In this document: piece by piece, positions 1 through 64,000 of the stretch | Layout of the letters: each line of letters starts with the position of its first letter | How positions within the stretch are numbered: the first letter of the stretch is position 1 | Assembly (NCBI GenBank): GCA_030694265.1 | Contig: JAUXYP010000001.1 | Span: 434,001-498,000, forward strand | From: Sulfuricurvum sp. | GTDB taxonomy: Bacteria; Campylobacterota; Campylobacteria; Campylobacterales; Sulfurimonadaceae | Direction: 5' to 3' | DNA: 64,000 bases | Notes under the pieces: model-generated | Seen by the model: only the letters and a program-made list of their open reading frames with translations | Told to the model about the DNA's origin: nothing | Database searches by the model: none | Made by a program: the position numbers and the translations under genes

Positions 1-520
1 TTTCTTCATCTATTGTGTCATAGTGATTTTTGTTGATAACTTTTTCATAATGGAAAATTCGGTTTCTAAAACGGCGGATATGATCGAGCTTTTTATATAT
101 CTCTTCTCGATTTAGGATAATTTTTTCTTTTGAGGGCATATTGGGAAAGATCTGGCGAAGATCTTTTGTCCGCAGATGGTTTTGATACGGTTTTTGAAAA
201 AGATTCACCCAAAATCCGAAATTCAGCTCTGCGATGATTTTTTCTTTTGTAATAGCCTCTTTTCGATTGTTAAGCGTATCAGTGGCTTCGAGAATCTTTT
301 TTTGCGCACCATGAGTTAGTAAAGTAATGTCAAGATGCCAATCACTCCCGATTTTTATACTTAAATAGCTATCCAAGGCATTACGTAGCGCAATTTCTAA
401 AATGGAGAGTGGAATATAGGCATTTTTCGAGATAAGAAGATTTTGACAGTATTCATCAAAGTTTGTATAGGCAGATAAACGTGTAGGTGAAATATATTGT
501 AATCTTAAGCTTTCTTTCAC
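1..520 (-). CDS. Abi-like HEPN-domain protein, 3' end cut by window edge
   Basis: The frame is open on the minus strand from a GTG at 520 to the window edge, about 173 residues, and lacks its C-terminus. An in-frame TAA lies just upstream, and AGG sits about nine bases before the GTG. Visible blocks are an N-terminal ISPTRLSAY motif, a helix reading LEIALRNAL, a central LNFGFWVNLF block and a late RFRNRIFHYE block. The last contains R-x4-H, the catalytic signature of HEPN ribonucleases. This layout matches proteins annotated as Abi-like (abortive infection) in many bacteria; those are proposed RNA-cleaving defence or toxin proteins. Function here is inferred from the motif. It is divergent from ygiQ and has its own promoter and structured leader. 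Without the end of the gene I cannot tell whether it is intact or has an operon partner. Confidence 0.7.
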   Translation of the reverse strand, partial: MKESLRLQYISPTRLSAYTNFDEYCQNLLISKNAYIPLSILEIALRNALDSYLSIKIGSDWHLDITLLTHGAQKKILEATDTLNNRKEAITKEKIIAELNFGFWVNLFQKPYQNHLRTKDLRQIFPNMPSKEKIILNREEIYKKLDHIRRFRNRIFHYEKVINKNHYDTIDEE

Positions 521-599
521 ACTGCATCGCCTATAATTTTAATGTAATTCCCCAGTAAGCCTATGGACTTGAGCCATAGCTTGGGGTGATGACTTAACT
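521..599 (-). other. Structured leader / candidate ncRNA upstream of the HEPN gene
   Basis: Read on the minus strand, the roughly 79 bases between the presumed transcription start and the GTG at 520 can fold into one stem-loop at 586-550. CCCCA pairs with TGGGG, AGC with GCT and TATGG with CCATA around a seven-base loop, with small bulges between blocks. The stem is followed by an AT-rich stretch without a clean U-run and then the start codon. Conserved structured RNAs directly upstream of AbiF/Abi_2 HEPN genes are known (the abiF RNA motif). Whether this leader belongs to that class is inference; it could also be an attenuator or a simple translational control hairpin. Confidence 0.45.
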
Positions 600-605
600 T
601 TCTGC

Positions 606-611
606 ATTATA
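606..611 (-). promoter_or_regulatory. Promoter -10 box of the HEPN gene
   Basis: The minus strand reads a perfect TATAAT here, which would start transcription near 599 and produce a leader of about 79 bases before the GTG at 520. No good -35 box is visible, as is usual for sigma-70 promoters of Campylobacterota. Confidence 0.55.
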
Positions 612-714
612 ACTGAATCAAATTACTTATTCAATCCAATCTAAAATTGTTAAATTTAATATCAATATTTATTCTTTCTCATAAATCTTATTCTCTCTGT
701 AAGAGCTTTAACCG

Positions 715-720
715 TACAAT
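715..720 (+). promoter_or_regulatory. -10 box next to the ygiQ start codon
   Basis: TACAAT ends six bases before the ATG at 727, so the expected transcription start falls on or beside the start codon. No Shine-Dalgarno sequence precedes the ATG. The transcript may be leaderless. Confidence 0.4.
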
Positions 721-726
721 GCCGCT

Positions 727-2469
727 ATGCAAACAAACACTTCTGATACTTTTCGATTTTTACCGACTACCCGTGCCGAAATGGATGCACGAGGTTGGGA
801 TCAGTGTGATGTGATCCTCATTAATGGGGATGCGTATATTGATTCCCCTTTTATCGGCATTGCGGCTGTAGGACGTATACTAGAGCGTGAGGGATATCGC
901 GTGGGTATTATCGGTCAGCCTGATGTTACCAGCGATGTGGACATTAAACGCCTTGGTGAACCGCGTCTTTTTTGGGGAGTGAGCGGCGGTAGTGTTGATT
1001 CGATGGTTTCCAACTACACCGCAACCAAAAAATTCCGCAACAGCGATGATTATACCCCTGGCGGTGTAAACAACAAACGTCCCGATCGTGCGACGCTGGT
1101 CTACACCAATCTCATCCGTCAATATTATAAAAATACCGTTCCAATAGTCTTGGGAGGGATAGAAGCAAGCTTGCGCCGTGTGACCCATTATGACTATTGG
1201 ACGAACAAACTGCGTAAACCGATTTTGCTTGATGCCAAAGCTGATTTTTTGATCTACGGAATGGGCGAGGGAGCGATTATCGCTCTACCAAAAGCATTGG
1301 AACGTGGCGAATCCCCCCATAACATACGCGGAGTCTGTTACATTGCCAAAGAACCTCGTAAAGATTATTTGATGTTGCCCTCGCACAAAGAGTGTTTGGA
1401 AAATAAAGAGAAGTATATAGACCTATTTGATGCATTTTATGACAATAACGATCCGATTTCAGCTGAAGGATTGTGTCAAGAGGTAGACGGACGCTACAGT
1501 ATCCAAAATCCTCCTGCCGATTATCTCGATGAGAACGAGATGGATGCCGTATCCGCACTCCCGTTTACCCGTGAACTTCACCCCTATCATCAGCCGCAAG
1601 GAGCAGTGAAGTGTTTGGAAACGATTAAATTCTCTATTATGACCCATCAGGGATGTTGGGGAGAGTGTAACTTTTGTGCCATCGGCGTCCATCAGGGGCG
1701 TACGATCCGAACACGTAGCGAAGAGTCGATATTAAAAGAGGCGACACAGTTTACTGAGTATAAAGATTTCAAGGGGATCATTAGCGATGTGGGCGGTCCT
1801 ACTGCCAATATGTACGGCTATGAGTGTAACAAAAAACTCAAACACGGTACGTGTGCCCATCAGCGCTGTGTAGATGATACGCATCTATGCAAATCGATGA
1901 AAGTAGACCATACCCGTATCATTAATCTTTTGCGTCGTATGCGTGAGGTACGAGGGGTTAAAAAAGCATTTGTCGCTTCAGGGGTGCGGTATGATCTGAT
2001 CAATGAGGATAAGAAGCAAGGCTATGAGTATCTCAAAGAGATGGTAAAGCATCACATATCAGGGCAGATGAAAGTGGCACCCGAACATACCTCAGATCAT
2101 GTTTTGCATCTGATGAACAAACCGGGGAAACAAACCCTCGTCGATTTTAAAAAGCTTTACGATCAGCTCAACCGAGAAGAGGGGAAAAAGCAATTTTTGA
2201 CCTATTATCTCATCGCAGCTCATCCGGGTTGTACTGAAAAAGACATGCATGATCTGAAACGTTTTACGACAGATGAACTCAAGATGAATCCTGAGCAGGC
2301 ACAAGTATTCACACCGACACCGGGTACGTACTCGGCCGTGATGTACTACACCGAAATGGATCCAAAAACGAGAGAAAAAATCTTTGTCGAAAAAGACACC
2401 GCACGAAAAGAAAAACAAAAGCAGATTGTTGTCCAAAAGGACAATTTTAAAAGCGGATTTGGGAGTTAG
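727..2469 (+). CDS. ygiQ: YgiQ family radical SAM protein
   Basis: 580 residues, the usual size for the YgiQ (UPF0313) family of radical S-adenosylmethionine enzymes. The N-terminus carries the family hallmark FLPTT followed by an INGDAYID block and a GGSVDSMVSNYTA stretch. The radical SAM cluster motif is C310, C314 and C317 (C-x3-C-x2-C, in GCWGECNFC), giving three cysteines for a 4Fe-4S cluster that cleaves SAM. A KVAPEHTSDHVL segment and a C-terminal extension are also typical. The substrate of the family is unknown to me. The gene stands alone, divergent from the HEPN gene and convergent with the SOR-like gene, with a shared hairpin terminator between. The start at 727 fits the family N-terminus but has no ribosome-binding site. 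Confidence 0.93.
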   Translation: MQTNTSDTFRFLPTTRAEMDARGWDQCDVILINGDAYIDSPFIGIAAVGRILEREGYRVGIIGQPDVTSDVDIKRLGEPRLFWGVSGGSVDSMVSNYTATKKFRNSDDYTPGGVNNKRPDRATLVYTNLIRQYYKNTVPIVLGGIEASLRRVTHYDYWTNKLRKPILLDAKADFLIYGMGEGAIIALPKALERGESPHNIRGVCYIAKEPRKDYLMLPSHKECLENKEKYIDLFDAFYDNNDPISAEGLCQEVDGRYSIQNPPADYLDENEMDAVSALPFTRELHPYHQPQGAVKCLETIKFSIMTHQGCWGECNFCAIGVHQGRTIRTRSEESILKEATQFTEYKDFKGIISDVGGPTANMYGYECNKKLKHGTCAHQRCVDDTHLCKSMKVDHTRIINLLRRMREVRGVKKAFVASGVRYDLINEDKKQGYEYLKEMVKHHISGQMKVAPEHTSDHVLHLMNKPGKQTLVDFKKLYDQLNREEGKKQFLTYYLIAAHPGCTEKDMHDLKRFTTDELKMNPEQAQVFTPTPGTYSAVMYYTEMDPKTREKIFVEKDTARKEKQKQIVVQKDNFKSGFGS

Positions 2470-2480
2470 AAGAGAATAGG

Positions 2481-2520
2481 GCAAAAGGCTGGATAAAGTT
2501 TCTCAGCCTCTTGCAAATTT
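2481..2520. terminator. Bidirectional hairpin terminator
   Basis: GCAAAAGGCTG (2481-2491) pairs with CAGCCTCTTGC (2504-2514) with one mismatch, followed by AAATTTTTATTT on the plus strand. It lies between the converging ygiQ and SOR-like genes and can serve the plus strand best. Confidence 0.65.
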
Positions 2521-2928
2521 TTATTTACTAAATTTAGTAATCCATAAATCATGGATATTGCAAAAGCTCAGCGCATACAACTCTGTATATTTACCTTCAA
2601 TCACATAGGTAGAAATGGCTTTTTTATCCTGTGGGAAAAAGACTTGCTCTCCTAAAACATTGCCGTTGCTATCACGAAGTGAATGCTTGACAATGTAATG
2701 CGCTTCAGACATACCATGCTTTGTTTCCACAGTGACTTTGTTACCCTCTATTGTAACTACAGGTGCATGACTGCCTGCCTTACCTTCCCATCTCCCTTGA
2801 TGTTCTTGAGTATAGGCGAAAATATTTGCCTTTGAATCCTCGGCAGCAGATGCTGGTAATACGGTAGCAGCTACAAGACCTGCAGATGTTGCTAATGAAG
2901 CTTTAAGAAAATTTCTACGATTTTGCAT
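2521..2928 (-). CDS. Tat-exported superoxide-reductase-like (desulfoferrodoxin family) protein
   Basis: 135 residues. A twin-arginine signal (NRRNFLKAS, residues 3-11) is followed by a hydrophobic stretch and an ASA cleavage site near residue 28, so the mature protein of about 107 residues should be periplasmic. The remainder aligns by eye with class II superoxide reductase: H54, H71 (HGM) and H77 (HYI) match the equatorial histidines, and the C-terminal CNIHDLW motif supplies C123 and H126 for the mononuclear Fe(His4Cys) site. The Glu-Lys pair that normally precedes the first ligand histidine is Gly-Ser here (G52-S53), so classical superoxide reduction is uncertain. An alternative is a related iron protein with another electron-transfer role. 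A good ribosome-binding site (AAGGATAAAAA) precedes the ATG. Confidence 0.75.
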   Translation of the reverse strand: MQNRRNFLKASLATSAGLVAATVLPASAAEDSKANIFAYTQEHQGRWEGKAGSHAPVVTIEGNKVTVETKHGMSEAHYIVKHSLRDSNGNVLGEQVFFPQDKKAISTYVIEGKYTELYALSFCNIHDLWITKFSK

Positions 2929-2995
2929 TTTTTATCCTTATTTATAGTTTCTGTAATATAGCAAGTAATAACTTAAGTATATTATTGCTATTTTT

Positions 2996-3511
2996 TTAGT
3001 TTTTAAGAACATCATACCCAGCAGGAATAGAGGGCTGGAAACGACTAGAAGGGATTGCAGCATTATGCGAAGGTTTCAAAAACTGTATGGTGACTTTATT
3101 ATCATAGCCATCTTTGTATTGAATGGCACTCAATAAATCGTTTTTAAAAGTAATTGTATAAGCTTGTCCGTTTACCGATGCAGTATAGTGGTCATTGTCA
3201 ATTTTTTTGGCTTTTTTGATAATCTCTAAAAAGTCGATTTCATCTCCCAGTGAGCGAATAGTTGCTTGCTCCAACTGCGGTTCTAAAATTACCAAACGTT
3301 TGGCATTGATATAAACACTTTTTTGTATCGGTTTTTGGTACGACCACAGAGCATTTTGAGGTTTAGCAGCCCAAAGCTCACCACGGTAAACGATCACTTT
3401 GCCATGCTCATCGACAATACGTTGCTCAAAAGGAGAATTAAAGGAGTTGATGTCTTGCGGAGAAGCGAACAATATTAGGGATAATAAAGATAATAAGGGT
3501 AAAAAGCGCAC
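2996..3511 (-). CDS. lolA: Outer-membrane lipoprotein carrier protein LolA
   Basis: LolA carries lipoproteins across the periplasm from the Lol permease to the outer membrane. From the GTG at 3511 the product has 171 residues: a signal peptide (RFLPLLSLLSLILFASPQ), then a LolA-like beta-sheet region with FEQRIVDEHGKVIVYRGELW and a PQNALWSY segment typical of the family. A longer frame to an ATG at 3568 exists, but the GTG is preceded by AAGGA at ideal spacing and gives a proper signal peptide, so I choose it. It is divergent from secA, and a LolC/E-type permease lies directly after secA, so two Lol components and the Sec motor are clustered. The C-terminal half is divergent, as is common in Campylobacterota. 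Confidence 0.82.
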   Translation of the reverse strand: MRFLPLLSLLSLILFASPQDINSFNSPFEQRIVDEHGKVIVYRGELWAAKPQNALWSYQKPIQKSVYINAKRLVILEPQLEQATIRSLGDEIDFLEIIKKAKKIDNDHYTASVNGQAYTITFKNDLLSAIQYKDGYDNKVTIQFLKPSHNAAIPSSRFQPSIPAGYDVLKN

Positions 3512-3626
3512 AAATTTCCTTGTTGTGTAGATAAAGAATTGTACCATCATACCCATTAACCAAAACAATAGTATTCCTGTGTTAAAATCAGCGACTTTTT
3601 ACATACAGAACTTATGAAGGTAATCA

Positions 3627-6194
3627 ATGCTCCAATCATTTATCGGAAAACTCTTTGGCACAAAAAACGATCGAGAAGTTAAAAAATATCTTGAGCGTGT
3701 TGCGCAAATCAATGCGCGTGAAACACACTTTTCAAGCTTGGATGATGCGTCACTTCAAAACGCTTTTGCCCTTTTAAAAGAGTCCGTATTAAATGGAAGC
3801 CGTTCATTAGAGGATGTCCTAGTCGATTCGTTTGCAATTACCCGTGAAGCGAGTAAGCGTGTATTAGGTATGCGTCATTTTGATGTTCAGCTATTGGGCG
3901 GTATGGTACTGCATGACGGGCGTATTGCTGAGATGAAAACGGGAGAGGGTAAAACGCTTGTTGCAACTCTTGCGGTCATTCTTAATGCGATGACGGGTGA
4001 AGGGGTTCACGTTGTGACGGTTAATGATTACCTTGCCTCCCGCGATGGAACGCAGATGTCAGCTCTTTATGCATTTTTAGGTTTTGAGACAGGAATTTTA
4101 CTGGAAGGGGACCATAACCCTGCCAATAAGCGTCTTCAATACAGTGCCCATATCACGTATGGAACGAACAACGAATTTGGATTTGATTACCTGCGCGACA
4201 ACATGACCTATTCAAAAGAGCATATGGTTCAGCGTAATCATGCTTTTGTTATCGTCGATGAGGTGGATTCGATTTTGATCGATGAAGCACGTACTCCGTT
4301 GATTATTTCAGGACCTACCAACCGTGCATTGGAAAACTACACACGCGCGGATCTGGTTGCTAAAGCACTCATCAAGGATGAACATTTCACGGTAGATGAA
4401 AAAGATCGTCTTATTTTGACTACCGAAGAGGGAATTATCAAAGCGGAAGAACTCTTTGGTGTCGATAATTTGTACAGCATTGAAAACTCTTCTCTGTCTC
4501 ACCACTTGGACCAAGCACTCAAAGCAAACTATTTGTTCGAAGCAGACGTTGATTATGTATTGCAAGACGATCAAGTGGTTATCGTGGATGAGTTTACCGG
4601 ACGTCTGTCTGAGGGACGCCGTTTTTCTGAGGGGCTGCACCAAGCGCTTGAGGCTAAAGAGGGTGTCATTATCAAAGAAGAGACCCAAACACTTGCCGAT
4701 ATTACTTTCCAAAACTATTTTAGAATGTATAAAAAAATCGGAGGAATGACCGGTACAGCACAAACAGAAGCGACCGAATTTTCTCAAATATACAATTTGG
4801 ATGTTATCTCTATCCCTACGAATGTTCCTGTTATTCGTAAAGATTTGAATGACCTCATTTATAAAACCGAAAGTGAAAAATTTTCTGCTGTTATTGAAAA
4901 GATTAAAGAATTGCATGCCAAAGGGCAGCCGGTTCTTATCGGTACCGCATCGATTGAAAAATCTGAAAAACTGCACCTCCTTATCAAAGGAGAAAAAATA
5001 CCTCACACGGTTTTGAATGCTAAAAACCACACGCAAGAGGGTGAAATCATTAAAAACGCAGGAGCCAAGGGAGCGATTACGATCGCTACGAATATGGCTG
5101 GACGCGGTGTAGACATCAAAGTAAGTGATGAGATCAAAGAACTGGGCGGTTTGTACATCCTAGGGACAGAGCGGCATGAAAATCGCCGTATCGACAATCA
5201 GTTGCGTGGACGTTCAGGACGTCAAGGCGATCCGGGAACGACACAATTTTATTTGAGTCTTGAAGATAATCTTCTCCGTATTTTCGGTTCGGATAAGATC
5301 AAGTCGATCATGGAGCGCTTAGGGGTTGAAGACGGCGAGTATATCGAATCTTCAATGGTGACACGTGCCGTCGAGAAAGCACAGAAAAAAGTCGAAAATA
5401 TGCACTTCGAGGGACGTAAACACATTGTTGAATACGATGATGTTGCGAATGAACAACGTAAGATCGTGTATAAATTTCGTGGCGAGCTTCTCGATCCTGC
5501 TTATGATGTTGCGACTAAAATCGATACGATACGTGAAGAGTATATCGCTCGGGCATTGGCATTAAGCGGAATTTTCGAGGGTGCATCTCAAGAGGAAATT
5601 AATCTTGATAAATTGGTGTTAATGTTCCAAGAAGAGCTCAATTCTATGGTAGATACGGCTCTTTATACGGAGAAAACGTACAGTGCGATTTTAAATAAGT
5701 CGATTGAAGTGTTAAAAGAACAATACGATGCAAAAATGTTGGTTATCGACCCATCTACGCGTTCCAATATTGAGCGTGAAATTTATCTCAAAACGCTTGA
5801 TACCGCATGGCGTGAGCATTTATACCAAATGGACAGTATGAAAACGGGTATACGCTTACGTGCCTATAACCAAAAAGATCCATTGGTTGAATATAAAAAA
5901 GAGAGTTATAACCTCTTTAGCGAGCTTGTAGGGACAATCAAATACGATACGATCAAGACGCTTCATGTTATTCAGTTTAGGGTGGAAAATGTTGAAGAAG
6001 AGGCAGAAGCGTTAGCAAAACAAATGGAAATCCAAAAACGTCAAGAAGAGTTGCAGATGTCACTCAATCATACAAGCAGTGAACTAGAAAGCTCAAAAAT
6101 TGCACGCAACGATGATTGTCCTTGCGGAAGCGGATTAAAATATAAAAACTGTTGCGGTAAATCAGGACCTAAAAAAGGGGCATTCGCCTCTTGA
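3627..6194 (+). CDS. secA: Preprotein translocase ATPase SecA
   Basis: 855 residues, normal SecA length. SecA is the motor that pushes unfolded preproteins through SecYEG. Visible features are the DEAD-type Walker A (GEGKT, 105-109), the Walker B region IVDEVDSIL near 210-218, the preprotein-crosslinking domain, a [12 protein letters not shown] motif, the second nucleotide-binding fold with NMAGRGVDI and [17 protein letters not shown], and a C-terminal zinc-binding tail with C831, C833, C842 and C843 (the last probably a His/Cys ligand variant). The ATG has AAGG nine bases upstream. The LolC/E-like permease gene begins within the last codons, so the two are translationally coupled. Confidence 0.98.
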
Positions 6195-7387
6195 ATATTG
6201 TCCGTTACCTGACCAAGCGTTTTTTACGTTTTGACAAAGAACAGCCATTCATCTTTATTTCTGCACTTTTAGCGTTTAGCGGAATTGCGCTGGGCGTTAT
6301 GGTGCTTATTATCGCTATGGCGTTAATGAATGGTTTTGACAATGAGTTTAAAAAGAAACTCACGGTTATGAATTACCCACTCACAATTCAGCCTAAATTT
6401 TATGGCGCTGTTAATGCATCGCTTCTTCATGAATTGGAACAAAAATTTCCAGACCTCGCTTTTAGCCCTTATATTAGTTCATCTGTTTTATGCCGATACG
6501 ATACACAGCTTGAGGGCGGATATCTTTTTGGGGTTGATTTCAAGCGTGAAGCAAAAGTAAATGAGATTGTCGCAAAAGGGCTTAAAAAACATATTCCTAC
6601 TGGATTTGAGGTAATGGTTGGCAAGGGTCTGATGGAAGAATATTCGCTCAAAAGCGAGGATAAGCTCACCTATATCTTTACTCAACTGGAACCGGGCGGA
6701 ATCGCCATGTCTCCAAAAATGAAACGTTTTAAAGCTACGGCTGTTTTTGATTCAGGATTAAGTGCATACGACAAAGGATATTCCTATAGCACCCTGGAAT
6801 CATTGCAAAAAATATTAGCGCTTCCGCAAGGGTTTTACGATGGAATACATGTCCACTCGCTCAATCCTGAAGCGGATATTTTAAAAGTCTCAGCCGCATT
6901 GCCCGATTCTGTTTCCATTCGTGGCTGGTGGGAAGATAACGGTAACTTTTTTGCCGCATTGCAGATGGAAAAAACCTCTCTGTTTATTGTGTTAATGTTG
7001 ATTATCCTTATTGCGGCTATTAATATTATTTCGTCTCTTTTAATGACGGTTATGAATCGTCGCAGTGAAATTGCACTGTTGCTTTCGCTTGGGGCATCCA
7101 AACAAGAGATTAAGCGTGTCTTTTTGATTCTAGGGGTGGTTATCGGAACTCTAGGAATTATTACAGGGTCTTTGCTCGGATTCTTTGGAATATGGATTTT
7201 AGGAAGTTTTGATATTATCTCACTGCCAGCGGACGTGTATCCGACATCCACACTGCCGCTTGATTTGACGGTGACGGACTTTTTCTCTATTATCATCGGT
7301 GCGTTTGGTATTGTGTTGCTCTCAGCATGGTATCCGGCAAAAAAAGCAGCAGACGTCGATCCATTAACGGTATTGCGTAACGAATAA
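6191..7387 (+). CDS. LolC/LolE-type lipoprotein-releasing ABC permease
   Basis: 398 residues. This family forms the membrane part of the LolCDE transporter that extracts lipoproteins from the inner membrane and hands them to LolA. It shows an N-terminal membrane helix (about 22-47), a large periplasmic domain (about 48-265), then three membrane helices in the FtsX-like C-terminal domain (about 266-292, 313-338, 365-388), ending in the typical [18 protein letters not shown]. The [16 protein letters not shown] segment is the cytoplasmic coupling helix region. Translation starts at TTG 6191, overlapping the secA stop by four bases (TTGA), which implies coupling. LolC and LolE cannot be separated by eye; Campylobacterota often have a single such subunit. 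No LolD ATPase gene is in the window. Confidence 0.88.
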
Positions 7388-7391
7388 CCTA

Positions 7392-10300
7392 CTATTTTTT
7401 CTTCTCATCATCCATCATCCATAAAAATGGGTAGGTAATCGTTCGTTTTAGAATATTGAATGGTGCGGTGATAATCTCTCTTGCAATGGCAGTCTCTACG
7501 ACAGGATCGCTTAGTTTTCCTTTGATTTTTACCGTGGTGCTAATCGATCCATCATTTCCAAAAAGTATGTATCCGACTAGCGGAACACGTCCAAGTTGTG
7601 ACCCAAGATCGCTTTTAAGTGTAAGGGTTCCGTGAATGCTATCCTCTTTAAAATTCACTTTTCCTTCTCCCAGCATTTTCAGTTCAGGTGAGTTGAGGGT
7701 GAAATTATCAACCGTAAACTGGTGATTTTTGAAAGTGTAATGGCTGTAAGCTTCTTTGAGCGGAAGCCCCTTTGTATTGTAATTAGGGATCGAGAATGTA
7801 GCCAGTGAAGGGACGGTATTGATAAAGGATAATACATTGTTGAGGAGCCTGTACTCTTTTAGTGTTGCTTTCTCAATACGCATAATACCCTCAAAATTAT
7901 CCACTTTTCCCGATAGTTTAAAAGACATTTCACCCCCATCAAAGTCACTAAAAGCAAATAGATGTTCCATGAAGATATCATTGAAATGACTACCTTCGAC
8001 ATAGTAAATCCCATCTTTCATAAGTAAATCAGCAGAACCTTGAGCATAAGTGAGACGTGCTTCTAAATCACCTTCTCTAAGGGATGCGGTTAATGTATCG
8101 GCCATTACTTTGCGATTTTTCATAAGATAAAGATACACATTTGTACCTATTAAATTGATGGTTTTATCAGCAGAAGTCTTATTTGTGTCCTCATGTGTGT
8201 GTGGTATATCAAGCCATCTGGCAAGCTCTGGAGCGTTGATTCCCATATTGTTAGCTCGAATATTGATCTCATCCGCATATTCTATTTGAATACGGTTGTT
8301 GACCCGAATAGAAGATTTTCCATTTTGATATGAACCGCTAAATTGGTAGTGCGAGAGACTCTCATTATTGACCGTCATCAAATGGTATGGGTAGTCAATA
8401 ATGCCATTAAACGTATATCGCCGTTGGCTTGGATTATAGTAAAGATCAGCATTCCCATTTTTAATTTGATATTGGCGCAATAATGGAGAGTTACTACTCA
8501 AAAGAGAGATATCAGGGACTGTTATTTTCCACCCTTGTTTCATCGTTGAAAAATCAACACCCATTGATTGCGAATGAAGTTCTAGCTGCTCTTCTAGCGT
8601 ATTAAATGAAAATTTTTCACTTTTATTGAGTTTTATATAACCGCTTATATAAGGGTTTAATGGCTTTATATCCTTGAGTGTAAGGGTCCCTTTATTGAGC
8701 TTCCAAAAATATTCACCGGAAAGGGAGCCTTGAATGATGGTGTCAACATTCACAGTAATATTGTCAAATACTACTGTGTTATCGGTGACGTGTATTTTAA
8801 GTGGTGATAGAGAAAAATCCTGACCATTTAGCCTCCATGCTGAAGGTGCATTGGATGTTACACTGAGCGTATTGGTATCGCTTTTAAGGATGAATGCACA
8901 GTGGCTGCTTCGTAACAAAAGATCTTTGGCATTAAATTTATCAAGGCCAAATTGCAGCAACAATCCATCGGCTGAAATGTTTCCTTCCAGTGATCCTTGA
9001 ACTTTATTGGGAACAGAATATCGGAGTTTTGGGATAGTGGCAGAAGTATTTTTGAAGTCATAGGGGATGGTAAACCCTTCTATCTTAAATATTTCATCAA
9101 ATACCTTCCACTGTGTTGGTAATATCTGCAGGCTATCAGTGCGTGGATCAATATGATAAACAGCTTTTGCACTTAAGGGTTGTGTAGACAATGCCATAAC
9201 CGCTGCATCTCCGGTGGGAGCACAGGAATAGGGGATAATTTGAACAGCTCCTTTTTCTGTATGTGCATCGTACAAACCTTGCACTTTTGCATGGAGAATG
9301 TTTTTATAGCGAGCATCAAATCCGCTAAAGGACACTTTTGTTGTGTCAAGTGTTACGATTCCACCCATTGTTTGAAAAATGAAATTTTCCAGTTGAAGTT
9401 CAGATTTTCCGGGGGCAAATTTACCTTTTGCTGTAGTATGAAAAGTATTTAGATCAATAGTTAGATTTAAATCAACATTGCACAAACCTTTATTTTGACG
9501 AATCGGCACGGTGATCTCATAATAACGCAGTAGATTCAGTATGGGATCGTTTAACTGTGCTCGATCTGTTTGTATATGGGCTTTTAGGAAACTATGTTCG
9601 GAATTGAAATCAATAAACAAAGCACTTTTTTCGGTGGGCATCTTGTAAAAATATCCATTTTTCGGAATTATATGGAGTATCCCATGGGCAAAGATCAAAT
9701 TGACTTTTTTAGCACTGATAGGCTCAATGGTAGGGGCAAAGGTGTATTGAGCATTGTCTACGTTAGCCCGTATGATTATGTTTTGAAAAAGTTTTTGAGG
9801 CGTATCGTATAAAAAATTGCCATGACACTCTAGGAGGGTAAAGGAACTTCCCTTGGCATATTCGTTGATCCATGGACGTGTTTGCGGATCAATATCAAAA
9901 AAATCAACGATATCCTTTAAGCTAGAGAAGGAATGATTGGCTTTTACATCTACATACAGCTTCTCTTGATCACCTATGGCCTTTAGCGTCAGAGTAGGAG
10001 AATTAGGTAAAGTCAGCCGTACCGTAGCATTAAGTTTTTGCTCAATAAGATACAGATGTAAAACTCCATTTATAGTTGTAACGGAATTCGTTTTTGACGA
10101 TAATGATACATTGAAAAGGGCAGGAGATACAGTAAAGTTTCCAACTAGGTCTTCATGACCAAGATGAATCTTAAGCACACCGATAGAATTTTTTTTATAA
10201 TGTAGAGATAGTTGATTTTTTTGATAACGCATCGACTCAATGTCGACGGATGAAACCCATTGTTGCATCCAATGAATACTATTTGTAATTTTAGAAAGAG

Positions 10301-10553
10301 GTTTTAGTGTAAGCGGCTCATTGTCACGATGAAGTTCACTTAAATCAATGACAGATGCTGTTATAGCTAGCCTATTATCCCATTTTAGATATAATCTTTC
10401 AAATTTTATATCCCCTAATTTGAGATGAGAAATGGTAAAACCTTCTAGTAAAGCAATAAAAATAAAAAAGCCGCCAAGAAAGACTAAAAGAAAAAAAGTG
10501 AGTAAACTGAAGTGGATTTTTGTGATGATTTTTGTAATTATCTTGTCGTTCAT
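7392..10553 (-). CDS. YhdP/AsmA-like envelope protein
   Basis: 1053 residues. One N-terminal membrane anchor (about 12-36) is followed by a very long, repetitive beta-rich periplasmic region. The C-terminal part (SFINTVPSLATF, then DSIHGTLTLKSDLGSQLG and VPLVGYILFGNDG) is the AsmA-like C-terminal domain seen in YhdP (DUF3971-type) proteins. Relatives (AsmA, TamB, YhdP) are bridge-like lipid-transfer or outer-membrane homeostasis proteins, so a role in carrying phospholipid to the outer membrane is likely by family. The ATG at 10553 is preceded by TAGGTAA, a reasonable ribosome-binding site. Its 5' end overlaps the 5' end of mltG on the opposite strand by up to 122 bases, and its 3' end faces the Lol permease gene with a four-base gap. 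Confidence 0.85.
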   Translation of the reverse strand: MNDKIITKIITKIHFSLLTFFLLVFLGGFFIFIALLEGFTISHLKLGDIKFERLYLKWDNRLAITASVIDLSELHRDNEPLTLKPLSKITNSIHWMQQWVSSVDIESMRYQKNQLSLHYKKNSIGVLKIHLGHEDLVGNFTVSPALFNVSLSSKTNSVTTINGVLHLYLIEQKLNATVRLTLPNSPTLTLKAIGDQEKLYVDVKANHSFSSLKDIVDFFDIDPQTRPWINEYAKGSSFTLLECHGNFLYDTPQKLFQNIIIRANVDNAQYTFAPTIEPISAKKVNLIFAHGILHIIPKNGYFYKMPTEKSALFIDFNSEHSFLKAHIQTDRAQLNDPILNLLRYYEITVPIRQNKGLCNVDLNLTIDLNTFHTTAKGKFAPGKSELQLENFIFQTMGGIVTLDTTKVSFSGFDARYKNILHAKVQGLYDAHTEKGAVQIIPYSCAPTGDAAVMALSTQPLSAKAVYHIDPRTDSLQILPTQWKVFDEIFKIEGFTIPYDFKNTSATIPKLRYSVPNKVQGSLEGNISADGLLLQFGLDKFNAKDLLLRSSHCAFILKSDTNTLSVTSNAPSAWRLNGQDFSLSPLKIHVTDNTVVFDNITVNVDTIIQGSLSGEYFWKLNKGTLTLKDIKPLNPYISGYIKLNKSEKFSFNTLEEQLELHSQSMGVDFSTMKQGWKITVPDISLLSSNSPLLRQYQIKNGNADLYYNPSQRRYTFNGIIDYPYHLMTVNNESLSHYQFSGSYQNGKSSIRVNNRIQIEYADEINIRANNMGINAPELARWLDIPHTHEDTNKTSADKTINLIGTNVYLYLMKNRKVMADTLTASLREGDLEARLTYAQGSADLLMKDGIYYVEGSHFNDIFMEHLFAFSDFDGGEMSFKLSGKVDNFEGIMRIEKATLKEYRLLNNVLSFINTVPSLATFSIPNYNTKGLPLKEAYSHYTFKNHQFTVDNFTLNSPELKMLGEGKVNFKEDSIHGTLTLKSDLGSQLGRVPLVGYILFGNDGSISTTVKIKGKLSDPVVETAIAREIITAPFNILKRTITYPFLWMMDDEKKK

Positions 10554-11427
10554 TGCTTACCTATTAACACCTGTTACGTCGCCAAAAATCGTCTATATAC
10601 CCAAAGGATCTGTGTTTAAAAGTATAGCATATCTAAAAGAGGATGGGGTGAATCTTTATGCTGTAGATGCGGTTATCTTACGACTATTAGGACATCCGCA
10701 GCAAGGGTGGATTGATCTTCAAAAAGATAAGTTTACACGCATTGAGTATCTGTATAAACTGACTACCGCAAAAGCCGCGACGCATACGGTTACTTTAATA
10801 CCGGGAGAAACGACTGTAGTCTTTTTGGAACAAATTGCACAGCAACTGACGCTTGATCCGTTAAAATTAAAAACAGCCTATGCTGATGCTTCTGACATAT
10901 CGGAAGGAATGCTTGTTCCTGATAGCTACAGCATCCCAAAAAGTATTAATGAAGAGAAACTCATTAAATTTTTGTTAAATGAATCCGGTCGAAAGCAAAA
11001 AGAGTTATCCAATAAACTCTTAGGACACTATAATCAAGCCGAATGGTTACAATTAGTAACACTATCATCTGTAATACAAAAAGAAGCGGCTTCTGTTGAA
11101 GATATGCCAATGGTAAGTTCAGTTATTCAAAACCGACTAAAAAAGAACATGAGATTGCAAATGGACGGCACGTTGAATTATGGAAAGTACTCCCACCAAA
11201 AGGTAACAGCAGCACGAATACGAAGTGATCAAACATCCTATAACACCTATAAACACCGTGGTTTACCTGATTTTCCGGTATGTAACGTCAGCTATGAAGC
11301 ACTGGATGCAGCATTGCACCCAAAACGCACAGATTATCTTTATTTTGTGCGTGGCAAAGATGGGGAACATGTTTATACAAGTTACTTTTCTACACACCAT
11401 AAAAACATAGTAAATGCTACGAAATGA
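10432..11427 (+). CDS. mltG: Endolytic murein transglycosylase MltG (YceG-like)
   Basis: 331 residues from the first ATG. MltG cleaves nascent glycan strands at the inner membrane and sets their length. A lysine-rich cytoplasmic tail (about 1-28) is followed by a membrane helix (28-45) and the periplasmic YceG fold. The catalytic glutamate is E218 in VIQKEAAS, and the QMDGTLNYG and YNTYKHRGLPDFPVCN blocks are family signatures. The start is uncertain: ATG 10432, GTG 10498 and ATG 10525 are all in frame, none has a strong ribosome-binding site, and the later ones give a more usual short N-terminus. Any choice still overlaps the start of the YhdP-like gene on the other strand. Confidence 0.92.
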   Translation: MVKPSSKAIKIKKPPRKTKRKKVSKLKWIFVMIFVIILSFIAYLLTPVTSPKIVYIPKGSVFKSIAYLKEDGVNLYAVDAVILRLLGHPQQGWIDLQKDKFTRIEYLYKLTTAKAATHTVTLIPGETTVVFLEQIAQQLTLDPLKLKTAYADASDISEGMLVPDSYSIPKSINEEKLIKFLLNESGRKQKELSNKLLGHYNQAEWLQLVTLSSVIQKEAASVEDMPMVSSVIQNRLKKNMRLQMDGTLNYGKYSHQKVTAARIRSDQTSYNTYKHRGLPDFPVCNVSYEALDAALHPKRTDYLYFVRGKDGEHVYTSYFSTHHKNIVNATK

Positions 11428-11517
11428 AACATATAGAGAGCTTTTTAGCCTCATACAGCGAACAAAGTACCAAACGAGTGAAGTAAGTGTTATTATGTGG
11501 TTACAAAAAAAATATAA

Positions 11518-13728
<2,211 letters not shown>

Positions 13729-13737
13729 CTTGATACT

Positions 13738-13760
13738 TCCGGGGAAACCCGGATGATCGT
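13738..13760 (+). terminator. Hairpin after icd, possible terminator
   Basis: TCCGGG and CCCGGA form a six-base GC-rich stem around a GAAA loop at 13738-13753, ten bases after the icd stop, followed by TGATCGTTTTAT. The U-run is short and displaced, so termination may be partial. Confidence 0.5.
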
Positions 13761-13771
13761 TTTATATTTGT

Positions 13772-13827
13772 AGAGAGTGTCTCTGTAAATATAAGACGAT
13801 AGGTTATCGTCTGTGTATCGACTCTCT
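13772..13827 (+). other. Nested inverted repeats in the icd-mdh gap
   Basis: AGAGAGT (13772-13778) can pair with ACTCTCT (13821-13827). Inside it, AGACGATA (13794-13801) pairs perfectly with TATCGTCT (13805-13812). The two arms would give a long two-tier hairpin about 95 bases before the mdh ATG. It could be part of a 5' leader of the TCA cluster, a small RNA or a processing site; no known RNA family is recognised. Confidence 0.4.
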
Positions 13828-13921
13828 GACCGTATGCTTATTAGTGTTTTTTTACAAAAATAGCGATGAGTATAGTGGATTGTAGAGGGTGGTACGTATT
13901 TTGCCACTAGGAGTTGCGCAT

Positions 13922-14878
13922 ATGGTTAAAGGAAAACGTGTTGGAATTGTCGGAGCAGGTAATGTGGGGTCTACGATTGCCTATTCGCTAGCCATGTTAG
14001 GTGCTTGCCATGAGATCATTTTACGTGATAATAAAATCGAAATTGCACGTGGAAAAGCACTGGATATGTCTCAAGCAGCTGCCGCAGTACGAAGTCACAG
14101 TGTCGTCAGTGTTGCCGATAAAATGTCGGATTTGACAGACTGCGACATTGTCGTCATTACAGCAGGAAGTCCTCGATTGCCTGGGATGAGCCGCGATGAT
14201 CTTTTGATGATTAATGCAAACATAACGCGTGAAGTTATTGAGGGAATTGCAAAATATTCTCCCAATGCAATCATTATAATGGTTTCAAATCCTCTTGATG
14301 TTATGACGTATGTTGCACTTAAAGAGAGTGGATTTGATAGAAGTCGTGTTATTGGTATGGCCGGTATCTTGGACAGTGCGCGTATGGCTGCATTTATTCA
14401 AGAAAAACTTGGATATGGCGGGGGGCAGATTCGTGCTTCCGTTATGGGTGGACATGGAGATGATATGGTGCCACTTCCTCGTTATTCAACGGTTGCCGGT
14501 GTTCCTCTTTCTGATTTGTTGTCGCCAGATGAGATCAACGAAGTCGTTCAGCGTACACGAAGCGGCGGAGCAGAAATTGTAGCTCTTCTTCAAACGGGTT
14601 CCGCGTATTACGCACCTGCAAAATCTACTGCCATGATGATTGATGCTATCTTAAAAGATACGAAGCAAATTCACCCTTGTGCGGTTTATCTGGATGGTGA
14701 ATATGGCTACAGTGATGTTGTTAGCGGTGTTCCTGTAATGTTGGGTGCAAACGGTGTTGAAAAAATCATTGAGATCACCCTCAATGATTCTGAAAAAGAG
14801 ATGTTTGCAAAATCGTGTGCATCGGTTCAATCAATGATTGATACGTTAAATGCCAATAAATTTTTCCAAGGAGAGTAA
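13922..14878 (+). CDS. mdh: Malate dehydrogenase (LDH-like type)
   Basis: 318 residues from ATG 13922, which has AGGAG upstream; a longer frame reaching 13889 lacks both a good start and family similarity. It interconverts malate and oxaloacetate with NAD(H). The Rossmann glycine motif is G11-A-G13-N-V-G16, the substrate loop reads [13 protein letters not shown] with the arginines that favour malate over lactate, and the catalytic histidine is H178 in GGHGDD. It is three bases before fumC and starts a long same-strand run of TCA genes. The quinone-dependent Mqo is encoded about 9 kb downstream, so the organism has both malate-oxidising systems. Confidence 0.95.
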
Positions 14879-14881
14879 CAG

Positions 14882-16273
14882 ATGCCTTTTAGAATTGAAA
14901 AAGATACGATGGGGGAGATCAAAGTCCCAAATAACACTTACTGGGGTGCGCAAACACAGCGTTCTCTAGAAAACTTTCAAATCGGTGAAGAGAAAATGCC
15001 GTATGAGATTACGAGAGCATTTTCGTATTTGAAAAAAGCGGTTGCACTGGTTAACTGTGATCTTGGGAAACTTTCGAAAGAAAAAGCAGATGCGATTGCG
15101 CAAGCGGCAGATGAAATGCTTGCCGGTAAACTCGATGAGCACTATCCTTTAGTCGTTTGGCAAACAGGTTCAGGTACGCAATCAAATATGAATAACAATG
15201 AAGTATTAGCATCCAGAGCAACTGAAATTTTGGGCGGGGATTTCCGTACTGAAAAATTGGTTCATCCAAATGATGACGTAAATAAGTCACAAAGCTCGAA
15301 TGATACGTATCCAACTGCTTTGCATGTAGCTGCAGTTATTGCTGTAGAAGAGCGTTTGTTACCTGCAATAGACCGTTTACGTACTACTTTGGCACACAAA
15401 TCAGAAGCATTTAGCGGTATTGTAAAAATCGGGCGTACTCATTTACAAGACGCTACCCCGTTGACGCTTGGTCAAGAAATAAGCGGTTGGGTTGAAATGC
15501 TTAACAAATGTGAAAAAATGGCTAAAGACTCTCTTGAAGCCGTTCGTGAATTGGCACTTGGAGGAACAGCTGTCGGTACTGGACTTAATGCTCACCCAGA
15601 ACTGGGTGCGCGTGTTGCGGTTAAATTAACAGAGTTGACCGGTCATAAGTTTATTACAGCTCCTAATAAGTTTCATGCGTTAACGTCCCATGATGCATTG
15701 GTTTTTGCACATGGTGCCCTTAAAGCCCTTTCTGCTGATATGATGAAAATTGCCAATGATGTCCGTTGGTTATCCTCAGGCCCTCGTTGCGGTATAGGTG
15801 AGATCACTATTCCTGAAAATGAGCCTGGTTCTTCTATCATGCCTGGTAAAGTCAACCCAACGCAAAGTGAAGCAGTTACCATGGTTACGTGTCAAGTTAT
15901 GGGTAATGACGTAACCATTGGTTTTGCTGCAAGTCAAGGTAACTTTGAATTAAATGTATTCAAACCTGTTATTGCTTATAATTTTTTACAGTCTGTCCGT
16001 TTATTGGCTGATTCAATCGTTTCTTTCAATGATAATTGTGCAGTTGGAATTGAGCCTGTACGTGATCAAATTGACCACTATTTACACAATTCTTTGATGC
16101 TGGTTACAGCGTTGAACCCTTATATCGGATATGAAAATGCAGCAAAAATTGCTAAAACAGCGCACAAAGAAAATTCAACGTTAAAAGCAACCGCTGTTAA
16201 ACTTGGATTACTTACAGAAGAAGAGTTCGATAAATACGTCATCCCTGAAGAGATGATTGCACCAAAAGCTTAA
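14882..16273 (+). CDS. fumC: Class II fumarate hydratase
   Basis: 463 residues, standard for oxygen-stable, iron-independent fumarase C, which interconverts fumarate and malate. The superfamily signature [11 protein letters not shown] lies at 316-326, with the catalytic serine in the SS pair. Other landmarks are [24 protein letters not shown], and [16 protein letters not shown]. Aspartase shares this fold, but its sequence around the substrate site differs, and the position between mdh and sucC supports fumarase. The ATG follows GAGAG by about six bases, and the gene is three bases after mdh, so the pair is likely co-transcribed. Confidence 0.96.
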
Positions 16274-16292
16274 ACTAAATAAGGAGGAATTA

Positions 16293-17462
16293 ATGAATAT
16301 TCATGAATATCAAGCAAAAGAGTTATTCAAGAAGTACAATGTACCCACGCCACGTGGGCATATTGCCTTTACACCTGATGAAGCCGTAAAAGCAGCTCAG
16401 GAGTTAGGTGGAAGTATTTGGGTGGTTAAAGCTCAGATTCATGCAGGAGGCAGAGGTTTAGGTGGCGGTGTTAAATTAGCACGTTCAACGGCTGAAGTAC
16501 GTGAATTAGCATCTGAAATCTTGGGGATGACACTTGTTACTCACCAAACAGGACCCGAAGGTAAACTGGTACAAAAAGTTTACATCGAAGAGGGTGCAGA
16601 TATCAAAAAAGAGTATTACCTAGGGATTCTTCTGGATCGTGCTCTTGAAATGCCTATCATGATGGCTTCTACTGAGGGCGGTATGTCGATTGAAGATGTT
16701 GCGCACAATACTCCGGAAAAGATTATCAAAGTAGCGATTGATCCGATTACCGGTTTTCAAGGGTTTCATGGCCGTAAATTAGCTTTTGGTCTTGGTTTGC
16801 CAAAAGAAGATGTAAACACATTCATCAAGTTTGCATCTGCTTTGTACAACGTGTATATGGATTACGATGCGGAAATGATTGAAATCAATCCGTTGATCCA
16901 AACAGGTGACGGTAGATTCTTAGCACTTGATGCGAAAATGGGTTTTGACAACAATGCGTTGTACCGTCAAAATTCTATCAATGAATTGCGTGATTTGAGT
17001 GAAGAAGAGCCAACGGAAGTAGAAGCTGGAAAATTCGATCTAAGCTATATTAAACTTGATGGAAACGTCGGTTGTATGGTTAACGGTGCCGGTCTTGCAA
17101 TGGGTACGATGGATACAATCAACTATGAAGGTGGAAAACCTGCAAACTTTTTGGACGTTGGTGGTTCAGCAAGTGCTGAAACGGTAGCAAAAGGGTTTGA
17201 AATCATTCTCAAAGATCCAAACGTCAAAGCAATTTTTGTTAATATCTTTGGTGGAATTGTGCGTTGTGACCGTGTTGCCAATGGAATTATTGAAGCAACA
17301 AAAATTACCAATGTAAATGTTCCGGTTATTGTACGTCTTGATGGTACTAATGCTATTGAAGCAGCTGAGATTTTAAGAAATGCAGGTATTAAAAATATTA
17401 TTGCAGCAACTGATCTTGCAGACGGCGCTAAAAAAGCTGTTGCAGCTGCGAAGGGAGAATAA
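16293..17462 (+). CDS. sucC: Succinyl-CoA ligase, beta subunit
   Basis: 389 residues from the ATG at 16293, which is preceded by a near-perfect AAGGAGG; the frame extends upstream but [12 protein letters not shown] is the family N-terminus. With SucD it interconverts succinyl-CoA and succinate with ADP/ATP. The ATP-grasp domain covers about 1-235 ([20 protein letters not shown] near 200), and the CoA-ligase domain follows, ending with the [12 protein letters not shown] segment. Campylobacterota with the reductive cycle also carry ATP-citrate lyase, whose large subunit is related, but the length and the adjacent sucD of 291 residues identify SucCD here. Confidence 0.96.
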
Positions 17463-17465
17463 AGA

Positions 17466-18341
17466 ATGTCAATTTTAGTTAATAAAGATACAAAAGTAAT
17501 CGTGCAAGGTTTCACAGGTAAAGAGGGATCTTTTCACGCTGAACAATGTATGGCCTACGGTACTAAAATCGTGGGTGGTGTAACTCCTGGCAAAGGTGGA
17601 CAAGAACATCTTGGGAAACCGGTTTTTAATACGGTTTCGGATGCTGTGAATGCTACAGGCGCTACTGTTTCCATGATTTTCGTTCCACCTGCTTTCGTAT
17701 CCGATGCAGTTATGGAAGCTGCAGATGCCGGAATTACGATGGCTGTAATTATTACAGAAGGCGCTCCTGTCAAAGATATGATGTACGCAAAAGCATACGC
17801 TACCAAGAAAAACATGATGACTATCGGGCCAAACTGTCCGGGTATCATTACGGCTGATGAGTGCAAAATCGGTATTATGCCAGGCTTCATTTTCAAAAAA
17901 GGGAGCATTGGACTGATTTCTAAATCAGGGACTTTGACCTATGAATCTGCAAATCAAGTTGTTAAAGAAGGCTTTGGTATTACTACGGCTGTCGGCATCG
18001 GTGGAGATCCAATTATCGGTTTAAGTTATAAGCAATTATTGCCTATGTTTGAAGCAGATCCAGAGACAAAAGCAATCGTTATGATTGGTGAAATCGGTGG
18101 GGATCTTGAAATACAAGCAGCTGCTTATATTAAAGAGCATATTACTAAACCCGTTGTTGCCTTTATCGCAGGTCAAACGGCTCCTGAAGGTAAACGTATG
18201 GGGCATGCAGGTGCTATTATCTCTGGAAGTGCTGGAACGGCACAAGAAAAAATGGCGGCTTTGACTGCTGCAGGTGTTACCGTAGTTGTTTCTCCGGCAG
18301 ACATCGGTAAAGCGGTTGCAGAGGTTATGAAAAATTTATGA
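17466..18341 (+). CDS. sucD: Succinyl-CoA ligase, alpha subunit
   Basis: 291 residues. It contains the N-terminal CoA-binding Rossmann domain ([17 protein letters not shown]) and the ligase domain with the phosphorylated histidine H247 in MGHAGAII. The [20 protein letters not shown] segment is a family hallmark. It starts three bases after sucC and its stop overlaps the next gene by four bases (ATGA). In the reductive direction the complex makes succinyl-CoA for OorDABC; in the oxidative direction it yields ATP. Confidence 0.97.
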
Positions 18342-18619
18342 TTCAAATTCTTGAAGTGGCGAATGTACGATGTTCCGGATGTGCGAACACCATTACCAAT
18401 GCGCTTCATGAGTTAGGGTGTAAGGAGATCATTGTCGATCTCTCGTGCGAGCCTCGAAAGGTTACAGTAGATGTGATTGATGAGGCGCAATTAGCACAGA
18501 TTAAAGCCATATTAAGACAACTTGGTTATCCTAATATTACCGAGGAAAACGGCATTTTTAGTAGTGCTGCGCTTAAAGCCAAGAGTTTTGTCTCTTGTGC
18601 GGTAGGAAAGTTTAGTTAA
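18338..18619 (+). CDS. Small HMA-domain (heavy-metal-binding) protein
   Basis: 93 residues. The first 65 form a heavy-metal-associated ferredoxin-like fold (beta-alpha-beta-beta-alpha-beta) with the metal-binding C12-S-G-C15 in place of the usual MxCxxC, preceded by NVR rather than GM. The tail ends with a third cysteine, and no membrane segment is present, so it is probably a cytosolic metallochaperone-like protein. Its ATG overlaps the sucD stop (ATGA) and oorD follows 30 bases later with its own ribosome-binding site. Its place inside a TCA operon is unexpected. It could bind copper, zinc or another thiophilic ion; nothing in the sequence tells which. Confidence 0.8.
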
Positions 18620-18649
18620 GTAGTGATAATTAATTTTTAAGGAGAATAT

Positions 18650-19000
18650 ATGATATCAAGTGGAATGGTAGAATTCACAGGTGCGCCTGTTTGGATCAAC
18701 AGAGATAACTGTAAGGCATGTGATATCTGTGTATCAGTATGTCCGTCAGGTGTTTTGGGAATGAGATATGACTCTACATCAACTTTGGGTGCAATGATCT
18801 CCGTTGATAATCCGGATGCATGTATCGGGTGTAATGACTGTGAACTAAACTGTCCTGACTTCGCTATTTACGTAGCAAGTAAGGAAAATCTGGCATCAGT
18901 CGGCAAAAAGTTTGCAAAACTTACCGATGATTCAAAAGAACGTCAAGTAAAAATTGTTGCGAATAATTATATGTCTTTAGACCTGCAAGGAGTAAAATAA
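18650..19000 (+). CDS. oorD: 2-oxoglutarate:acceptor oxidoreductase, delta (ferredoxin) subunit
   Basis: 116 residues, a two-cluster ferredoxin subunit. The 4Fe-4S motifs are C21-x2-C24-x2-C27-x3-C31-P and C58-x2-C61-x2-C64-x3-C68-P. It passes electrons between the catalytic core and an external ferredoxin or flavodoxin. The D-A-B-C gene order is that described in Helicobacter and Campylobacter, where the complex replaces 2-oxoglutarate dehydrogenase. AAGGAG precedes the ATG. Its TAA overlaps the oorA ATG by one base. Confidence 0.95.
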   Translation: MISSGMVEFTGAPVWINRDNCKACDICVSVCPSGVLGMRYDSTSTLGAMISVDNPDACIGCNDCELNCPDFAIYVASKENLASVGKKFAKLTDDSKERQVKIVANNYMSLDLQGVK

Positions 19001-20154
19001 TGGCTGATACAAGAGAAGTTATATCAAGTGGGAACCATTTAGCAGCACTAGCAGCTGCAGATGCGGGATGTAGATTTATGGGTGGTTATCCAATTACACC
19101 ATCATCAGAAGTAATCGAACAAATGTCTGACTTGCTGCCAAAGCGTGGTGGTTCTTGTATTCAGATGGAAGACGAGATTGCTGCCGTTGCTGCTGCGATT
19201 GGTGCTGGTATGGCGGGTCATAGAACACTGACAGCGACTTCAGGCCCTGGTATTTCATTAAAAGCTGAAAACCTAGGTCTTGCACAAATGTGTGAAGTTC
19301 CTTTGGTTGTTGTAAACGTTATGCGTGGTGGTCCATCAACAGGTCTTCCAACACGTGTATCTCAAGGTGACGTTCGTCAAGCAAAAAATCCATCTCATGG
19401 TGATTACCGTTCTATCACTTTGTGTGCTGGTAATTTAGCTGAGTGTTATACTGAAACAGTACGGGCATTTAACTTAGCGGATCGTTTCATGCAACCTGTA
19501 TTTGTTTTACTTGATGAAACAATCGGTCATATGCACGGGAAGGCAATCATTCCTACAGCACAAGCAGTTGAAGCTGGTATTGTCCCACGTAAACAATTCA
19601 CTGGTGCTCCAGAAGATTACCATCCTTATGAGTGTGAACCTGATCAACCGGCAGTCCTTAACAAAATGTTTACAGGTTACCGTTATCACTTTACAGGTCT
19701 TCACCATGATAAAAATGGTTTCCCGACTGAGGAAATTGAGACATGTCGTAAACTTATCCAACGTCTTGAAGACAAGGTTATGTTGCATACAGATGAACTT
19801 GAATTGAATGAAGAGTTTATGCTTGATGATATGACAGGTGAAGAAGGGGAAGTACTAATCATTGCTTATGGTTCTGTGTCTCTTGCGGCGAAAGAATCTA
19901 TTCGTCACTTACGTGCGGCTGGTATTAAAGCAGGTCTTTTCCGTCCACTTACCCTATGGCCTTCACCGGAAAAATCTATCCGAAAATATACGGATATGAT
20001 TAAGAATGTACTTTGTGTTGAGCTAAATATCAGACAATATACGGAAGAAGTAGAGCGTGTTTCATCTAGACTTGATATTCAAGGTCTATTTAAAGTTAAT
20101 GGTCGTCCAATTTCTCCACATGAAATTGTAAGTAAAGTAAAAGAGGTATTCTAA
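19000..20154 (+). CDS. oorA: 2-oxoglutarate:acceptor oxidoreductase, alpha subunit
   Basis: 384 residues. The N-terminal pyrimidine-binding domain of the thiamine diphosphate fold starts with a GNHLAALAAADAGCRF block, then GGYPITPSSEV and the MEDEIAAVAAAIGAGMAG segment. GPGISLKAENLG and the RGGPSTGLPT loop are family signatures for 2-oxoacid:ferredoxin oxidoreductases. The second half (about 255-384) is the domain II that contacts the substrate. Substrate choice (2-oxoglutarate rather than pyruvate) is inferred from the oorDABC order and the suc neighbours. Overlaps both oorD and oorB by one base. Confidence 0.95.
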   Translation: MADTREVISSGNHLAALAAADAGCRFMGGYPITPSSEVIEQMSDLLPKRGGSCIQMEDEIAAVAAAIGAGMAGHRTLTATSGPGISLKAENLGLAQMCEVPLVVVNVMRGGPSTGLPTRVSQGDVRQAKNPSHGDYRSITLCAGNLAECYTETVRAFNLADRFMQPVFVLLDETIGHMHGKAIIPTAQAVEAGIVPRKQFTGAPEDYHPYECEPDQPAVLNKMFTGYRYHFTGLHHDKNGFPTEEIETCRKLIQRLEDKVMLHTDELELNEEFMLDDMTGEEGEVLIIAYGSVSLAAKESIRHLRAAGIKAGLFRPLTLWPSPEKSIRKYTDMIKNVLCVELNIRQYTEEVERVSSRLDIQGLFKVNGRPISPHEIVSKVKEVF

Positions 20155-21011
20155 TGGCATTCAATTATGACCAATATTTAAGACTTGAAAAAATGCCAAC
20201 ACTTTGGTGTTGGGGTTGTGGTGATGGTGTTATTCTGAAGGCATTTATCCGTGCTATAGAAAAAATGGGTGTCAAGCAAGATGATGTCTGTGTTGTTTCG
20301 GGTATTGGTTGTTCAGGACGTTTCTCGTCGTATGTAGACTTTAATACCGTTCACACAACTCATGGCCGTACTGTTGCATTCGCAACGGGTATTAAAATGA
20401 TGCACCCAGATAAGATTGTTGTATGTGTTGCCGGTGATGGTGATGCACTTGCTATTGGTGGTAACCATACTATCCATGGTGCACGTAGAAATATTGATAT
20501 GACCTTGATCATTATCAATAACTTTATTTACGGTTTGACAAATTCACAAACCTCTCCAACGACTCCTCAGGGTATGTGGACTGTTACTCAAAAAGTGGGT
20601 AACATTGACCCTACTTTTGATGCTTGTGCTCTTGGTATTGCTGCAGGTGCTTCTTTTGTTGCGCGTGAGAGTATGCTTGACCCTAAGAAACTTGAGAAGA
20701 TCTTTGTTAAGGCTATGGAGCATAGAGGTTTCTCTTTCCTTGATATCCTTTCTAACTGTCACATTAACCTTGGTCGTAAGAACAAGATGGTTTCTGCGAT
20801 GGATAACCTTAACTGGATTGACAGCATCACTATGCCTGTTAAGAAATACAATGAGCTTCCAGAAGAAGAAAAACTTAATATCTTCCCAACTGGTATCTTA
20901 AAAGAAGATACAACAGTTAGAGAATATTGCGATATGTATCAAGATATTATTGATGCACACCAAGGTAAACGTGCTAACATTACGCAAGATGACTTTGAGA
21001 AAAAGATATAA
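20154..21011 (+). CDS. oorB: 2-oxoglutarate:acceptor oxidoreductase, beta subunit
   Basis: 285 residues, the thiamine-diphosphate-binding subunit. LWCWGCGDG near the N-terminus (residues 16-24) gives cysteines next to the cofactor site. The diphosphate/Mg motif runs from AGDGDALAIGGNH to IIINNFIYGLT. VVSGIGCSGRFSSY and TVHTTHGR are typical of the family. Its start overlaps oorA by one base and oorC follows nine bases later. This subunit would carry out either CO2 fixation onto succinyl-CoA or the decarboxylation of 2-oxoglutarate, depending on the redox state of ferredoxin. Confidence 0.95.
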   Translation: MAFNYDQYLRLEKMPTLWCWGCGDGVILKAFIRAIEKMGVKQDDVCVVSGIGCSGRFSSYVDFNTVHTTHGRTVAFATGIKMMHPDKIVVCVAGDGDALAIGGNHTIHGARRNIDMTLIIINNFIYGLTNSQTSPTTPQGMWTVTQKVGNIDPTFDACALGIAAGASFVARESMLDPKKLEKIFVKAMEHRGFSFLDILSNCHINLGRKNKMVSAMDNLNWIDSITMPVKKYNELPEEEKLNIFPTGILKEDTTVREYCDMYQDIIDAHQGKRANITQDDFEKKI

Positions 21012-21020
21012 GGAGAGCTG

Positions 21021-21584
21021 ATGAGTAAGACATTAATGAGATTTACGGGTGTTGGCGGTCAAGGTGTTCTTCTTGCGGGTGAGATTTTTGCAGCTGCAAA
21101 AATTGCATCTGGCGGTGAAGGCCTAAAGACAGCAACCTATACATCACAAGTTCGTGGTGGACCAACAGTAGTTGATATTCAGCTAGATGATCAAGAAATT
21201 TATTATCCATATGCAAATGATGGTGAAATTGGTTTTATGCTTTCAGTTGCTAATGTTTCTTATAACTCATTCAAAGATGGTGTTCAACCTGGTGGAATCA
21301 TTGTTGTTGATCCTAACCTTGTCCACCCAACGGATGAAGATCGTAAAATGTGGAAGATCTTCGAGATTCCAATTATTACTATCGCTAAAGAAGAAGTAGG
21401 AAATGTAATTACTCAATCCGTTGTTGCACTTGCTATTGCAAACACGATGATGAATGCACTTGATAAGAAAATTCTTGTTGATACAATGCTTTCAAAAGTA
21501 CCTGCAAAGGTTCATGCGGCTAACTTAAAAGCTTATGACCTAGGCGAAAAATACGCCAAAGAAGCTATGGCTAAAATGGCATAA
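21021..21584 (+). CDS. oorC: 2-oxoglutarate:acceptor oxidoreductase, gamma subunit
   Basis: 187 residues of the gamma (domain III) type, with the opening FTGVGGQGVLLAGEI and the VRGGPTVVDIQL block. It closes the oorDABC set. AAGGAGAG precedes the ATG. A strong hairpin terminator follows immediately, so the cluster that begins with mdh probably ends here. Confidence 0.95.
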   Translation: MSKTLMRFTGVGGQGVLLAGEIFAAAKIASGGEGLKTATYTSQVRGGPTVVDIQLDDQEIYYPYANDGEIGFMLSVANVSYNSFKDGVQPGGIIVVDPNLVHPTDEDRKMWKIFEIPIITIAKEEVGNVITQSVVALAIANTMMNALDKKILVDTMLSKVPAKVHAANLKAYDLGEKYAKEAMAKMA

Positions 21585-21587
21585 TTC

Positions 21588-21615
21588 TTTTCCGCTCTTG
21601 CGGAAAATTATTCTT
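21588..21615 (+). terminator. Rho-independent terminator after oorC
   Basis: TTTTCCGC (21588-21595), loop TCTT, GCGGAAAA (21600-21607), then TTATTCTTC. A perfect eight-base stem that starts three bases after the oorC stop and ends the TCA transcription unit. Confidence 0.8.
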
Positions 21616-21724
21616 CACTTATTCCTGCACTTTTCTTTTTTATAAAACTACTATAGTCACAATGTTCATCTAATTATTAATGTTCGATTAGATACTCTTT
21701 CGTAAATGATACCAAGGAGTTAAT

Positions 21725-22021
21725 ATGAATAAATTTGATGCTTTATTCGAGGATGAAGACGATATTTTTGGAGGCTCTCCAAAGTCGAAATATTGGGATA
21801 TTTCAAACCAAATCAGTAAAGATTTGATGCAAGCTGAATTTGATGATGTTATTATGCGTCTCGCTGTTATGGAAAAAATGCTTATGCAAACCCACGACGA
21901 AGAGATGCTTGATCAAATTATTAAAAATTATTACTTTGAAAATATGGATGAGATTGAAGTGTTAAAAAAGAGCATGTATATGGAACTCGCAGGAAAGCTT
22001 ATATATCGGCTTGCTGACTAA
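21725..22021 (+). CDS. Small acidic hypothetical protein
   Basis: 98 residues, not recognised. The N-terminus is very acidic (LFEDEDDIF), and the remainder is predicted helical with many Met, Asp and Glu residues and no cysteine, signal peptide or membrane segment, so it should be cytosolic. CAAGGAG at good spacing before the ATG supports expression. It lies alone between the oorC terminator and the RNase P RNA gene. A regulatory or protein-binding role is possible but nothing in the sequence shows it. Confidence 0.7.
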   Translation: MNKFDALFEDEDDIFGGSPKSKYWDISNQISKDLMQAEFDDVIMRLAVMEKMLMQTHDEEMLDQIIKNYYFENMDEIEVLKKSMYMELAGKLIYRLAD

Positions 22022-22040
22022 ATCTTAATCATATATCCTT

Positions 22041-22046
22041 TATAAT
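22041..22046 (+). promoter_or_regulatory. rnpB promoter -10 box
   Basis: A perfect TATAAT six bases before the predicted 5' end of RNase P RNA at 22052, as expected for a stable RNA promoter. No clear -35 hexamer is visible. Confidence 0.75.
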
Positions 22047-22051
22047 ACGAT

Positions 22052-22378
22052 AGGTACACAGGTGATAGCTTGGACATTATGTTCAAGAGGAAAGTCCGGG
22101 CTGCTGTAGGACACGGTTCCATCTAACTGATGGCCATGGTAACATGAGGGACAGTGCAACAGAGAGTAGACCGCCTTCTATTTATAGAAGGTGAGGGTGA
22201 AACGGTGGGGTAAGAGCCCACCAGTCTCATAGGTAACTATGAGAGCTATGTAAACCCAACCGCGCAGCAAGAAACAGATGGTTAGCGTCCTACATCGCTA
22301 TTGTTTCGCTAGAGGCTCTGAGTGATCAGAGCAGTAGATTAATTATCACTAATCCAGAACCCGGCTTATTGTGTGCCT
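22052..22378 (+). ncRNA. rnpB: RNase P RNA (bacterial type A)
   Basis: The catalytic RNA of RNase P, which matures tRNA 5' ends. Universal blocks are visible in order: GAGGAAAGTCCGGGC (near 22089), a variant of the ACAGNRA-GACCGCC segment (near 22158-22174), GGTGAGGGTGAAACGGTGGGGTAAGAG in pieces (near 22189-22218), GTAAACCCAACCG (near 22250) and AGAACCCGGCTTA (near 22356). The P1 helix is AGGTACACA (22052-22060) paired with TGTGTGCCT (22370-22378), which fixes both ends to about 327 bases. A TATAAT lies six bases upstream. The stretch 22379-22441 holds no clear terminator hairpin that I can see. Confidence 0.95.
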
Positions 22379-22441
22379 AACTCGTTAAAACCGACTATTT
22401 ATGGGCTTTGCAGGGCTTCTTTTTAAGAGAGTGTGCCTTAA

Positions 22442-22573
22442 TTAGTTATCTTTGTCTTTAGAACCTTTTAATATAGAAAAAATCCCACCCGCAAAAGTAT
22501 CTACATCAAGTAAAAGACCAACAACAAAAGCAGCAATGATGGCTAAACCAATAGCTAACGTACTCATATCCAT
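22442..22573 (-). CDS. 43-residue single-span membrane protein
   Basis: From the ATG at 22573, with AAAGGG at proper spacing, the product has 43 residues: a short Met-rich start, one hydrophobic helix (about 5-24, ending AAFVVGLLLDV), a glycine-rich turn and a lysine/aspartate tail. A longer frame to 22624 has no ribosome-binding site. The orientation is opposite to its neighbours and convergent with rnpB. The function is unknown; small proteins of this type often attach to larger membrane complexes, but no partner can be named here. Confidence 0.55.
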   Translation of the reverse strand: MDMSTLAIGLAIIAAFVVGLLLDVDTFAGGIFSILKGSKDKDN

Positions 22574-22742
22574 AATAAACCCTTTGTATTTATTTAAGTT
22601 AGTATAACATATTTTGATAATCATTTAAATATTTATGTAGGCAATTTTGGAATGACTCTAGAAAAATATTAAGGTACGTTTAACATGAAGGCAATTACAA
22701 TGTAAAAGACGCAGAGATAGAAAAAAAATCAAAGGAAAACAT

Positions 22743-23129
22743 ATGCAGATGTCAAAAGTTATTTTATCATTCGTGTTGAGCATAACCCTATTTGCTCAAG
22801 TTTCATGGGCTCAAATGGCTTCTACAGAGGCAGTTTTATCACCATCAATGTCGGTATCTACCCATGAAAAAGTGAATCAATTCATCGCTCGTGATGATGT
22901 TGCCAAAACATTTGAACAAATGGGTGTCGATTCTAAAATGGTCGAGAAAAGAATTGCTATGATGAGCGATGAAGAGATATCGACAATCTCTTCTAAAATT
23001 GATACATTACCGGCAGGTGGTGATTTTGGAGGTATTGTCGGTGCGGTTGTTTTTGTTTTTATTGTTTTATTAATTACTGACATTCTCGGATTGACAAAAG
23101 TTTTTGGCTTCACTCGTCCAATTCGTTAG
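22743..23129 (+). CDS. PA2779-family small membrane protein
   Basis: 128 residues. A signal peptide (about 1-23, ending SWA) leads a helical domain with ARDDVAKTFEQMGVD and AMMSDEEISTISSKID, then PAGGD and a C-terminal membrane helix (about 98-118) ending ITDILGLTKVFGFT. This pattern matches the family named after Pseudomonas PA2779, always seen next to a PA2778-type cysteine peptidase, as it is here. The function of the pair is not established to my knowledge. AAAGGAAAAC precedes the ATG. The peptidase-like gene begins one base after the stop. Confidence 0.75.
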   Translation: MQMSKVILSFVLSITLFAQVSWAQMASTEAVLSPSMSVSTHEKVNQFIARDDVAKTFEQMGVDSKMVEKRIAMMSDEEISTISSKIDTLPAGGDFGGIVGAVVFVFIVLLITDILGLTKVFGFTRPIR

Positions 23130-23130
23130 C

Positions 23131-24084
23131 GTGCTTTTAAAAAACACCATTTTTTGGGCATATGCCATAGTTGCCTTGATAGTGGCAACGGGGTGTACCC
23201 CGAAAGATCCTCTCCCGTCTGGTAGCCATTACTCTTCATCTACACTAAGCGTTCCTTTTGTTCCACCCCGTTCTAAGCTGTGTGGTTCAACATCCATTGA
23301 GATGGTTTCATTGTATTGGCAATCCAAAACGTCTTATATTCCACAACTATCAGTTGAGGAACTTGATGGACTGACATTGATTCCTGAAAAAGGCGGTACA
23401 CTGCAGATTGAACTGGTTTCAGCTGCACGGGCAAATGGCTTGATTGTGTATCCGTTAGAACCAACATTTGAGGCACTTTTTTCAGAACTCTCAGAGGATC
23501 ATCCTGTCATTGTATTGGTAAATCGTAGTTTTTCATGGCATCCACTTTGGCATTATGCCCCTGTGACTGGTTTTGATGATGAAAAGAGAGCCGTCTTGAG
23601 CCATTTCTCAGATCAAGAAAATGAAGCAATAGCTATTGGAACTTTTGCGGCACTGTGGAAACGAAGCAATAATTGGGGAGTTGTTCTGCTTCCTCCCGAT
23701 AAATTGCCAGCATCGGCCTCATCGAAAACATTTCTACGCGCTGCGTATGCGTTTGAAAAAACAGGGAAGGTGAGGGAAGCTATTATCGCTTATAAGAGTG
23801 CTCTTTTACGTTGGCCTGAGGATACAGACATTCTTTTTGCATTGGCAAATGCTTATTATAATTCGTCAAATCTTGCGAAAGCAGAGGAGAGCTATCGTAA
23901 GCTCTTATCACTTAATCCGTCACATCTTCTCGCTATTAATAATTTAGCGGTACTCTTGTGCCATACGGGCAGGTCTAAAGAAGCATTAAGTGTGCTAAAT
24001 AAAGCCATAACTGATGATACCCAAATGCAATCGATTTTAAAAAATACACGAGAAGAAATTGGGATGGGTTGTAGCCAAATTTAA
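23131..24084 (+). CDS. PA2778-family C39-like peptidase / TPR lipoprotein
   Basis: 317 residues from GTG 23131; an alternative TTG at 23104 lies inside the previous gene and would spoil the signal. The N-terminus is a lipoprotein signal ending VATGC, with the lipidated Cys near residue 22. A papain-like C39 domain follows: the catalytic Cys in SKLCGSTSIEM, a His in HPLWHYAPVTGF and an Asp in the same strand. The last third (about 205-315) contains TPR repeats (AAYAFEKTGKVREAIIAYKSAL and similar). It would face the periplasm. Such peptidases cleave or bind glycine-type leaders or act as scaffolds, but no substrate is visible. It is paired with the PA2779-type gene upstream. Confidence 0.72.
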   Translation: MLLKNTIFWAYAIVALIVATGCTPKDPLPSGSHYSSSTLSVPFVPPRSKLCGSTSIEMVSLYWQSKTSYIPQLSVEELDGLTLIPEKGGTLQIELVSAARANGLIVYPLEPTFEALFSELSEDHPVIVLVNRSFSWHPLWHYAPVTGFDDEKRAVLSHFSDQENEAIAIGTFAALWKRSNNWGVVLLPPDKLPASASSKTFLRAAYAFEKTGKVREAIIAYKSALLRWPEDTDILFALANAYYNSSNLAKAEESYRKLLSLNPSHLLAINNLAVLLCHTGRSKEALSVLNKAITDDTQMQSILKNTREEIGMGCSQI

Positions 24085-24087
24085 GTT

Positions 24088-25599
24088 TTACTTTCTTTTA
24101 CGATCCCATAAACTATGAGGCATGTGCCAGAAGGACTCATGAGGTTTTCCATCGTAAATGTCTTGATAATACTCTTTTTCATGAGTATGCATCGCTTTAC
24201 GTATTTTATTGACTTTACCAATCTCTCTTTCGATTGGGGCTTTTAGAACGCAGCATTCCCCATCGGTTAATTCACCGTTAAATCGATCTTCATCAAACGT
24301 TTTCCCCAAATACTGAACAATATAGCGTAAATCACGCTCTGCATTTCCTAAACAGCTCGTAGCTCCGGGTGAGGGGGTCATGTTGAAGATAATTCCATTT
24401 CCTGTGTTGATAGATGCTTCGCCAAGGATGAGTTTACGCTCATTTTTATCAATTACTTGAGGACGAACACCGCCAAAGCCTGTGGCGTATTTAAATTCTG
24501 AGAGCTGGAGAGAAGGGACAATTTTTTTGGCATCAATGAGGAATAAACGCTTATTGATAAGAGGAACTTCAAATAAAAAATTGCGAAAAATGTAATTACG
24601 GATATCGGAATCTTTGAGAAGTTTCCATAGGGCGGATACAACTTTGCCATCGAGCTTGAGTGTTTTCCAGAAGTCCAGATAGGTGCCGCTTTTATACCGC
24701 TCTAGCTTTGGCAAAACGAGGGCTGTTGGACCAAAACGGGTATTACCCTGTGCCAATACATCAGGATCTCCATGCAGTGCCGCAAACGGCAATTTTGGAT
24801 TTTGGATCATGTACACTTTTCCATTAAGCATTTTTTGATTCGTAATGTAAAAACTTCCGGCCATCGGCAAACATGCATAGTTAAGACCGTGTCCCATCTT
24901 GTGCGCTAAAAATAAACTGTGCGCTCCGGCATCAACCACCACAAAGTCAGCATCGTAGGATGCATCTGCGGTGGTTACGGTATAGCCTCTGGTTGAACTT
25001 TTTTCTATTTTTAACACTTGAGAATTTAAAAACAGTTCTACGGAGGTATTAGGTTCTTTCATCGCATTTTCAATCAACGATTTGGACATTTTTCCATAAT
25101 CGACGGTTGTCCATTGTCCTTGTGCCCCAATACCCACAATGTTCTCAGGTCGTTCATTCCCATACACATCGTAAACGACACGCGGTTCTAGCTTTTTGAG
25201 TTTTTCTTTGTCCCATACTTCTAAATATGGAAACAATTGTGAAAACTCTTCATATCGGTGTAACAAAAACTCAACTTCTTCGTCACCTACACCCAATGCC
25301 ATTTTTTGATGAGAAAAAATAATTTCATTTTGATATCCATGGGCAAGGCAGTACTTCTCTACCATTTTTGCGGTACGCTTAGTAATCGCTGCTTTTGGAA
25401 GAGTATAGTTGGTTTCGATGTCACCTACATGGATGGTTTGGGAATTACTGGTTCCTTTGGAATTTAGGGTTGCAATTGCCTCATATTTTTCGACAATTGC
25501 AATTTTTTCGATATTGGTATAGCGTGCTAATTCATATGCCAATGCCGCACCGGAGATACCGGCTCCAATAATTAAGACATCATAATGGTGCTTTGTCAT
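24088..25599 (-). CDS. mqo: Malate:quinone oxidoreductase
   Basis: 503 residues from the ATG at 25599, which has AAGGA five bases upstream; a second ATG six bases earlier sits directly on that site. This membrane-associated flavoenzyme oxidises malate to oxaloacetate and reduces the quinone pool. The FAD-binding motif G-A-G-I-S-G is close to the N-terminus, with SKGTSNSQTIHVGDIETNY, and a C-terminal FNMTPSPGATSCLGNAERD block that closes the FAD site. The Campylobacterota type of Mqo is long (about 450-500) and divergent from the E. coli form. It is divergent from gltA, and convergent with the PA2778-type gene with a three-base gap. L-2-hydroxyglutarate oxidase is related, but the length and the neighbour gltA favour Mqo. 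Confidence 0.88.
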   Translation of the reverse strand: MTKHHYDVLIIGAGISGAALAYELARYTNIEKIAIVEKYEAIATLNSKGTSNSQTIHVGDIETNYTLPKAAITKRTAKMVEKYCLAHGYQNEIIFSHQKMALGVGDEEVEFLLHRYEEFSQLFPYLEVWDKEKLKKLEPRVVYDVYGNERPENIVGIGAQGQWTTVDYGKMSKSLIENAMKEPNTSVELFLNSQVLKIEKSSTRGYTVTTADASYDADFVVVDAGAHSLFLAHKMGHGLNYACLPMAGSFYITNQKMLNGKVYMIQNPKLPFAALHGDPDVLAQGNTRFGPTALVLPKLERYKSGTYLDFWKTLKLDGKVVSALWKLLKDSDIRNYIFRNFLFEVPLINKRLFLIDAKKIVPSLQLSEFKYATGFGGVRPQVIDKNERKLILGEASINTGNGIIFNMTPSPGATSCLGNAERDLRYIVQYLGKTFDEDRFNGELTDGECCVLKAPIEREIGKVNKIRKAMHTHEKEYYQDIYDGKPHESFWHMPHSLWDRKRK

Positions 25600-25695
25600 T
25601 TTCATCCTTGTTATACGTCAAAGGCATTGTAAACAGAAAATGATAGATTTAATGTTAATAAACAAATTTTTACCATTTTAATTTGATTAATTTTA

Positions 25696-25720
25696 AGGTA
25701 GATAATAATAACATCTACCT
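25696..25720. promoter_or_regulatory. Perfect inverted repeat between mqo and gltA
   Basis: AGGTAGAT (25696-25703) and ATCTACCT (25713-25720) are exact inverted repeats with a nine-base AT-rich spacer. The centres are about one helical turn or more apart (17 bases), which suits a dimeric regulator. The site lies in the 158-base divergent gap, 38 bases before the gltA ATG and about 97 bases before the mqo ATG. The regulator is unknown. Confidence 0.5.
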
Positions 25721-25757
25721 ATCTATCATTACTTGCTGTATTTAGGAGATCTCCATT

Positions 25758-27026
25758 ATGAACACGGTCACTTTAACTGATAATCGTACGGGGAAAAGTT
25801 ATGAGCTTCCTATCCTGAGCCCAACGCTTGGGCCTGATGTCATTGACGTACGTGCTTTGTATAAAGAAACGGGGATGTTTACCTATGACCCTGGGTTTAC
25901 CTCTACGGCTAGCTGTAGTTCGAGTATCACTTACATTGATGGGGACAAAGGAGAGTTGCTGTATCGCGGATATGATATATCTGATTTGGCAACCAAAAAA
26001 ACGTACATAGATGTATGTCACTTGCTCCTTACAGGAAAGCTCCCATGTGAAAGGGAACGTGCGGCATTGGATATGGAGCTGAGAAAACGTGCATTTATAC
26101 ACGAAGGGTTAAAAGGGCTTATAAATTCATTTCCGGATCGTGCACACCCCATGGCGATGATGTCCTCGGCTATTGCGGCACTTTCAACGTTTTATTTTGA
26201 GCATCTAAATGTTACAACAAGTGCAGATGCACAAGTTATGGCCAGACGGATTATTGCTAAAATACCAACATTAGCTGCTTTTACGTATCGACGTTCACTT
26301 GGGATACCTTATATTTATCCCGATATTGAGCGTTCATTCACTGAAAATTTTCTCTATATGATGCGTGCGTATCCGGGGGAGAATCTTGAAATACGGGATG
26401 TAGAAGTACGTGCATTGGATACGATATTTACGCTTCACGCAGATCACGAACAAAATGCGTCAACATCAACGGTACGTGCGGTTGCATCTACGGGAGCACA
26501 CCCTTATGCGGCAATTTCTGCAGGGATTGACGCATTATGGGGAAGAGCCCATGGCGGTGCTAATGAATCGGTTATTGCTCAATTGGAACTGATCGGACAT
26601 GAGGATAATGTAGATGCGTTTATCAAACGGGCAAAAGACCCGGAAGATGATTTTAAATTGATGGGATTCGGTCACCGTGTTTATAAGAACTTTGATCCTA
26701 GGTCGCGAATATTAAAAAAGCTGCTGGATGAGCTTAAAGATGACCTTGGCATTGATAGTAATCTTCTTAAAATTGCCAAGCGTGTGGAAGAAATTGCATT
26801 AACGGATGAGTATTTTATTCAACGTAAGCTATACCCGAATATTGATTTTTACTCAGGACTTATTTTGACTGCCTTGAAAATTCCAAAATCAATGTTTACC
26901 ATTATATTTGTGATTGGACGCAGTGTTGGTTGGATTACCCAATGGATAGAGCTTAAAAATGATACTGAAATGAAAATTGCGCGTCCAAGACAGCGTTATA
27001 CTGGCGAGTGCAAGAAAACATTATGA
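25758..27026 (+). CDS. gltA: Citrate synthase
   Basis: 422 residues, a type II hexameric citrate synthase, which condenses oxaloacetate and acetyl-CoA. Catalytic histidines are in ADHEQNASTSTVR and in GFGHRVYKNFDPR, with the catalytic Asp in the last third, and GGANESVIAQL is a further family block. AGGAGATCT precedes the ATG. The gene is divergent from mqo, which supplies oxaloacetate. Citrate synthase presence means the oxidative direction is available even if the organism can run the reductive cycle; the related ATP-citrate lyase small domain is much larger and can be excluded. Confidence 0.96.
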   Translation: MNTVTLTDNRTGKSYELPILSPTLGPDVIDVRALYKETGMFTYDPGFTSTASCSSSITYIDGDKGELLYRGYDISDLATKKTYIDVCHLLLTGKLPCERERAALDMELRKRAFIHEGLKGLINSFPDRAHPMAMMSSAIAALSTFYFEHLNVTTSADAQVMARRIIAKIPTLAAFTYRRSLGIPYIYPDIERSFTENFLYMMRAYPGENLEIRDVEVRALDTIFTLHADHEQNASTSTVRAVASTGAHPYAAISAGIDALWGRAHGGANESVIAQLELIGHEDNVDAFIKRAKDPEDDFKLMGFGHRVYKNFDPRSRILKKLLDELKDDLGIDSNLLKIAKRVEEIALTDEYFIQRKLYPNIDFYSGLILTALKIPKSMFTIIFVIGRSVGWITQWIELKNDTEMKIARPRQRYTGECKKTL

Positions 27027-27068
27027 GAATTTAGGCTGGTTAGGAGTCTCCATCGCTGTGTAATTGGA

Positions 27069-27074
27069 TATAAT
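27069..27074 (+). promoter_or_regulatory. -10 box of the CoA-binding protein / ilvA pair
   Basis: A perfect TATAAT 34 bases before the ATG at 27108, leaving a leader of about 28 bases that includes an AGGAGAG ribosome-binding site. No -35 box stands out. Confidence 0.6.
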
Positions 27075-27107
27075 AACTCATAGATACAGAATATTTAGGA
27101 GAGCTTT

Positions 27108-27539
27108 ATGGAATGTGAATTTCCGACGATTAATGCAAATAATGAAGAAATACAGTCGATTTTATCAGAAGTGAAAACAATTGCGGTACTTGGTTTATCA
27201 CCAGATTCCACCAAAGACAGTTACCGTGTTGCACAGTATTTGCAAACTGCGGGTTATACTATAATCCCTGTTTATCCAAAAGAGGACCTTATCTTAGGGG
27301 AGAAAGTGTTCCGTTCGCTTGAAGAAATTCCATTTGCGGTTGATATGGTTAATATATTTCGTAAACCTGATGCACTCAATGCGATTGTTGATTCGTGCAT
27401 GACACGTGGGGATGTGAAGGTGTTTTGGGCGCAAATTGGGGTTGTAAATAATGAGGCGGCCCTGAGAGCAGAGGATTGCGGTATGAAAGTAGTTCAAAAT
27501 CATTGCAGTATGGTCGAGCACCGTCGCATACATGGATAA
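27108..27539 (+). CDS. CoA-binding domain protein (YccU-like)
   Basis: 143 residues, consisting entirely of a Rossmann-type CoA-binding domain: VKTIAVLGLSPDSTKDSYRVA, then PVYPKEDLILGEKVFRSLEEIP and FRKPDALNAIVD. The VFWAQIGVVNNEAALRAEDCGMKVVQNHC stretch is the conserved C-terminal part, with a buried Cys. Related small proteins (YccU) bind CoA; their physiological role is not known. AGGAGAG precedes the ATG. It is nine bases before ilvA, so the two are likely co-transcribed. Confidence 0.85.
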   Translation: MECEFPTINANNEEIQSILSEVKTIAVLGLSPDSTKDSYRVAQYLQTAGYTIIPVYPKEDLILGEKVFRSLEEIPFAVDMVNIFRKPDALNAIVDSCMTRGDVKVFWAQIGVVNNEAALRAEDCGMKVVQNHCSMVEHRRIHG

Positions 27540-27548
27540 AGGGAAACG

Positions 27549-28760
27549 TTGATCGATTTAGAAGCAATATATCAAGCCAGAGAACGGATTAAAGGGGTTG
27601 TTGTTGAAACTCCTTTTTCTTTTGCCCCGCGTTTAAGTGAAGAAACAGGGTATGAAATCTATCTCAAAAAAGAAAATCTTCAAGTAACCGGTGCGTTTAA
27701 AATACGTGGTGCTTATAATAAGATTGCGACACTGGATCCCCAACAACGAGCAATGGGTGTTATCGCGGCAAGTGCCGGTAATCATGCCCAAGGCGTGGCA
27801 ATGGCTGCTAAAATGTTTCGAATAAATGCCCTTATTGTGATGCCTGAATCGACCCCGTTGACTAAAATAAACGGTGTTCGCTATTACGGTGCCCAAGTTA
27901 TTTTGCACGGAAGTAATTATGATGAAGCGTATGCCTATGCGTCCGATTATGGTAAAGAGCATTCCATGGTATTTGTCCATCCTTTTGCAGATGAAGCGGT
28001 GATTGCAGGGCAGGGTACAATTGCATTAGAGATGTTGGAATCAATGATCCATTTGGATGCCATTATTATTCCTGTAGGTGGTGGCGGACTTATATCGGGT
28101 ATGGCATCAGCTATCAAACAGTTGGCCCCTGCGATTGAAGTAATCGGTATCAGCGCTCTGGGTGCACCTGCGATGAAAGAGTCATTTGACGCTAAACGGG
28201 CGATTGACAGTACTTCGGTACGTACCATTGCCGATGGAATCGCTGTGCGTGATACATCACCTCTGACGCTTTCACATATCTTAGAAACAGTAGACCGAAT
28301 GGTTTGTGTCGATGATGAAGAGATTGCTAATGCTATTTTATTTTTGCTTGAACGGCAAAAACTTGTGGTAGAAGGGGCTGGCGCAGCAGGTGTTGCGGCC
28401 TTACTGCATAACAAGCTTCCGCATTTAAAAGGTAAAAAAGTAGGAGTTGTTCTTAGTGGCGGAAATATGGATGTTACCTTGTTGTCTATTATCATTGAAA
28501 AAGGGCTTATCAAATCCGGTAGAAAGATGAAATTGACCGTAACGCTTATTGACAAACCGGGAGCATTGATGCAATTAACCCATATGTTGCAAGAGCTGAA
28601 CGCCAATATCGTTCATATTGAATATGACCGTACCTCTACATCGTTGGCATACGGTGATGCCAATGTTACGATTCATTTGGAAACAAAAGGTGAAGAACAT
28701 CAGCAGGCAATACGTGCACTTCTTCATAAACATCGTTATCTAAATAGCGAAGAGCATTAA
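27549..28760 (+). CDS. ilvA: Threonine ammonia-lyase (IlvA) with C-terminal ACT domain
   Basis: 403 residues. Converts threonine to 2-oxobutyrate, the first step to isoleucine. The PLP lysine is K51 in TGAFKIRGAYNK; ASAGNHAQGVA and PVGGGGLISG bind the cofactor. The last 75 residues form one ACT domain (KLTVTLIDKPGAL), which often binds amino acids for feedback control. This short form has one ACT rather than the two ACT-like lobes of the E. coli enzyme. It starts with TTG at 27549, with AAAGGG upstream. IlvB and IlvN are encoded about 6 kb downstream. A catabolic TdcB-like role is possible. Confidence 0.92.
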   Translation: MIDLEAIYQARERIKGVVVETPFSFAPRLSEETGYEIYLKKENLQVTGAFKIRGAYNKIATLDPQQRAMGVIAASAGNHAQGVAMAAKMFRINALIVMPESTPLTKINGVRYYGAQVILHGSNYDEAYAYASDYGKEHSMVFVHPFADEAVIAGQGTIALEMLESMIHLDAIIIPVGGGGLISGMASAIKQLAPAIEVIGISALGAPAMKESFDAKRAIDSTSVRTIADGIAVRDTSPLTLSHILETVDRMVCVDDEEIANAILFLLERQKLVVEGAGAAGVAALLHNKLPHLKGKKVGVVLSGGNMDVTLLSIIIEKGLIKSGRKMKLTVTLIDKPGALMQLTHMLQELNANIVHIEYDRTSTSLAYGDANVTIHLETKGEEHQQAIRALLHKHRYLNSEEH

Positions 28761-28771
28761 GAGTTGTCAGA

Positions 28772-30904
28772 ATGGATGTATTAAAATTAATTAATATTAA
28801 ATCGTCCATCATTCGGCTTAGAGCACTCAATAACGGTCAGTTGGCTGTTGTGGATGAATATACGGCCATGCGAGTTATTGACACAAAATATTTTCGTATC
28901 TTAGATGGATTTAAAAGTAATGTTGTTCACACCAATCTTTTAGAACGCCAAACAGCTATTTCTGCGGATGGATTTTACTGCATATCTATTGTGCCTGGCA
29001 GTGATAAAGCAGCAGTTTTTGATGTAACTAATAAAAAACTGCTCTACCGCGTTGGTCATCATAAAGGTGAGATTGAGTCTGTAGGAATTGACCCACAAGG
29101 ACGTTATTGCGTTACGGGGGGACAAGATGGCAAAGTATTTGTTTGGGGGTTACAAACAGGTCTTTTGGTCTTTACGATGCCTCATCATTCTGATTTTGTC
29201 ACATCGATTGCATTTAGTCAAAACGGTCAATGGATTGCAACAGGAAGTTATGATCGTACAATCAATGTAATGAATCTTTCGACGATGAAACAGCATGTTA
29301 AACTTTCAGGGCATAGCAGTGTTGTTATTAGTATCCTTTTTCTCTCAGGTTTGCGATTGCTTAGTGCTGAACGAGACGGCGCACTTGTTATTTGGGATCT
29401 TCATTATGGGAGAATTTTCAAACGTTTGCCAAAATTAGGGGATGAGATTACCTCTGTGTGTCTTAGTTCCGATAAACGTTTTGCTTTTGTTGCTACTCGT
29501 CTTGGGTATGTGGCTTTGTATGATCTACATAATTTTGAACTGCTTCGGCAACGTTATTTGAAAATTCAAGAAACGATTACGTCCATCGCTTTTATAGGCG
29601 AAAAGTTTGCTTTAGCCATAGGGACAAAAGAAGGTAATATCCACTTTTATTCTCTTTTTGGAAAGGAATCAGAGTATCAAGATCTGATAAAAAACCAACA
29701 TTTCCGAACTTTATACAGTTTAGTAGATGATAATCCAATACTTATTTATTCTAAAGTATACGAAGAAGCAGAATCCTATTGGGCGAGGTATGTTCAGACG
29801 GCTAAGCGTTATTTGGAAGAGGGAGAGAAACTTAAAGCCAAAGAACTTCTAGAACCCTTTATCGGTATTGCTTCAAAAACATCCTTTATTCAGCAACTTC
29901 TTCGTGATTATGAACAATATGCCCTTTTTCTGACTTATGCTCAGGAAAAACGATACGCACTGGCATATGCATTTGTTAAACAATATCCTTCATTTATTGA
30001 TTCAGATCCTTATAGAAAAATGGAATTGACGTGGAAAAAATATTTTTTAAAAGCGCAAGAGATTATTATGGCCCAAAATGGAGAAGAATTGGCACGTCAG
30101 ATATTAGCGCCTTTTCGCGGAATTCCAGAAAAAACTACTTTAATACAGGCTATGTACAATGATCGTCGTATTTACGAGTATTTTAAAAAGGTTATTGCTT
30201 CGCGTAATTTTGTAAAATTCATCGAACTGACTAAGATGTACACATTTCTAAAGGAATTTTCTGAATACGATGACGTAATGACGTATATTGATAAACTTTA
30301 TATCAAGACGCATAAAGAGTTTAAAAGTGGCGATTATGTAAATGCTAAAAAAGGGTGTGAAATATTGATTTTTTTCCCTGACTATAGCCAAGAAGCACGG
30401 GAGATACTCGAAGTAATAAAAATCAAAAATTTGTTTAATGAAGCACTTCTTGCGGATAATTTTATCAGTGCATTTTCGTATCTTAGTGCATATCCACTGC
30501 TTTATGATATGCCTGAGGCTAAAAAATTAGAACTAAAATGGAATAAAGTCGTAGATAAAGCTCTGTCAAGTGTCGTAAATGGTGATCCTCTTGAACTGCG
30601 TAATATTTTTGCGAATTATCTTTCTATCAACGCAAAATTTGCAGCCATTGCCAGTGTCTTTTCTCAGTGTTATGCTATCCAATTGGATCGAAAAATCGGA
30701 CAGCATGTTTCACCCAGTGAATTGGAAAAGGGCATTCGTAACTACATTTCTATGTTTGGAATTGATGAGACCATACTTGAGTTATTTGATGTATTCAAAG
30801 GGCATTATGCAACGAAAACAGATCTTAATATGCTAAAACAAGGATCTTTGAATGCTTGGACTCCGGCTATGATAATCAGTGATATTACAGCTAAAAAGCC
30901 ATGA
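28772..30904 (+). CDS. WD40 repeat protein with long helical C-terminal region
   Basis: 710 residues. Residues about 20-305 form a beta-propeller of roughly six to seven WD40-like repeats (for example the one with GHHKGEIESVGIDPQGRY and the one with GQWIATGSYDRTINVM). From about 320 to 700 the protein is helical, with repeated short units resembling SEL1/TPR-like helices (AKELLEPFIGIASKTSFIQQLL and ARQILAPFRGIPEKTTLIQA are near-copies). No signal peptide, so it is cytosolic. Its stop overlaps the start of a Ppx/GppA gene by four bases. Propeller-plus-helix scaffolds commonly assemble other proteins; no partner can be named except the coupled neighbour. I do not recognise a named family. Confidence 0.85.
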   Translation: MDVLKLINIKSSIIRLRALNNGQLAVVDEYTAMRVIDTKYFRILDGFKSNVVHTNLLERQTAISADGFYCISIVPGSDKAAVFDVTNKKLLYRVGHHKGEIESVGIDPQGRYCVTGGQDGKVFVWGLQTGLLVFTMPHHSDFVTSIAFSQNGQWIATGSYDRTINVMNLSTMKQHVKLSGHSSVVISILFLSGLRLLSAERDGALVIWDLHYGRIFKRLPKLGDEITSVCLSSDKRFAFVATRLGYVALYDLHNFELLRQRYLKIQETITSIAFIGEKFALAIGTKEGNIHFYSLFGKESEYQDLIKNQHFRTLYSLVDDNPILIYSKVYEEAESYWARYVQTAKRYLEEGEKLKAKELLEPFIGIASKTSFIQQLLRDYEQYALFLTYAQEKRYALAYAFVKQYPSFIDSDPYRKMELTWKKYFLKAQEIIMAQNGEELARQILAPFRGIPEKTTLIQAMYNDRRIYEYFKKVIASRNFVKFIELTKMYTFLKEFSEYDDVMTYIDKLYIKTHKEFKSGDYVNAKKGCEILIFFPDYSQEAREILEVIKIKNLFNEALLADNFISAFSYLSAYPLLYDMPEAKKLELKWNKVVDKALSSVVNGDPLELRNIFANYLSINAKFAAIASVFSQCYAIQLDRKIGQHVSPSELEKGIRNYISMFGIDETILELFDVFKGHYATKTDLNMLKQGSLNAWTPAMIISDITAKKP

Positions 30905-31797
30905 TTGCTATTGATTTAGGTTCTAATACGATCCGTTTTATTGAATATGATGGTCTCAGATGGGGCAAAAGTTATGAAAAAATAGTTCGCACCGCAGAAC
31001 AATTACAAGCGACAAACATTATTGGTGAAAATGCTTTAGTGCGTATTCTAAATGCAATTGATGAAGCCAAACAATGTCTCGATTTTACGAATCAAGACAT
31101 TGTTGCAGTCACGACTGCAGCTCTTCGTATGGCAAATAATAGAGTGGATATTATTGCAAAAATACACCAACATTCGGGTATTTTATTTACGATTATTGAT
31201 GGTGCACGAGAAGCACAATTAACCCGTTTGGCAGTACAAAATCGTTTGAAACAGCTTCATATAAACTTTACTAATTTTGTATTAGCTGATATTGGTGGAG
31301 GATCGACTGAACTTATATCTTGTGATGATGCGAAGGTTACCAGTATAAGTTTGCCTATAGGTATCGTTACTATGAGTGAAAAAGCTGCAAATAGCACGCA
31401 ATTGGAATTATTATTGGCTAGTTTTGAAGAAAAAGTACGTCTTTTTTATAGCTCATTAGGTGAAAAAGAATATGAAACACGGTTGATTCTTACCTCGGGT
31501 ACACCGACAACCATTGCTGCTTATCGTATGGGAATGGACTATTCAAATTATAATCCAGACAAGATTAATGGTTCAATACTGACACTGAGTGATTGTGTAC
31601 AAACGTACATGGAACTTATGACTATGGATGAATCCATGCGGGCGAAGTATGTTGGGGTAGGAAGAGAGCAACTAATTGCTACGGGTATTTTGATGGTTGA
31701 ATCTCTTTTAAAGAGTAGTGATGTACAAGAAGCAATTATTATTGATGATGGACTTCGAGAAGGAGTTGCATTGGATTATTGGGAAACAATACATTAA
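30901..31797 (+). CDS. Ppx/GppA-type phosphatase
   Basis: 298 residues, only the two-domain ASKHA core without the C-terminal HD-like domain of long exopolyphosphatases. The first phosphate loop is AIDLGSNTIRF at the N-terminus; the second is ADIGGGSTELI (about 129-139), followed by LPIGIVTMSE. Members hydrolyse polyphosphate or pppGpp and so influence the stringent response. Which one applies here cannot be told. The ATG at 30901 overlaps the stop of the WD40 gene (ATGA), with no separate ribosome-binding site, so its translation probably depends on that gene. Confidence 0.88.
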   Translation: MIAIDLGSNTIRFIEYDGLRWGKSYEKIVRTAEQLQATNIIGENALVRILNAIDEAKQCLDFTNQDIVAVTTAALRMANNRVDIIAKIHQHSGILFTIIDGAREAQLTRLAVQNRLKQLHINFTNFVLADIGGGSTELISCDDAKVTSISLPIGIVTMSEKAANSTQLELLLASFEEKVRLFYSSLGEKEYETRLILTSGTPTTIAAYRMGMDYSNYNPDKINGSILTLSDCVQTYMELMTMDESMRAKYVGVGREQLIATGILMVESLLKSSDVQEAIIIDDGLREGVALDYWETIH

Positions 31798-31829
31798 AAA
31801 AGAGTAACCCTTTTAAGACGCTCTTGGTG

Positions 31830-31835
31830 TATAAT
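31830..31835 (+). promoter_or_regulatory. -10 box of the CZB chemoreceptor gene
   Basis: A perfect TATAAT 31 bases before the ATG at 31867, followed by CGCCGC. CAAGG serves as the ribosome-binding site. No -35 box is evident. Confidence 0.6.
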
Positions 31836-31866
31836 CGCCGCATTATTTTGTAATCAAGGTTTCTCT

Positions 31867-33300
31867 ATGAATACTCTCTCCTCATTATCAAAAATTCAGT
31901 ACGCCAATATTATTTCACTGTGTGTTTTTACTCTTGGATTAGGTGCGGAAGTTTATCATTACGGTTTTGATATTATGCGGCTTATTAATCTCGCGAACTT
32001 TGCGTTAGCTTGGTATATGTTTATCAATATACGTAATGTGCAAAAAACAATTTATAAAGTCACTACGGTCCTCACAGATGCAGATTCAGGTTCTTTTTCC
32101 AATCGCCTCGATTACAAAGAGGGTGGGGAACTGGAACAAATGCGCCTTAGCTTTAATAATTTTGCTAGTCAGCTTTCATCTTATATGGAAGAAATTTCAT
32201 CTTCTATAAAAGAAGCGAGTCAAAAAAGTTCGTATCGTCAAATAGATTCATCGTTATTCAAAGGTGATTTTAAAACAAATATAGAGACAACCAATCTGGC
32301 CATTGCGAATATGCAAATGGACACGAAAAGTATTATGGCTACAGACATAAATGATGCTATTGGTAAGATAGGAACAGGGGTCATCGGAGAATTAGAACTT
32401 TTACATGATGATCTAAATCGCTCGATTCATTACATTGATAAAATTGTAGATATTAGTAAATTGACTGAATCAAATGCAGATGACAGTCTTAATGTTATTG
32501 ATGAGATTACACAAAAATTACATTCACTTATTATGAGTGCAGATACATCCAGTCAGAGTATTTCCGTACTCAATGAGAAAACCCGAGAGATCAATTCTGT
32601 TGTAGATTTGATCAAAGAAATTGCGGAACAAACGAATCTTTTAGCACTAAATGCAGCGATTGAAGCAGCACGTGCCGGTGAACACGGACGAGGCTTTGCA
32701 GTTGTTGCGGATGAAGTACGTAAACTTGCAGAACGTACCCAAAAAGCGACCAGCGAAATAGCCATCTCTATTCAGACCCTCCAACAGGATGCTTCTGACC
32801 TACAGGAAAGCTCAGAGGCTACGAATGAAATTGCCCAAAAATCACTTAGTACGATAGAAAAATTCACTCTTACGTTTAATGACTTCAGTCGTGGTGCGAA
32901 ACAAGCATCTGCATATGCAAGTTCAATAGAAAACATGGTTTATGTTTTATTGGCTAAAATCGATCATACTATTTACAAATCTAATGCGTATACATCCATT
33001 ATCCGCCGTATAAAACGGCTTGAACATATAAGCCATACCCAGTGTCATTTAGGGAAATGGTATGTCGGAGTTGCGAAGGAAAAATTCTCTAAAACAAATG
33101 GATATGCTAAAGTGGATACGCCTCATTCTGAAATACATCGTCTTGTTAATCTCAACCTCGCATTTATTGATCCAATAGATACAGTCATCGAAAACCATAA
33201 ACAGATTATTGATAATTTTACAAAAATAGAAGAAAATAGTCTCAAAATGTATGACTATCTGGAAGAGATGATTAAAGAATCAGAACCGGTGCTTATGTAA
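31867..33300 (+). CDS. Methyl-accepting chemotaxis protein with C-terminal CZB domain
   Basis: 477 residues. Two hydrophobic segments near residues 13-55 suggest a short membrane anchor with almost no periplasmic loop, so sensing is probably cytosolic. A HAMP-like and coiled-coil region leads to the signalling hairpin tip ([21 protein letters not shown], about 250-270). A C-terminal CZB (chemoreceptor zinc-binding) domain covers about 365-440, with the ligand set H (in [10 protein letters not shown]), C-H-LGKWY and H-x-x-H (SEIHRLV). CZB domains bind zinc and are linked to chemotaxis toward or away from oxidants such as hypochlorite and to zinc sensing. It stands alone with its own promoter and a hairpin after the stop. 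Confidence 0.92.
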
Positions 33301-33318
33301 TCTCTCGCATGAGAGATT
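33299..33318. terminator. Hairpin between the chemoreceptor and cytochrome genes
   Basis: AATCTCTC, loop GCAT and GAGAGATT form a perfect eight-base stem, beginning on the last two bases of the chemoreceptor stop and reaching the cytochrome stop on the other strand. Followed by AAAAAG rather than T-run on the plus strand, so it is a weak terminator for either side. Confidence 0.5.
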
Positions 33319-33721
33319 AAAAAGTGTTGCCTTCATATCGGTCGTAGACCCATTCGGATACCGCTTGTTTTTGCGCTTCATTGAGTTTCCCTTTTAAAGA
33401 GGGCATAACACCGAATTTTTCCAATGCCATTGGATCACACATACTGTATTGAATACTTGGATTGTCGATGTAGTCTTTAATAAAGGCAATGACTACACGA
33501 CGCTTAATGTCTGCATCCTCATCAACGATATGAATATTGCCTTTTATTTTATTGGCCACTTCAATCATTGGGGGTGCTTTGAGTGATTTAAATGATTTCA
33601 TCACATCTGCTTTAGTCATCATTTCTGCATGACATTTCATACAGTTGTCTTTATAAACTTTATACCCATCGGCTCCCATGAGCGTAATACTCATTAATGT
33701 GACAAGCGTGATTGATTTCAT
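33317..33721 (-). CDS. Periplasmic c-type cytochrome
   Basis: 134 residues. A signal peptide (about 1-17, SITLVTLMSITLMGADG) is followed by the heme-binding C27-M-K-C30-H31. A methionine in GVMPSLKGKL (about 107) is a likely sixth ligand. It has one heme and resembles cytochromes of the c553 or Cytochrome C family used for periplasmic electron transfer; the partner is not visible in the neighbourhood. The region 33722-33902 between it and ilvB holds the promoter of ilvB on the plus strand. It is convergent with the chemoreceptor gene. Confidence 0.85.
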   Translation of the reverse strand: MKSITLVTLMSITLMGADGYKVYKDNCMKCHAEMMTKADVMKSFKSLKAPPMIEVANKIKGNIHIVDEDADIKRRVVIAFIKDYIDNPSIQYSMCDPMALEKFGVMPSLKGKLNEAQKQAVSEWVYDRYEGNTF

Positions 33722-33845
33722 AGATTTCCTTTATATTTTTACCATTTTAACTTTTTTTCTTAAATCCAGCATTGACGAATATCAATTTTTTCTCAAGCCT
33801 TGGAATGTCTTTCCCAAATTAACGTATTTCATAGCTTCTTTACTT

Positions 33846-33851
33846 TATAAT
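33846..33851 (+). promoter_or_regulatory. -10 box of ilvB
   Basis: A perfect TATAAT 52 bases before the ATG at 33903, following an AT-rich stretch. AAGGGAG is the ribosome-binding site. I see no leader-peptide attenuator. Confidence 0.6.
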
Positions 33852-33902
33852 GGGCAAATTTTTTAAAGCACTATTAGACTATTTTTACATAAGGGAGACG
33901 AC

Positions 33903-35597
33903 ATGCAAATCAGCGGTGCACAGATGGTTATCGAAGCGCTTATCGCCGAAGAGGTCGAAGTTATATTCGGTTATCCGGGTGGTGCAATCATGAACGTCTA
34001 TGATGAAATTTATAAACAAAATTCCTTTCAACACGTGTTGACACGTCATGAACAAGCTGCTGTTCATGCTGCCGAGGGTTACTCAAAAGCATCAGGAAAA
34101 GTCGGCGTAGCTATGATCACTTCAGGTCCTGGATTCACTAATGCAATTACGGGTATTGCAGATGCCTATATGGATTCAATTCCTCTCGTCGTCATTAGCG
34201 GACAAGTCCCGATGTCATTGATCGGTACGGATGCCTTTCAAGAGATTGATGCGGTTGGTATTAGCCGACCGTGTACAAAACATAATTATTTGGTTACCGA
34301 TGCTGCCGATCTTGCGCGTGTGTTAAAAGAAGCTTTTTATTTAGCACGAACAGGCCGTCCTGGCCCAGTTCACGTCGATATTCCAAAAGATGTGACAGCG
34401 CAAATTGCCAACTTTGATTATTCAAAAGAGGTTGAACTGGAAACTTATAAGCCAACAGTAAAAGGGAATGCTCGTCAGATCAAAAAAGCGATCGAGGCCA
34501 TTGCAACTTCAAAACGACCGTTGCTGTATCTTGGTGGGGGTATTATCAATGCCAATGCTGCTGATTTAGTAAGAGAATTTTCAAAAATGACACAAATTCC
34601 TGCGGTCGAAACCTTTATGGCCCGCGGAACATTGCATCATGAAGACCCTTTATTGATCTCAATGCTAGGGATGCACGGATCCTATGCTGCAAATATGGCG
34701 ATGAGTGAAACCGATCTTGTTATTGGATTAGGCGCTCGTTTTGACGACCGTGTAACCGGTAAACTTTCAGAATTTGCAAAAAATGCGCAAATTATCCATG
34801 TTGATATTGATCCTGCAAGTATTTCTAAGCTCGTGAATGCACATTTTCCGATTGTTGGAGATGTTAAAAATGTGTTAGAGATGATGATGCCTCTTGCAAA
34901 AGAACAAATTGATCCGACACGCTATGAAGCATGGCACAAGACCATTGCTAATTTCAATAAATTGCATCCTCTTAGTTACACTGAAGAGGGTGATCGTATT
35001 AAACCTCAATGGGTGGTTGAGCGTATTGGACAACTTTTGGGTGATGACGCTAATATCTCAACCGATGTTGGACAGCATCAAATGTGGACAGCCCAGTTTT
35101 ATCCGTTCAGCCGTCCTCGTCAGTGGATCAGTTCAGGCGGATTAGGGACAATGGGCTTTGGATTTCCAGCTGCATTGGGAGTCAAGCGCGCGGATCCTAA
35201 GCGTGTCAGTATTAACATTACCGGTGATGGCTCCATCTTGATGAACATTCAGGAACTAATGACCGCTGTAGAGTATGATCTTCCTGTCATTAACGTTATT
35301 TTAAATAATAACTTTTTAGGCATGGTGCGTCAATGGCAAACTATGTTCTATGACAAAAGACATTCCTCTACGGATCTCTCTATTCAGCCCGACTTTGTTA
35401 AGTTATCTGAGAGTTTCGGTGGTATTGGATACCGTGTTACGACTAAAGAAGAGTTTGATTTTGCACTCAAAGATGCCGTTGAAAAAAATGTGGTTGCCAT
35501 TATTGATGTAGCGGTTAACCGATTTGAAAATGTTTTACCGATGGTACCTGCTGGTGGATCGCTCTTTAATATGATGTTAGAATACAAGGAGAAATAA
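33903..35597 (+). CDS. ilvB: Acetolactate synthase, large subunit
   Basis: 564 residues. This thiamine-diphosphate enzyme condenses two pyruvates, or pyruvate with 2-oxobutyrate, at the start of branched-chain amino acid synthesis. The catalytic glutamate lies in the RHEQAAVHAAEGYSKASG segment, and the cofactor motif GDGSILMNIQEL runs to the INVILNNNFLGMV segment. The small subunit gene starts one base within the stop, so the two are coupled. FAD-site residues are present (family-level). Regulation by valine is expected through IlvN. Confidence 0.97.
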   Translation: MQISGAQMVIEALIAEEVEVIFGYPGGAIMNVYDEIYKQNSFQHVLTRHEQAAVHAAEGYSKASGKVGVAMITSGPGFTNAITGIADAYMDSIPLVVISGQVPMSLIGTDAFQEIDAVGISRPCTKHNYLVTDAADLARVLKEAFYLARTGRPGPVHVDIPKDVTAQIANFDYSKEVELETYKPTVKGNARQIKKAIEAIATSKRPLLYLGGGIINANAADLVREFSKMTQIPAVETFMARGTLHHEDPLLISMLGMHGSYAANMAMSETDLVIGLGARFDDRVTGKLSEFAKNAQIIHVDIDPASISKLVNAHFPIVGDVKNVLEMMMPLAKEQIDPTRYEAWHKTIANFNKLHPLSYTEEGDRIKPQWVVERIGQLLGDDANISTDVGQHQMWTAQFYPFSRPRQWISSGGLGTMGFGFPAALGVKRADPKRVSINITGDGSILMNIQELMTAVEYDLPVINVILNNNFLGMVRQWQTMFYDKRHSSTDLSIQPDFVKLSESFGGIGYRVTTKEEFDFALKDAVEKNVVAIIDVAVNRFENVLPMVPAGGSLFNMMLEYKEK

Positions 35598-36067
35598 TGG
35601 AAGAAGCTCGACGCGTTATTTCGGTTATCGTTTTAAATGAGGCAAGCGTTTTATCACGTATTTCCGGTTTATTTTCGGGACGGGGTTATAATATTGATTC
35701 TTTGACAGTAGCTCCTATCCCGGATTCAAAGTATTCACGGATTACGATTGTTACTGCCGGATCTGTACGGGTAATTGAACAAATTATTAAACAGCTTCAT
35801 AAATTGATCCCGGTATTAAAAGTTTATGAACATGCTGATTTGGTTGAAAAAGAGATGGCTATGGTCAAGATTCCTTTGAGTGAATCGATCAGCGATATTG
35901 AAGCCTTGGCCCATGCTTATAATGGACGTATCGTTAATGTAAGCCATGATACGCTTATTGTCATGGTTGCAGATGAGCCACATCGCGTTGGTCATTTCGT
36001 GGAAGCTATCAAGCGTTTTCATCCAAAAGAGATAGTACGCAGTGGTTCTGTGGCGCTGGAACGTTAA
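35597..36067 (+). CDS. ilvN: Acetolactate synthase, regulatory small subunit
   Basis: 156 residues. The N-terminal ACT domain ([26 protein letters not shown], about 8-33) binds valine and transmits feedback inhibition to IlvB; the C-terminal half, ending [20 protein letters not shown], is the ALS_ss_C domain. It overlaps the ilvB stop by one base, and is followed after two bases by lpxD. Naming as ilvN or ilvH depends on the scheme; a single small subunit is expected. Confidence 0.95.
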
Positions 36068-36069
36068 TT

Positions 36070-37014
36070 ATGACGATTTGCGAGATAGCTCAATTACTTC
36101 AAATAGAATGTTCGTCACCTGTTGAATATCCAATTACGGGAATTAATACGCTCAAAGAGGCGGAAAAAGGGGAGATTTCCTTTTTATCGGATTCAAAATA
36201 CGAAAAAGAACTCTCAACTACTCAGGCATCTGCCGTTATCCTCCCTTTTGCTAAAGCTCACTTATTACCTGAGGATGTTGTTGCGCTTATTAGTGAAGAG
36301 CCTTATTTAATGGTTGCAAAACTATCAAAATCTTTTGCAAAACCTATTAAAAGTAGTGATATTAAGCCGATTATAGGATGTGAGTCTACTATTTATCCAA
36401 CTGCTCATATTGAAAATGGTGTAAAGATTGGCTCAGGCTGTACGATTATGAGTGGTGTTTACATCGGATCAGATGCAATTATCGGGGATAATGTCATTCT
36501 TTACCCTAATGTATCCATATATCGCGATAGTTGTATTGGCAATAACGTTATGATCCATGCAGGCACCGTTATAGGTAGCGACGGATTTGGGTATGCACAT
36601 ACGAAATTGGGTGAACATATTAAGCTATACCAAAATGGAAATGTTATTATCGAAGACGATGTTGAGATTGGTGCCAATACAACAATAGATTGTGCTGTAT
36701 TTGGGTCAACAGTGATAAAGCGAGGCTCTAAAATTGATAATTTAATACAAATTGGTCATAACTGCGTTGTTGGTGAACATTGTATCATGGTCTCTCAATC
36801 GGGACTTGCAGGTTCAACAACCTTGGGTCGAAATGTTGTTATGGGTGGGCAGAGTGCCACGGCTGGCCATCTGACAATTGCCCCGTTTACGACGCTTGCA
36901 GCGCGTTCAGGTGTTACCAAAAGTATCATAAAGGGTGGTGTCTATAGCGGATTTCCCCTAATGGAACATAAATTATGGCTGAAGCTTCAAGCAAAATTAG
37001 CTAAAATATTATAA
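36070..37014 (+). CDS. lpxD: UDP-3-O-acylglucosamine N-acyltransferase
   Basis: 314 residues. LpxD adds the second acyl chain in lipid A synthesis. The N-terminal uridine-binding domain (about 1-95) is followed by a left-handed beta helix of hexapeptide repeats (I-x-x-G-x-x; about 100-290). [16 protein letters not shown] includes the catalytic histidine region, and [14 protein letters not shown] is typical. It follows ilvN by only two bases, so lipid A synthesis is joined with amino acid synthesis in this operon. The ilvB-ilvN-lpxD order recurs in other Campylobacterota to my recollection. Confidence 0.94.
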
Positions 37015-37033
37015 TTTAAGTTAAAGGAAACGT

Positions 37034-37576
37034 ATGAAAAAACTAGGCATATTGACGGCTTTTACTGTGCAACTTATGTGTGCTGATACCGATCTGTCTA
37101 GTGTGCGTATGCCTGATTCTGTTCTGGATGCCATTCGTTATTGTGAGTGCTTAAAAGAGGCAGATGGGACTTGTAATCCAAATGTTATCCGTATTAATGC
37201 GACTGAAGATGCTCAAAGAGCGCTTTCAGCAGGCTTTGCAGTTCAAGGCCACATCATCCGCTGTAATTCTACTGAGGAATGCAGTGCTCAGGCTCAAGCG
37301 CTTATTAACGGCGGTATCACAAACCTCGATTTAGGGCCCTATCAAATTAACTATAAATATCATCCAAATCCGATGCTCCATGAATATTTTGTTGATGCAA
37401 CGGAGCGTGAGCATGCTAATAAAATAATAACAGGTTTGGTGAAAAGTTTTGGCTATTCATGGGAAACGCTGGGGCGTTATCACCATTTTTGTGCGACGGA
37501 TCGGACTCGAAATGAAACGTATTATCGTAAAATGTATGCTTACATTTATGGAAATCAACCGCAATCTCAACCATAA
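37034..37576 (+). CDS. Secreted lytic-transglycosylase-like protein
   Basis: 180 residues with a signal peptide (about 1-17) and several cysteines (YCECLKEADGTC, IRCNSTEEC), consistent with a disulfide-rich periplasmic protein. DLGPYQINYKYHPNP (about 99-113) resembles the G-xx-Q-IN-xx-h motif of SLT-type transglycosylases, and SFGYSWETLGRYHHF with the YYRKMYAYI tail matches later SLT helices. A candidate catalytic glutamate is in RYCECL. The fold assignment rests on these motifs only; activity is unproven. It follows lpxD by 19 bases with AAAGGAAA before the ATG, so it is probably part of that operon. Confidence 0.65.
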   Translation: MKKLGILTAFTVQLMCADTDLSSVRMPDSVLDAIRYCECLKEADGTCNPNVIRINATEDAQRALSAGFAVQGHIIRCNSTEECSAQAQALINGGITNLDLGPYQINYKYHPNPMLHEYFVDATEREHANKIITGLVKSFGYSWETLGRYHHFCATDRTRNETYYRKMYAYIYGNQPQSQP

Positions 37577-37658
37577 ACACAATCATGCACCCTTTTTTTA
37601 AGGTTGCTTTATTCAAAATCAGATAAACTCTTAGCATATCAATCAATTAGGAGAATTT

Positions 37659-37880
37659 ATGACTTCATCTGCAACAATCATCAAAGAAATACCACTAAAT
37701 GGAACGAAAAAGGGTCTTATCGCAGTCAGTAAAGTTGATGCCCCATACGGAGAGGGAAGTGACAGTGTCGCAAGTATCGGTATTTCATTAAGTGGAGATG
37801 CTAAAAATCCGGAATGGAAGGTACATATTCCACTTGGAAATATTGACGACGTTATCGCAGCATTGCAATTGATTAAATAA
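37659..37880 (+). CDS. Small hypothetical protein
   Basis: 73 residues with a short beta-rich fold, reading as a KGLIAVSKVDAPYGEGSD strand-turn region, an ISLSGDAKNPEWKVHIPLG centre and a short C-terminal helix. No signal peptide or cysteine. The layout weakly recalls the PC4-type single-strand-binding fold, but I cannot confirm that. TTAGGAGA precedes the ATG, and a strong terminator follows directly, so the gene looks genuine and is transcribed alone. Confidence 0.7.
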   Translation: MTSSATIIKEIPLNGTKKGLIAVSKVDAPYGEGSDSVASIGISLSGDAKNPEWKVHIPLGNIDDVIAALQLIK

Positions 37881-37897
37881 TCAATTGCTTTTTCTTT
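37865..37897 (+). terminator. Rho-independent terminator of the 73-residue protein gene
   Basis: GCAATTGATT (37865-37874), loop AAAT, AATCAATTGC (37879-37888), followed by TTTTTCTTT. The perfect ten-base stem includes the last codons and the stop codon. Confidence 0.8.
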
Positions 37898-39065
37898 ATT
37901 TACGTAGCGTAGCTACGTAGGTTTCGATACGTTTGATTCCCTTACGAATACTTTCGATGTCTGTTGCAAAACTGAAGCGGAAGTAACCTTCAGATCCGAA
38001 TCCCAATCCAGGGACCACAGCTACTCCCTGATCTTCAAGTAGTCCTTTACAAAACTCCATAGAATCGTTACTGATTGCCTTAATATTCACAAAAAGATAA
38101 AATGCGCCGGCAGGTGAGAGAACTGAAAGACCTTCAATTTCATTGAATAATTTTACTGCTTCATCTCTACGTGCTTTAAATGCTTGACGCATAGATTCGA
38201 TATCGCCGTCAGCTTCTCCATTTAAACCCACAATAGCGGCTTTTTGTGTAATGCTATTGATATTAGAAGTACTCTGGCTTTGTAGTTTTTTGGTTGCCTG
38301 AATAATTTCGGTGTTGGCAGAAGCCATATAGCCAAAACGCCATCCCGTCATGGCTACTGATTTACTCAATCCATTGATAGTTACGGTACGTTTAAACATA
38401 TCGTCACTGACAGAAGCTGCGGATACAAACTCACCGTCATAGATTAATTTTTCATACATTTCATCACTGGCAACGATGACATTTGTCCCTTCAAGTACTT
38501 TTCCTAAAGCGGTTAGCTCTTCACGTGAGTATACTGCGCCTGTAGGATTAGAGGGTGAAGTCAAGATTAACATTTTTGTTTTTGGAGTAAGGGCCTTCTT
38601 TAATTGTTCAGGTGTTATTTTAAAGCCACTATCATCATCAGTCATGATTTCAACAATAGTTCCCCCACAGTATTGAACCAATTCGGGATAGGTAACCCAA
38701 TACGGTGCAGGAATGATGACTTCATTGCCTTCTTGAATGGTTGATGCAAAGAGATTGTAAAGAGAATGCTTGGCACCATTGCTGGCAATAATTTGGTTAG
38801 GTTTGTAGGACAGACCGTTGTCTCGTAGAAGCTTATGGGCAATAGCAGCTTTGAGCTGTGGAATACCGTCAACTGCAGTATATTTTGTGAATCCCTCATT
38901 GATTGCACGAATGGCTGCATCTTTGATCACTTGAGGGGTGTCGAAATCAGGCTCTCCGGCTGAAAAGCTAATGATGTCTTTGCCTTGAGCTTTAAGCTCT
39001 TGTGCCAAAGTAGAAATAGCGATGGTAATCGATTCTGAGAGAGTATTGACGCGATCGGTTAGCAT
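37896..39065 (-). CDS. Aspartate-type aminotransferase (class I)
   Basis: 389 residues of class I aminotransferase. The PLP lysine is K235 in GLSKSVAMTGWRFGY; GEPDFDTP near residue 38, SPSNPTGAVYSREE and the arginine in YFRFSFA that holds the alpha-carboxylate are all present. It resembles the aspC/ato-type 'Ib' aspartate or prephenate aminotransferases that interconvert aspartate and oxaloacetate. Specificity within the family cannot be decided by eye. It is transcribed from a visible TATAAT on the minus strand and faces the 73-residue gene. Confidence 0.9.
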   Translation of the reverse strand: MLTDRVNTLSESITIAISTLAQELKAQGKDIISFSAGEPDFDTPQVIKDAAIRAINEGFTKYTAVDGIPQLKAAIAHKLLRDNGLSYKPNQIIASNGAKHSLYNLFASTIQEGNEVIIPAPYWVTYPELVQYCGGTIVEIMTDDDSGFKITPEQLKKALTPKTKMLILTSPSNPTGAVYSREELTALGKVLEGTNVIVASDEMYEKLIYDGEFVSAASVSDDMFKRTVTINGLSKSVAMTGWRFGYMASANTEIIQATKKLQSQSTSNINSITQKAAIVGLNGEADGDIESMRQAFKARRDEAVKLFNEIEGLSVLSPAGAFYLFVNIKAISNDSMEFCKGLLEDQGVAVVPGLGFGSEGYFRFSFATDIESIRKGIKRIETYVATLRK

Positions 39066-39091
39066 GTGCAGCCCTTTAGAATTTTTTTGAA

Positions 39092-39097
39092 ATTATA
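39092..39097 (-). promoter_or_regulatory. -10 box of the aminotransferase gene
   Basis: The minus strand reads TATAAT 26 bases before the ATG at 39065. AAAGGG lies at ribosome-binding distance. Confidence 0.55.
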
Positions 39098-39131
39098 ACA
39101 AAACAACACTCCATTTTTTCTTTCTTTTAAT

Positions 39132-40073
39132 TTAGGTGAAAATGATTTGATTTTTACCCAATTCTTTACTCTTGATTAGCCCCATTCCTGTTCTTTTGAT
39201 AAAACCGTCAATATCATCGTTGGCACGATGCATGGTGGCTCCGATGCTAACGGTTACCTCAATAGTTTTTCCATTGTATATGAGGTGTGAATGTTCTACT
39301 TTATGGCGTATTTTTTCGGCAATACCGAGTGCTTTATCGCTTTCGCATCGATTTATCAGCACAGCAAACTGATCACCGGCATATCGATAAACGTAGTCTC
39401 CTGCTCTTACCATTGCTTTTATCGTTTGGGCTAAAAAAAAGAGAACTTTATCCCCTGCAAGATGACCAAATTCGTCATTGATTTCTTTGAATGTGTCTGT
39501 ATTGATCATCAAGGAGAGCAGTGGAAGATCACGATCAGTCCCATTTACTAAGATGTCTCCTAGATCTTCCATATATTTACGGTGATTGAGCAAGTGCGTT
39601 AACGGATCAGTGGTGATAGCAAGCATAGCATCATCAAGACGTTCATGAAGATGTGAAATTGTCTCTTCAGATTTTCTGAGTTCAGTTGCCATATCAGTTC
39701 CGAGCTTTGTGAGCCCATCTGCCATACGTATGCAGTGATCGTGCGTATTATCCCGTGGGATTGTTCTACTATAGGAATCTAACAGTTCACATTGCATGGC
39801 GGCTACATTGGATATATTATTATGGGCGTCTGCAAAACTGTCGATGGCGGCTTTAGCAAGCTCTATGTATTTAACCATGGAATCAAGCTTTTCATCTATA
39901 CTGGAATTATTATTAAGTGCACTTTTAAGCGTGCTGTCCGTTATTGCGTCAAAAATTTTGTTAAATTGTTTTTGATAATGGATAGGATACGGAGGAATAT
40001 GCATTGCGCTTAATACAGAAAGAGCCTCGTCGTGAATGGCAATTATTTTGTCATAAATTGAGTTATTTGCCAT
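39132..40073 (-). CDS. GGDEF-domain protein with degenerate active site
   Basis: 313 residues. The first 140 are helical, with no membrane segment. The GGDEF domain follows (about 150-313), with DPLTHLLNHRKYMEDL, INTDTFKEINDEFGHLAGDKVL, and the signature replaced by AGDQF in YAGDQFAVL. The aspartate is kept, but the glutamate that positions metal and substrate is glutamine, and the RxxD inhibitory site is missing, so diguanylate cyclase activity is doubtful. It might bind c-di-GMP or GTP, or regulate another protein. AAGGATAAC precedes the ATG. A palindrome CTTCTATAGAAG lies at 40086-40097, just upstream. Confidence 0.82.
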   Translation of the reverse strand: MANNSIYDKIIAIHDEALSVLSAMHIPPYPIHYQKQFNKIFDAITDSTLKSALNNNSSIDEKLDSMVKYIELAKAAIDSFADAHNNISNVAAMQCELLDSYSRTIPRDNTHDHCIRMADGLTKLGTDMATELRKSEETISHLHERLDDAMLAITTDPLTHLLNHRKYMEDLGDILVNGTDRDLPLLSLMINTDTFKEINDEFGHLAGDKVLFFLAQTIKAMVRAGDYVYRYAGDQFAVLINRCESDKALGIAEKIRHKVEHSHLIYNGKTIEVTVSIGATMHRANDDIDGFIKRTGMGLIKSKELGKNQIIFT

Positions 40074-40182
40074 ATGATAGTTATCCTTCTATAGAAGTTC
40101 ATTATGTATTATTTGAAAAGAATATGTATTTATCCATAATATAAATAATAAATAGCTGAATATAACAATATATATTAGTTTA

Positions 40183-40731
40183 TTATTTTTGACCTATAAA
40201 TGAAGCTATTTTGACCTTTTCTCCATACATATTTTTGTCGTCGCGTTCTGCATAGGAAAGGACTTTTAATGTACAAAACTCTATTGGAAGTTCATTTGAT
40301 CGTAAAAGAAAATCAGGATTGCTGGGGTTATGATACCCTGCTTCATGGGCTGTAATGAATGTTTCAAAAATGAGAATTCCGCCACTTTTTAGTCCTGCTA
40401 TCATGGAGGGGAATAGATTGCGCTCTAAATAGTTAATGTTTATCATTAAATCATAACAGTTTGGGGTAATGACATAGTGTGTTAAATCAGTTTCGACAGT
40501 ATGTATCTTATTTGTTTTTTTGATTTGGGAGAGTGCATAGTCTGATATGTCTACAGCATCTACTTCATATCCTAGGTTAACAAGGTAATGGCTATTACGT
40601 CCTGTGCCGCATGCGATATCTAAGGCCCTTTTACCTACTGAAAGTTTGACGTGTTTAATGACAATGTCCGAAGGACTCATCGGCATTGGAACGTTTTGAT
40701 GTTTGGTATTCCATCGTGTTTTATCGTCCAT
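40183..40731 (-). CDS. Class I SAM-dependent methyltransferase
   Basis: 182 residues. Motif I is DIACGTGRN (38-46), preceded by an N-terminal helix with RWNTKH. DAVDISDYAL forms motif II with the acidic residue that holds the ribose. The compact size and the FETF-xxx-HNPSNPDFLLRSNEL block resemble TehB/tellurite-resistance-like methyltransferases; the substrate is not known. AGGAGGGC at a good distance precedes the ATG. The DUF420 gene is divergent, and their -10 boxes overlap. Confidence 0.82.
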   Translation of the reverse strand: MDDKTRWNTKHQNVPMPMSPSDIVIKHVKLSVGKRALDIACGTGRNSHYLVNLGYEVDAVDISDYALSQIKKTNKIHTVETDLTHYVITPNCYDLMININYLERNLFPSMIAGLKSGGILIFETFITAHEAGYHNPSNPDFLLRSNELPIEFCTLKVLSYAERDDKNMYGEKVKIASFIGQK

Positions 40732-40746
40732 CTAGCCCTCCTGTTC

Positions 40747-40752
40747 TATAAT
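40747..40752 (+). promoter_or_regulatory. -10 box of the DUF420 gene, shared with the methyltransferase gene
   Basis: A TATAAT on the plus strand, 32 bases before the ATG at 40784. The same bases read TATTAT on the minus strand, in position to serve the methyltransferase at 40731. Confidence 0.5.
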
Positions 40753-40783
40753 ATGCGTAAATTTTACCACATAAGAGGGATAT

Positions 40784-41251
40784 ATGTTTTTAGAACCTGG
40801 ATTTTTGGGGACTCGTGCTCTCTTTTTTATGGATATGGTGACATTGTACTTTGCCATACTCCCTTTTTTACTCGCAATATCAATACGACAAGCCGTGATT
40901 GGGAATATACCACTTCATTTCCGTTCTCAGATGGTCATTTTATTTTTAACCATTGTCATGGTTATTATCTTTGAACTAGGGGTTCGTATTAGTGGCGGAT
41001 TTATAGAATATATTAAATTTTCTGCCATTTCCTATGACTTTTTTCTTATTTACTTGGCGGTTCATATTTTGGTGGCATTAATGTCAGTTGGCGGATGGAT
41101 ATATCTGATGATTACATCGTATAAAACGTATACTAAATTTGGAAGAGATGGTATGAAACAACATCGCCGTATGGGAAAATGGATTTTTGCCTCACTCACG
41201 TTAACTTCACTGATGGGATGCAGCATTTATCTTTTCTTATTTGTAGGCTAG
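40784..41251 (+). CDS. DUF420-type integral membrane protein
   Basis: 155 residues with four membrane helices (about 15-35, 48-66, 85-107, 127-148) and an N-terminal PGFLGTRA block, matching the DUF420 family. Members are found with cytochrome oxidase assembly factors in some bacteria (YozB, CtaM relatives), but no oxidase genes are near here. Conserved histidines are in HFRSQ, the VHILVAL helix and the QHRRMGKW loop, possible heme or copper ligands by position. It is convergent with the cold-shock/TM fusion gene and overlaps it by four bases. Confidence 0.8.
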   Translation: MFLEPGFLGTRALFFMDMVTLYFAILPFLLAISIRQAVIGNIPLHFRSQMVILFLTIVMVIIFELGVRISGGFIEYIKFSAISYDFFLIYLAVHILVALMSVGGWIYLMITSYKTYTKFGRDGMKQHRRMGKWIFASLTLTSLMGCSIYLFLFVG

Positions 41252-41949
41252 TTCATAGACGTATCGTATTTTTCTGCCATCAATTTGGCTTCGTCTGCCG
41301 TTAATGTGTCTCCTGCATTTTTGTAAATAATGGAGGCTCTTAAGAGATAGTCTGGATCATGAATTTTATGTATATCCAGCATTTTAATGGCTTCATTAAA
41401 TGCATTTTCATGGGCATAGCACTCAGCAATTTCTATAGCATGTGCTTGTTTGGCATGAGATTCCAAGCTGTAATACAGCCCCATTTTAAATATTTTATTG
41501 CGTGTTTCTTGCGCACGTAAATATTCGCTTTGTGCTTGGCTACAGTCACCGCTTTTTAATAATGTTTCAATTTTTTTAATTTGTAATTCATACCTATCTT
41601 GAATTTCTTGAATATTTTTGCGATCCAATTCTCCGTAAATCAATACTCCTATAAAAATAAGTAAACTGCTAATAGCAACAAGAGGTAGGAGTGTAGTAGG
41701 TGATTTTTTAGGTATAGGATGTGTTTGTTCATGCGATGATTGATGGACTGAAGCATGATGAACTTCTGAAGATATAACATAAATTTCCGTTGCTTTATCT
41801 TCATGGGGATCAAAATTAACATCTGCATCAATTTTTGGTGGTATCACTGATCTGCAATCTACAATGGATAAAGTGTAATTCCCATCGTCTTCGCCCTTTA
41901 TTATTCCTATTTCTGTTTCATTATCATAAATAATTATTTTTCCATGCAT
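41248..41949 (-). CDS. Membrane protein with N-terminal cold-shock-like OB domain
   Basis: 233 residues from the ATG at 41949, which has AGGAG ten bases upstream; a GTG nine bases earlier sits too close to that site. Residues 1-65 resemble a degenerate cold-shock domain (GKIIIYDNETEIGIIKG, then a D-x-x-VNFDP strand), in which the aromatic RNA-binding residues are mostly lost. A histidine-rich linker (about 66-84) leads to one membrane helix (about 90-108), then a helical tail of TPR-like repeats (about 115-233). The OB domain would be cytosolic, with the tail in the periplasm. I do not know the family. Confidence 0.65.
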   Translation of the reverse strand: MHGKIIIYDNETEIGIIKGEDDGNYTLSIVDCRSVIPPKIDADVNFDPHEDKATEIYVISSEVHHASVHQSSHEQTHPIPKKSPTTLLPLVAISSLLIFIGVLIYGELDRKNIQEIQDRYELQIKKIETLLKSGDCSQAQSEYLRAQETRNKIFKMGLYYSLESHAKQAHAIEIAECYAHENAFNEAIKMLDIHKIHDPDYLLRASIIYKNAGDTLTADEAKLMAEKYDTSMN

Positions 41950-42008
41950 GGATACCACACTCCTGTCATTCTATGCTGCATTATAACTGCTAATTTGACA
42001 ATTTATTC

Positions 42009-42014
42009 TATAAT
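42009..42014 (+). promoter_or_regulatory. -10 box of the 78-residue protein gene
   Basis: A perfect TATAAT 21-27 bases before the candidate start codons at 42035 and 42041, followed by an AGGAG ribosome-binding site. Confidence 0.55.
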
Positions 42015-42034
42015 ACGCATTTACTAGGAGATGA

Positions 42035-42271
42035 ATGGAAATGATACATTTAAAAGAAAAGTTAACCGATTTCGGCTGCAGCAACGAATTTGTAGAGATT
42101 GCTGTGGGATACGAGCAGTTTTATAAATCTGATATGGATATAGAAGCATTTATTGAGCTTGTGGAAGAAGAACACGCTAAAGTTGAAGAGGTAGAGGCTT
42201 TAAAAGAGAGAGCAGGGCAGGCACTGGATGCTTCGGCTGTATTAGCTGAGTTTATTGATGAAGAGGAATAG
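42035..42271 (+). CDS. Small acidic hypothetical protein
   Basis: 78 residues, strongly acidic and helical (FIELVEEEHAKVEEVEALKERAGQALD), probably forming a coiled coil, with no signal peptide, cysteine pair or membrane segment. There are two in-frame ATGs (42035 and 42041); the second has the better distance to AGGAG. It has its own promoter. The function is not known and the family is not recognised. Confidence 0.6.
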   Translation: MEMIHLKEKLTDFGCSNEFVEIAVGYEQFYKSDMDIEAFIELVEEEHAKVEEVEALKERAGQALDASAVLAEFIDEEE

Positions 42272-42300
42272 ATTGAAAAACGTAAGATACTTTAATCTCT

Positions 42301-44466
42301 TTAGAGACTAGCCGGTTTACCGGTATAGTATCCTTGGGCATGATCAATTCCATGCTTCTTGACCGCTTCATAAATGGCTTCGTCACTGACAAATTCAGCT
42401 ACCGTTTGGGCCCCAATTTTATGGGCAAAATCAACAATCGAATCGACAATAATATTATGGCGGGAGTTGGCTGTTATCCCTTGTATAAGTGAACCGTCTA
42501 TTTTTATGTAATCAACATTCAATTTCAATACATTTTCAAAGTTTGAATAGCCAGTTCCAAAATCATCGATGGAGATTTTGGCTCCGAGAGATTTAACCTG
42601 GTTGATAAAGGAAGCTACTTCCTCATAATTTTCGATCCCCTCGGATTCCAAAATTTCAAATACAATACGAGAAGCAGTTTCTGTTTTAATAATTGTTTTG
42701 ATGATTTCTTGAACGGTATAGGGATCACGTATATCGCTATCAGACAAATTGATACTGAAACTCTCACTGCGTGTAGAAAAAAGGCTACATGCCTGATAGA
42801 TCACTTCACGCGTAATTTGCGAATAAACTTTTGTTTTTTTAGCTATTGGCAAGAATACCATTGGAGGAATCATTTCTCCATTTTCATCGATCATCCGAAC
42901 CAATGTTTCATATTTGTCAATATTGCCGGTTTTTAGATTAATTATTGGTTGATAATGGCAGATGATACGCTGATTGGCTAATGCTTTGCGTATGGATGAA
43001 GCCATGGCAATATTAGTGCGATATATTTCTTCTATATTTTCGTCTTCTTCATAAAGGGCAATCGGTATTTTTTTCTCTTTTGCTCTATGTAAAGCGATAT
43101 CGGCACGGGTAAGCAGTTTACCCATACCCATCGCTACACCTATACTCATACGGACACTGAACGTTTGATCACTGACGATAAAAATTTTCTCTTCCAACAT
43201 ATCCATCAAGGTTGTGATTTGATGGTGTAGTTGTGTCCAGGTAGTATAATCATAGAAAAGAATTGCAAATTCATCTCCACCCGTGCGATAGGGAGTAAAT
43301 CCCATCTCGATTAACCACTGTCCTACTTGAAATAAGATGGAATCTCCAGCATCAATTCCAAAAAAATCATTAATTTCTTTAAAGTCATCAATGTTAAACA
43401 AAGCACATGCATTGGGTTTATTCTCATCCATATCAGCTACAATTTTTTGACGATTAGGAAGGCTTGTTAATTGATCATAAAATGCCAATTCTACCTGTTT
43501 GATTTGACTTTCACGAAGTTCGCTTAAATCGCTAAAAACGGCTAAATAATTATTAATTATGTGGTGCTCATCAACAATAGCCGTAATGCTCATCCACTCA
43601 GGAAAAATTTCCCCATTAGAACGTTTGTTCCAAACTTCACCGCTCCAATGCCCCTTATCTTCGAGACTATGCCACATTTGATCATAAAATTCCTGATTAT
43701 GTTTGCCTGAAGCAAATATTTTCGGGTTGTGTCCAATGACATCATTTTTATCGGTATAGCCAAAGGTAGTCATAAATGCATTATTAACTTCTATGATGTT
43801 GTTATCACTATCAGTTACAACCATTCCGTCAGATGCATTTTCAATGGCAGTACCGAGAATTTGAAGTTTTTTCTGATTTTCATCGATATGTGTTTCATAT
43901 TCGGATCGTTTAAGTACCATAGAGACAATAAAGGCGCAGTTTTCCAAAAGTCGTTTATGAAATTCTGAGGGGGCACGGTGTTCGAACGAAGAAAGAGCGA
44001 AACTTCCTGTGGCCTTATTCGATAGATCTCGAATCGGCATTGACCAGCATGAGCAGAGGTTGAAATCATAGGCAATATGACGGATATCACTCCACCGTTC
44101 GTCGGTTTTTGCATCTTGTACAAATTGGGCTTCATTGTGATAAACAGCATTACCGCATGAACCGCCACCCACTCCAGGTTTTAGTTCTTCAAGTGCTTCG
44201 TGCCCGATTTCAGGAATTGACGGTGCTGCAACAACACTTAAAAGACTGCTCAAAGGGTCGAGAAGCATAATAGAAGCGACGGAATTGGGAAGTATACTTT
44301 CTGCCAAGTGGCAAAGACGTTCAAGTACTTCTTGCTGATTACGGCCTACAAGGAGTAATTCGAAAATATTTTGTTGTATATCAAGAATTTGACTGTATTC
44401 TAATGATGAAAGGACAACTTGTTCAATGCTGTTTTCATGAGATGTGCAGTTTGAAAACTCATTCAT
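42301..44466 (-). CDS. GAF-PAS-GGDEF-EAL signalling protein
   Basis: 721 residues, cytosolic. A GAF domain lies at about 40-185 with conserved cysteines (GSCGNAVY and NLCSCWSMP), followed by a PAS domain at about 205-325 (GMVVTDSDNNIIEVNNAF), GGDEF at about 335-475 with intact GGDEF (TGGDEFAIL), and EAL at about 480-721. The EAL motif reads ETL, but the other catalytic residues (E in FEILESEG, DDFGTGYSNF, K in YIKIDG) are kept, so it could both make and degrade c-di-GMP, or use one activity. It stands alone; the promoter is not obvious. Confidence 0.9.
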   Translation of the reverse strand: MNEFSNCTSHENSIEQVVLSSLEYSQILDIQQNIFELLLVGRNQQEVLERLCHLAESILPNSVASIMLLDPLSSLLSVVAAPSIPEIGHEALEELKPGVGGGSCGNAVYHNEAQFVQDAKTDERWSDIRHIAYDFNLCSCWSMPIRDLSNKATGSFALSSFEHRAPSEFHKRLLENCAFIVSMVLKRSEYETHIDENQKKLQILGTAIENASDGMVVTDSDNNIIEVNNAFMTTFGYTDKNDVIGHNPKIFASGKHNQEFYDQMWHSLEDKGHWSGEVWNKRSNGEIFPEWMSITAIVDEHHIINNYLAVFSDLSELRESQIKQVELAFYDQLTSLPNRQKIVADMDENKPNACALFNIDDFKEINDFFGIDAGDSILFQVGQWLIEMGFTPYRTGGDEFAILFYDYTTWTQLHHQITTLMDMLEEKIFIVSDQTFSVRMSIGVAMGMGKLLTRADIALHRAKEKKIPIALYEEDENIEEIYRTNIAMASSIRKALANQRIICHYQPIINLKTGNIDKYETLVRMIDENGEMIPPMVFLPIAKKTKVYSQITREVIYQACSLFSTRSESFSINLSDSDIRDPYTVQEIIKTIIKTETASRIVFEILESEGIENYEEVASFINQVKSLGAKISIDDFGTGYSNFENVLKLNVDYIKIDGSLIQGITANSRHNIIVDSIVDFAHKIGAQTVAEFVSDEAIYEAVKKHGIDHAQGYYTGKPASL

Positions 44467-44578
44467 TAAAATACCTTTTTTATCGCGTCTCTATCAGACT
44501 TAATGGCGAAGAATACAGGAATCCATCTATGGTATTACTTAAAATCAATCCACTTTGTTTCTCGCTGTAAAATATATG

Positions 44579-44584
44579 TATAAT
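44579..44584 (+). promoter_or_regulatory. -10 box of the YbgC-like gene
   Basis: A perfect TATAAT 31 bases before the ATG at 44615. The start has no strong Shine-Dalgarno sequence. Confidence 0.55.
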
Positions 44585-44614
44585 ACGCAACAATATTGAT
44601 AAATAGGGCAGTTT

Positions 44615-44986
44615 ATGACCATTCGTGTGTATTATGAAGACACTGATGTAGGGGGTGTCGTTTACCATTCCAATTATCTGAATTTTTGCGAGCGAGCACG
44701 GAGTCAGCTCTTTTTTGATGCTGGTCGGTCACCGATATTGGAAAAGGGGCATTTTGTTGCCAAACACCTTGATGCCGATTATATCAAAAGTGCAAAATTC
44801 GGGGATGTTGTGGAGGTTAAAACGACACTTGTCGAGCTGAAAAATGCTTCTTTTACCTTATTGCAGCAAGTATTTCGCGGTGAAGAAGAGCTTTTTAAAA
44901 TGACGATCGTACTCGTTTATTTAAATTTTGAAGGATCTATGTCGAAGATTCCAAACTCTGAAAAAGAGTTTTTATCATCGCTATAG
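44615..44986 (+). CDS. ybgC: YbgC-type acyl-CoA thioesterase
   Basis: 123 residues of hot-dog fold. The catalytic aspartate is in YYEDTDVGGVVYHSNYL (about 6-22), followed by the typical ERARSQL helix. YbgC hydrolyses short-chain acyl-CoA or acyl-ACP and is linked to the Tol-Pal region in other bacteria. Here it stands alone and overlaps the end of the ferritin-like gene by six bases, convergently. No tol genes are in the window. Confidence 0.88.
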   Translation: MTIRVYYEDTDVGGVVYHSNYLNFCERARSQLFFDAGRSPILEKGHFVAKHLDADYIKSAKFGDVVEVKTTLVELKNASFTLLQQVFRGEEELFKMTIVLVYLNFEGSMSKIPNSEKEFLSSL

Positions 44987-45487
44987 TTTAAACTGCTCCA
45001 TAAATTCTTTTAGATCATCAAAAAGTGATTGTAAATCTTCTTCATGTTCCACTTCATCTGCTAAAATTTGAGATACCAAGTCATAGGTAACAATGTCTTT
45101 TGTTCGGATAATGTCTAAAATATTCGAATACGTAGTAATCGCACACTGTTCTCCTTTGATGGCTTGATCCAATATACTTCGAACATCAGGGTTTTCAGGT
45201 GCATCATAGCCGCAATTTGAGTGTTTGAGCCAGTCACCAGGATGCAATATTGGTGTTCCCCCAAGCTGAATGATACGAGTGCTTATCAGTGTTGCATGGC
45301 GAAGTTCATCTGCGGCATGCAGGGTTAACTCAGCAATAACGGCATCTTTCATGAGACCTTTAATAACCTTTGCTTCGATAAAATATTGGTAATAAGCCAG
45401 CCATTCATCACAATAGGCACGATTGAGTAAATCAATAACGGTACTTGCTTCTATGTCTTTGAGTATCGATATGCCACGTTTTGCCAT
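44981..45487 (-). CDS. Ferritin-like / bacterioferritin-type protein
   Basis: 168 residues, a four-helix bundle of the ferritin-like superfamily. Diiron ligands are E28 (DEWLAYYQY), E61 and H64 (DELRHA), then a glutamate in GEQCAITTY and the E-x-x-H of DEVEHEED in the last helix. It is close in length to bacterioferritin and to Dps-like ferritin proteins, and may store iron or detoxify peroxide. AAGGAG precedes the ATG. An Fnr/Crp-type regulator is encoded upstream on the same strand (45561), separated by 73 bases. Confidence 0.8.
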   Translation of the reverse strand: MAKRGISILKDIEASTVIDLLNRAYCDEWLAYYQYFIEAKVIKGLMKDAVIAELTLHAADELRHATLISTRIIQLGGTPILHPGDWLKHSNCGYDAPENPDVRSILDQAIKGEQCAITTYSNILDIIRTKDIVTYDLVSQILADEVEHEEDLQSLFDDLKEFMEQFKL

Positions 45488-45560
45488 AATAAACTCCTTT
45501 TACATTTTACATTAATTTAAACACTTTAACACCGTTGTTCTTAAAGTAAAAGTAAATTTT

Positions 45561-46190
45561 TTACCGATATTTTTGTAATCCATTTGGATCAAGAACTTCG
45601 AAAACTTGCCTTGGCTTGAATAATATTAATTTTTCTTTTTTGAACTTTGTCATTATTCGCGAGAGAGTTTCAGGTGCTATACCTGCTATTTTAGCAATTT
45701 CTATCCCTTTCAAAGTAGTAAATACATCGGGACGATCTGTCATAATACGAACAATCTTACTGCATGAGTCTGGGGCACTTAATTGATCATTTACACGCTG
45801 CAAAGAAGCAATCTTTTTAGAGAGGGATGTGATGATGGCGATACTTAATCCAGCATCTTCTTGAAGAAGTTTTAGAAATGGATCACGCTGTAGTTTTAAA
45901 ATACGACAAGAGGAAAGGGCCTCTGCGGTAGCTGGAAAAGGTATTTTTTGTAATGTCGCCGACTCCGCAAACATAGATGGCCCATGGAAGCGATGGACTT
46001 CAAATGTTCCGGATACATTAGACTTATATAAAGAAATATCCCCTTCTAAAAGAAAATGAAAATAGCCGCTTTGATCACCTTGGTAAAAAATGATTTCACC
46101 GGAAGTATAGTTTCGACATAGCGATAAGGCATCAAGCTCTTGAAGCTGTACCGGTGTTAGGTGAGCGAATATTTCAATGGATTCGAGCAT
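45561..46190 (-). CDS. Crp/Fnr-family transcriptional regulator
   Basis: 209 residues. An N-terminal cyclic-nucleotide-type effector domain (about 5-120; SGEIIFYQGDQSGYFHFLLEGDI) is followed by a C-terminal helix-turn-helix (EIAKIAGIAPETLSRIMTKFKKEKLI, about 165-190). The N-terminus lacks the cysteine cluster of the oxygen sensor Fnr, so it is another member (NssR-like, CprK-like or similar), with an unknown effector. It starts four bases after the end of the periplasmic-binding-like gene, so the operon is UDG-like, PBP-like, Crp-like. Confidence 0.88.
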   Translation of the reverse strand: MLESIEIFAHLTPVQLQELDALSLCRNYTSGEIIFYQGDQSGYFHFLLEGDISLYKSNVSGTFEVHRFHGPSMFAESATLQKIPFPATAEALSSCRILKLQRDPFLKLLQEDAGLSIAIITSLSKKIASLQRVNDQLSAPDSCSKIVRIMTDRPDVFTTLKGIEIAKIAGIAPETLSRIMTKFKKEKLILFKPRQVFEVLDPNGLQKYR

Positions 46191-46193
46191 AAC

Positions 46194-47210
46194 TTACGGT
46201 TTACCACTATAGGGTTCAAATCCTGATTCTTTTGGACGCAGCAGCTCTACAGAATAAATAATTTGATGATCGATCAGAGGCATAGGGTATGAGCGTTCAT
46301 GCCCGGATAGACGTGATATAAGATAGTCGGCACCAACACTGGTCGTATAGTTGATCCAATCAAAGGAGAGATCATTGTTCATTAGGGCATTTGCCTCGTA
46401 GATAGAAGGTACTTGTTGGATAATAGAATTGGCAATAATCATATTTTTACGGTCTGGAAATTGTGTTAATATCAGTAGTTCTGGGTCATAATTGATTTGG
46501 CTTGATAGAATATTCTTTTCGTGAACACCTGTAAATGTCATCTGCGATAAGAGCATAGAGGTTTTAACAATGGGCAGGTGGGTAACAACGCTTTTTTTGC
46601 TAAATGTTGCAGGTTTTGCTAAATGTTTTACAATATTAGAGCCTTTTGTATCTACGCAATAGGTTGAGAAACTTTTGATATTTTTGTTAGACTCAGATGC
46701 TACGGACTGGGTAGTTTTACTTAAAACAGAACCTACAAGGGAATCGCCATAAAATATGGCTAAAGAGCTTGCCATATAGGGAACCAATGCTTTTATTTGC
46801 GCTTCATAATCGATAGAACCAAAGATAATATTGTCGCTTGAAGGGCCAATATCACGTTTATGCACCGTCGGAATGAATATCGGAATAGTGGTTGGTACAT
46901 GTATAAGATTTTGAGCCCCATTAAGGGTTAATGGGGCTAATATAGCAACATTTCCTTCATGTATGATTTTTTCAATTGTTATTGATATTGTTTCATATGA
47001 TTCGTTAGGCATGTCATACTTTACCAGCTCAAAAGAGTTTCCTGATGAGATTAAAGTTGCTAATGCGACGTTATAGCTTGATTGAGTGTATTTGCCAATA
47101 ATCAAAGGAGAGGAGAGCAGTGCAATTTTAATTTTAGGTGAAAAGCTGCTTTGTTCAACGCCAAATACAGTAATGATAAAAAATGACATTAGAAGAATGA
47201 AGAATTTCAT
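46194..47210 (-). CDS. Periplasmic-binding-protein-like (LppC/PBP activator-like) protein
   Basis: 338 residues with a signal peptide (about 1-17, ending FGVE) and an ABC-substrate-binding type I fold by its pattern (KIKIALLSSPLIIGKYTQSSYNVALATL, then AILAPLTLNGAQNL and FGSIDYEAQIKALVPYM). This resembles LppC-type penicillin-binding-protein activators and leucine-binding-like proteins. No cysteine follows the signal, so it is not a lipoprotein. No transporter genes are nearby. It overlaps the end of the UDG-like gene by four bases, so translation is coupled. Ligand unknown. Confidence 0.6.
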   Translation of the reverse strand: MKFFILLMSFFIITVFGVEQSSFSPKIKIALLSSPLIIGKYTQSSYNVALATLISSGNSFELVKYDMPNESYETISITIEKIIHEGNVAILAPLTLNGAQNLIHVPTTIPIFIPTVHKRDIGPSSDNIIFGSIDYEAQIKALVPYMASSLAIFYGDSLVGSVLSKTTQSVASESNKNIKSFSTYCVDTKGSNIVKHLAKPATFSKKSVVTHLPIVKTSMLLSQMTFTGVHEKNILSSQINYDPELLILTQFPDRKNMIIANSIIQQVPSIYEANALMNNDLSFDWINYTTSVGADYLISRLSGHERSYPMPLIDHQIIYSVELLRPKESGFEPYSGKP

Positions 47211-47869
47211 TTTAACGCACCTTTAATCGTTTGTAAATCGCGCATGGCTTCTTTTTTATAGGACGGATTACGAAGTAAAAAAGTAGGATGATATACGGGA
47301 ATTAAGAATGCATTTCCATAGGGAATCAACTGTCCACGCAAAGTATCAAAATCTTCAGCCCCATTACCTAGAATAGAATAAGCATCATGTCCAAGTGCTA
47401 CGATGATGGTGGGAGCAATCATCTCTATTTGTCGAGAAAGATAAGGATAGCAACTATTACACTCGCTACTGGAAGGTGTTTGAAATCCAAAAGGTTTGCA
47501 TTTTACGGCATGGGTCATATAAACCTCATCCACACAAAGCCCAAGAACTTTTTCGATCATATCTCGCAGCATAGCACCTGAACGTCCCGAATAATATGAA
47601 TTTGCTTCATCTTCAGCAGCAGAAACAAATGCATCAACAACCATGACAGAGGCATTAGTGCTACCATAGCCACTCATACTTTGACGTCGAGATTTGGAAA
47701 GATCACATAAATGACATTGAGTAATGGTTTGATTAAGTTGTGAAAGAGAAGAGGGTAGTATTGTTGCTACACTTGGAACATTAGGGCTAATAGGGTCAAC
47801 GTATTTATACCCTAAAGATTTTAATCGGTATAAATTTTCTAGCAAGGCTAAATTTTGATATGAGTCCAC
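47207..47869 (-). CDS. Uracil-DNA glycosylase-like (family 4/5) Fe-S protein
   Basis: 220 residues. CHLC near residues 53-56 and two later cysteines, in VKCKPFGF and SECNSC, match the 4Fe-4S cluster of the family 4/5 uracil-DNA glycosylases. The C-terminal HPTFLLR is the family's HPS-type motif. The first motif, usually GEAPG, reads VDAFV here, so the catalytic acidic residue is Asp or lost. It may be a weaker glycosylase or a related nucleic-acid enzyme. It starts with GTG, with no clear ribosome-binding site, and its stop overlaps the PBP-like gene by four bases. An inverted repeat lies just upstream at 47875-47900. Confidence 0.78.
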   Translation of the reverse strand: MDSYQNLALLENLYRLKSLGYKYVDPISPNVPSVATILPSSLSQLNQTITQCHLCDLSKSRRQSMSGYGSTNASVMVVDAFVSAAEDEANSYYSGRSGAMLRDMIEKVLGLCVDEVYMTHAVKCKPFGFQTPSSSECNSCYPYLSRQIEMIAPTIIVALGHDAYSILGNGAEDFDTLRGQLIPYGNAFLIPVYHPTFLLRNPSYKKEAMRDLQTIKGALK

Positions 47870-47874
47870 AAAAG

Positions 47875-47900
47875 TACTTTCACGTTATTAGATGAAAGTA
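47875..47900. repeat. Inverted repeat upstream of the UDG-like gene
   Basis: TACTTTCA (47875-47882) and TGAAAGTA (47893-47900) pair perfectly with a ten-base loop. It is between the small 28-residue frame and the UDG-like start. It could be an operator or a weak transcript end. Confidence 0.4.
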
Positions 47901-47916
47901 GTATAGTCAAAGTGAA

Positions 47917-48003
47917 CTAAAAAATCTTATTGGCTAAGCGTTGAAAACGGTATTCTGCATTTTCCAAAACATGACAATATGCAGTATAAGCGATTAAAAG
48001 CAT
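47917..48003 (-). CDS. Possible 28-residue protein
   Basis: An ATG at 48003 with GGAG seven bases upstream opens a frame of 28 residues ending at TAG: MLLIAYTAYCHV, then LENAEYRFQRLANKIF. No family is known. The mix of a hydrophobic start and a basic, aromatic second half looks more like a protein than random sequence, but with this length it may be chance. It lies between the EAL/HDOD gene and the UDG-like gene, in the same direction. Confidence 0.35.
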   Translation of the reverse strand: MLLIAYTAYCHVLENAEYRFQRLANKIF

Positions 48004-48050
48004 GGTAAGTCTCCACAGATAGGATAGATAATGCTTTTATACAGCAAATA

Positions 48051-49238
48051 TCATACCAACTGATTTTGACTCACTCCATATTGTTTTAGTAATAAAGCAG
48101 CAGTAATCGTATCACCAACCTCGAGTTTTAAAACTGCGGCATAAATCCTTCCGAGTAATCCGCTATTGCTGATAAGGGCATCTTTCACATCGTTAGATGG
48201 ATTAAGCCCTTGCATAGCATTTTCCAACGGAATTTTCATGAGTTTTTCTAACAAGGAAAACAAAGCAACCAATCTTGCTTCTTCGATTAACTTTGTTGTC
48301 GGACTTGGAGTGGTCAAATAGAGCAACTTTAGCATTGATGCAACACGTTCTTGCGCGTATACTGAGTATGTATTGGCAGCGTTTTTGGACATGGTTCCTG
48401 ATTTTGAATAAATGATGAGTAGGAGCCATTGGGTGAGTGCACTTTTACCCATACGTTCTATCATTTCTTTGATAGATGAGGCTGCATATAGGTATTTTGG
48501 ATGCGTTGAGGTTAAAAACTGTATGAGTTGTAGGGATAGAGCACTTTCACGTTGAAATAAATCATAAATGTCATCTATGGAAGCATCGCTTTGTAAGAGT
48601 GAGAATAAGGAGAGGAGATCCATGTATTTTGGATCAATGCGGTTATGGGTTATCAGATGAGATTTGGCAAAATAGAATCCTTGAAAATAGTGGAATCCAA
48701 ACTGAGTGTAGGCCTCTAGCATTTCTAAAAATTCAATTTTATAGGCAATGAGTGTCATTTTTCCATATGGATTAGGTAAATACAAAAACTCTTCATTGTC
48801 CGTTTGGGTAACATCAAATTTGGCAAATTCCATATAGGGAAAGATTGGACCAAAGTCTTGAAGATACTGTGGATGAAACGACGCATTGTCCAGTGCAAAT
48901 CGGTATCCAAGAGAGTGGTAGTAACGAATAGCTTCATGTATTTGTGCTGTATGCCGTATGGATGAAGAGAGCTCGAAAATGATTTTTTCTTTGGGAAGCG
49001 TTCGGATAATATCGGTCAGGAGCAATGGTCCATCGGTATTAACGAATGCGAGGGTATCTCCAAAACTTGATGCTGTACCGATTTGATTTAGCAAGTTTAC
49101 TAAGACGGAACTTGTGGCATGACGCGGGTCATCAAAACTGCATTTCCCCTCGTGATCGCGATAAAAAAATTCATATCCTAAAATATTTTCTTGTCGACTC
49201 ATTATTGGCTGACGAGCAAGATTGAGACGATGCGGCAT
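48051..49238 (-). CDS. EAL-HDOD protein with degenerate EAL site
   Basis: 395 residues. The N-terminal half (about 1-200) is an EAL-like barrel in which EAL reads EFF (GYEFFYR) and the DDFG-type pair reads DNAS, so phosphodiesterase activity is not expected. The C-terminal half (about 200-395) is an HDOD domain, a helical relative of HD phosphohydrolases without the metal-binding HD pair (SLFSLLQSDASIDDIYDLFQRE, KEMIERMGKSALTQWL). The YuxH family has this layout and is thought to be a signalling scaffold. It is transcribed with a separate minus-strand promoter that I cannot locate with confidence. Confidence 0.85.
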   Translation of the reverse strand: MPHRLNLARQPIMSRQENILGYEFFYRDHEGKCSFDDPRHATSSVLVNLLNQIGTASSFGDTLAFVNTDGPLLLTDIIRTLPKEKIIFELSSSIRHTAQIHEAIRYYHSLGYRFALDNASFHPQYLQDFGPIFPYMEFAKFDVTQTDNEEFLYLPNPYGKMTLIAYKIEFLEMLEAYTQFGFHYFQGFYFAKSHLITHNRIDPKYMDLLSLFSLLQSDASIDDIYDLFQRESALSLQLIQFLTSTHPKYLYAASSIKEMIERMGKSALTQWLLLIIYSKSGTMSKNAANTYSVYAQERVASMLKLLYLTTPSPTTKLIEEARLVALFSLLEKLMKIPLENAMQGLNPSNDVKDALISNSGLLGRIYAAVLKLEVGDTITAALLLKQYGVSQNQLV

Positions 49239-49308
49239 TACTGTAACTTTTTTGTAATATTTGTTTTATGTATGAAGTGTACCGTATTTTTGTTATTATT
49301 ACAAAAAG

Positions 49309-49314
49309 TATAAT
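49309..49314 (+). promoter_or_regulatory. -10 box close to the pepN start
   Basis: A perfect TATAAT whose expected start point, near 49320, is only about five bases before the ATG at 49326. It would also place AAGG at 49315-49318 largely outside the transcript. Confidence 0.4.
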
Positions 49315-49325
49315 AAGGTTTTTGA

Positions 49326-51926
49326 ATGAGTACTCCCCAAACAATCTATTTTAGTGATTATCGTCCTAGCGATTATGGTATTACAACTTGTCAGCTGGAA
49401 TTTATTATCGAAAATAGCTCTACGCGTGTTGACAATGTGATGGAAGTTAAACGTCAAAATTCGCAAGCCAAAGCAATACGACTCAATGGGGAAATGCAGG
49501 ATCTGGAGCTGTTATGGGTGAATGATACGCTGTACGATGAGAGTATGTACACTCTCGAATCCGATGCGCTGACTATCCCGCTAGATATGGATGAAGCGCG
49601 TATTCGAATAATCACGCGTATCTATCCGGATGAAAATACGGCGTTAGAGGGTCTGTATCGTTCAGGGGGTATTTGGTGTACGCAAAACGAGCCGGAGGGG
49701 TTTCGGCGTATTACTTATTTCCTAGACCGTCCGGATGTGATGACGCGCTTTACAACGAAAATTATCGCCTCCGCGAAAGATTGTCCCGTAATACTGAGCA
49801 ATGGAAATTTAGCGGGTACAGCAACATTAGAGAATGGCAAACACGTTGCCATATGGGAAGATCCGATTCCAAAGCCTGCATATCTGTTTGCATTGGTTGC
49901 TGGAGACCTTGGGAGTATTCACGATACGTTTATAACGATGAGCGGTAAAAAAGTTGCTTTGGCGATTTACTGTGACAAAGGGAATGAAGCCAAGTGCCAC
50001 CATGCGATGCGCAGCTTAAAAAAATCAATGACGTGGGATGAAGAGGTTTATGGCCGCGAGTATGACTTGGATATCTATAACATCGTTGCGGTTGACAGCT
50101 TCAACATGGGGGCGATGGAGAATAAGGGATTGAACATCTTTAATTCCCATTACGTATTAGCGGATGAAGAGTGTGCTACGGACATGGATTTTATGGGAAT
50201 AGAGAGTGTCATCGCGCATGAGTATTTTCACAACTGGACAGGAAATCGTATCACATGCCGAAACTGGTTTGAACTCACCCTCAAAGAGGGGTTGACAGTA
50301 TTTAGAGATCAATCTTTCAGTGCGGATATGAACTCTGAGTTGATACAGCGTCTGGATGATGTACGATCCCTTAGAGAGCGTCAGTATGTTGAAGATGCCG
50401 GTCCCACAGCACATCCAATCAAACCTGCCTCGTACATTGAGATCAATAATTTTTATACGGCTACAGTTTATGAAAAGGGTGCTGAAGTTATACGGATGCT
50501 TCATACGCTTTTAGGCGCAGAGGGATTCCGCCGCGCAACGGATCGTTATTTTGAAAACTTTGATGGACAAGCCGTTGGAACCGAAGAATTTTTATGGGCA
50601 ATGCAGCAAGAGAGTTCAATCGATTTGACACAATTTAAACGGTGGTATTCACAAGAGCGTACACCGATACTCTCTATTAAAAGCCATTACGATCAGAAAG
50701 CACAGACGTTAACGCTTAATATCACACAGCATATTCCCAATAATACGCATAATAAAGAGCAGCTCCCTTATGCTATGCCGTTTGGACTTGGGCTGTTGGA
50801 TTCGAAGGGTCATGAATTCGTACTCAAAAGTGCCAATACAACAATATTGCGTGATGGAATAGTGTGGATTGATGCTGAGGTGAATGAGTTGGTGTTTGAA
50901 AATATCAGTGAAGTACCGAAGCTTTCTTTGAATCGTAACTTTAGTGCTCCGGTACGTATTGAGTGCAGTGAGCTTGATTACTCTTTCTTGATGGCGCATG
51001 ATACCGATGGCTTTGTCCGCTATGAAGCAGCGCAACAGTTTGCTATTGCAACATTGCAATCAATGATGGAGGGACATGAACCAAGTGGTGCGTATCTGAG
51101 TGCATATGGGAAAATTCTCGAAGATAACACCATTGATACAATGTATAAAGCGCAAATATTGGAATTGCCGACCATCTCAATGATGATGCAGTTCCAAGAG
51201 ATCATCGATGCAGATTCTATCCATAAGGCACTTGAAAAGTTAAAACAAACTATTGCACGTCGTTTTGTTAACAGCATTGAAAAAGAGGTGTATGAACTGT
51301 ATGAGCCAACCAACAGTTCAATCGATGCTTTAAGTATGGGCAAGAGGGCGTTGAAAAATAGGTTATTGTCTTTGTGGATGAGTTTGGGTGATGAGGTGTG
51401 TGCATCGTTATGCAAACGCTACTATGATGAGTCGACCAGCATGACCGATCGTCTTGCTATGCTTGAACAACTGGAAAACTATGCACCTCATCTTGCAATG
51501 GAGGCCTTTGCCAATTTTTATGATCGCCATAGTAATAATACGTTGGTGATGAATAAATACTTCACGCTTTTGGCTTCTTCTCGTCGTGAGGGAATCTTGG
51601 ATCGGGTTATTGCATTGCAAGAAGACAAAGCGTTTGATATAAAAGTCCCTAATCTGGTACGTGCACTTATTGGATCATTTGCTCGTAATCTTTTGGCATT
51701 TCATGATATCAGTGGCAGCGGGTACGATTTTGTTGCGGATAAAATCATTGAGGTGGATGGATTTAATCCGCAAATTGCCTCGGGACTTGCTGGTGCATTT
51801 AAAAGTTATGAAAAACTTTCCCCTATCCAAAAAGGGAAAATGGGGAGTGCATTGGAGCGGATTAAAAATCATCCAAATCTTTCCAATAACGTCAATGAGA
51901 TTGTGAGTAAAGTTTTAAACTTTTGA
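49326..51926 (+). CDS. pepN: Aminopeptidase N (M1 family)
   Basis: 866 residues, the usual length of the alanyl aminopeptidase N. The substrate-binding GAMENKG and the zinc motif HEYFHNW (HExxH), with a distant glutamate in LKEGLTVFRDQ, are all present, as are the N-terminal beta-barrel and the C-terminal helical domain. It removes N-terminal residues from cytosolic peptides. Its upstream -10 box lies very near the start codon. It stands alone, followed after 64 bases by sqr. Confidence 0.97.
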   Translation: MSTPQTIYFSDYRPSDYGITTCQLEFIIENSSTRVDNVMEVKRQNSQAKAIRLNGEMQDLELLWVNDTLYDESMYTLESDALTIPLDMDEARIRIITRIYPDENTALEGLYRSGGIWCTQNEPEGFRRITYFLDRPDVMTRFTTKIIASAKDCPVILSNGNLAGTATLENGKHVAIWEDPIPKPAYLFALVAGDLGSIHDTFITMSGKKVALAIYCDKGNEAKCHHAMRSLKKSMTWDEEVYGREYDLDIYNIVAVDSFNMGAMENKGLNIFNSHYVLADEECATDMDFMGIESVIAHEYFHNWTGNRITCRNWFELTLKEGLTVFRDQSFSADMNSELIQRLDDVRSLRERQYVEDAGPTAHPIKPASYIEINNFYTATVYEKGAEVIRMLHTLLGAEGFRRATDRYFENFDGQAVGTEEFLWAMQQESSIDLTQFKRWYSQERTPILSIKSHYDQKAQTLTLNITQHIPNNTHNKEQLPYAMPFGLGLLDSKGHEFVLKSANTTILRDGIVWIDAEVNELVFENISEVPKLSLNRNFSAPVRIECSELDYSFLMAHDTDGFVRYEAAQQFAIATLQSMMEGHEPSGAYLSAYGKILEDNTIDTMYKAQILELPTISMMMQFQEIIDADSIHKALEKLKQTIARRFVNSIEKEVYELYEPTNSSIDALSMGKRALKNRLLSLWMSLGDEVCASLCKRYYDESTSMTDRLAMLEQLENYAPHLAMEAFANFYDRHSNNTLVMNKYFTLLASSRREGILDRVIALQEDKAFDIKVPNLVRALIGSFARNLLAFHDISGSGYDFVADKIIEVDGFNPQIASGLAGAFKSYEKLSPIQKGKMGSALERIKNHPNLSNNVNEIVSKVLNF

Positions 51927-51948
51927 TATTTTTTTGATACGATTGGGC

Positions 51949-51954
51949 TATAAT
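51949..51954 (+). promoter_or_regulatory. -10 box of sqr
   Basis: A perfect TATAAT 42 bases before the ATG at 51991. A GGGAG ribosome-binding site follows. No clear -35 box at the correct distance. Confidence 0.6.
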
Positions 51955-51990
51955 CAATGTCAGATAATTACTTTTTTACAGGGAGACACT

Positions 51991-53460
51991 ATGGCAAGAT
52001 TAGTAGTTTTAGGCGGCGGAGTCGCTGGACATACGGCAGCTACGTTTGCAGCTGATTGGCTGGGAAGTGAACATGAAGTAGTTGTGGTTACTCCAAATGC
52101 AAAATGGAATTGGATTCCTTCTAATATTTGGGTTGGCGTTGGTCAAATGTCTAAAGAAGAGGTCACTTTTGATCTTGATCCTGTTTATAAAAAAGCAGGT
52201 ATTACCTATAAGCAAGCTAAAGCCGTAAGTCTCAATCCTGAGGGAAACGGTTCGAGCGATAAGCCTTTTGTTACGATCGAGTACACAGGGCAGGGGAAAG
52301 CGGGAAAAAGCGAAGAAGTAACTTATGATTACCTCATCAATGCAACAGGACCAAAACTGAATTTTGGTGCAACTCCGGGATTGGGTGAAGGTTCGCAGCT
52401 GGGTGAACATACCGTTTCCGTTTGTACAGCTGATCATGCCCAACATGCAGCAGATGAACTGACAAAAGTTCTGGATAAGATGCGCAACGGCGAGCGCCAA
52501 AAAATCCTCATTGGTACCGGTCACGGTATGTGTACGTGTCAGGGTGCGGCATTTGAGTATATTTTCAACGTTGAACATGAAATCCGAAAAGCGGGTCTCC
52601 GTGATATGGCAGATATCCAATGGATTTCCAATGAGGCTTTCATGGGCGACTTCGGAATGGGCGGATTGCACATGAAAGTGGGCGGCTATGTTGTCAGTTC
52701 ACGTATTTTTACCGAGTCCTTGTTTGCAGAGCGCGGTGTTAATTATATTACCGGGGCACACGTAAATAAAGTAGAAAAAGGGAAAGTATCTTATGAGCTT
52801 CTTGATGGCACTATGGGCGAAGAAACATTTGATTTTTCAATGTTGATTCCACCGTTTGCAGGGGTTGGTTTGAAGGCTTATAATAAAGCAGGTGAAGATA
52901 TTACGGATACGGTATTCGCACCAAACGGGTTTATGAAAGTGGATGCCGATTATACGCCAAAACCATATGAGCAGTGGAAAGCGTCTGACTGGCCTCTTAC
53001 TTACCAAAATCCAACGTATAAAAATGTTTTTGCGGCTGGCATTGCGTTTGCTCCGCCACACCTTATTTCGAAACCTGCTAAATCACCTAATGGAACGGTT
53101 ATCAATCCGACTCCTCCACGAACAGGAATGCCAAGTGGAATTATAGGTAAAGCGGTCGCTCGCAGCGTATGCGATTTGATTAAAAACGGTGAAGGCGCTC
53201 ATTTGCATGAAGCGTCTATGGCCCACATGGGTGCGGCATGTGTTGCATCGGCTGGTAAGGGTTGGTTAGATGGTACGGCTGCTGCGATGACCGTTTATCC
53301 GGTTGTTCAAGATTTTGAGAAATATCCTGGGACAGGTCGTGATACGGATTATACATTTGGTGAAATTGGCTTGGCCGGTCATTGGATTAAGCATATTCTT
53401 CACTATTTGTTTATCTACAAAGCGAAACTAAAACCGTTTTGGAAAATTATTCCAGAGTAA
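51991..53460 (+). CDS. sqr: Sulfide:quinone oxidoreductase (Sqr-type flavoprotein)
   Basis: 489 residues from the ATG at 51991, which has GGGAG upstream and starts with the FAD motif G8-G-G10-V-A-G13; the frame extends upstream, without a useful start. It oxidises sulfide to zero-valent sulfur and reduces the quinone pool. Redox cysteines occur in VCTADHAQ, in GMCTCQGAA and near the C-terminus in GAACVASAGKG, in keeping with the two-to-three-cysteine chemistry of the family. A GMPSGIIGKAVA segment and the HWIKHILHYLFIYKAKLKP end, an amphipathic helix, would attach it to the membrane. I do not assign an Sqr type. A 55-residue gene follows. Confidence 0.9.
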   Translation: MARLVVLGGGVAGHTAATFAADWLGSEHEVVVVTPNAKWNWIPSNIWVGVGQMSKEEVTFDLDPVYKKAGITYKQAKAVSLNPEGNGSSDKPFVTIEYTGQGKAGKSEEVTYDYLINATGPKLNFGATPGLGEGSQLGEHTVSVCTADHAQHAADELTKVLDKMRNGERQKILIGTGHGMCTCQGAAFEYIFNVEHEIRKAGLRDMADIQWISNEAFMGDFGMGGLHMKVGGYVVSSRIFTESLFAERGVNYITGAHVNKVEKGKVSYELLDGTMGEETFDFSMLIPPFAGVGLKAYNKAGEDITDTVFAPNGFMKVDADYTPKPYEQWKASDWPLTYQNPTYKNVFAAGIAFAPPHLISKPAKSPNGTVINPTPPRTGMPSGIIGKAVARSVCDLIKNGEGAHLHEASMAHMGAACVASAGKGWLDGTAAAMTVYPVVQDFEKYPGTGRDTDYTFGEIGLAGHWIKHILHYLFIYKAKLKPFWKIIPE

Positions 53461-53494
53461 ATATTTCTAATAACACAACAAAGAAGGAAAAAAA

Positions 53495-53662
53495 ATGGCA
53501 ACAAAACCTGAAGAATTTAATTTTTCGAAACATGACCAATTTAATAACTCTATGATCCCAGGAAAGTTTGCACGAGCGCTTCGTACATGCAAGATATGGC
53601 AGTTTATTCGGTTCATAGTTCTTAATATTAAGATGCTTATCGTCGTAAGTAAGAGTCATTAA
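53495..53662 (+). CDS. 55-residue protein downstream of sqr
   Basis: ATG at 53495 with GAAGGAA seven bases upstream, 34 bases after the sqr stop, ending at TAA 53660-53662. The first part (KPEEFNFSKHDQFNNS) is polar, and the last 22 residues (FIRFIVLNIKMLIVVSKSH) could form a short membrane or amphipathic helix. It is too short for most gene finders. Its position suggests it is made with Sqr, perhaps to attach it to the membrane or other proteins, but no family is known to me. Confidence 0.6.
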   Translation: MATKPEEFNFSKHDQFNNSMIPGKFARALRTCKIWQFIRFIVLNIKMLIVVSKSH

Positions 53663-53671
53663 GCAACACGT

Positions 53672-55588
53672 ATGAATGTTTCCATATTTTCGGCATTGCA
53701 GTTAGCCAAAGCAGAGTTAGTGGCGGCAAAAGAAGAGATTCTGAGCGAATGGGTTCATGAGAGAGTGTGTGCGGATATTTTACTTCGTCATGACATTGAT
53801 ATGGAGCTTTTCTACGGCTACTATGCCAGTAATGTTTTTGATTATTTTATCGGTGTTGTCTCAGGTGAAGTGGAATTGGGTAAATGCCCGGTTATGGGAG
53901 AACTTATTGAGTATTTAAAGAATAAAGAGATTCGTGCAGAGGAACTTTTTATTTTGTGTTCCCATTTAAAGCACAGTGTTATCAATGCGACGTACACGTA
54001 TAATATACATTCAAAAGCACTTTTTGAAGCAATCAGTTACCTGTTTGATCGAAATTTTGCGGGAGTATTAGAACTCTACACCGATACGATTTATCAAAAA
54101 GAGCAAGAGGCGATAGAAGCGGGAAAAGCAAAAGAATATTTTCTTTCCAATATGTCACATGAAATACGGACGCCACTCAATGCAATTTTGGGATTTGTAT
54201 CGTTGCTTAAGGAAGAAAACTTAGGCGCTCTTCATCAAAAATATTTAGATATTATCGCCCAAAGCGGTGAAAACCTCCTTCATATTATCAATGATATACT
54301 CGATTTTAGTAAACTAAGAAGCGGTGAATTTGCGATTGATCCACAGGTATTTAATATTCATGAGCATATAACTAATACTGTTGAGCTTTTTATACCCAGT
54401 GCAAATTTGAAATCAATTTCTATCAATTACACAATAAACGAAGCAATTCCGCACTGTATTTTTGCCGATTCTTTTCGTATTGAACAAATACTTGGTAATC
54501 TTTTGAGTAATGCCATTAAGTTTAGCCAGCCTAAACGTACAATTGACGTATGTGTAGACGTTGTTGATTCTCTCCTTACGATAAGCGTCCGTGATTTTGG
54601 GTCTGGGATTGCGCCTGAAGATCAAGAGCGTATTTTTAACCCTTTTTATCAGGCTCAAGAGGGGACAAAACAGGGGATTGGCGGCAGCGGACTTGGACTT
54701 TCCATATGTAAGCAATTGGCGACTCAGATGGGTGGTGAAATTACTCTTAAATCAAACCTTGGATGGGGAAGCTTATTTGTTGTTTCTCTTCCCGTTGAAA
54801 TATCGTTGGAAGAGTTATGTGAACCGAAAATAAGCGAAAAATGCCCGAATTGTTTTGAGGGAAAAATACTGGTAGCAGAAGATAATGAACCTAATAAAGA
54901 GCTTATTAGGATGGTTTTAGAACGTCACGGACTTTCTGTTACGATTGTGTCTAATGGACAAGAAGCATGTGATGCTGCAATGAAAAATAGCTATGACCTT
55001 ATTTTAATGGATGAGCAAATGCCAATCATGAATGGGGATGAAGCAACGATAAAAATTTTGGCATTTGAAAAAGAACATAATGTATCCCATACCCCAATTG
55101 TAGCATTGACAGCAAATGTATTAAAAGGTTCAAGACAACGGGCATTTAATCATGGTTACGATGAATTTATTGGAAAACCTATTGTGCTAAAAGAGCTTGT
55201 AGAGGTTTTTGAACGCTATCTTATCAAGAGAGAGTCCATTGAGGATAGAGAAGAAAAAGAATTCGTTGATACGGTAGAAATCCAGCGGTTAAAACAAGCT
55301 TTGATGCTGAATGGTGATCAAGTACGTCAATTACTAGACCTTTTTCATTCAAAAATGGAACAAACACTTCCCAATCTGATGGAAGCAATAACCTCTGTTG
55401 ATTATGAACGTGTAGCAAAAATAGCGCATTCGATCAAGGGATCGAGTGCAAATTTTCGCTATGAAAAGTTTTCGCAACAAGCAGCCCAGATAGAAATAGC
55501 AGCAAGAGAAGAACAGATTGAATTTGATTTTAAAGAAGCCTATATTAAATTTGAACAGGCATATCGAGAACTTTATTCTTCGAGATAG
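53672..55588 (+). CDS. Cytosolic hybrid sensor kinase with receiver and Hpt domains
   Basis: 638 residues with no membrane segment. An N-terminal helical sensor region (about 1-145) resembles RsbRD-like or globin-like bundles but is not recognised with certainty. The kinase core follows: HisKA with H163 (SHEIRTPLN), an ATPase domain with N-, G1- and G2-type boxes (NLLSNAIKF, DFGSGI, GGSGLGLSI). A receiver domain is at about 395-515 with phosphoacceptor D447, then an Hpt domain with H586 (AHSIKGSSANFR). This gives a complete His-Asp-His phosphorelay within one chain; the next step is likely the convergent response regulator. Ribosome-binding site weak. Confidence 0.92.
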   Translation: MNVSIFSALQLAKAELVAAKEEILSEWVHERVCADILLRHDIDMELFYGYYASNVFDYFIGVVSGEVELGKCPVMGELIEYLKNKEIRAEELFILCSHLKHSVINATYTYNIHSKALFEAISYLFDRNFAGVLELYTDTIYQKEQEAIEAGKAKEYFLSNMSHEIRTPLNAILGFVSLLKEENLGALHQKYLDIIAQSGENLLHIINDILDFSKLRSGEFAIDPQVFNIHEHITNTVELFIPSANLKSISINYTINEAIPHCIFADSFRIEQILGNLLSNAIKFSQPKRTIDVCVDVVDSLLTISVRDFGSGIAPEDQERIFNPFYQAQEGTKQGIGGSGLGLSICKQLATQMGGEITLKSNLGWGSLFVVSLPVEISLEELCEPKISEKCPNCFEGKILVAEDNEPNKELIRMVLERHGLSVTIVSNGQEACDAAMKNSYDLILMDEQMPIMNGDEATIKILAFEKEHNVSHTPIVALTANVLKGSRQRAFNHGYDEFIGKPIVLKELVEVFERYLIKRESIEDREEKEFVDTVEIQRLKQALMLNGDQVRQLLDLFHSKMEQTLPNLMEAITSVDYERVAKIAHSIKGSSANFRYEKFSQQAAQIEIAAREEQIEFDFKEAYIKFEQAYRELYSSR

Positions 55589-56322
55589 TAGCCTATGCCG
55601 GAGGCATTTTTAATCACATCAGTGGGAAGTTTATTCCGCAGGCGCCATACGAGTGTTCGCACGCTGTTGTCTGTTGCTCCCCCTTGGTCCCATACGTAGT
55701 CCGTTGCCTGTTTAAAATCGACAACACTTCCTAATTGTGCTACCATCAAAGTAATAAAAGCGTTCTCTTTTCTAGTCAGTTTGATTTTTTCATTTTTGTA
55801 AAAAGTTTCGCCCAAAGAGATGTCATGATGATATCCGTCCCCAAACTCGATAGCAGGCTGATCGGAGAGTTTTTTGGCGTAGAGAAGCTTTTCGAGATGT
55901 GCCTGGGTCGTTTTCATATCATTGAGATCGGAATTTCTTTTTTGTTCTTCTTCAAATCTATACAACGCCATTTGAATGGTTGTGTGTAAATTGATGGGGT
56001 CAAATGGCTTGACAATATAGCCATACGGTTCAGTTTGTTTTGCTTTGGCAAGGATAGAAGATTCACTGTGAGCGGTTAGAAAAATAAAAGGGCGTGGCAT
56101 TTTCTCACGGATAAATCGGGCGATTTCAATGCCGTCATCTTTATGTTCCAAGGCAATATCTATGAGGACAATGTCTGGGTTATAAATTTTTATTTTATTA
56201 CGAGATGCGAGCGTTGTATCTGCAAGGGCAATTACTTCATACCCTTGTTTTTCCAGCGACATTTTAAGATTTAGAGCAGTTACGTCATCATCTTCGATAA
56301 TCAAAACTTTTGTTGTTGCCAT
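55573..56322 (-). CDS. Response regulator with receiver and winged-helix domains
   Basis: 249 residues. The receiver domain (about 1-125) has acidic residues DDD at 11-13 and the phosphoacceptor D55 in VLIDIALEHKDDG. A linker helix follows, with FEEEQKRNSDLND. The C-terminal winged-helix DNA-binding domain (about 155-249) has LTRKENAFITLM and TDNSVRTLVWRLRNKL, so it is an OmpR-type transcription factor. It converges with the hybrid kinase gene and their coding ends overlap by 16 bases. The likely partner is that kinase through its Hpt domain. The 254 bases upstream contain the sulP promoter region; no further gene is seen. Confidence 0.9.
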   Translation of the reverse strand: MATTKVLIIEDDDVTALNLKMSLEKQGYEVIALADTTLASRNKIKIYNPDIVLIDIALEHKDDGIEIARFIREKMPRPFIFLTAHSESSILAKAKQTEPYGYIVKPFDPINLHTTIQMALYRFEEEQKRNSDLNDMKTTQAHLEKLLYAKKLSDQPAIEFGDGYHHDISLGETFYKNEKIKLTRKENAFITLMVAQLGSVVDFKQATDYVWDQGGATDNSVRTLVWRLRNKLPTDVIKNASGIGYYLEE

Positions 56323-56576
56323 AGCTTCTTCACGTATAGGAATAAATTTTGATTATTCTATCATATTTAGGCGATATTCAAGCCATCGTCGCTTAAGGTT
56401 ATAATTCGTAATATTTTTTACAAAATCTGTCGAAGTTAACTCCGCCGTTGACAGTTACTGCGCTATGCTAATTTTTCTTCAAGATTCATGTTATTGCTTA
56501 GATAAAGCTCTTCTTTTGAACCGAATAATAAGATAATCTGCTGTAGTCTTTCAAATCACACAAAGGGACGGGCACA

Positions 56577-58250
56577 ATGAAAAAAAGCTTACTCAAGCTT
56601 TTCGAGCCAAAACTCATCACCTACATTCGAAAAAATGGCTATGACTCAGGCGATTTTTTTAAAGATACCCTTTCGGGATTATCGGTGGCGATTGTCGCTT
56701 TGCCGCTAGCTATGGCAATTGCCATCGCTTCCAATCTTCCCCCGGAACGAGGACTTTTCACCGCAATAGTAGCAGGATTGCTTATCTCCTTGATGGGAGG
56801 TAGTCGCTTCCAAATCGGGGGTCCTACTGCCGCCTTTATCGTAACCGTAGCCCTTGTGGCTATGAAACACGGATATGATGGATTGGTACTGGCGACGATT
56901 ATGGCGGGGATTCTCCTCATCATTATGGCGTTTTTCAGAGCCGGAGAGTTGATTAAATTTATCCCTTATCCTGTCATTGTCGGATTCACATCAGGGATCG
57001 CACTGCTGATTCTTTTTTCGCAACTTAGAGATTTTTTCGGGCTAGAAGTTAAAACTATGCCTCCCGATTTTATTGATAAATTGGTACTTTATATCACTCA
57101 CTTGCATCAAACCAACCCTTACGCTGTTGCAGTTGCCTTGATTTCAATCGGGATTATTATACTGATGAAAAAATACTCTCCAAAAATCCCGGGCCCAATT
57201 GTGGTCGTTGTCCTCTCGGCGTTGGCAGTGTGGTTGCTTGGCATTCCCGTCGACACGATTGAGAGTCGCTTTGGTGCCATCCCTTCCATGCTCCCATCAC
57301 CGACGTTTCCGACGATCACGTTTGAGAAAATCCGACTTCTGTTTCCCGATGCGATTACGATTGCCGTCTTAGCCGCTATCGAATCGCTCCTCTCTGCCGT
57401 GGTTGCCGATGGGATGGCAGGAACAAAGCATAAGCCCAATACTGAACTCTTAGCCCAAGGGGTAGCCAATATTGCTTCTTGTATTTTTGGAGGGTTACCT
57501 GCTACAGGGGCCATCGCCCGAACGGCGACAAATATCAAAGCAGGTGCTATCTCTCCCGTCTCAGGCATCATGCACTCACTGTGGCTCTTTGGGTTTATGC
57601 TTCTATTAGCCCCCTTGATTATTAAAATTCCCCTCGCGGCACTCAGTGCTATTTTGATCGTTGTTGCGTGGAATATGTCGGAGATCAAACATATCCGATC
57701 GATTATGAAAGCCCCTCGTGCGGATCAGGTTGTTTTATTTGTAACGTTTGCTTTAACCGTATTGGTAGATTTAAATGTTGCGATCCAAACAGGGATTGCA
57801 CTGGCATCGGTATTATTTATCCATTCGATGATGAATGCAGTGGAAATCAAAGCGTATGATGATCAGGATGAGGAAAATGATGACCCTGATGCAACGTCAA
57901 AAAAAGTAATCCCAAAAGAGGTGGAAGTGTATGAGATAAAAGGGCCTCTTTTTTTTGGAATTGCTGAGAAACTGCTCGATACGCTTGCCCTTTTTGAGAA
58001 TCCTCCCAAGGTATTTATCCTGCGTCTTCGTCATGTACCGATGATTGATGCAGCAGGTCTTCATGCCCTTGAATCACTCAATATCCAACTACGAGTACAA
58101 GATTCAGTGCTCATTCTTTCAGGCGTCAATAAAAATGTCCATAATTACATTCTCAAATCAGGGCTTAGTGATGAGATAGGAGAATTGTACATTGTGGATC
58201 ATATCGATAAAGCCATTACAATAGCCAAGAGCGTTGTAGACAACGCATGA
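56577..58250 (+). CDS. SulP-family anion permease with STAS domain
   Basis: 557 residues. About ten to twelve membrane helices (30-420) include the SulP-type GDFFKDTLSGLSVAIVALPLAMAIAIAS and VGFTSGIALLI segments, and IGGPTAAF. The cytosolic STAS domain is at about 440-557, with MIDAAGLHAL the phosphorylated-serine-type loop (alanine here in place of Ser). Substrates in the family are sulfate, bicarbonate or C4-dicarboxylates, so sulfate export or import after sulfide oxidation is one option and bicarbonate uptake another. AAGGGACGG precedes the ATG. The -10 box is unclear; TATGCT near 56464 is a candidate. Confidence 0.9.
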   Translation: MKKSLLKLFEPKLITYIRKNGYDSGDFFKDTLSGLSVAIVALPLAMAIAIASNLPPERGLFTAIVAGLLISLMGGSRFQIGGPTAAFIVTVALVAMKHGYDGLVLATIMAGILLIIMAFFRAGELIKFIPYPVIVGFTSGIALLILFSQLRDFFGLEVKTMPPDFIDKLVLYITHLHQTNPYAVAVALISIGIIILMKKYSPKIPGPIVVVVLSALAVWLLGIPVDTIESRFGAIPSMLPSPTFPTITFEKIRLLFPDAITIAVLAAIESLLSAVVADGMAGTKHKPNTELLAQGVANIASCIFGGLPATGAIARTATNIKAGAISPVSGIMHSLWLFGFMLLLAPLIIKIPLAALSAILIVVAWNMSEIKHIRSIMKAPRADQVVLFVTFALTVLVDLNVAIQTGIALASVLFIHSMMNAVEIKAYDDQDEENDDPDATSKKVIPKEVEVYEIKGPLFFGIAEKLLDTLALFENPPKVFILRLRHVPMIDAAGLHALESLNIQLRVQDSVLILSGVNKNVHNYILKSGLSDEIGELYIVDHIDKAITIAKSVVDNA

Positions 58251-58297
58251 TCTGTCACTATGTCAAAATATGTAAGCTCGTCATTATAGAAAATCGG

Positions 58298-58303
58298 TAT
58301 AAT
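58298..58303 (+). promoter_or_regulatory. -10 box of the hemN operon
   Basis: A perfect TATAAT 38 bases before the ATG at 58342, followed by CGC. A GAGGATT ribosome-binding site is present. Confidence 0.6.
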
Positions 58304-58341
58304 CGCACTACTAAACAAGGCGCTTTGCACTGAGGATTCAC

Positions 58342-59709
58342 ATGTTTGATTTTGATAAATTTACACAATATTCTAAACCGGGTCCTCGCTACACGAGTTA
58401 TCCAACGGCATTGGAGTTCAATGATTCATTTGGTTACGAGGCCTATTTAGACAAACTTCATGCTCAAAATCCCCAAAGCCCTTTATCTCTTTATTTTCAT
58501 TTGCCTTTTTGTAAAAATGCCTGTTACTTTTGTGGATGCAATGTCGTATTTACATCCAAAGAGGATAAAAAAGAGCGTTACATCGATTATCTGATTCGTG
58601 AAATGGATATTTTGAGTCAGCATATAGATACATCACGTCCGGTTATCCAGCTTCATTTTGGTGGTGGTACACCTACTTTTTTTGATGCCCATCAGCTGGA
58701 TCGAATTATCAAAGCGATCAAGAGCCATTTTAATAACTTTACGAGCGATGCTGAAATAAGCTGCGAAATTGATCCGCGTCATATCAATGAAGATCAGATG
58801 AAAGTGATGAGCGACGCCGGATTTAATCGAGTGAGTTTCGGGATTCAGGATTTTGATGAAAAAGTTCAAGTCGCCGTTCATCGGGTACAGCCCTACGAAA
58901 TCACCAAAGCGGCAATGGATTTGGCGCGTCAATACAATATGGTTAGTGTCAATGTGGATCTTATCTATGGATTGCCGTATCAGAGTTTGGAAACGTTTAA
59001 AAAGACATTGGAGCTTTCAGTCTCACTTAATCCTGACCGTTTTGCCGTATTTAACTATGCACACGTTCCTTGGCTCAAAAAAACGATGCGAAAGATTGAT
59101 GAAACGACACTTCCTCTTCCTGCTGAAAAACTCGCCATTATGCGCTACACCATTGATTATATGGAGTCTCAAGGCTACAAGATGATCGGAATGGACCATT
59201 TTGCAAAACCGGAAGATGAGCTGTTTAAAGCAATAGAAAAAGGGGAGTTGCACCGTAATTTTCAAGGCTATACGACCAAAGGTGGCGTTGATTTAGTAGG
59301 CATAGGGCTAACGTCGATAGGTGAGGGTGCTGATTATTACGCTCAAAACTTTAAAGAGATGGAAGCGTATGAGGCGGCTGTTGATACTGGAAAACTTCCC
59401 TTTGAGCGCGGTGTGGCTCTAAACGAAGACGACCGTATTCGTCAGTATGTTATTATGGAATTGATGAGTAATTTTAAACTGGATATCGCGCGCTTTGAAT
59501 CGCTCTATGGGGTAAAGTTTACAACCTATTTTGCAACCGCGCTGGAGAGTTTAAAACCGTTTGAAAATGACGGGCTCCTGAGTATTTCAGCAAAAAGTAT
59601 TGAGTGTTCTCCTACGGGTACTTTATTGATCCGTAACATTGCGATGGCATTTGATGCATACATGCACGTGCATGCCAAGAGCGATAAAACTTTTAGTAAG
59701 ACGGTATAA
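58342..59709 (+). CDS. hemN: Oxygen-independent coproporphyrinogen III oxidase
   Basis: 455 residues, full-length HemN. The radical SAM motif is C57-x3-C61-x2-C64-x-C66, the characteristic CX3CX2CXC of HemN/HemW, with YFHLPF before it. The protein starts with the N-terminal arm (QYSKPGPRYTSYPTALEF), which distinguishes real HemN from HemW, and HFGGGTPTF and GFQGYTTKGGVDLVGIG further on. It converts coproporphyrinogen III to protoporphyrinogen IX in heme synthesis without oxygen. It is two bases before the GlpC-like gene, as in H. pylori. Confidence 0.96.
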   Translation: MFDFDKFTQYSKPGPRYTSYPTALEFNDSFGYEAYLDKLHAQNPQSPLSLYFHLPFCKNACYFCGCNVVFTSKEDKKERYIDYLIREMDILSQHIDTSRPVIQLHFGGGTPTFFDAHQLDRIIKAIKSHFNNFTSDAEISCEIDPRHINEDQMKVMSDAGFNRVSFGIQDFDEKVQVAVHRVQPYEITKAAMDLARQYNMVSVNVDLIYGLPYQSLETFKKTLELSVSLNPDRFAVFNYAHVPWLKKTMRKIDETTLPLPAEKLAIMRYTIDYMESQGYKMIGMDHFAKPEDELFKAIEKGELHRNFQGYTTKGGVDLVGIGLTSIGEGADYYAQNFKEMEAYEAAVDTGKLPFERGVALNEDDRIRQYVIMELMSNFKLDIARFESLYGVKFTTYFATALESLKPFENDGLLSISAKSIECSPTGTLLIRNIAMAFDAYMHVHAKSDKTFSKTV

Positions 59710-59711
59710 CC

Positions 59712-60998
59712 ATGTCAGTAAAACCTCATGAAATCTTTAACTATACGGAAACATCGGATGCTTGTATTAAGTGCGGTAAATGTATCCCTGTGTGTACGAT
59801 TCACAATGTCAATGCTGATGAAGTAACCTCTCCTCGTGGTTTTATTGACCTTTTAGGTGCGTATCAGCGCGGAGAATTGGAGCTTGACTTTAATGCCAAA
59901 GAGATTTTTGAGAGCTGTTTCCTTTGTACAAATTGTACCGATGTGTGCCCAAAATCATTGGCTACGGATATGGTCATCGAGCAAGTACGTGCGGATTTGG
60001 CGGATAAATTTGGGATTAGCTGGTTTAAGCGTGTGTTTTTCTATCTTTTACGACACCGTACAACCATGGATATCCTCTTTAAACTCGGATATGTATTCCA
60101 AACATGTGGTTTTAAAATCAAAGCACAAACACAATCAATGGAACCTAGATTTAGCCTTCCGATCATCAAAAAAGACCGCCTTTTACCATCTATGGGGAAA
60201 ACGTCATTTTTGAACAGTTACCCTGAAAACATTTCAAACGGTGGTAAACGTCGTGTCGCAGTCTTCATCGGATGTCTTGCAAACTACAATTACACAGAGA
60301 TCGGCAAGGGTCTGGTCGAGATACTTGAAGAGCTTGAGATCGATGTCTTTATCCCAAAAAAACAGCTTTGTTGTGGGGCACCTGCGTATTTTACAGGTGA
60401 TTTTGCAACGGTCGATCATAATGCCAAGAAAAACATTGAGTATTTTGAGAGTTTTGCCGAAGATGTGGAAGCGATCATTATTCCAGAGGCAACATGCAGT
60501 GCAATGATCAAAATAGATTACGAACATTTTTTCCATGATCAGCCACAATGGTTAGAGCGAGCAAGTAAGATTAAGAAGAAAGTATTTATGGCAACAGAAT
60601 GGCTTGAACATAATACGAATTTAAGACAAGTACTTGCATCCAAGGGGAAAAGTGATTTGGTGGTAACGTATCATGACCCATGTCATGCCCGCAAAATGCA
60701 AGGGATTTATCAAGAACCGCGTCGACTCGTATCGCAAAACTACACCATTACAGAGATGAGTGATCCAAACGTATGCTGCGGATTTGGTGGAGTGACGATG
60801 CAAACCGAAAAGTTTCATTTGGCACAAGCGGCTGGACGTCCAAAAGCCGCAATGATCCGTAATACAGGTGCTCAAATAGTAACTGCGGAGTGCAGTGCAT
60901 GCCGCATGCAGATCAATAATTCGATGTTTGAAGCCAATGTTGACGTCATCTTTAAGAATCCAATAGAGCTAATGGCGGAAGCGTTGAAAACAAAATGA
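59712..60998 (+). CDS. GlpC/GlcF-type Fe-S subunit with CCG domains
   Basis: 428 residues. Two 4Fe-4S motifs lie in the N-terminal ferredoxin part: C18-x2-C21-x2-C24-x3-C28, and CFLCTNCTDVCP at about 70-81. Two CCG domains follow (CCGAPAYF, about 225; CCGFGG near 357), as in heterodisulfide reductase subunit B. This build is that of GlpC (anaerobic glycerol-3-phosphate dehydrogenase), GlcF (glycolate oxidase) and LutA. No partner dehydrogenase is next to it. I recall a glpC-labelled gene beside hemN in H. pylori too, so a link with heme synthesis or electron transfer is a fair inference. It overlaps the next gene by four bases. Confidence 0.85.
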   Translation: MSVKPHEIFNYTETSDACIKCGKCIPVCTIHNVNADEVTSPRGFIDLLGAYQRGELELDFNAKEIFESCFLCTNCTDVCPKSLATDMVIEQVRADLADKFGISWFKRVFFYLLRHRTTMDILFKLGYVFQTCGFKIKAQTQSMEPRFSLPIIKKDRLLPSMGKTSFLNSYPENISNGGKRRVAVFIGCLANYNYTEIGKGLVEILEELEIDVFIPKKQLCCGAPAYFTGDFATVDHNAKKNIEYFESFAEDVEAIIIPEATCSAMIKIDYEHFFHDQPQWLERASKIKKKVFMATEWLEHNTNLRQVLASKGKSDLVVTYHDPCHARKMQGIYQEPRRLVSQNYTITEMSDPNVCCGFGGVTMQTEKFHLAQAAGRPKAAMIRNTGAQIVTAECSACRMQINNSMFEANVDVIFKNPIELMAEALKTK

Positions 60999-61480
60999 CA
61001 AACACCGAAGTAGAAGACTTTTTAGCAAGTTTTAAAACCTGTATGATCGCATCCCTGACTCCTGAGGGAAAAGCGTATGCGTCGACCGCTCCCTATGTGC
61101 GTGATGGAAACGCATTTTATGTTTTAATTAGTACCGTTGCACAGCACGGTAAAAATTTGCTTGCAACGGATTATGTATCTTTGTTGTTTGCAGAAGATGA
61201 GCATAATTGTACGCAGCCTTTTGCACGCAAACGTATTACCATTGAAGCCTCGGTAAAAGAAGTAGTACGTGATACAAGTGAGTTTGATATTGGTATTAAT
61301 TTCTTAAAAAACCGTTTTGATACTGAACTCGTAGAGAATTTGGCCAAGATGGGTGATTTTCATCTGTTTGCTTTGAGAGCGCAAGGTGGCAGTGCTGTTA
61401 TGGGATTTGGTCAAGCGTATGGCTTGGATAAAAATATGGAAGTGGTCAACTCTATTTCCGGCCATCACCAAAGGAAATAA
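60995..61480 (+). CDS. HugZ-like / pyridoxamine-oxidase-fold protein
   Basis: 161 residues with the split-barrel flavin- or heme-binding fold (CMIASLTPEGKAYASTAPYV at 14-33, then RKRITIEASVKEV). The later LRAQGGSAVMGFGQAYGLD and a C-terminal GHH resemble the heme-degrading HugZ of Helicobacter and ChuZ of Campylobacter, in which a C-terminal histidine binds heme. The protein is shorter than HugZ (about 250 residues), missing one half. Its position after hemN and the GlpC-like gene makes a heme role plausible; a flavin-dependent oxidoreductase is an alternative. Its ATG overlaps the previous stop (ATGA). Confidence 0.72.
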   Translation: MTNTEVEDFLASFKTCMIASLTPEGKAYASTAPYVRDGNAFYVLISTVAQHGKNLLATDYVSLLFAEDEHNCTQPFARKRITIEASVKEVVRDTSEFDIGINFLKNRFDTELVENLAKMGDFHLFALRAQGGSAVMGFGQAYGLDKNMEVVNSISGHHQRK

Positions 61481-62299
61481 ATGGAATTTTGGCAGCATAT
61501 CTACGAACATTTCAATCCCGTCGCCTTTAATTTAGGTCCTATCCCTATCCATTGGTATGGATTGATGTATGTATTGGCATTGTTAAGTGCCCTAATGATT
61601 GCCAAATGGATTGTGAAAAAAGACGCCATTGCAATTACTAAAGAACAGTTGGATGATTATTTTATCTACGCTGAGATAGGGGTGATTTTGGGTGCGCGTT
61701 TGGGGTATATTCTCTTTTATGACACCCATACCATGTATTATTTGACACAGCCTTGGCAGATATTTAATCCATTTATGGACGGTCATTTCGTTGGAATACG
61801 CGGTATGAGTTTTCATGGTGCGATTCTCGGATTTTTGATAGGGTCGTATTTGTATCACCGTAAGCACGGCATACCGTTTGGTTTGCTTATGGATTTGGTG
61901 GCTGTTTCAGTTCCTCTTGGGTATGTGTTTGGTCGAATAGGAAATTTTCTCAATCAAGAACTCATAGGGCGTGCCACCGATGTACCATGGGGGATATACG
62001 TTTATGATACGCTCTGCCATCCCTCACAGCTTTATGAAGCGTTTATTGAGGGGATAGTCGTATTTGTGATTATTTACGCTTACCGAGCTCGTAAAGCATT
62101 CGAGGGAGAGTTAATACTTCTCTATGGATTTTTATATGGCATCGGACGGGCTAGCGTTGAATTTTACCGTGCACCCGATGCGCAAATCGGTTATATCGTA
62201 GGTAATTGGATGACCTTGGGAATGGCACTAAGTTTAGCGATGGCAGTTTTTTCTATGGCTATTTGGTTCGTACTTCAAAAACGTATACAAAAGGTATGA
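61481..62299 (+). CDS. lgt: Prolipoprotein diacylglyceryl transferase
   Basis: 272 residues with seven membrane helices. The Lgt signature GRIGNFLNQELIGR (about 147-160) and the catalytic HRKHG and MSFHGAILG segments are present, and HPSQLYEA is a family block. It transfers the diacylglyceryl group to the lipobox cysteine of lipoprotein precursors, the step before LspA and the Lol transporter. It follows the HugZ-like stop with no gap. Its last 25 bases overlap the end of the histidine kinase gene on the other strand. Confidence 0.95.
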   Translation: MEFWQHIYEHFNPVAFNLGPIPIHWYGLMYVLALLSALMIAKWIVKKDAIAITKEQLDDYFIYAEIGVILGARLGYILFYDTHTMYYLTQPWQIFNPFMDGHFVGIRGMSFHGAILGFLIGSYLYHRKHGIPFGLLMDLVAVSVPLGYVFGRIGNFLNQELIGRATDVPWGIYVYDTLCHPSQLYEAFIEGIVVFVIIYAYRARKAFEGELILLYGFLYGIGRASVEFYRAPDAQIGYIVGNWMTLGMALSLAMAVFSMAIWFVLQKRIQKV

Positions 62300-63480
62300 A
62301 CTCCTTCATCGTACGTGTAGTTGAGATGAAATCCATGCATTTCGCAAACAGCTTGTGCAATATACAGTCCCAAACCTAATCCTCCCTCGCTTCTTTCGGT
62401 AACAAAAGCTTCCAGCGCTTCTTCTACAGGGCGCTTCAACGGCTCACCTTTATTTTGGATGCAAATACTTCGCTCGTCACACTTAATATGTATTGGTAAA
62501 GAGGTTGCATGACGTACGGCATTATCAATAAGATTTTGCAACGCACTGGTAAAGAGTTCCTGATCAACGGTGATGAATTGATTGCATTGATAAGAGCTAA
62601 TTTTCTCATGACGTATGACTAAGCGCTCAATTGCGGTTGTGATCATAGTTGCGATGGATACAGGGGTACGCTGCAGATGAAAAGCGTGCATTTTCTCTAT
62701 CTGAGCCATTTGGATGATAAGATGTTCCATTCGTGAAAACAGTTTGCCTAGCAGGGTTGTGTTGGCACTGGGTTTTTCGAGTTCAACGATGAGTTTACCC
62801 TTCATAATGGGGGTTTTGAGTTCATGCATAATGTTGCGTAAAAAGAGTTCTCTCGAAGATTTGAGTTTATCTTGCTTTTCCAATGCACGGTAAAAAGCAT
62901 TGGATATGAGGGCAATTTCATCTTTTCCATTGCTGATGGTATGGGGTATTTTTTCACCTTCTCCATAGCACTTGATCTGTTCATAAAGATGTTTTAACGG
63001 TAACAAATTGCGCCATAGCAGCAAATACATACTGATCAGACCGCCCATAAGTGCAAAAAAGAAAAACCAAACAAAATAGTAAGTTTGATCTTCGGCAGTA
63101 TCACGATAAAACATCGTACAGTGTTTTCTTGCAAGAGCGTAGATAACTTTATTGTCCTGATGGTAAATCGATACCTGAATATTATTGAGACGGAGTTTCT
63201 CTTCTAAAAACGAGGGAAGGGTAAGACGTTTTGCTTTGGCGTCAATACCATTGATAGCTTGAAATCCTAAGATTTCGAGTTTGTGATTTTGCGTAAAACA
63301 GGTATGTTGCTGTATTTGTTCAAGCGCATTGGAAAGTTCTATGCAACGATGAACCAAAACCTGCTGTCGCTGTGTTTCTTGTTCTTGATAAGCTGAAGTT
63401 AATAGCAAAATTAAGACGATGGAAGCAATGATAAAAAAAGCGTGGAGTTTGAAAAAAACGGAATGACGACGAGCTATCAT
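62275..63480 (-). CDS. ArsS-like membrane histidine kinase
   Basis: 401 residues from the ATG at 63480, which overlaps the response-regulator stop (ATGA); a longer frame to 63603 runs through the regulator gene and is not credible. The N-terminus has one membrane helix (about 12-30), then a periplasmic domain (about 31-135) with several histidines and cysteines, a second helix (about 137-158), HAMP-like linker, dimerisation helix with the phospho-histidine in MHELKTPIMKGKL (about 217) and an ATPase domain ending GLGLGLYIAQAV. The style matches the ArsS acid-sensing kinase of H. pylori, where periplasmic histidines sense pH. It converges with lgt, overlapping by 25 bases. Confidence 0.86.
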   Translation of the reverse strand: MIARRHSVFFKLHAFFIIASIVLILLLTSAYQEQETQRQQVLVHRCIELSNALEQIQQHTCFTQNHKLEILGFQAINGIDAKAKRLTLPSFLEEKLRLNNIQVSIYHQDNKVIYALARKHCTMFYRDTAEDQTYYFVWFFFFALMGGLISMYLLLWRNLLPLKHLYEQIKCYGEGEKIPHTISNGKDEIALISNAFYRALEKQDKLKSSRELFLRNIMHELKTPIMKGKLIVELEKPSANTTLLGKLFSRMEHLIIQMAQIEKMHAFHLQRTPVSIATMITTAIERLVIRHEKISSYQCNQFITVDQELFTSALQNLIDNAVRHATSLPIHIKCDERSICIQNKGEPLKRPVEEALEAFVTERSEGGLGLGLYIAQAVCEMHGFHLNYTYDEGVHTFCIRF

Positions 63481-64000
63481 AACGTGAACTGATATCCCAT
63501 ACCGCGTACTGAGCGTATGAGGGTAGGGTGTTTTGGATTGGGTTCTATTTTTTGGCGTATACGACTGATGAGGACGTCGATGCTGCGCTCTGAGCTTTCC
63601 CATTGGATTGAAACGGCATTGTTGGCGATAAAATCACGAGAGACGATTTGATGATGATGCTTGATCAAGAGTGCGAGAACCTCAAACTCTGCACGTGTCA
63701 AAGGTAGAAGCTGCCCCTCTTTGTAAATACCGGTTTCATCAACCCGAAACATCTCACTGCTTGCTTGTATCGTTTTACCACTGCTGCGCCGAAGAAGGCT
63801 TTGGATTCGGGCAACCAACTCACGCGGTTCATAGGGTTTTGGGAGATAGTCATCGGCGCCCAATTCGAGGGCAACTACTTTGTCTGTTAAATCACTGCGT
63901 GCAGAGGAAATGATGATGGGAATATCACTGCGTTCTCGTAAAATACGACAAACATCCAAGCCATCAATGTCAGGTAAAGTCAGATCTAATAATACTAAAT
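63477..64000 (-). CDS. OmpR-family response regulator (N-terminus cut by window edge)
   Basis: The frame runs out through the right edge, so about 174 residues are visible. The receiver domain shows LLDLTLPDIDG with the phosphoacceptor Asp, then PIIISSARSDLTDKV and the Lys in YLPKPYEPREL. A winged-helix DNA-binding domain follows (about the last 100 residues; LTRAEFEVLALLIKH, then SERSIDVLISRIRQKIE and the terminal IRSVRGMGYQF). It is translationally coupled with the ArsS-like kinase by an ATGA overlap, so the two form a two-component pair resembling ArsRS. The true start is beyond the window. Confidence 0.9.
   Translation of the reverse strand, partial: LVLLDLTLPDIDGLDVCRILRERSDIPIIISSARSDLTDKVVALELGADDYLPKPYEPRELVARIQSLLRRSSGKTIQASSEMFRVDETGIYKEGQLLPLTRAEFEVLALLIKHHHQIVSRDFIANNAVSIQWESSERSIDVLISRIRQKIEPNPKHPTLIRSVRGMGYQFTL

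Follow-up and report, generated by a model that had tools for sequence, protein, structure and literature searches.

Superoxide reductases (SORs) usually, though not by definition, carry a Glu-Lys pair directly before the first histidine ligand of the iron. An open reading frame of Sulfuricurvum sp. encodes a putative exported SOR in which Gly-Ser takes the place of this pair, and the question arises whether such a protein still removes superoxide or has acquired another function. The frame lies in a 64,000-nucleotide stretch of the genome, here termed the window. Defence against superoxide in the periplasm is generally attributed to exported superoxide dismutases (SODs). The presence of a clade of Tat-exported SORs in sulfur oxidisers, cable bacteria and other Desulfobulbales suggests a reductive periplasmic route, and the clade, with no Glu at position -2 and a Lys shifted by three positions, represents a natural experiment on the residues that SOR catalysis needs. 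Positions are counted back from the first histidine ligand. The features of the locus are as follows.

2521..2928, minus strand: TAT-SOR gene, 135-amino-acid Tat-exported superoxide-reductase-like protein (open reading frame, translation, PF01880, AlphaFold2 model)
2845..2928, minus strand: predicted Tat signal peptide, residues 1-28 (RRNFLK...ASA), cleavage after A28 judged by eye (TIGR01409; RR in the family)
2530..2790, minus strand: SOR domain, residues 47-133, from W47 to the last strand (PF01880 over residues 51-130; alignment to solved SORs over 37-133)
2767..2781, minus strand: K50-A-G-S-H54, invariant Lys at -4 and first iron ligand, Gly-Ser replacing Glu-Lys (K at -4 in 97/97 distinct cores)
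2698..2718, minus strand: H71-x-M-x-x-x-H77, second and third His ligands (invariant in 35/35)
2551..2562, minus strand: C123-N-I-H126, Cys and fourth His ligand (invariant in 35/35)
2996..3568, minus strand: lolA, 67 bases upstream of the TAT-SOR gene (PF03548)
727..2469, plus strand: convergent radical-SAM gene downstream of the TAT-SOR gene (PF08497, PF04055), presumably YgiQ-like

Fold and export signal

The frame is open for 135 amino acids, and the translated sequence matches PF01880 (Desulfoferrodox) over the cut-off (32 bits vs 22.2). It falls far below the cut-offs of the NCBIfam desulfoferrodoxin models TIGR00332 (24.2 vs 61.9 bits) and TIGR00320 (22.4 vs 146.9 bits). An AlphaFold2 model of the protein, built from a 35-row alignment, has a mean pLDDT of 83.8; the block means are 92-98 for the part after residue 40. 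SORs fill the best 19 of the 50 rows listed by VIA-align for this model (Z 11.4-14.3), where rows less than 1 Z apart count as tied. Tied among the best structural matches are Ignicoccus hospitalis SOR (E23A entry, Z 14.3, 2.8 Å over 105 residues; wild type, Z 13.6, 2.7 Å over 103 residues) and Desulfoarculus baarsii SOR (2ji1; Z 13.8, 1.7 Å over 86 residues). Nanoarchaeum equitans neelaredoxin (6gq8; 1.6 Å over 91 residues) and Giardia SOR (1.5 Å over 85 residues) both score Z 13.1, and the Giardia protein is also the first row of a Foldseek search. The predicted model thus displays the SOR fold. The preliminary description had called the protein SOR-like; both the PF01880 match and the structure prediction, which solved SORs match best, agree with this.

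Among the rows listed, SoxYZ chains come next after the SORs, at Z 10.0, and the fold class is shared. A sulfur-handling relative of SoxY/SoxZ that carries or senses sulfane sulfur in this sulfur oxidiser would be in keeping with that rank, with a weak match to the SoxY model TIGR04488 (E 0.0051; 17.2 bits vs a cut-off of 125) and with the presence of five SoxY-like proteins, ending in a C-terminal GGC-G/S motif, among the weakest PF01880 matches. The TIGR04488 match, however, extends over the signal peptide, and the solved SORs outscore the SoxYZ chains. In addition, the four His and the Cys ligands are all invariant, and the iron ligand C123 is the only cysteine, with no GGCGG arm. The sulfur-handling reading is very improbable. 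As a SoxY-like sulfur carrier the protein was rejected, the C-terminal GGCGG carrier cysteine that marks SoxY being missing. The weak PF01880 matches of the five SoxY-like proteins (in L079, L080, L081, L083 and L084), and the rank of SoxYZ next to the SORs in fold, hint that SoxY/SoxZ and SOR domains share an ancestor.

The N-terminus consists of RRNFLK, a hydrophobic stretch and ASA. It is over the cut-off of the twin-arginine model TIGR01409 (20.2 vs 16.7 bits) and below that of PF10518, TAT_signal (19.3 vs 22.7 bits). TatC is encoded in the source genome. Of the 103 pooled rows of the family, 101 have the RR pair close to the N-terminus; the exceptions are L133, which is truncated by a contig end, and L118, which has no in-frame signal. 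The Tat signal of the preliminary description is therefore confirmed at the sequence level. Tat export implies folding with iron ahead of transport. The SORGOdb description defines a TAT-SOR class by active site II and an N-terminal twin-arginine signal (PMC3116461), and both sequence features are found in the window protein. One divergent member (L134:4734-5300) has a longer N-terminus with WGCG after the twin-arginine stretch and may be a SOR exported as a Tat lipoprotein.

The loop before the first histidine

All five iron ligands named at the outset, H54, H71, H77, C123 and H126, proved correct; they are invariant in 35 of 35 aligned sequences, which is the ligand set of a SOR, and PF01880 is matched by all 35. 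The other invariant positions in this alignment are W47, K50, P56, M73, I79, G89, D101, S121 and N124. The translation also bears out that Gly52-Ser53 precede H54 and that the usual Glu-Lys is absent. Relatives at 33-90% identity keep both the ligands and the loop, and the arrangement is therefore not a product of chance or decay; a pseudogene or chance reading is ruled out by conservation across phyla.

The loop does contain a lysine. K50, at -4, is the sole basic residue between W47 and H54, and Lys occupies this position in 35 of 35 aligned members; the first loop extraction required K or R at -4, yet it dropped none of the 35. A pattern that does not require Lys gave the same residue in 68 of 68 Desulfobulbales proteins (68 of 69 strong matches). 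The 69th, L167, has CDIH instead of CNIH and, by eye, K at -4. The two sets (35 + 68) pool to 97 distinct cores, all with K at -4, none with Lys or Arg at -1 and none with Glu or Asp at -2. The -1 residue of the family is S, G, T, I or A, and the -2 residue is G, A, K, Q or P. Glu is present at -3 in 17 of the 97, and the window protein has no Glu there. The preliminary description had held that a Glu or Lys elsewhere near the pocket would speak against an altered function; in the aligned sequences the clade-invariant Lys50 appears to be such a residue.

Three groups of SORs retrieved in the searches served as controls; they are no random sample, and the cytosolic set is weighted toward the matches with the best scores. 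Cytosolic-type SORs of Campylobacterales have R or K at -1 and D at -2 (41/41 for each). A second Tat clade of Campylobacterales has K at -1 in 37 of 37 and E at -3 in 36 of 37. Two-iron-type SORs from other Desulfobulbales genomes, 11 proteins taken from many weaker matches, have K at -1 and E at -2 throughout (11/11). Lys at -4 is found in none of these 89 proteins (41 + 37 + 11). Left out of the counts were a fragment at L078:5656-6045, L066 (second clade) and the unsorted L061 and L077; by eye, L066 and L061 carry a -1 Lys, and L077, which is truncated by the end of its contig, has the sequence ELKH. The aligned proteins indicate that each SOR group keeps a basic residue just before the first ligand, and that among these groups only the present clade has it at -4.

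The second Tat-exported clade comprises most of L034-L076 (for example L043:950-1420) and combines a -1 Lys with a -3 Glu. The omitted L078 fragment is an incomplete SOR copy, and an intact cytosolic-type SOR lies a few kb away. The fragment has an unrelated N-terminus, has lost the first His ligands and is probably the product of a duplication.

A tree without the loop columns (83 rows, 93 columns; 44 pooled family members, 14 cytosolic, 14 second-Tat and 11 two-iron proteins) places the clade on one side of a branch with support 100/99, set apart from the cytosolic, second-Tat and two-iron groups; relations between the groups are unsure because the program flagged long branches and the columns are few.

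Comparison with solved SORs shows that the arrangement has a partial parallel in archaea. In a profile alignment, the wild-type I. hospitalis SOR (4bk8) displays K-A-E-T-H, which aligns ungapped with K50-A-G-S-H54. The residue at -1 is read as Thr because PDB titles name E23A (4brv) and T24K (4brj) mutants. This SOR thus resembles the window protein in having Lys at -4 and a non-Lys residue, Thr24, at -1, and it is still catalogued as a superoxide reductase. Unlike the window protein, it keeps Glu23 at -2, and it aligns from its own residue 1-2, with no export signal in the match. Pyrococcus horikoshii SOR has Lys at -4 in addition to Glu-Lys in the profile alignment; a -4 Lys is therefore not unique to the clade, which is marked by having no other. 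N. equitans neelaredoxin is reportedly a one-iron SOR without the conserved Glu, and is filed as a SOR nonetheless. It is like the window protein in both respects, as compared by structure match and not by loop sequence, but has no export signal in the match (chain 1-109 vs model 37-135). The two-iron D. baarsii SOR aligns with the model over its catalytic domain, has an extra N-terminal iron domain that is absent from the window protein, and reportedly carries the canonical Glu47-Lys48. The second Tat clade is alike in its twin-arginine start, SOR site and bacterial order; it differs in its loop residues and in its separate place on the tree.

Exported SORs are already a named class. SORGOdb (2011; PMC3116461) predicted seven TAT-SORs, naming Desulfovibrio salexigens, Desulfuromonas acetoxidans and Geobacter uraniireducens; the window protein is like this class in active site II and the twin-arginine signal, the comparison with the seven being by class definition. 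In Sulfurimonas of oxygenated plumes a TAT-1Fe-SOR is described as highly transcribed, and periplasmic superoxide scavenging has been proposed (PMC10066037). A superoxide reductase of unspecified type is listed among abundant antioxidant proteins in a paper on cable bacteria. No description of a -4 Lys or of Glu-Lys loss in TAT-SORs was found in open-access full text, and no kinetics bearing on the Glu-Lys question in open-access papers. What appears to be new, and it is modest, is a TAT-SOR clade with a relocated lysine.

Distribution of relatives

A sample of the source's order gave matches in one of 298 genomes, the source itself. In the source's family, 14 of 228 genomes have matches at E ≤ 0.01; ten of these are strong, the source's own included, three match weakly over the full length at 28% identity, and one matches in the signal alone. 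A scan of GTDB contigs, which undercounts because an exact 8-residue match is needed, returned 42 loci. Thirty-two (L103-L134) are relatives over the SOR domain; nine others (L135, L136 and L138-L144) were rejected as matching at the N-terminal end only, and L137 was dropped because it is a SOR of the two-iron type and carries Glu-Lys. L103-L109 were kept out of the alignment, since their identity and place marked them as the same genes as family-search loci. The relatives are labelled Campylobacterota, Bacteroidetes/Bacteroidales, Chlorobiota, Gammaproteobacteria, Desulfobacteraceae/Desulfobulbaceae including cable bacteria, Aminicenantes/Acidobacteria and Planctomycetota. The Tat-exported clade is thus labelled in at least six phyla, where single labels may represent binning errors because most records are metagenome-assembled genomes (MAGs). 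Of the four nearest GTDB relatives (79-90% identity), all MAGs, three carry the label Sulfuricurvum and the fourth the label Epsilonproteobacteria.

In Desulfobulbales, the order of Candidatus Electrothrix marina according to NCBI, 69 of 257 genomes, by a count made by eye, have a strong match over the full length, at 161 bits or more; partial matches in G681, G636 and G591 were left out, and one of the 69 (G799) has a stop inside the match. Searches of plasmids and phages gave weak SOR-domain or chance matches only, and viral contigs gave no match. The patchy occurrence across phyla is compatible with horizontal transfer, which SORGOdb states for sor genes in general (PMC3116461).

Gene surroundings and proposed function

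The window protein is probably a periplasmic one-iron superoxide reductase in which K50 substitutes for the catalytic lysine. Most likely the enzyme still removes superoxide with a rearranged active-site loop, and no new function has arisen. Superoxide has been described as binding to SORs at the open sixth site of Fe(II). The Lys near the iron attracts the anion and helps protonation, and the Glu closes the oxidised site. The protein would fold and load iron in the cytosol before Tat carries it to the periplasm, where superoxide would be reduced to hydrogen peroxide at the Fe(II)-His4-Cys centre. Lys50 would supply the positive charge and proton relay, as Lys at -1 does in canonical SORs. That Lys50 does the work of the catalytic lysine is proposed because the Glu is gone and no other basic residue lies between W47 and H54. 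The peroxide might pass to a periplasmic cytochrome c peroxidase; a candidate is the one CCP_MauG protein of the genome. Also counted in favour is a separate SOR of the cytosolic type in the source genome, which matches PF01880 more strongly than the window protein does and has Asp-Arg ahead of its first His.

Counted against a SOR are the low NCBIfam scores, the lack of a redox neighbour in the window and the variable surroundings of the relatives. The source genome (2.15 Mb in 23 contigs) also has three Fe/Mn-SOD matches, and a need for another superoxide defence is therefore not obvious.

The neighbours in the window, lolA, the radical-SAM gene and then secA, include no adjoining redox gene and give no functional hint. 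By eye, the four nearest relatives share radical-SAM and lolA surroundings, not always adjacent, and adjacency to lolA varies among Sulfuricurvum loci. A promoter and terminator scan gave nothing above shuffles. Among relatives the nearest neighbours differ from group to group, and no partner gene shared by the whole clade was found among the 25 largest neighbour clusters of the 32 loci. A thioredoxin-like gene lies upstream on the same strand in L108 and L109.

One locus is more informative. On a single strand, L122, a Deltaproteobacteria MAG, encodes a partial multihaem-type protein, recognised by eye from CxxCH motifs, together with a cluster (1135-4292) that comprises a Glu-Lys-bearing two-iron SOR, a ferritin, the family gene and a flavodiiron-type protein with metallo-lactamase and flavodoxin domains, the last lying about 30 bases downstream of the family gene. 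The set of two-iron SOR, ferritin and flavodiiron-type protein points to oxygen-stress defence. A flavodiiron-type protein could serve nitric oxide as well as oxygen. This neighbour has a bearing on the alternative that loss of Glu-Lys marks an altered periplasmic iron enzyme, whose main substrate would be peroxide, nitric oxide or another small oxidant. Such an enzyme would accord with the loss of both canonical residues in every distinct member, and the clade, separate from the three SOR groups and widespread, may have its own role; the cytosolic SOR and the SODs already present in the source genome fit it too. But the two-iron SOR and ferritin of L122 suit superoxide equally, the window's own neighbours are uninformative, the Lys at -4 is kept in all members of the clade, and I. 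hospitalis SOR has the same spacing with Thr at -1. The invariance of the -4 Lys weakens an altered function, which is unlikely. What stands of the earlier interpretation, as read from the sequence, is a Tat-exported SOR-like iron protein without Glu-Lys; its proposal of a function shifted toward peroxide, nitric oxide or sulfur species has no positive support.

An electron donor may be encoded next to some relatives. A 4Fe-4S protein lies upstream on the same strand in L110, L120 and L121, at 98, 85 and 526 bases, the L120 protein being a fragment recognised by similarity. These proteins (L110:3448-4809, L121:3-1028 and L120:1-234) are in Bacteroidetes/Chlorobiota MAGs and are candidate donors; that of L110 starts with a hydrophobic stretch, and an FMN reductase is found downstream of the family gene in the same locus. 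As redox partners in either direction they would also suit a periplasmic iron electron carrier or redox sensor that is not an enzyme, as would the one-electron nature of the iron centre and the lack of a fixed partner gene. Yet the window protein has no interaction or signalling domain, its fold and open sixth site are as in SOR, and conservation centres on the iron site and its Lys; a carrier or sensor is quite improbable. A one-iron SOR remains the preferred reading. A broader scenario is conceivable if doubtful, in which a widespread, horizontally spread periplasmic clade has rebuilt the SOR loop, without the closing Glu and with the guiding Lys three residues earlier. The result would be a permanently open, export-adapted site with its own periplasmic or membrane electron donor, perhaps the upstream Fe-S protein, and possibly a substrate beyond superoxide.

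A further gene was noted in five Desulfobulbales loci. It encodes an uncharacterised protein for which no Pfam match over cut-off was found in the three tested.

Downstream uncharacterised protein: L124:3393-5102, L125:635-2617, L129:5478-7388, L131:3074-3790 and L132:5489-7282

The protein comprises 570-661 amino acids, is partial in L131, and is encoded directly downstream of the family gene in four of the five loci.
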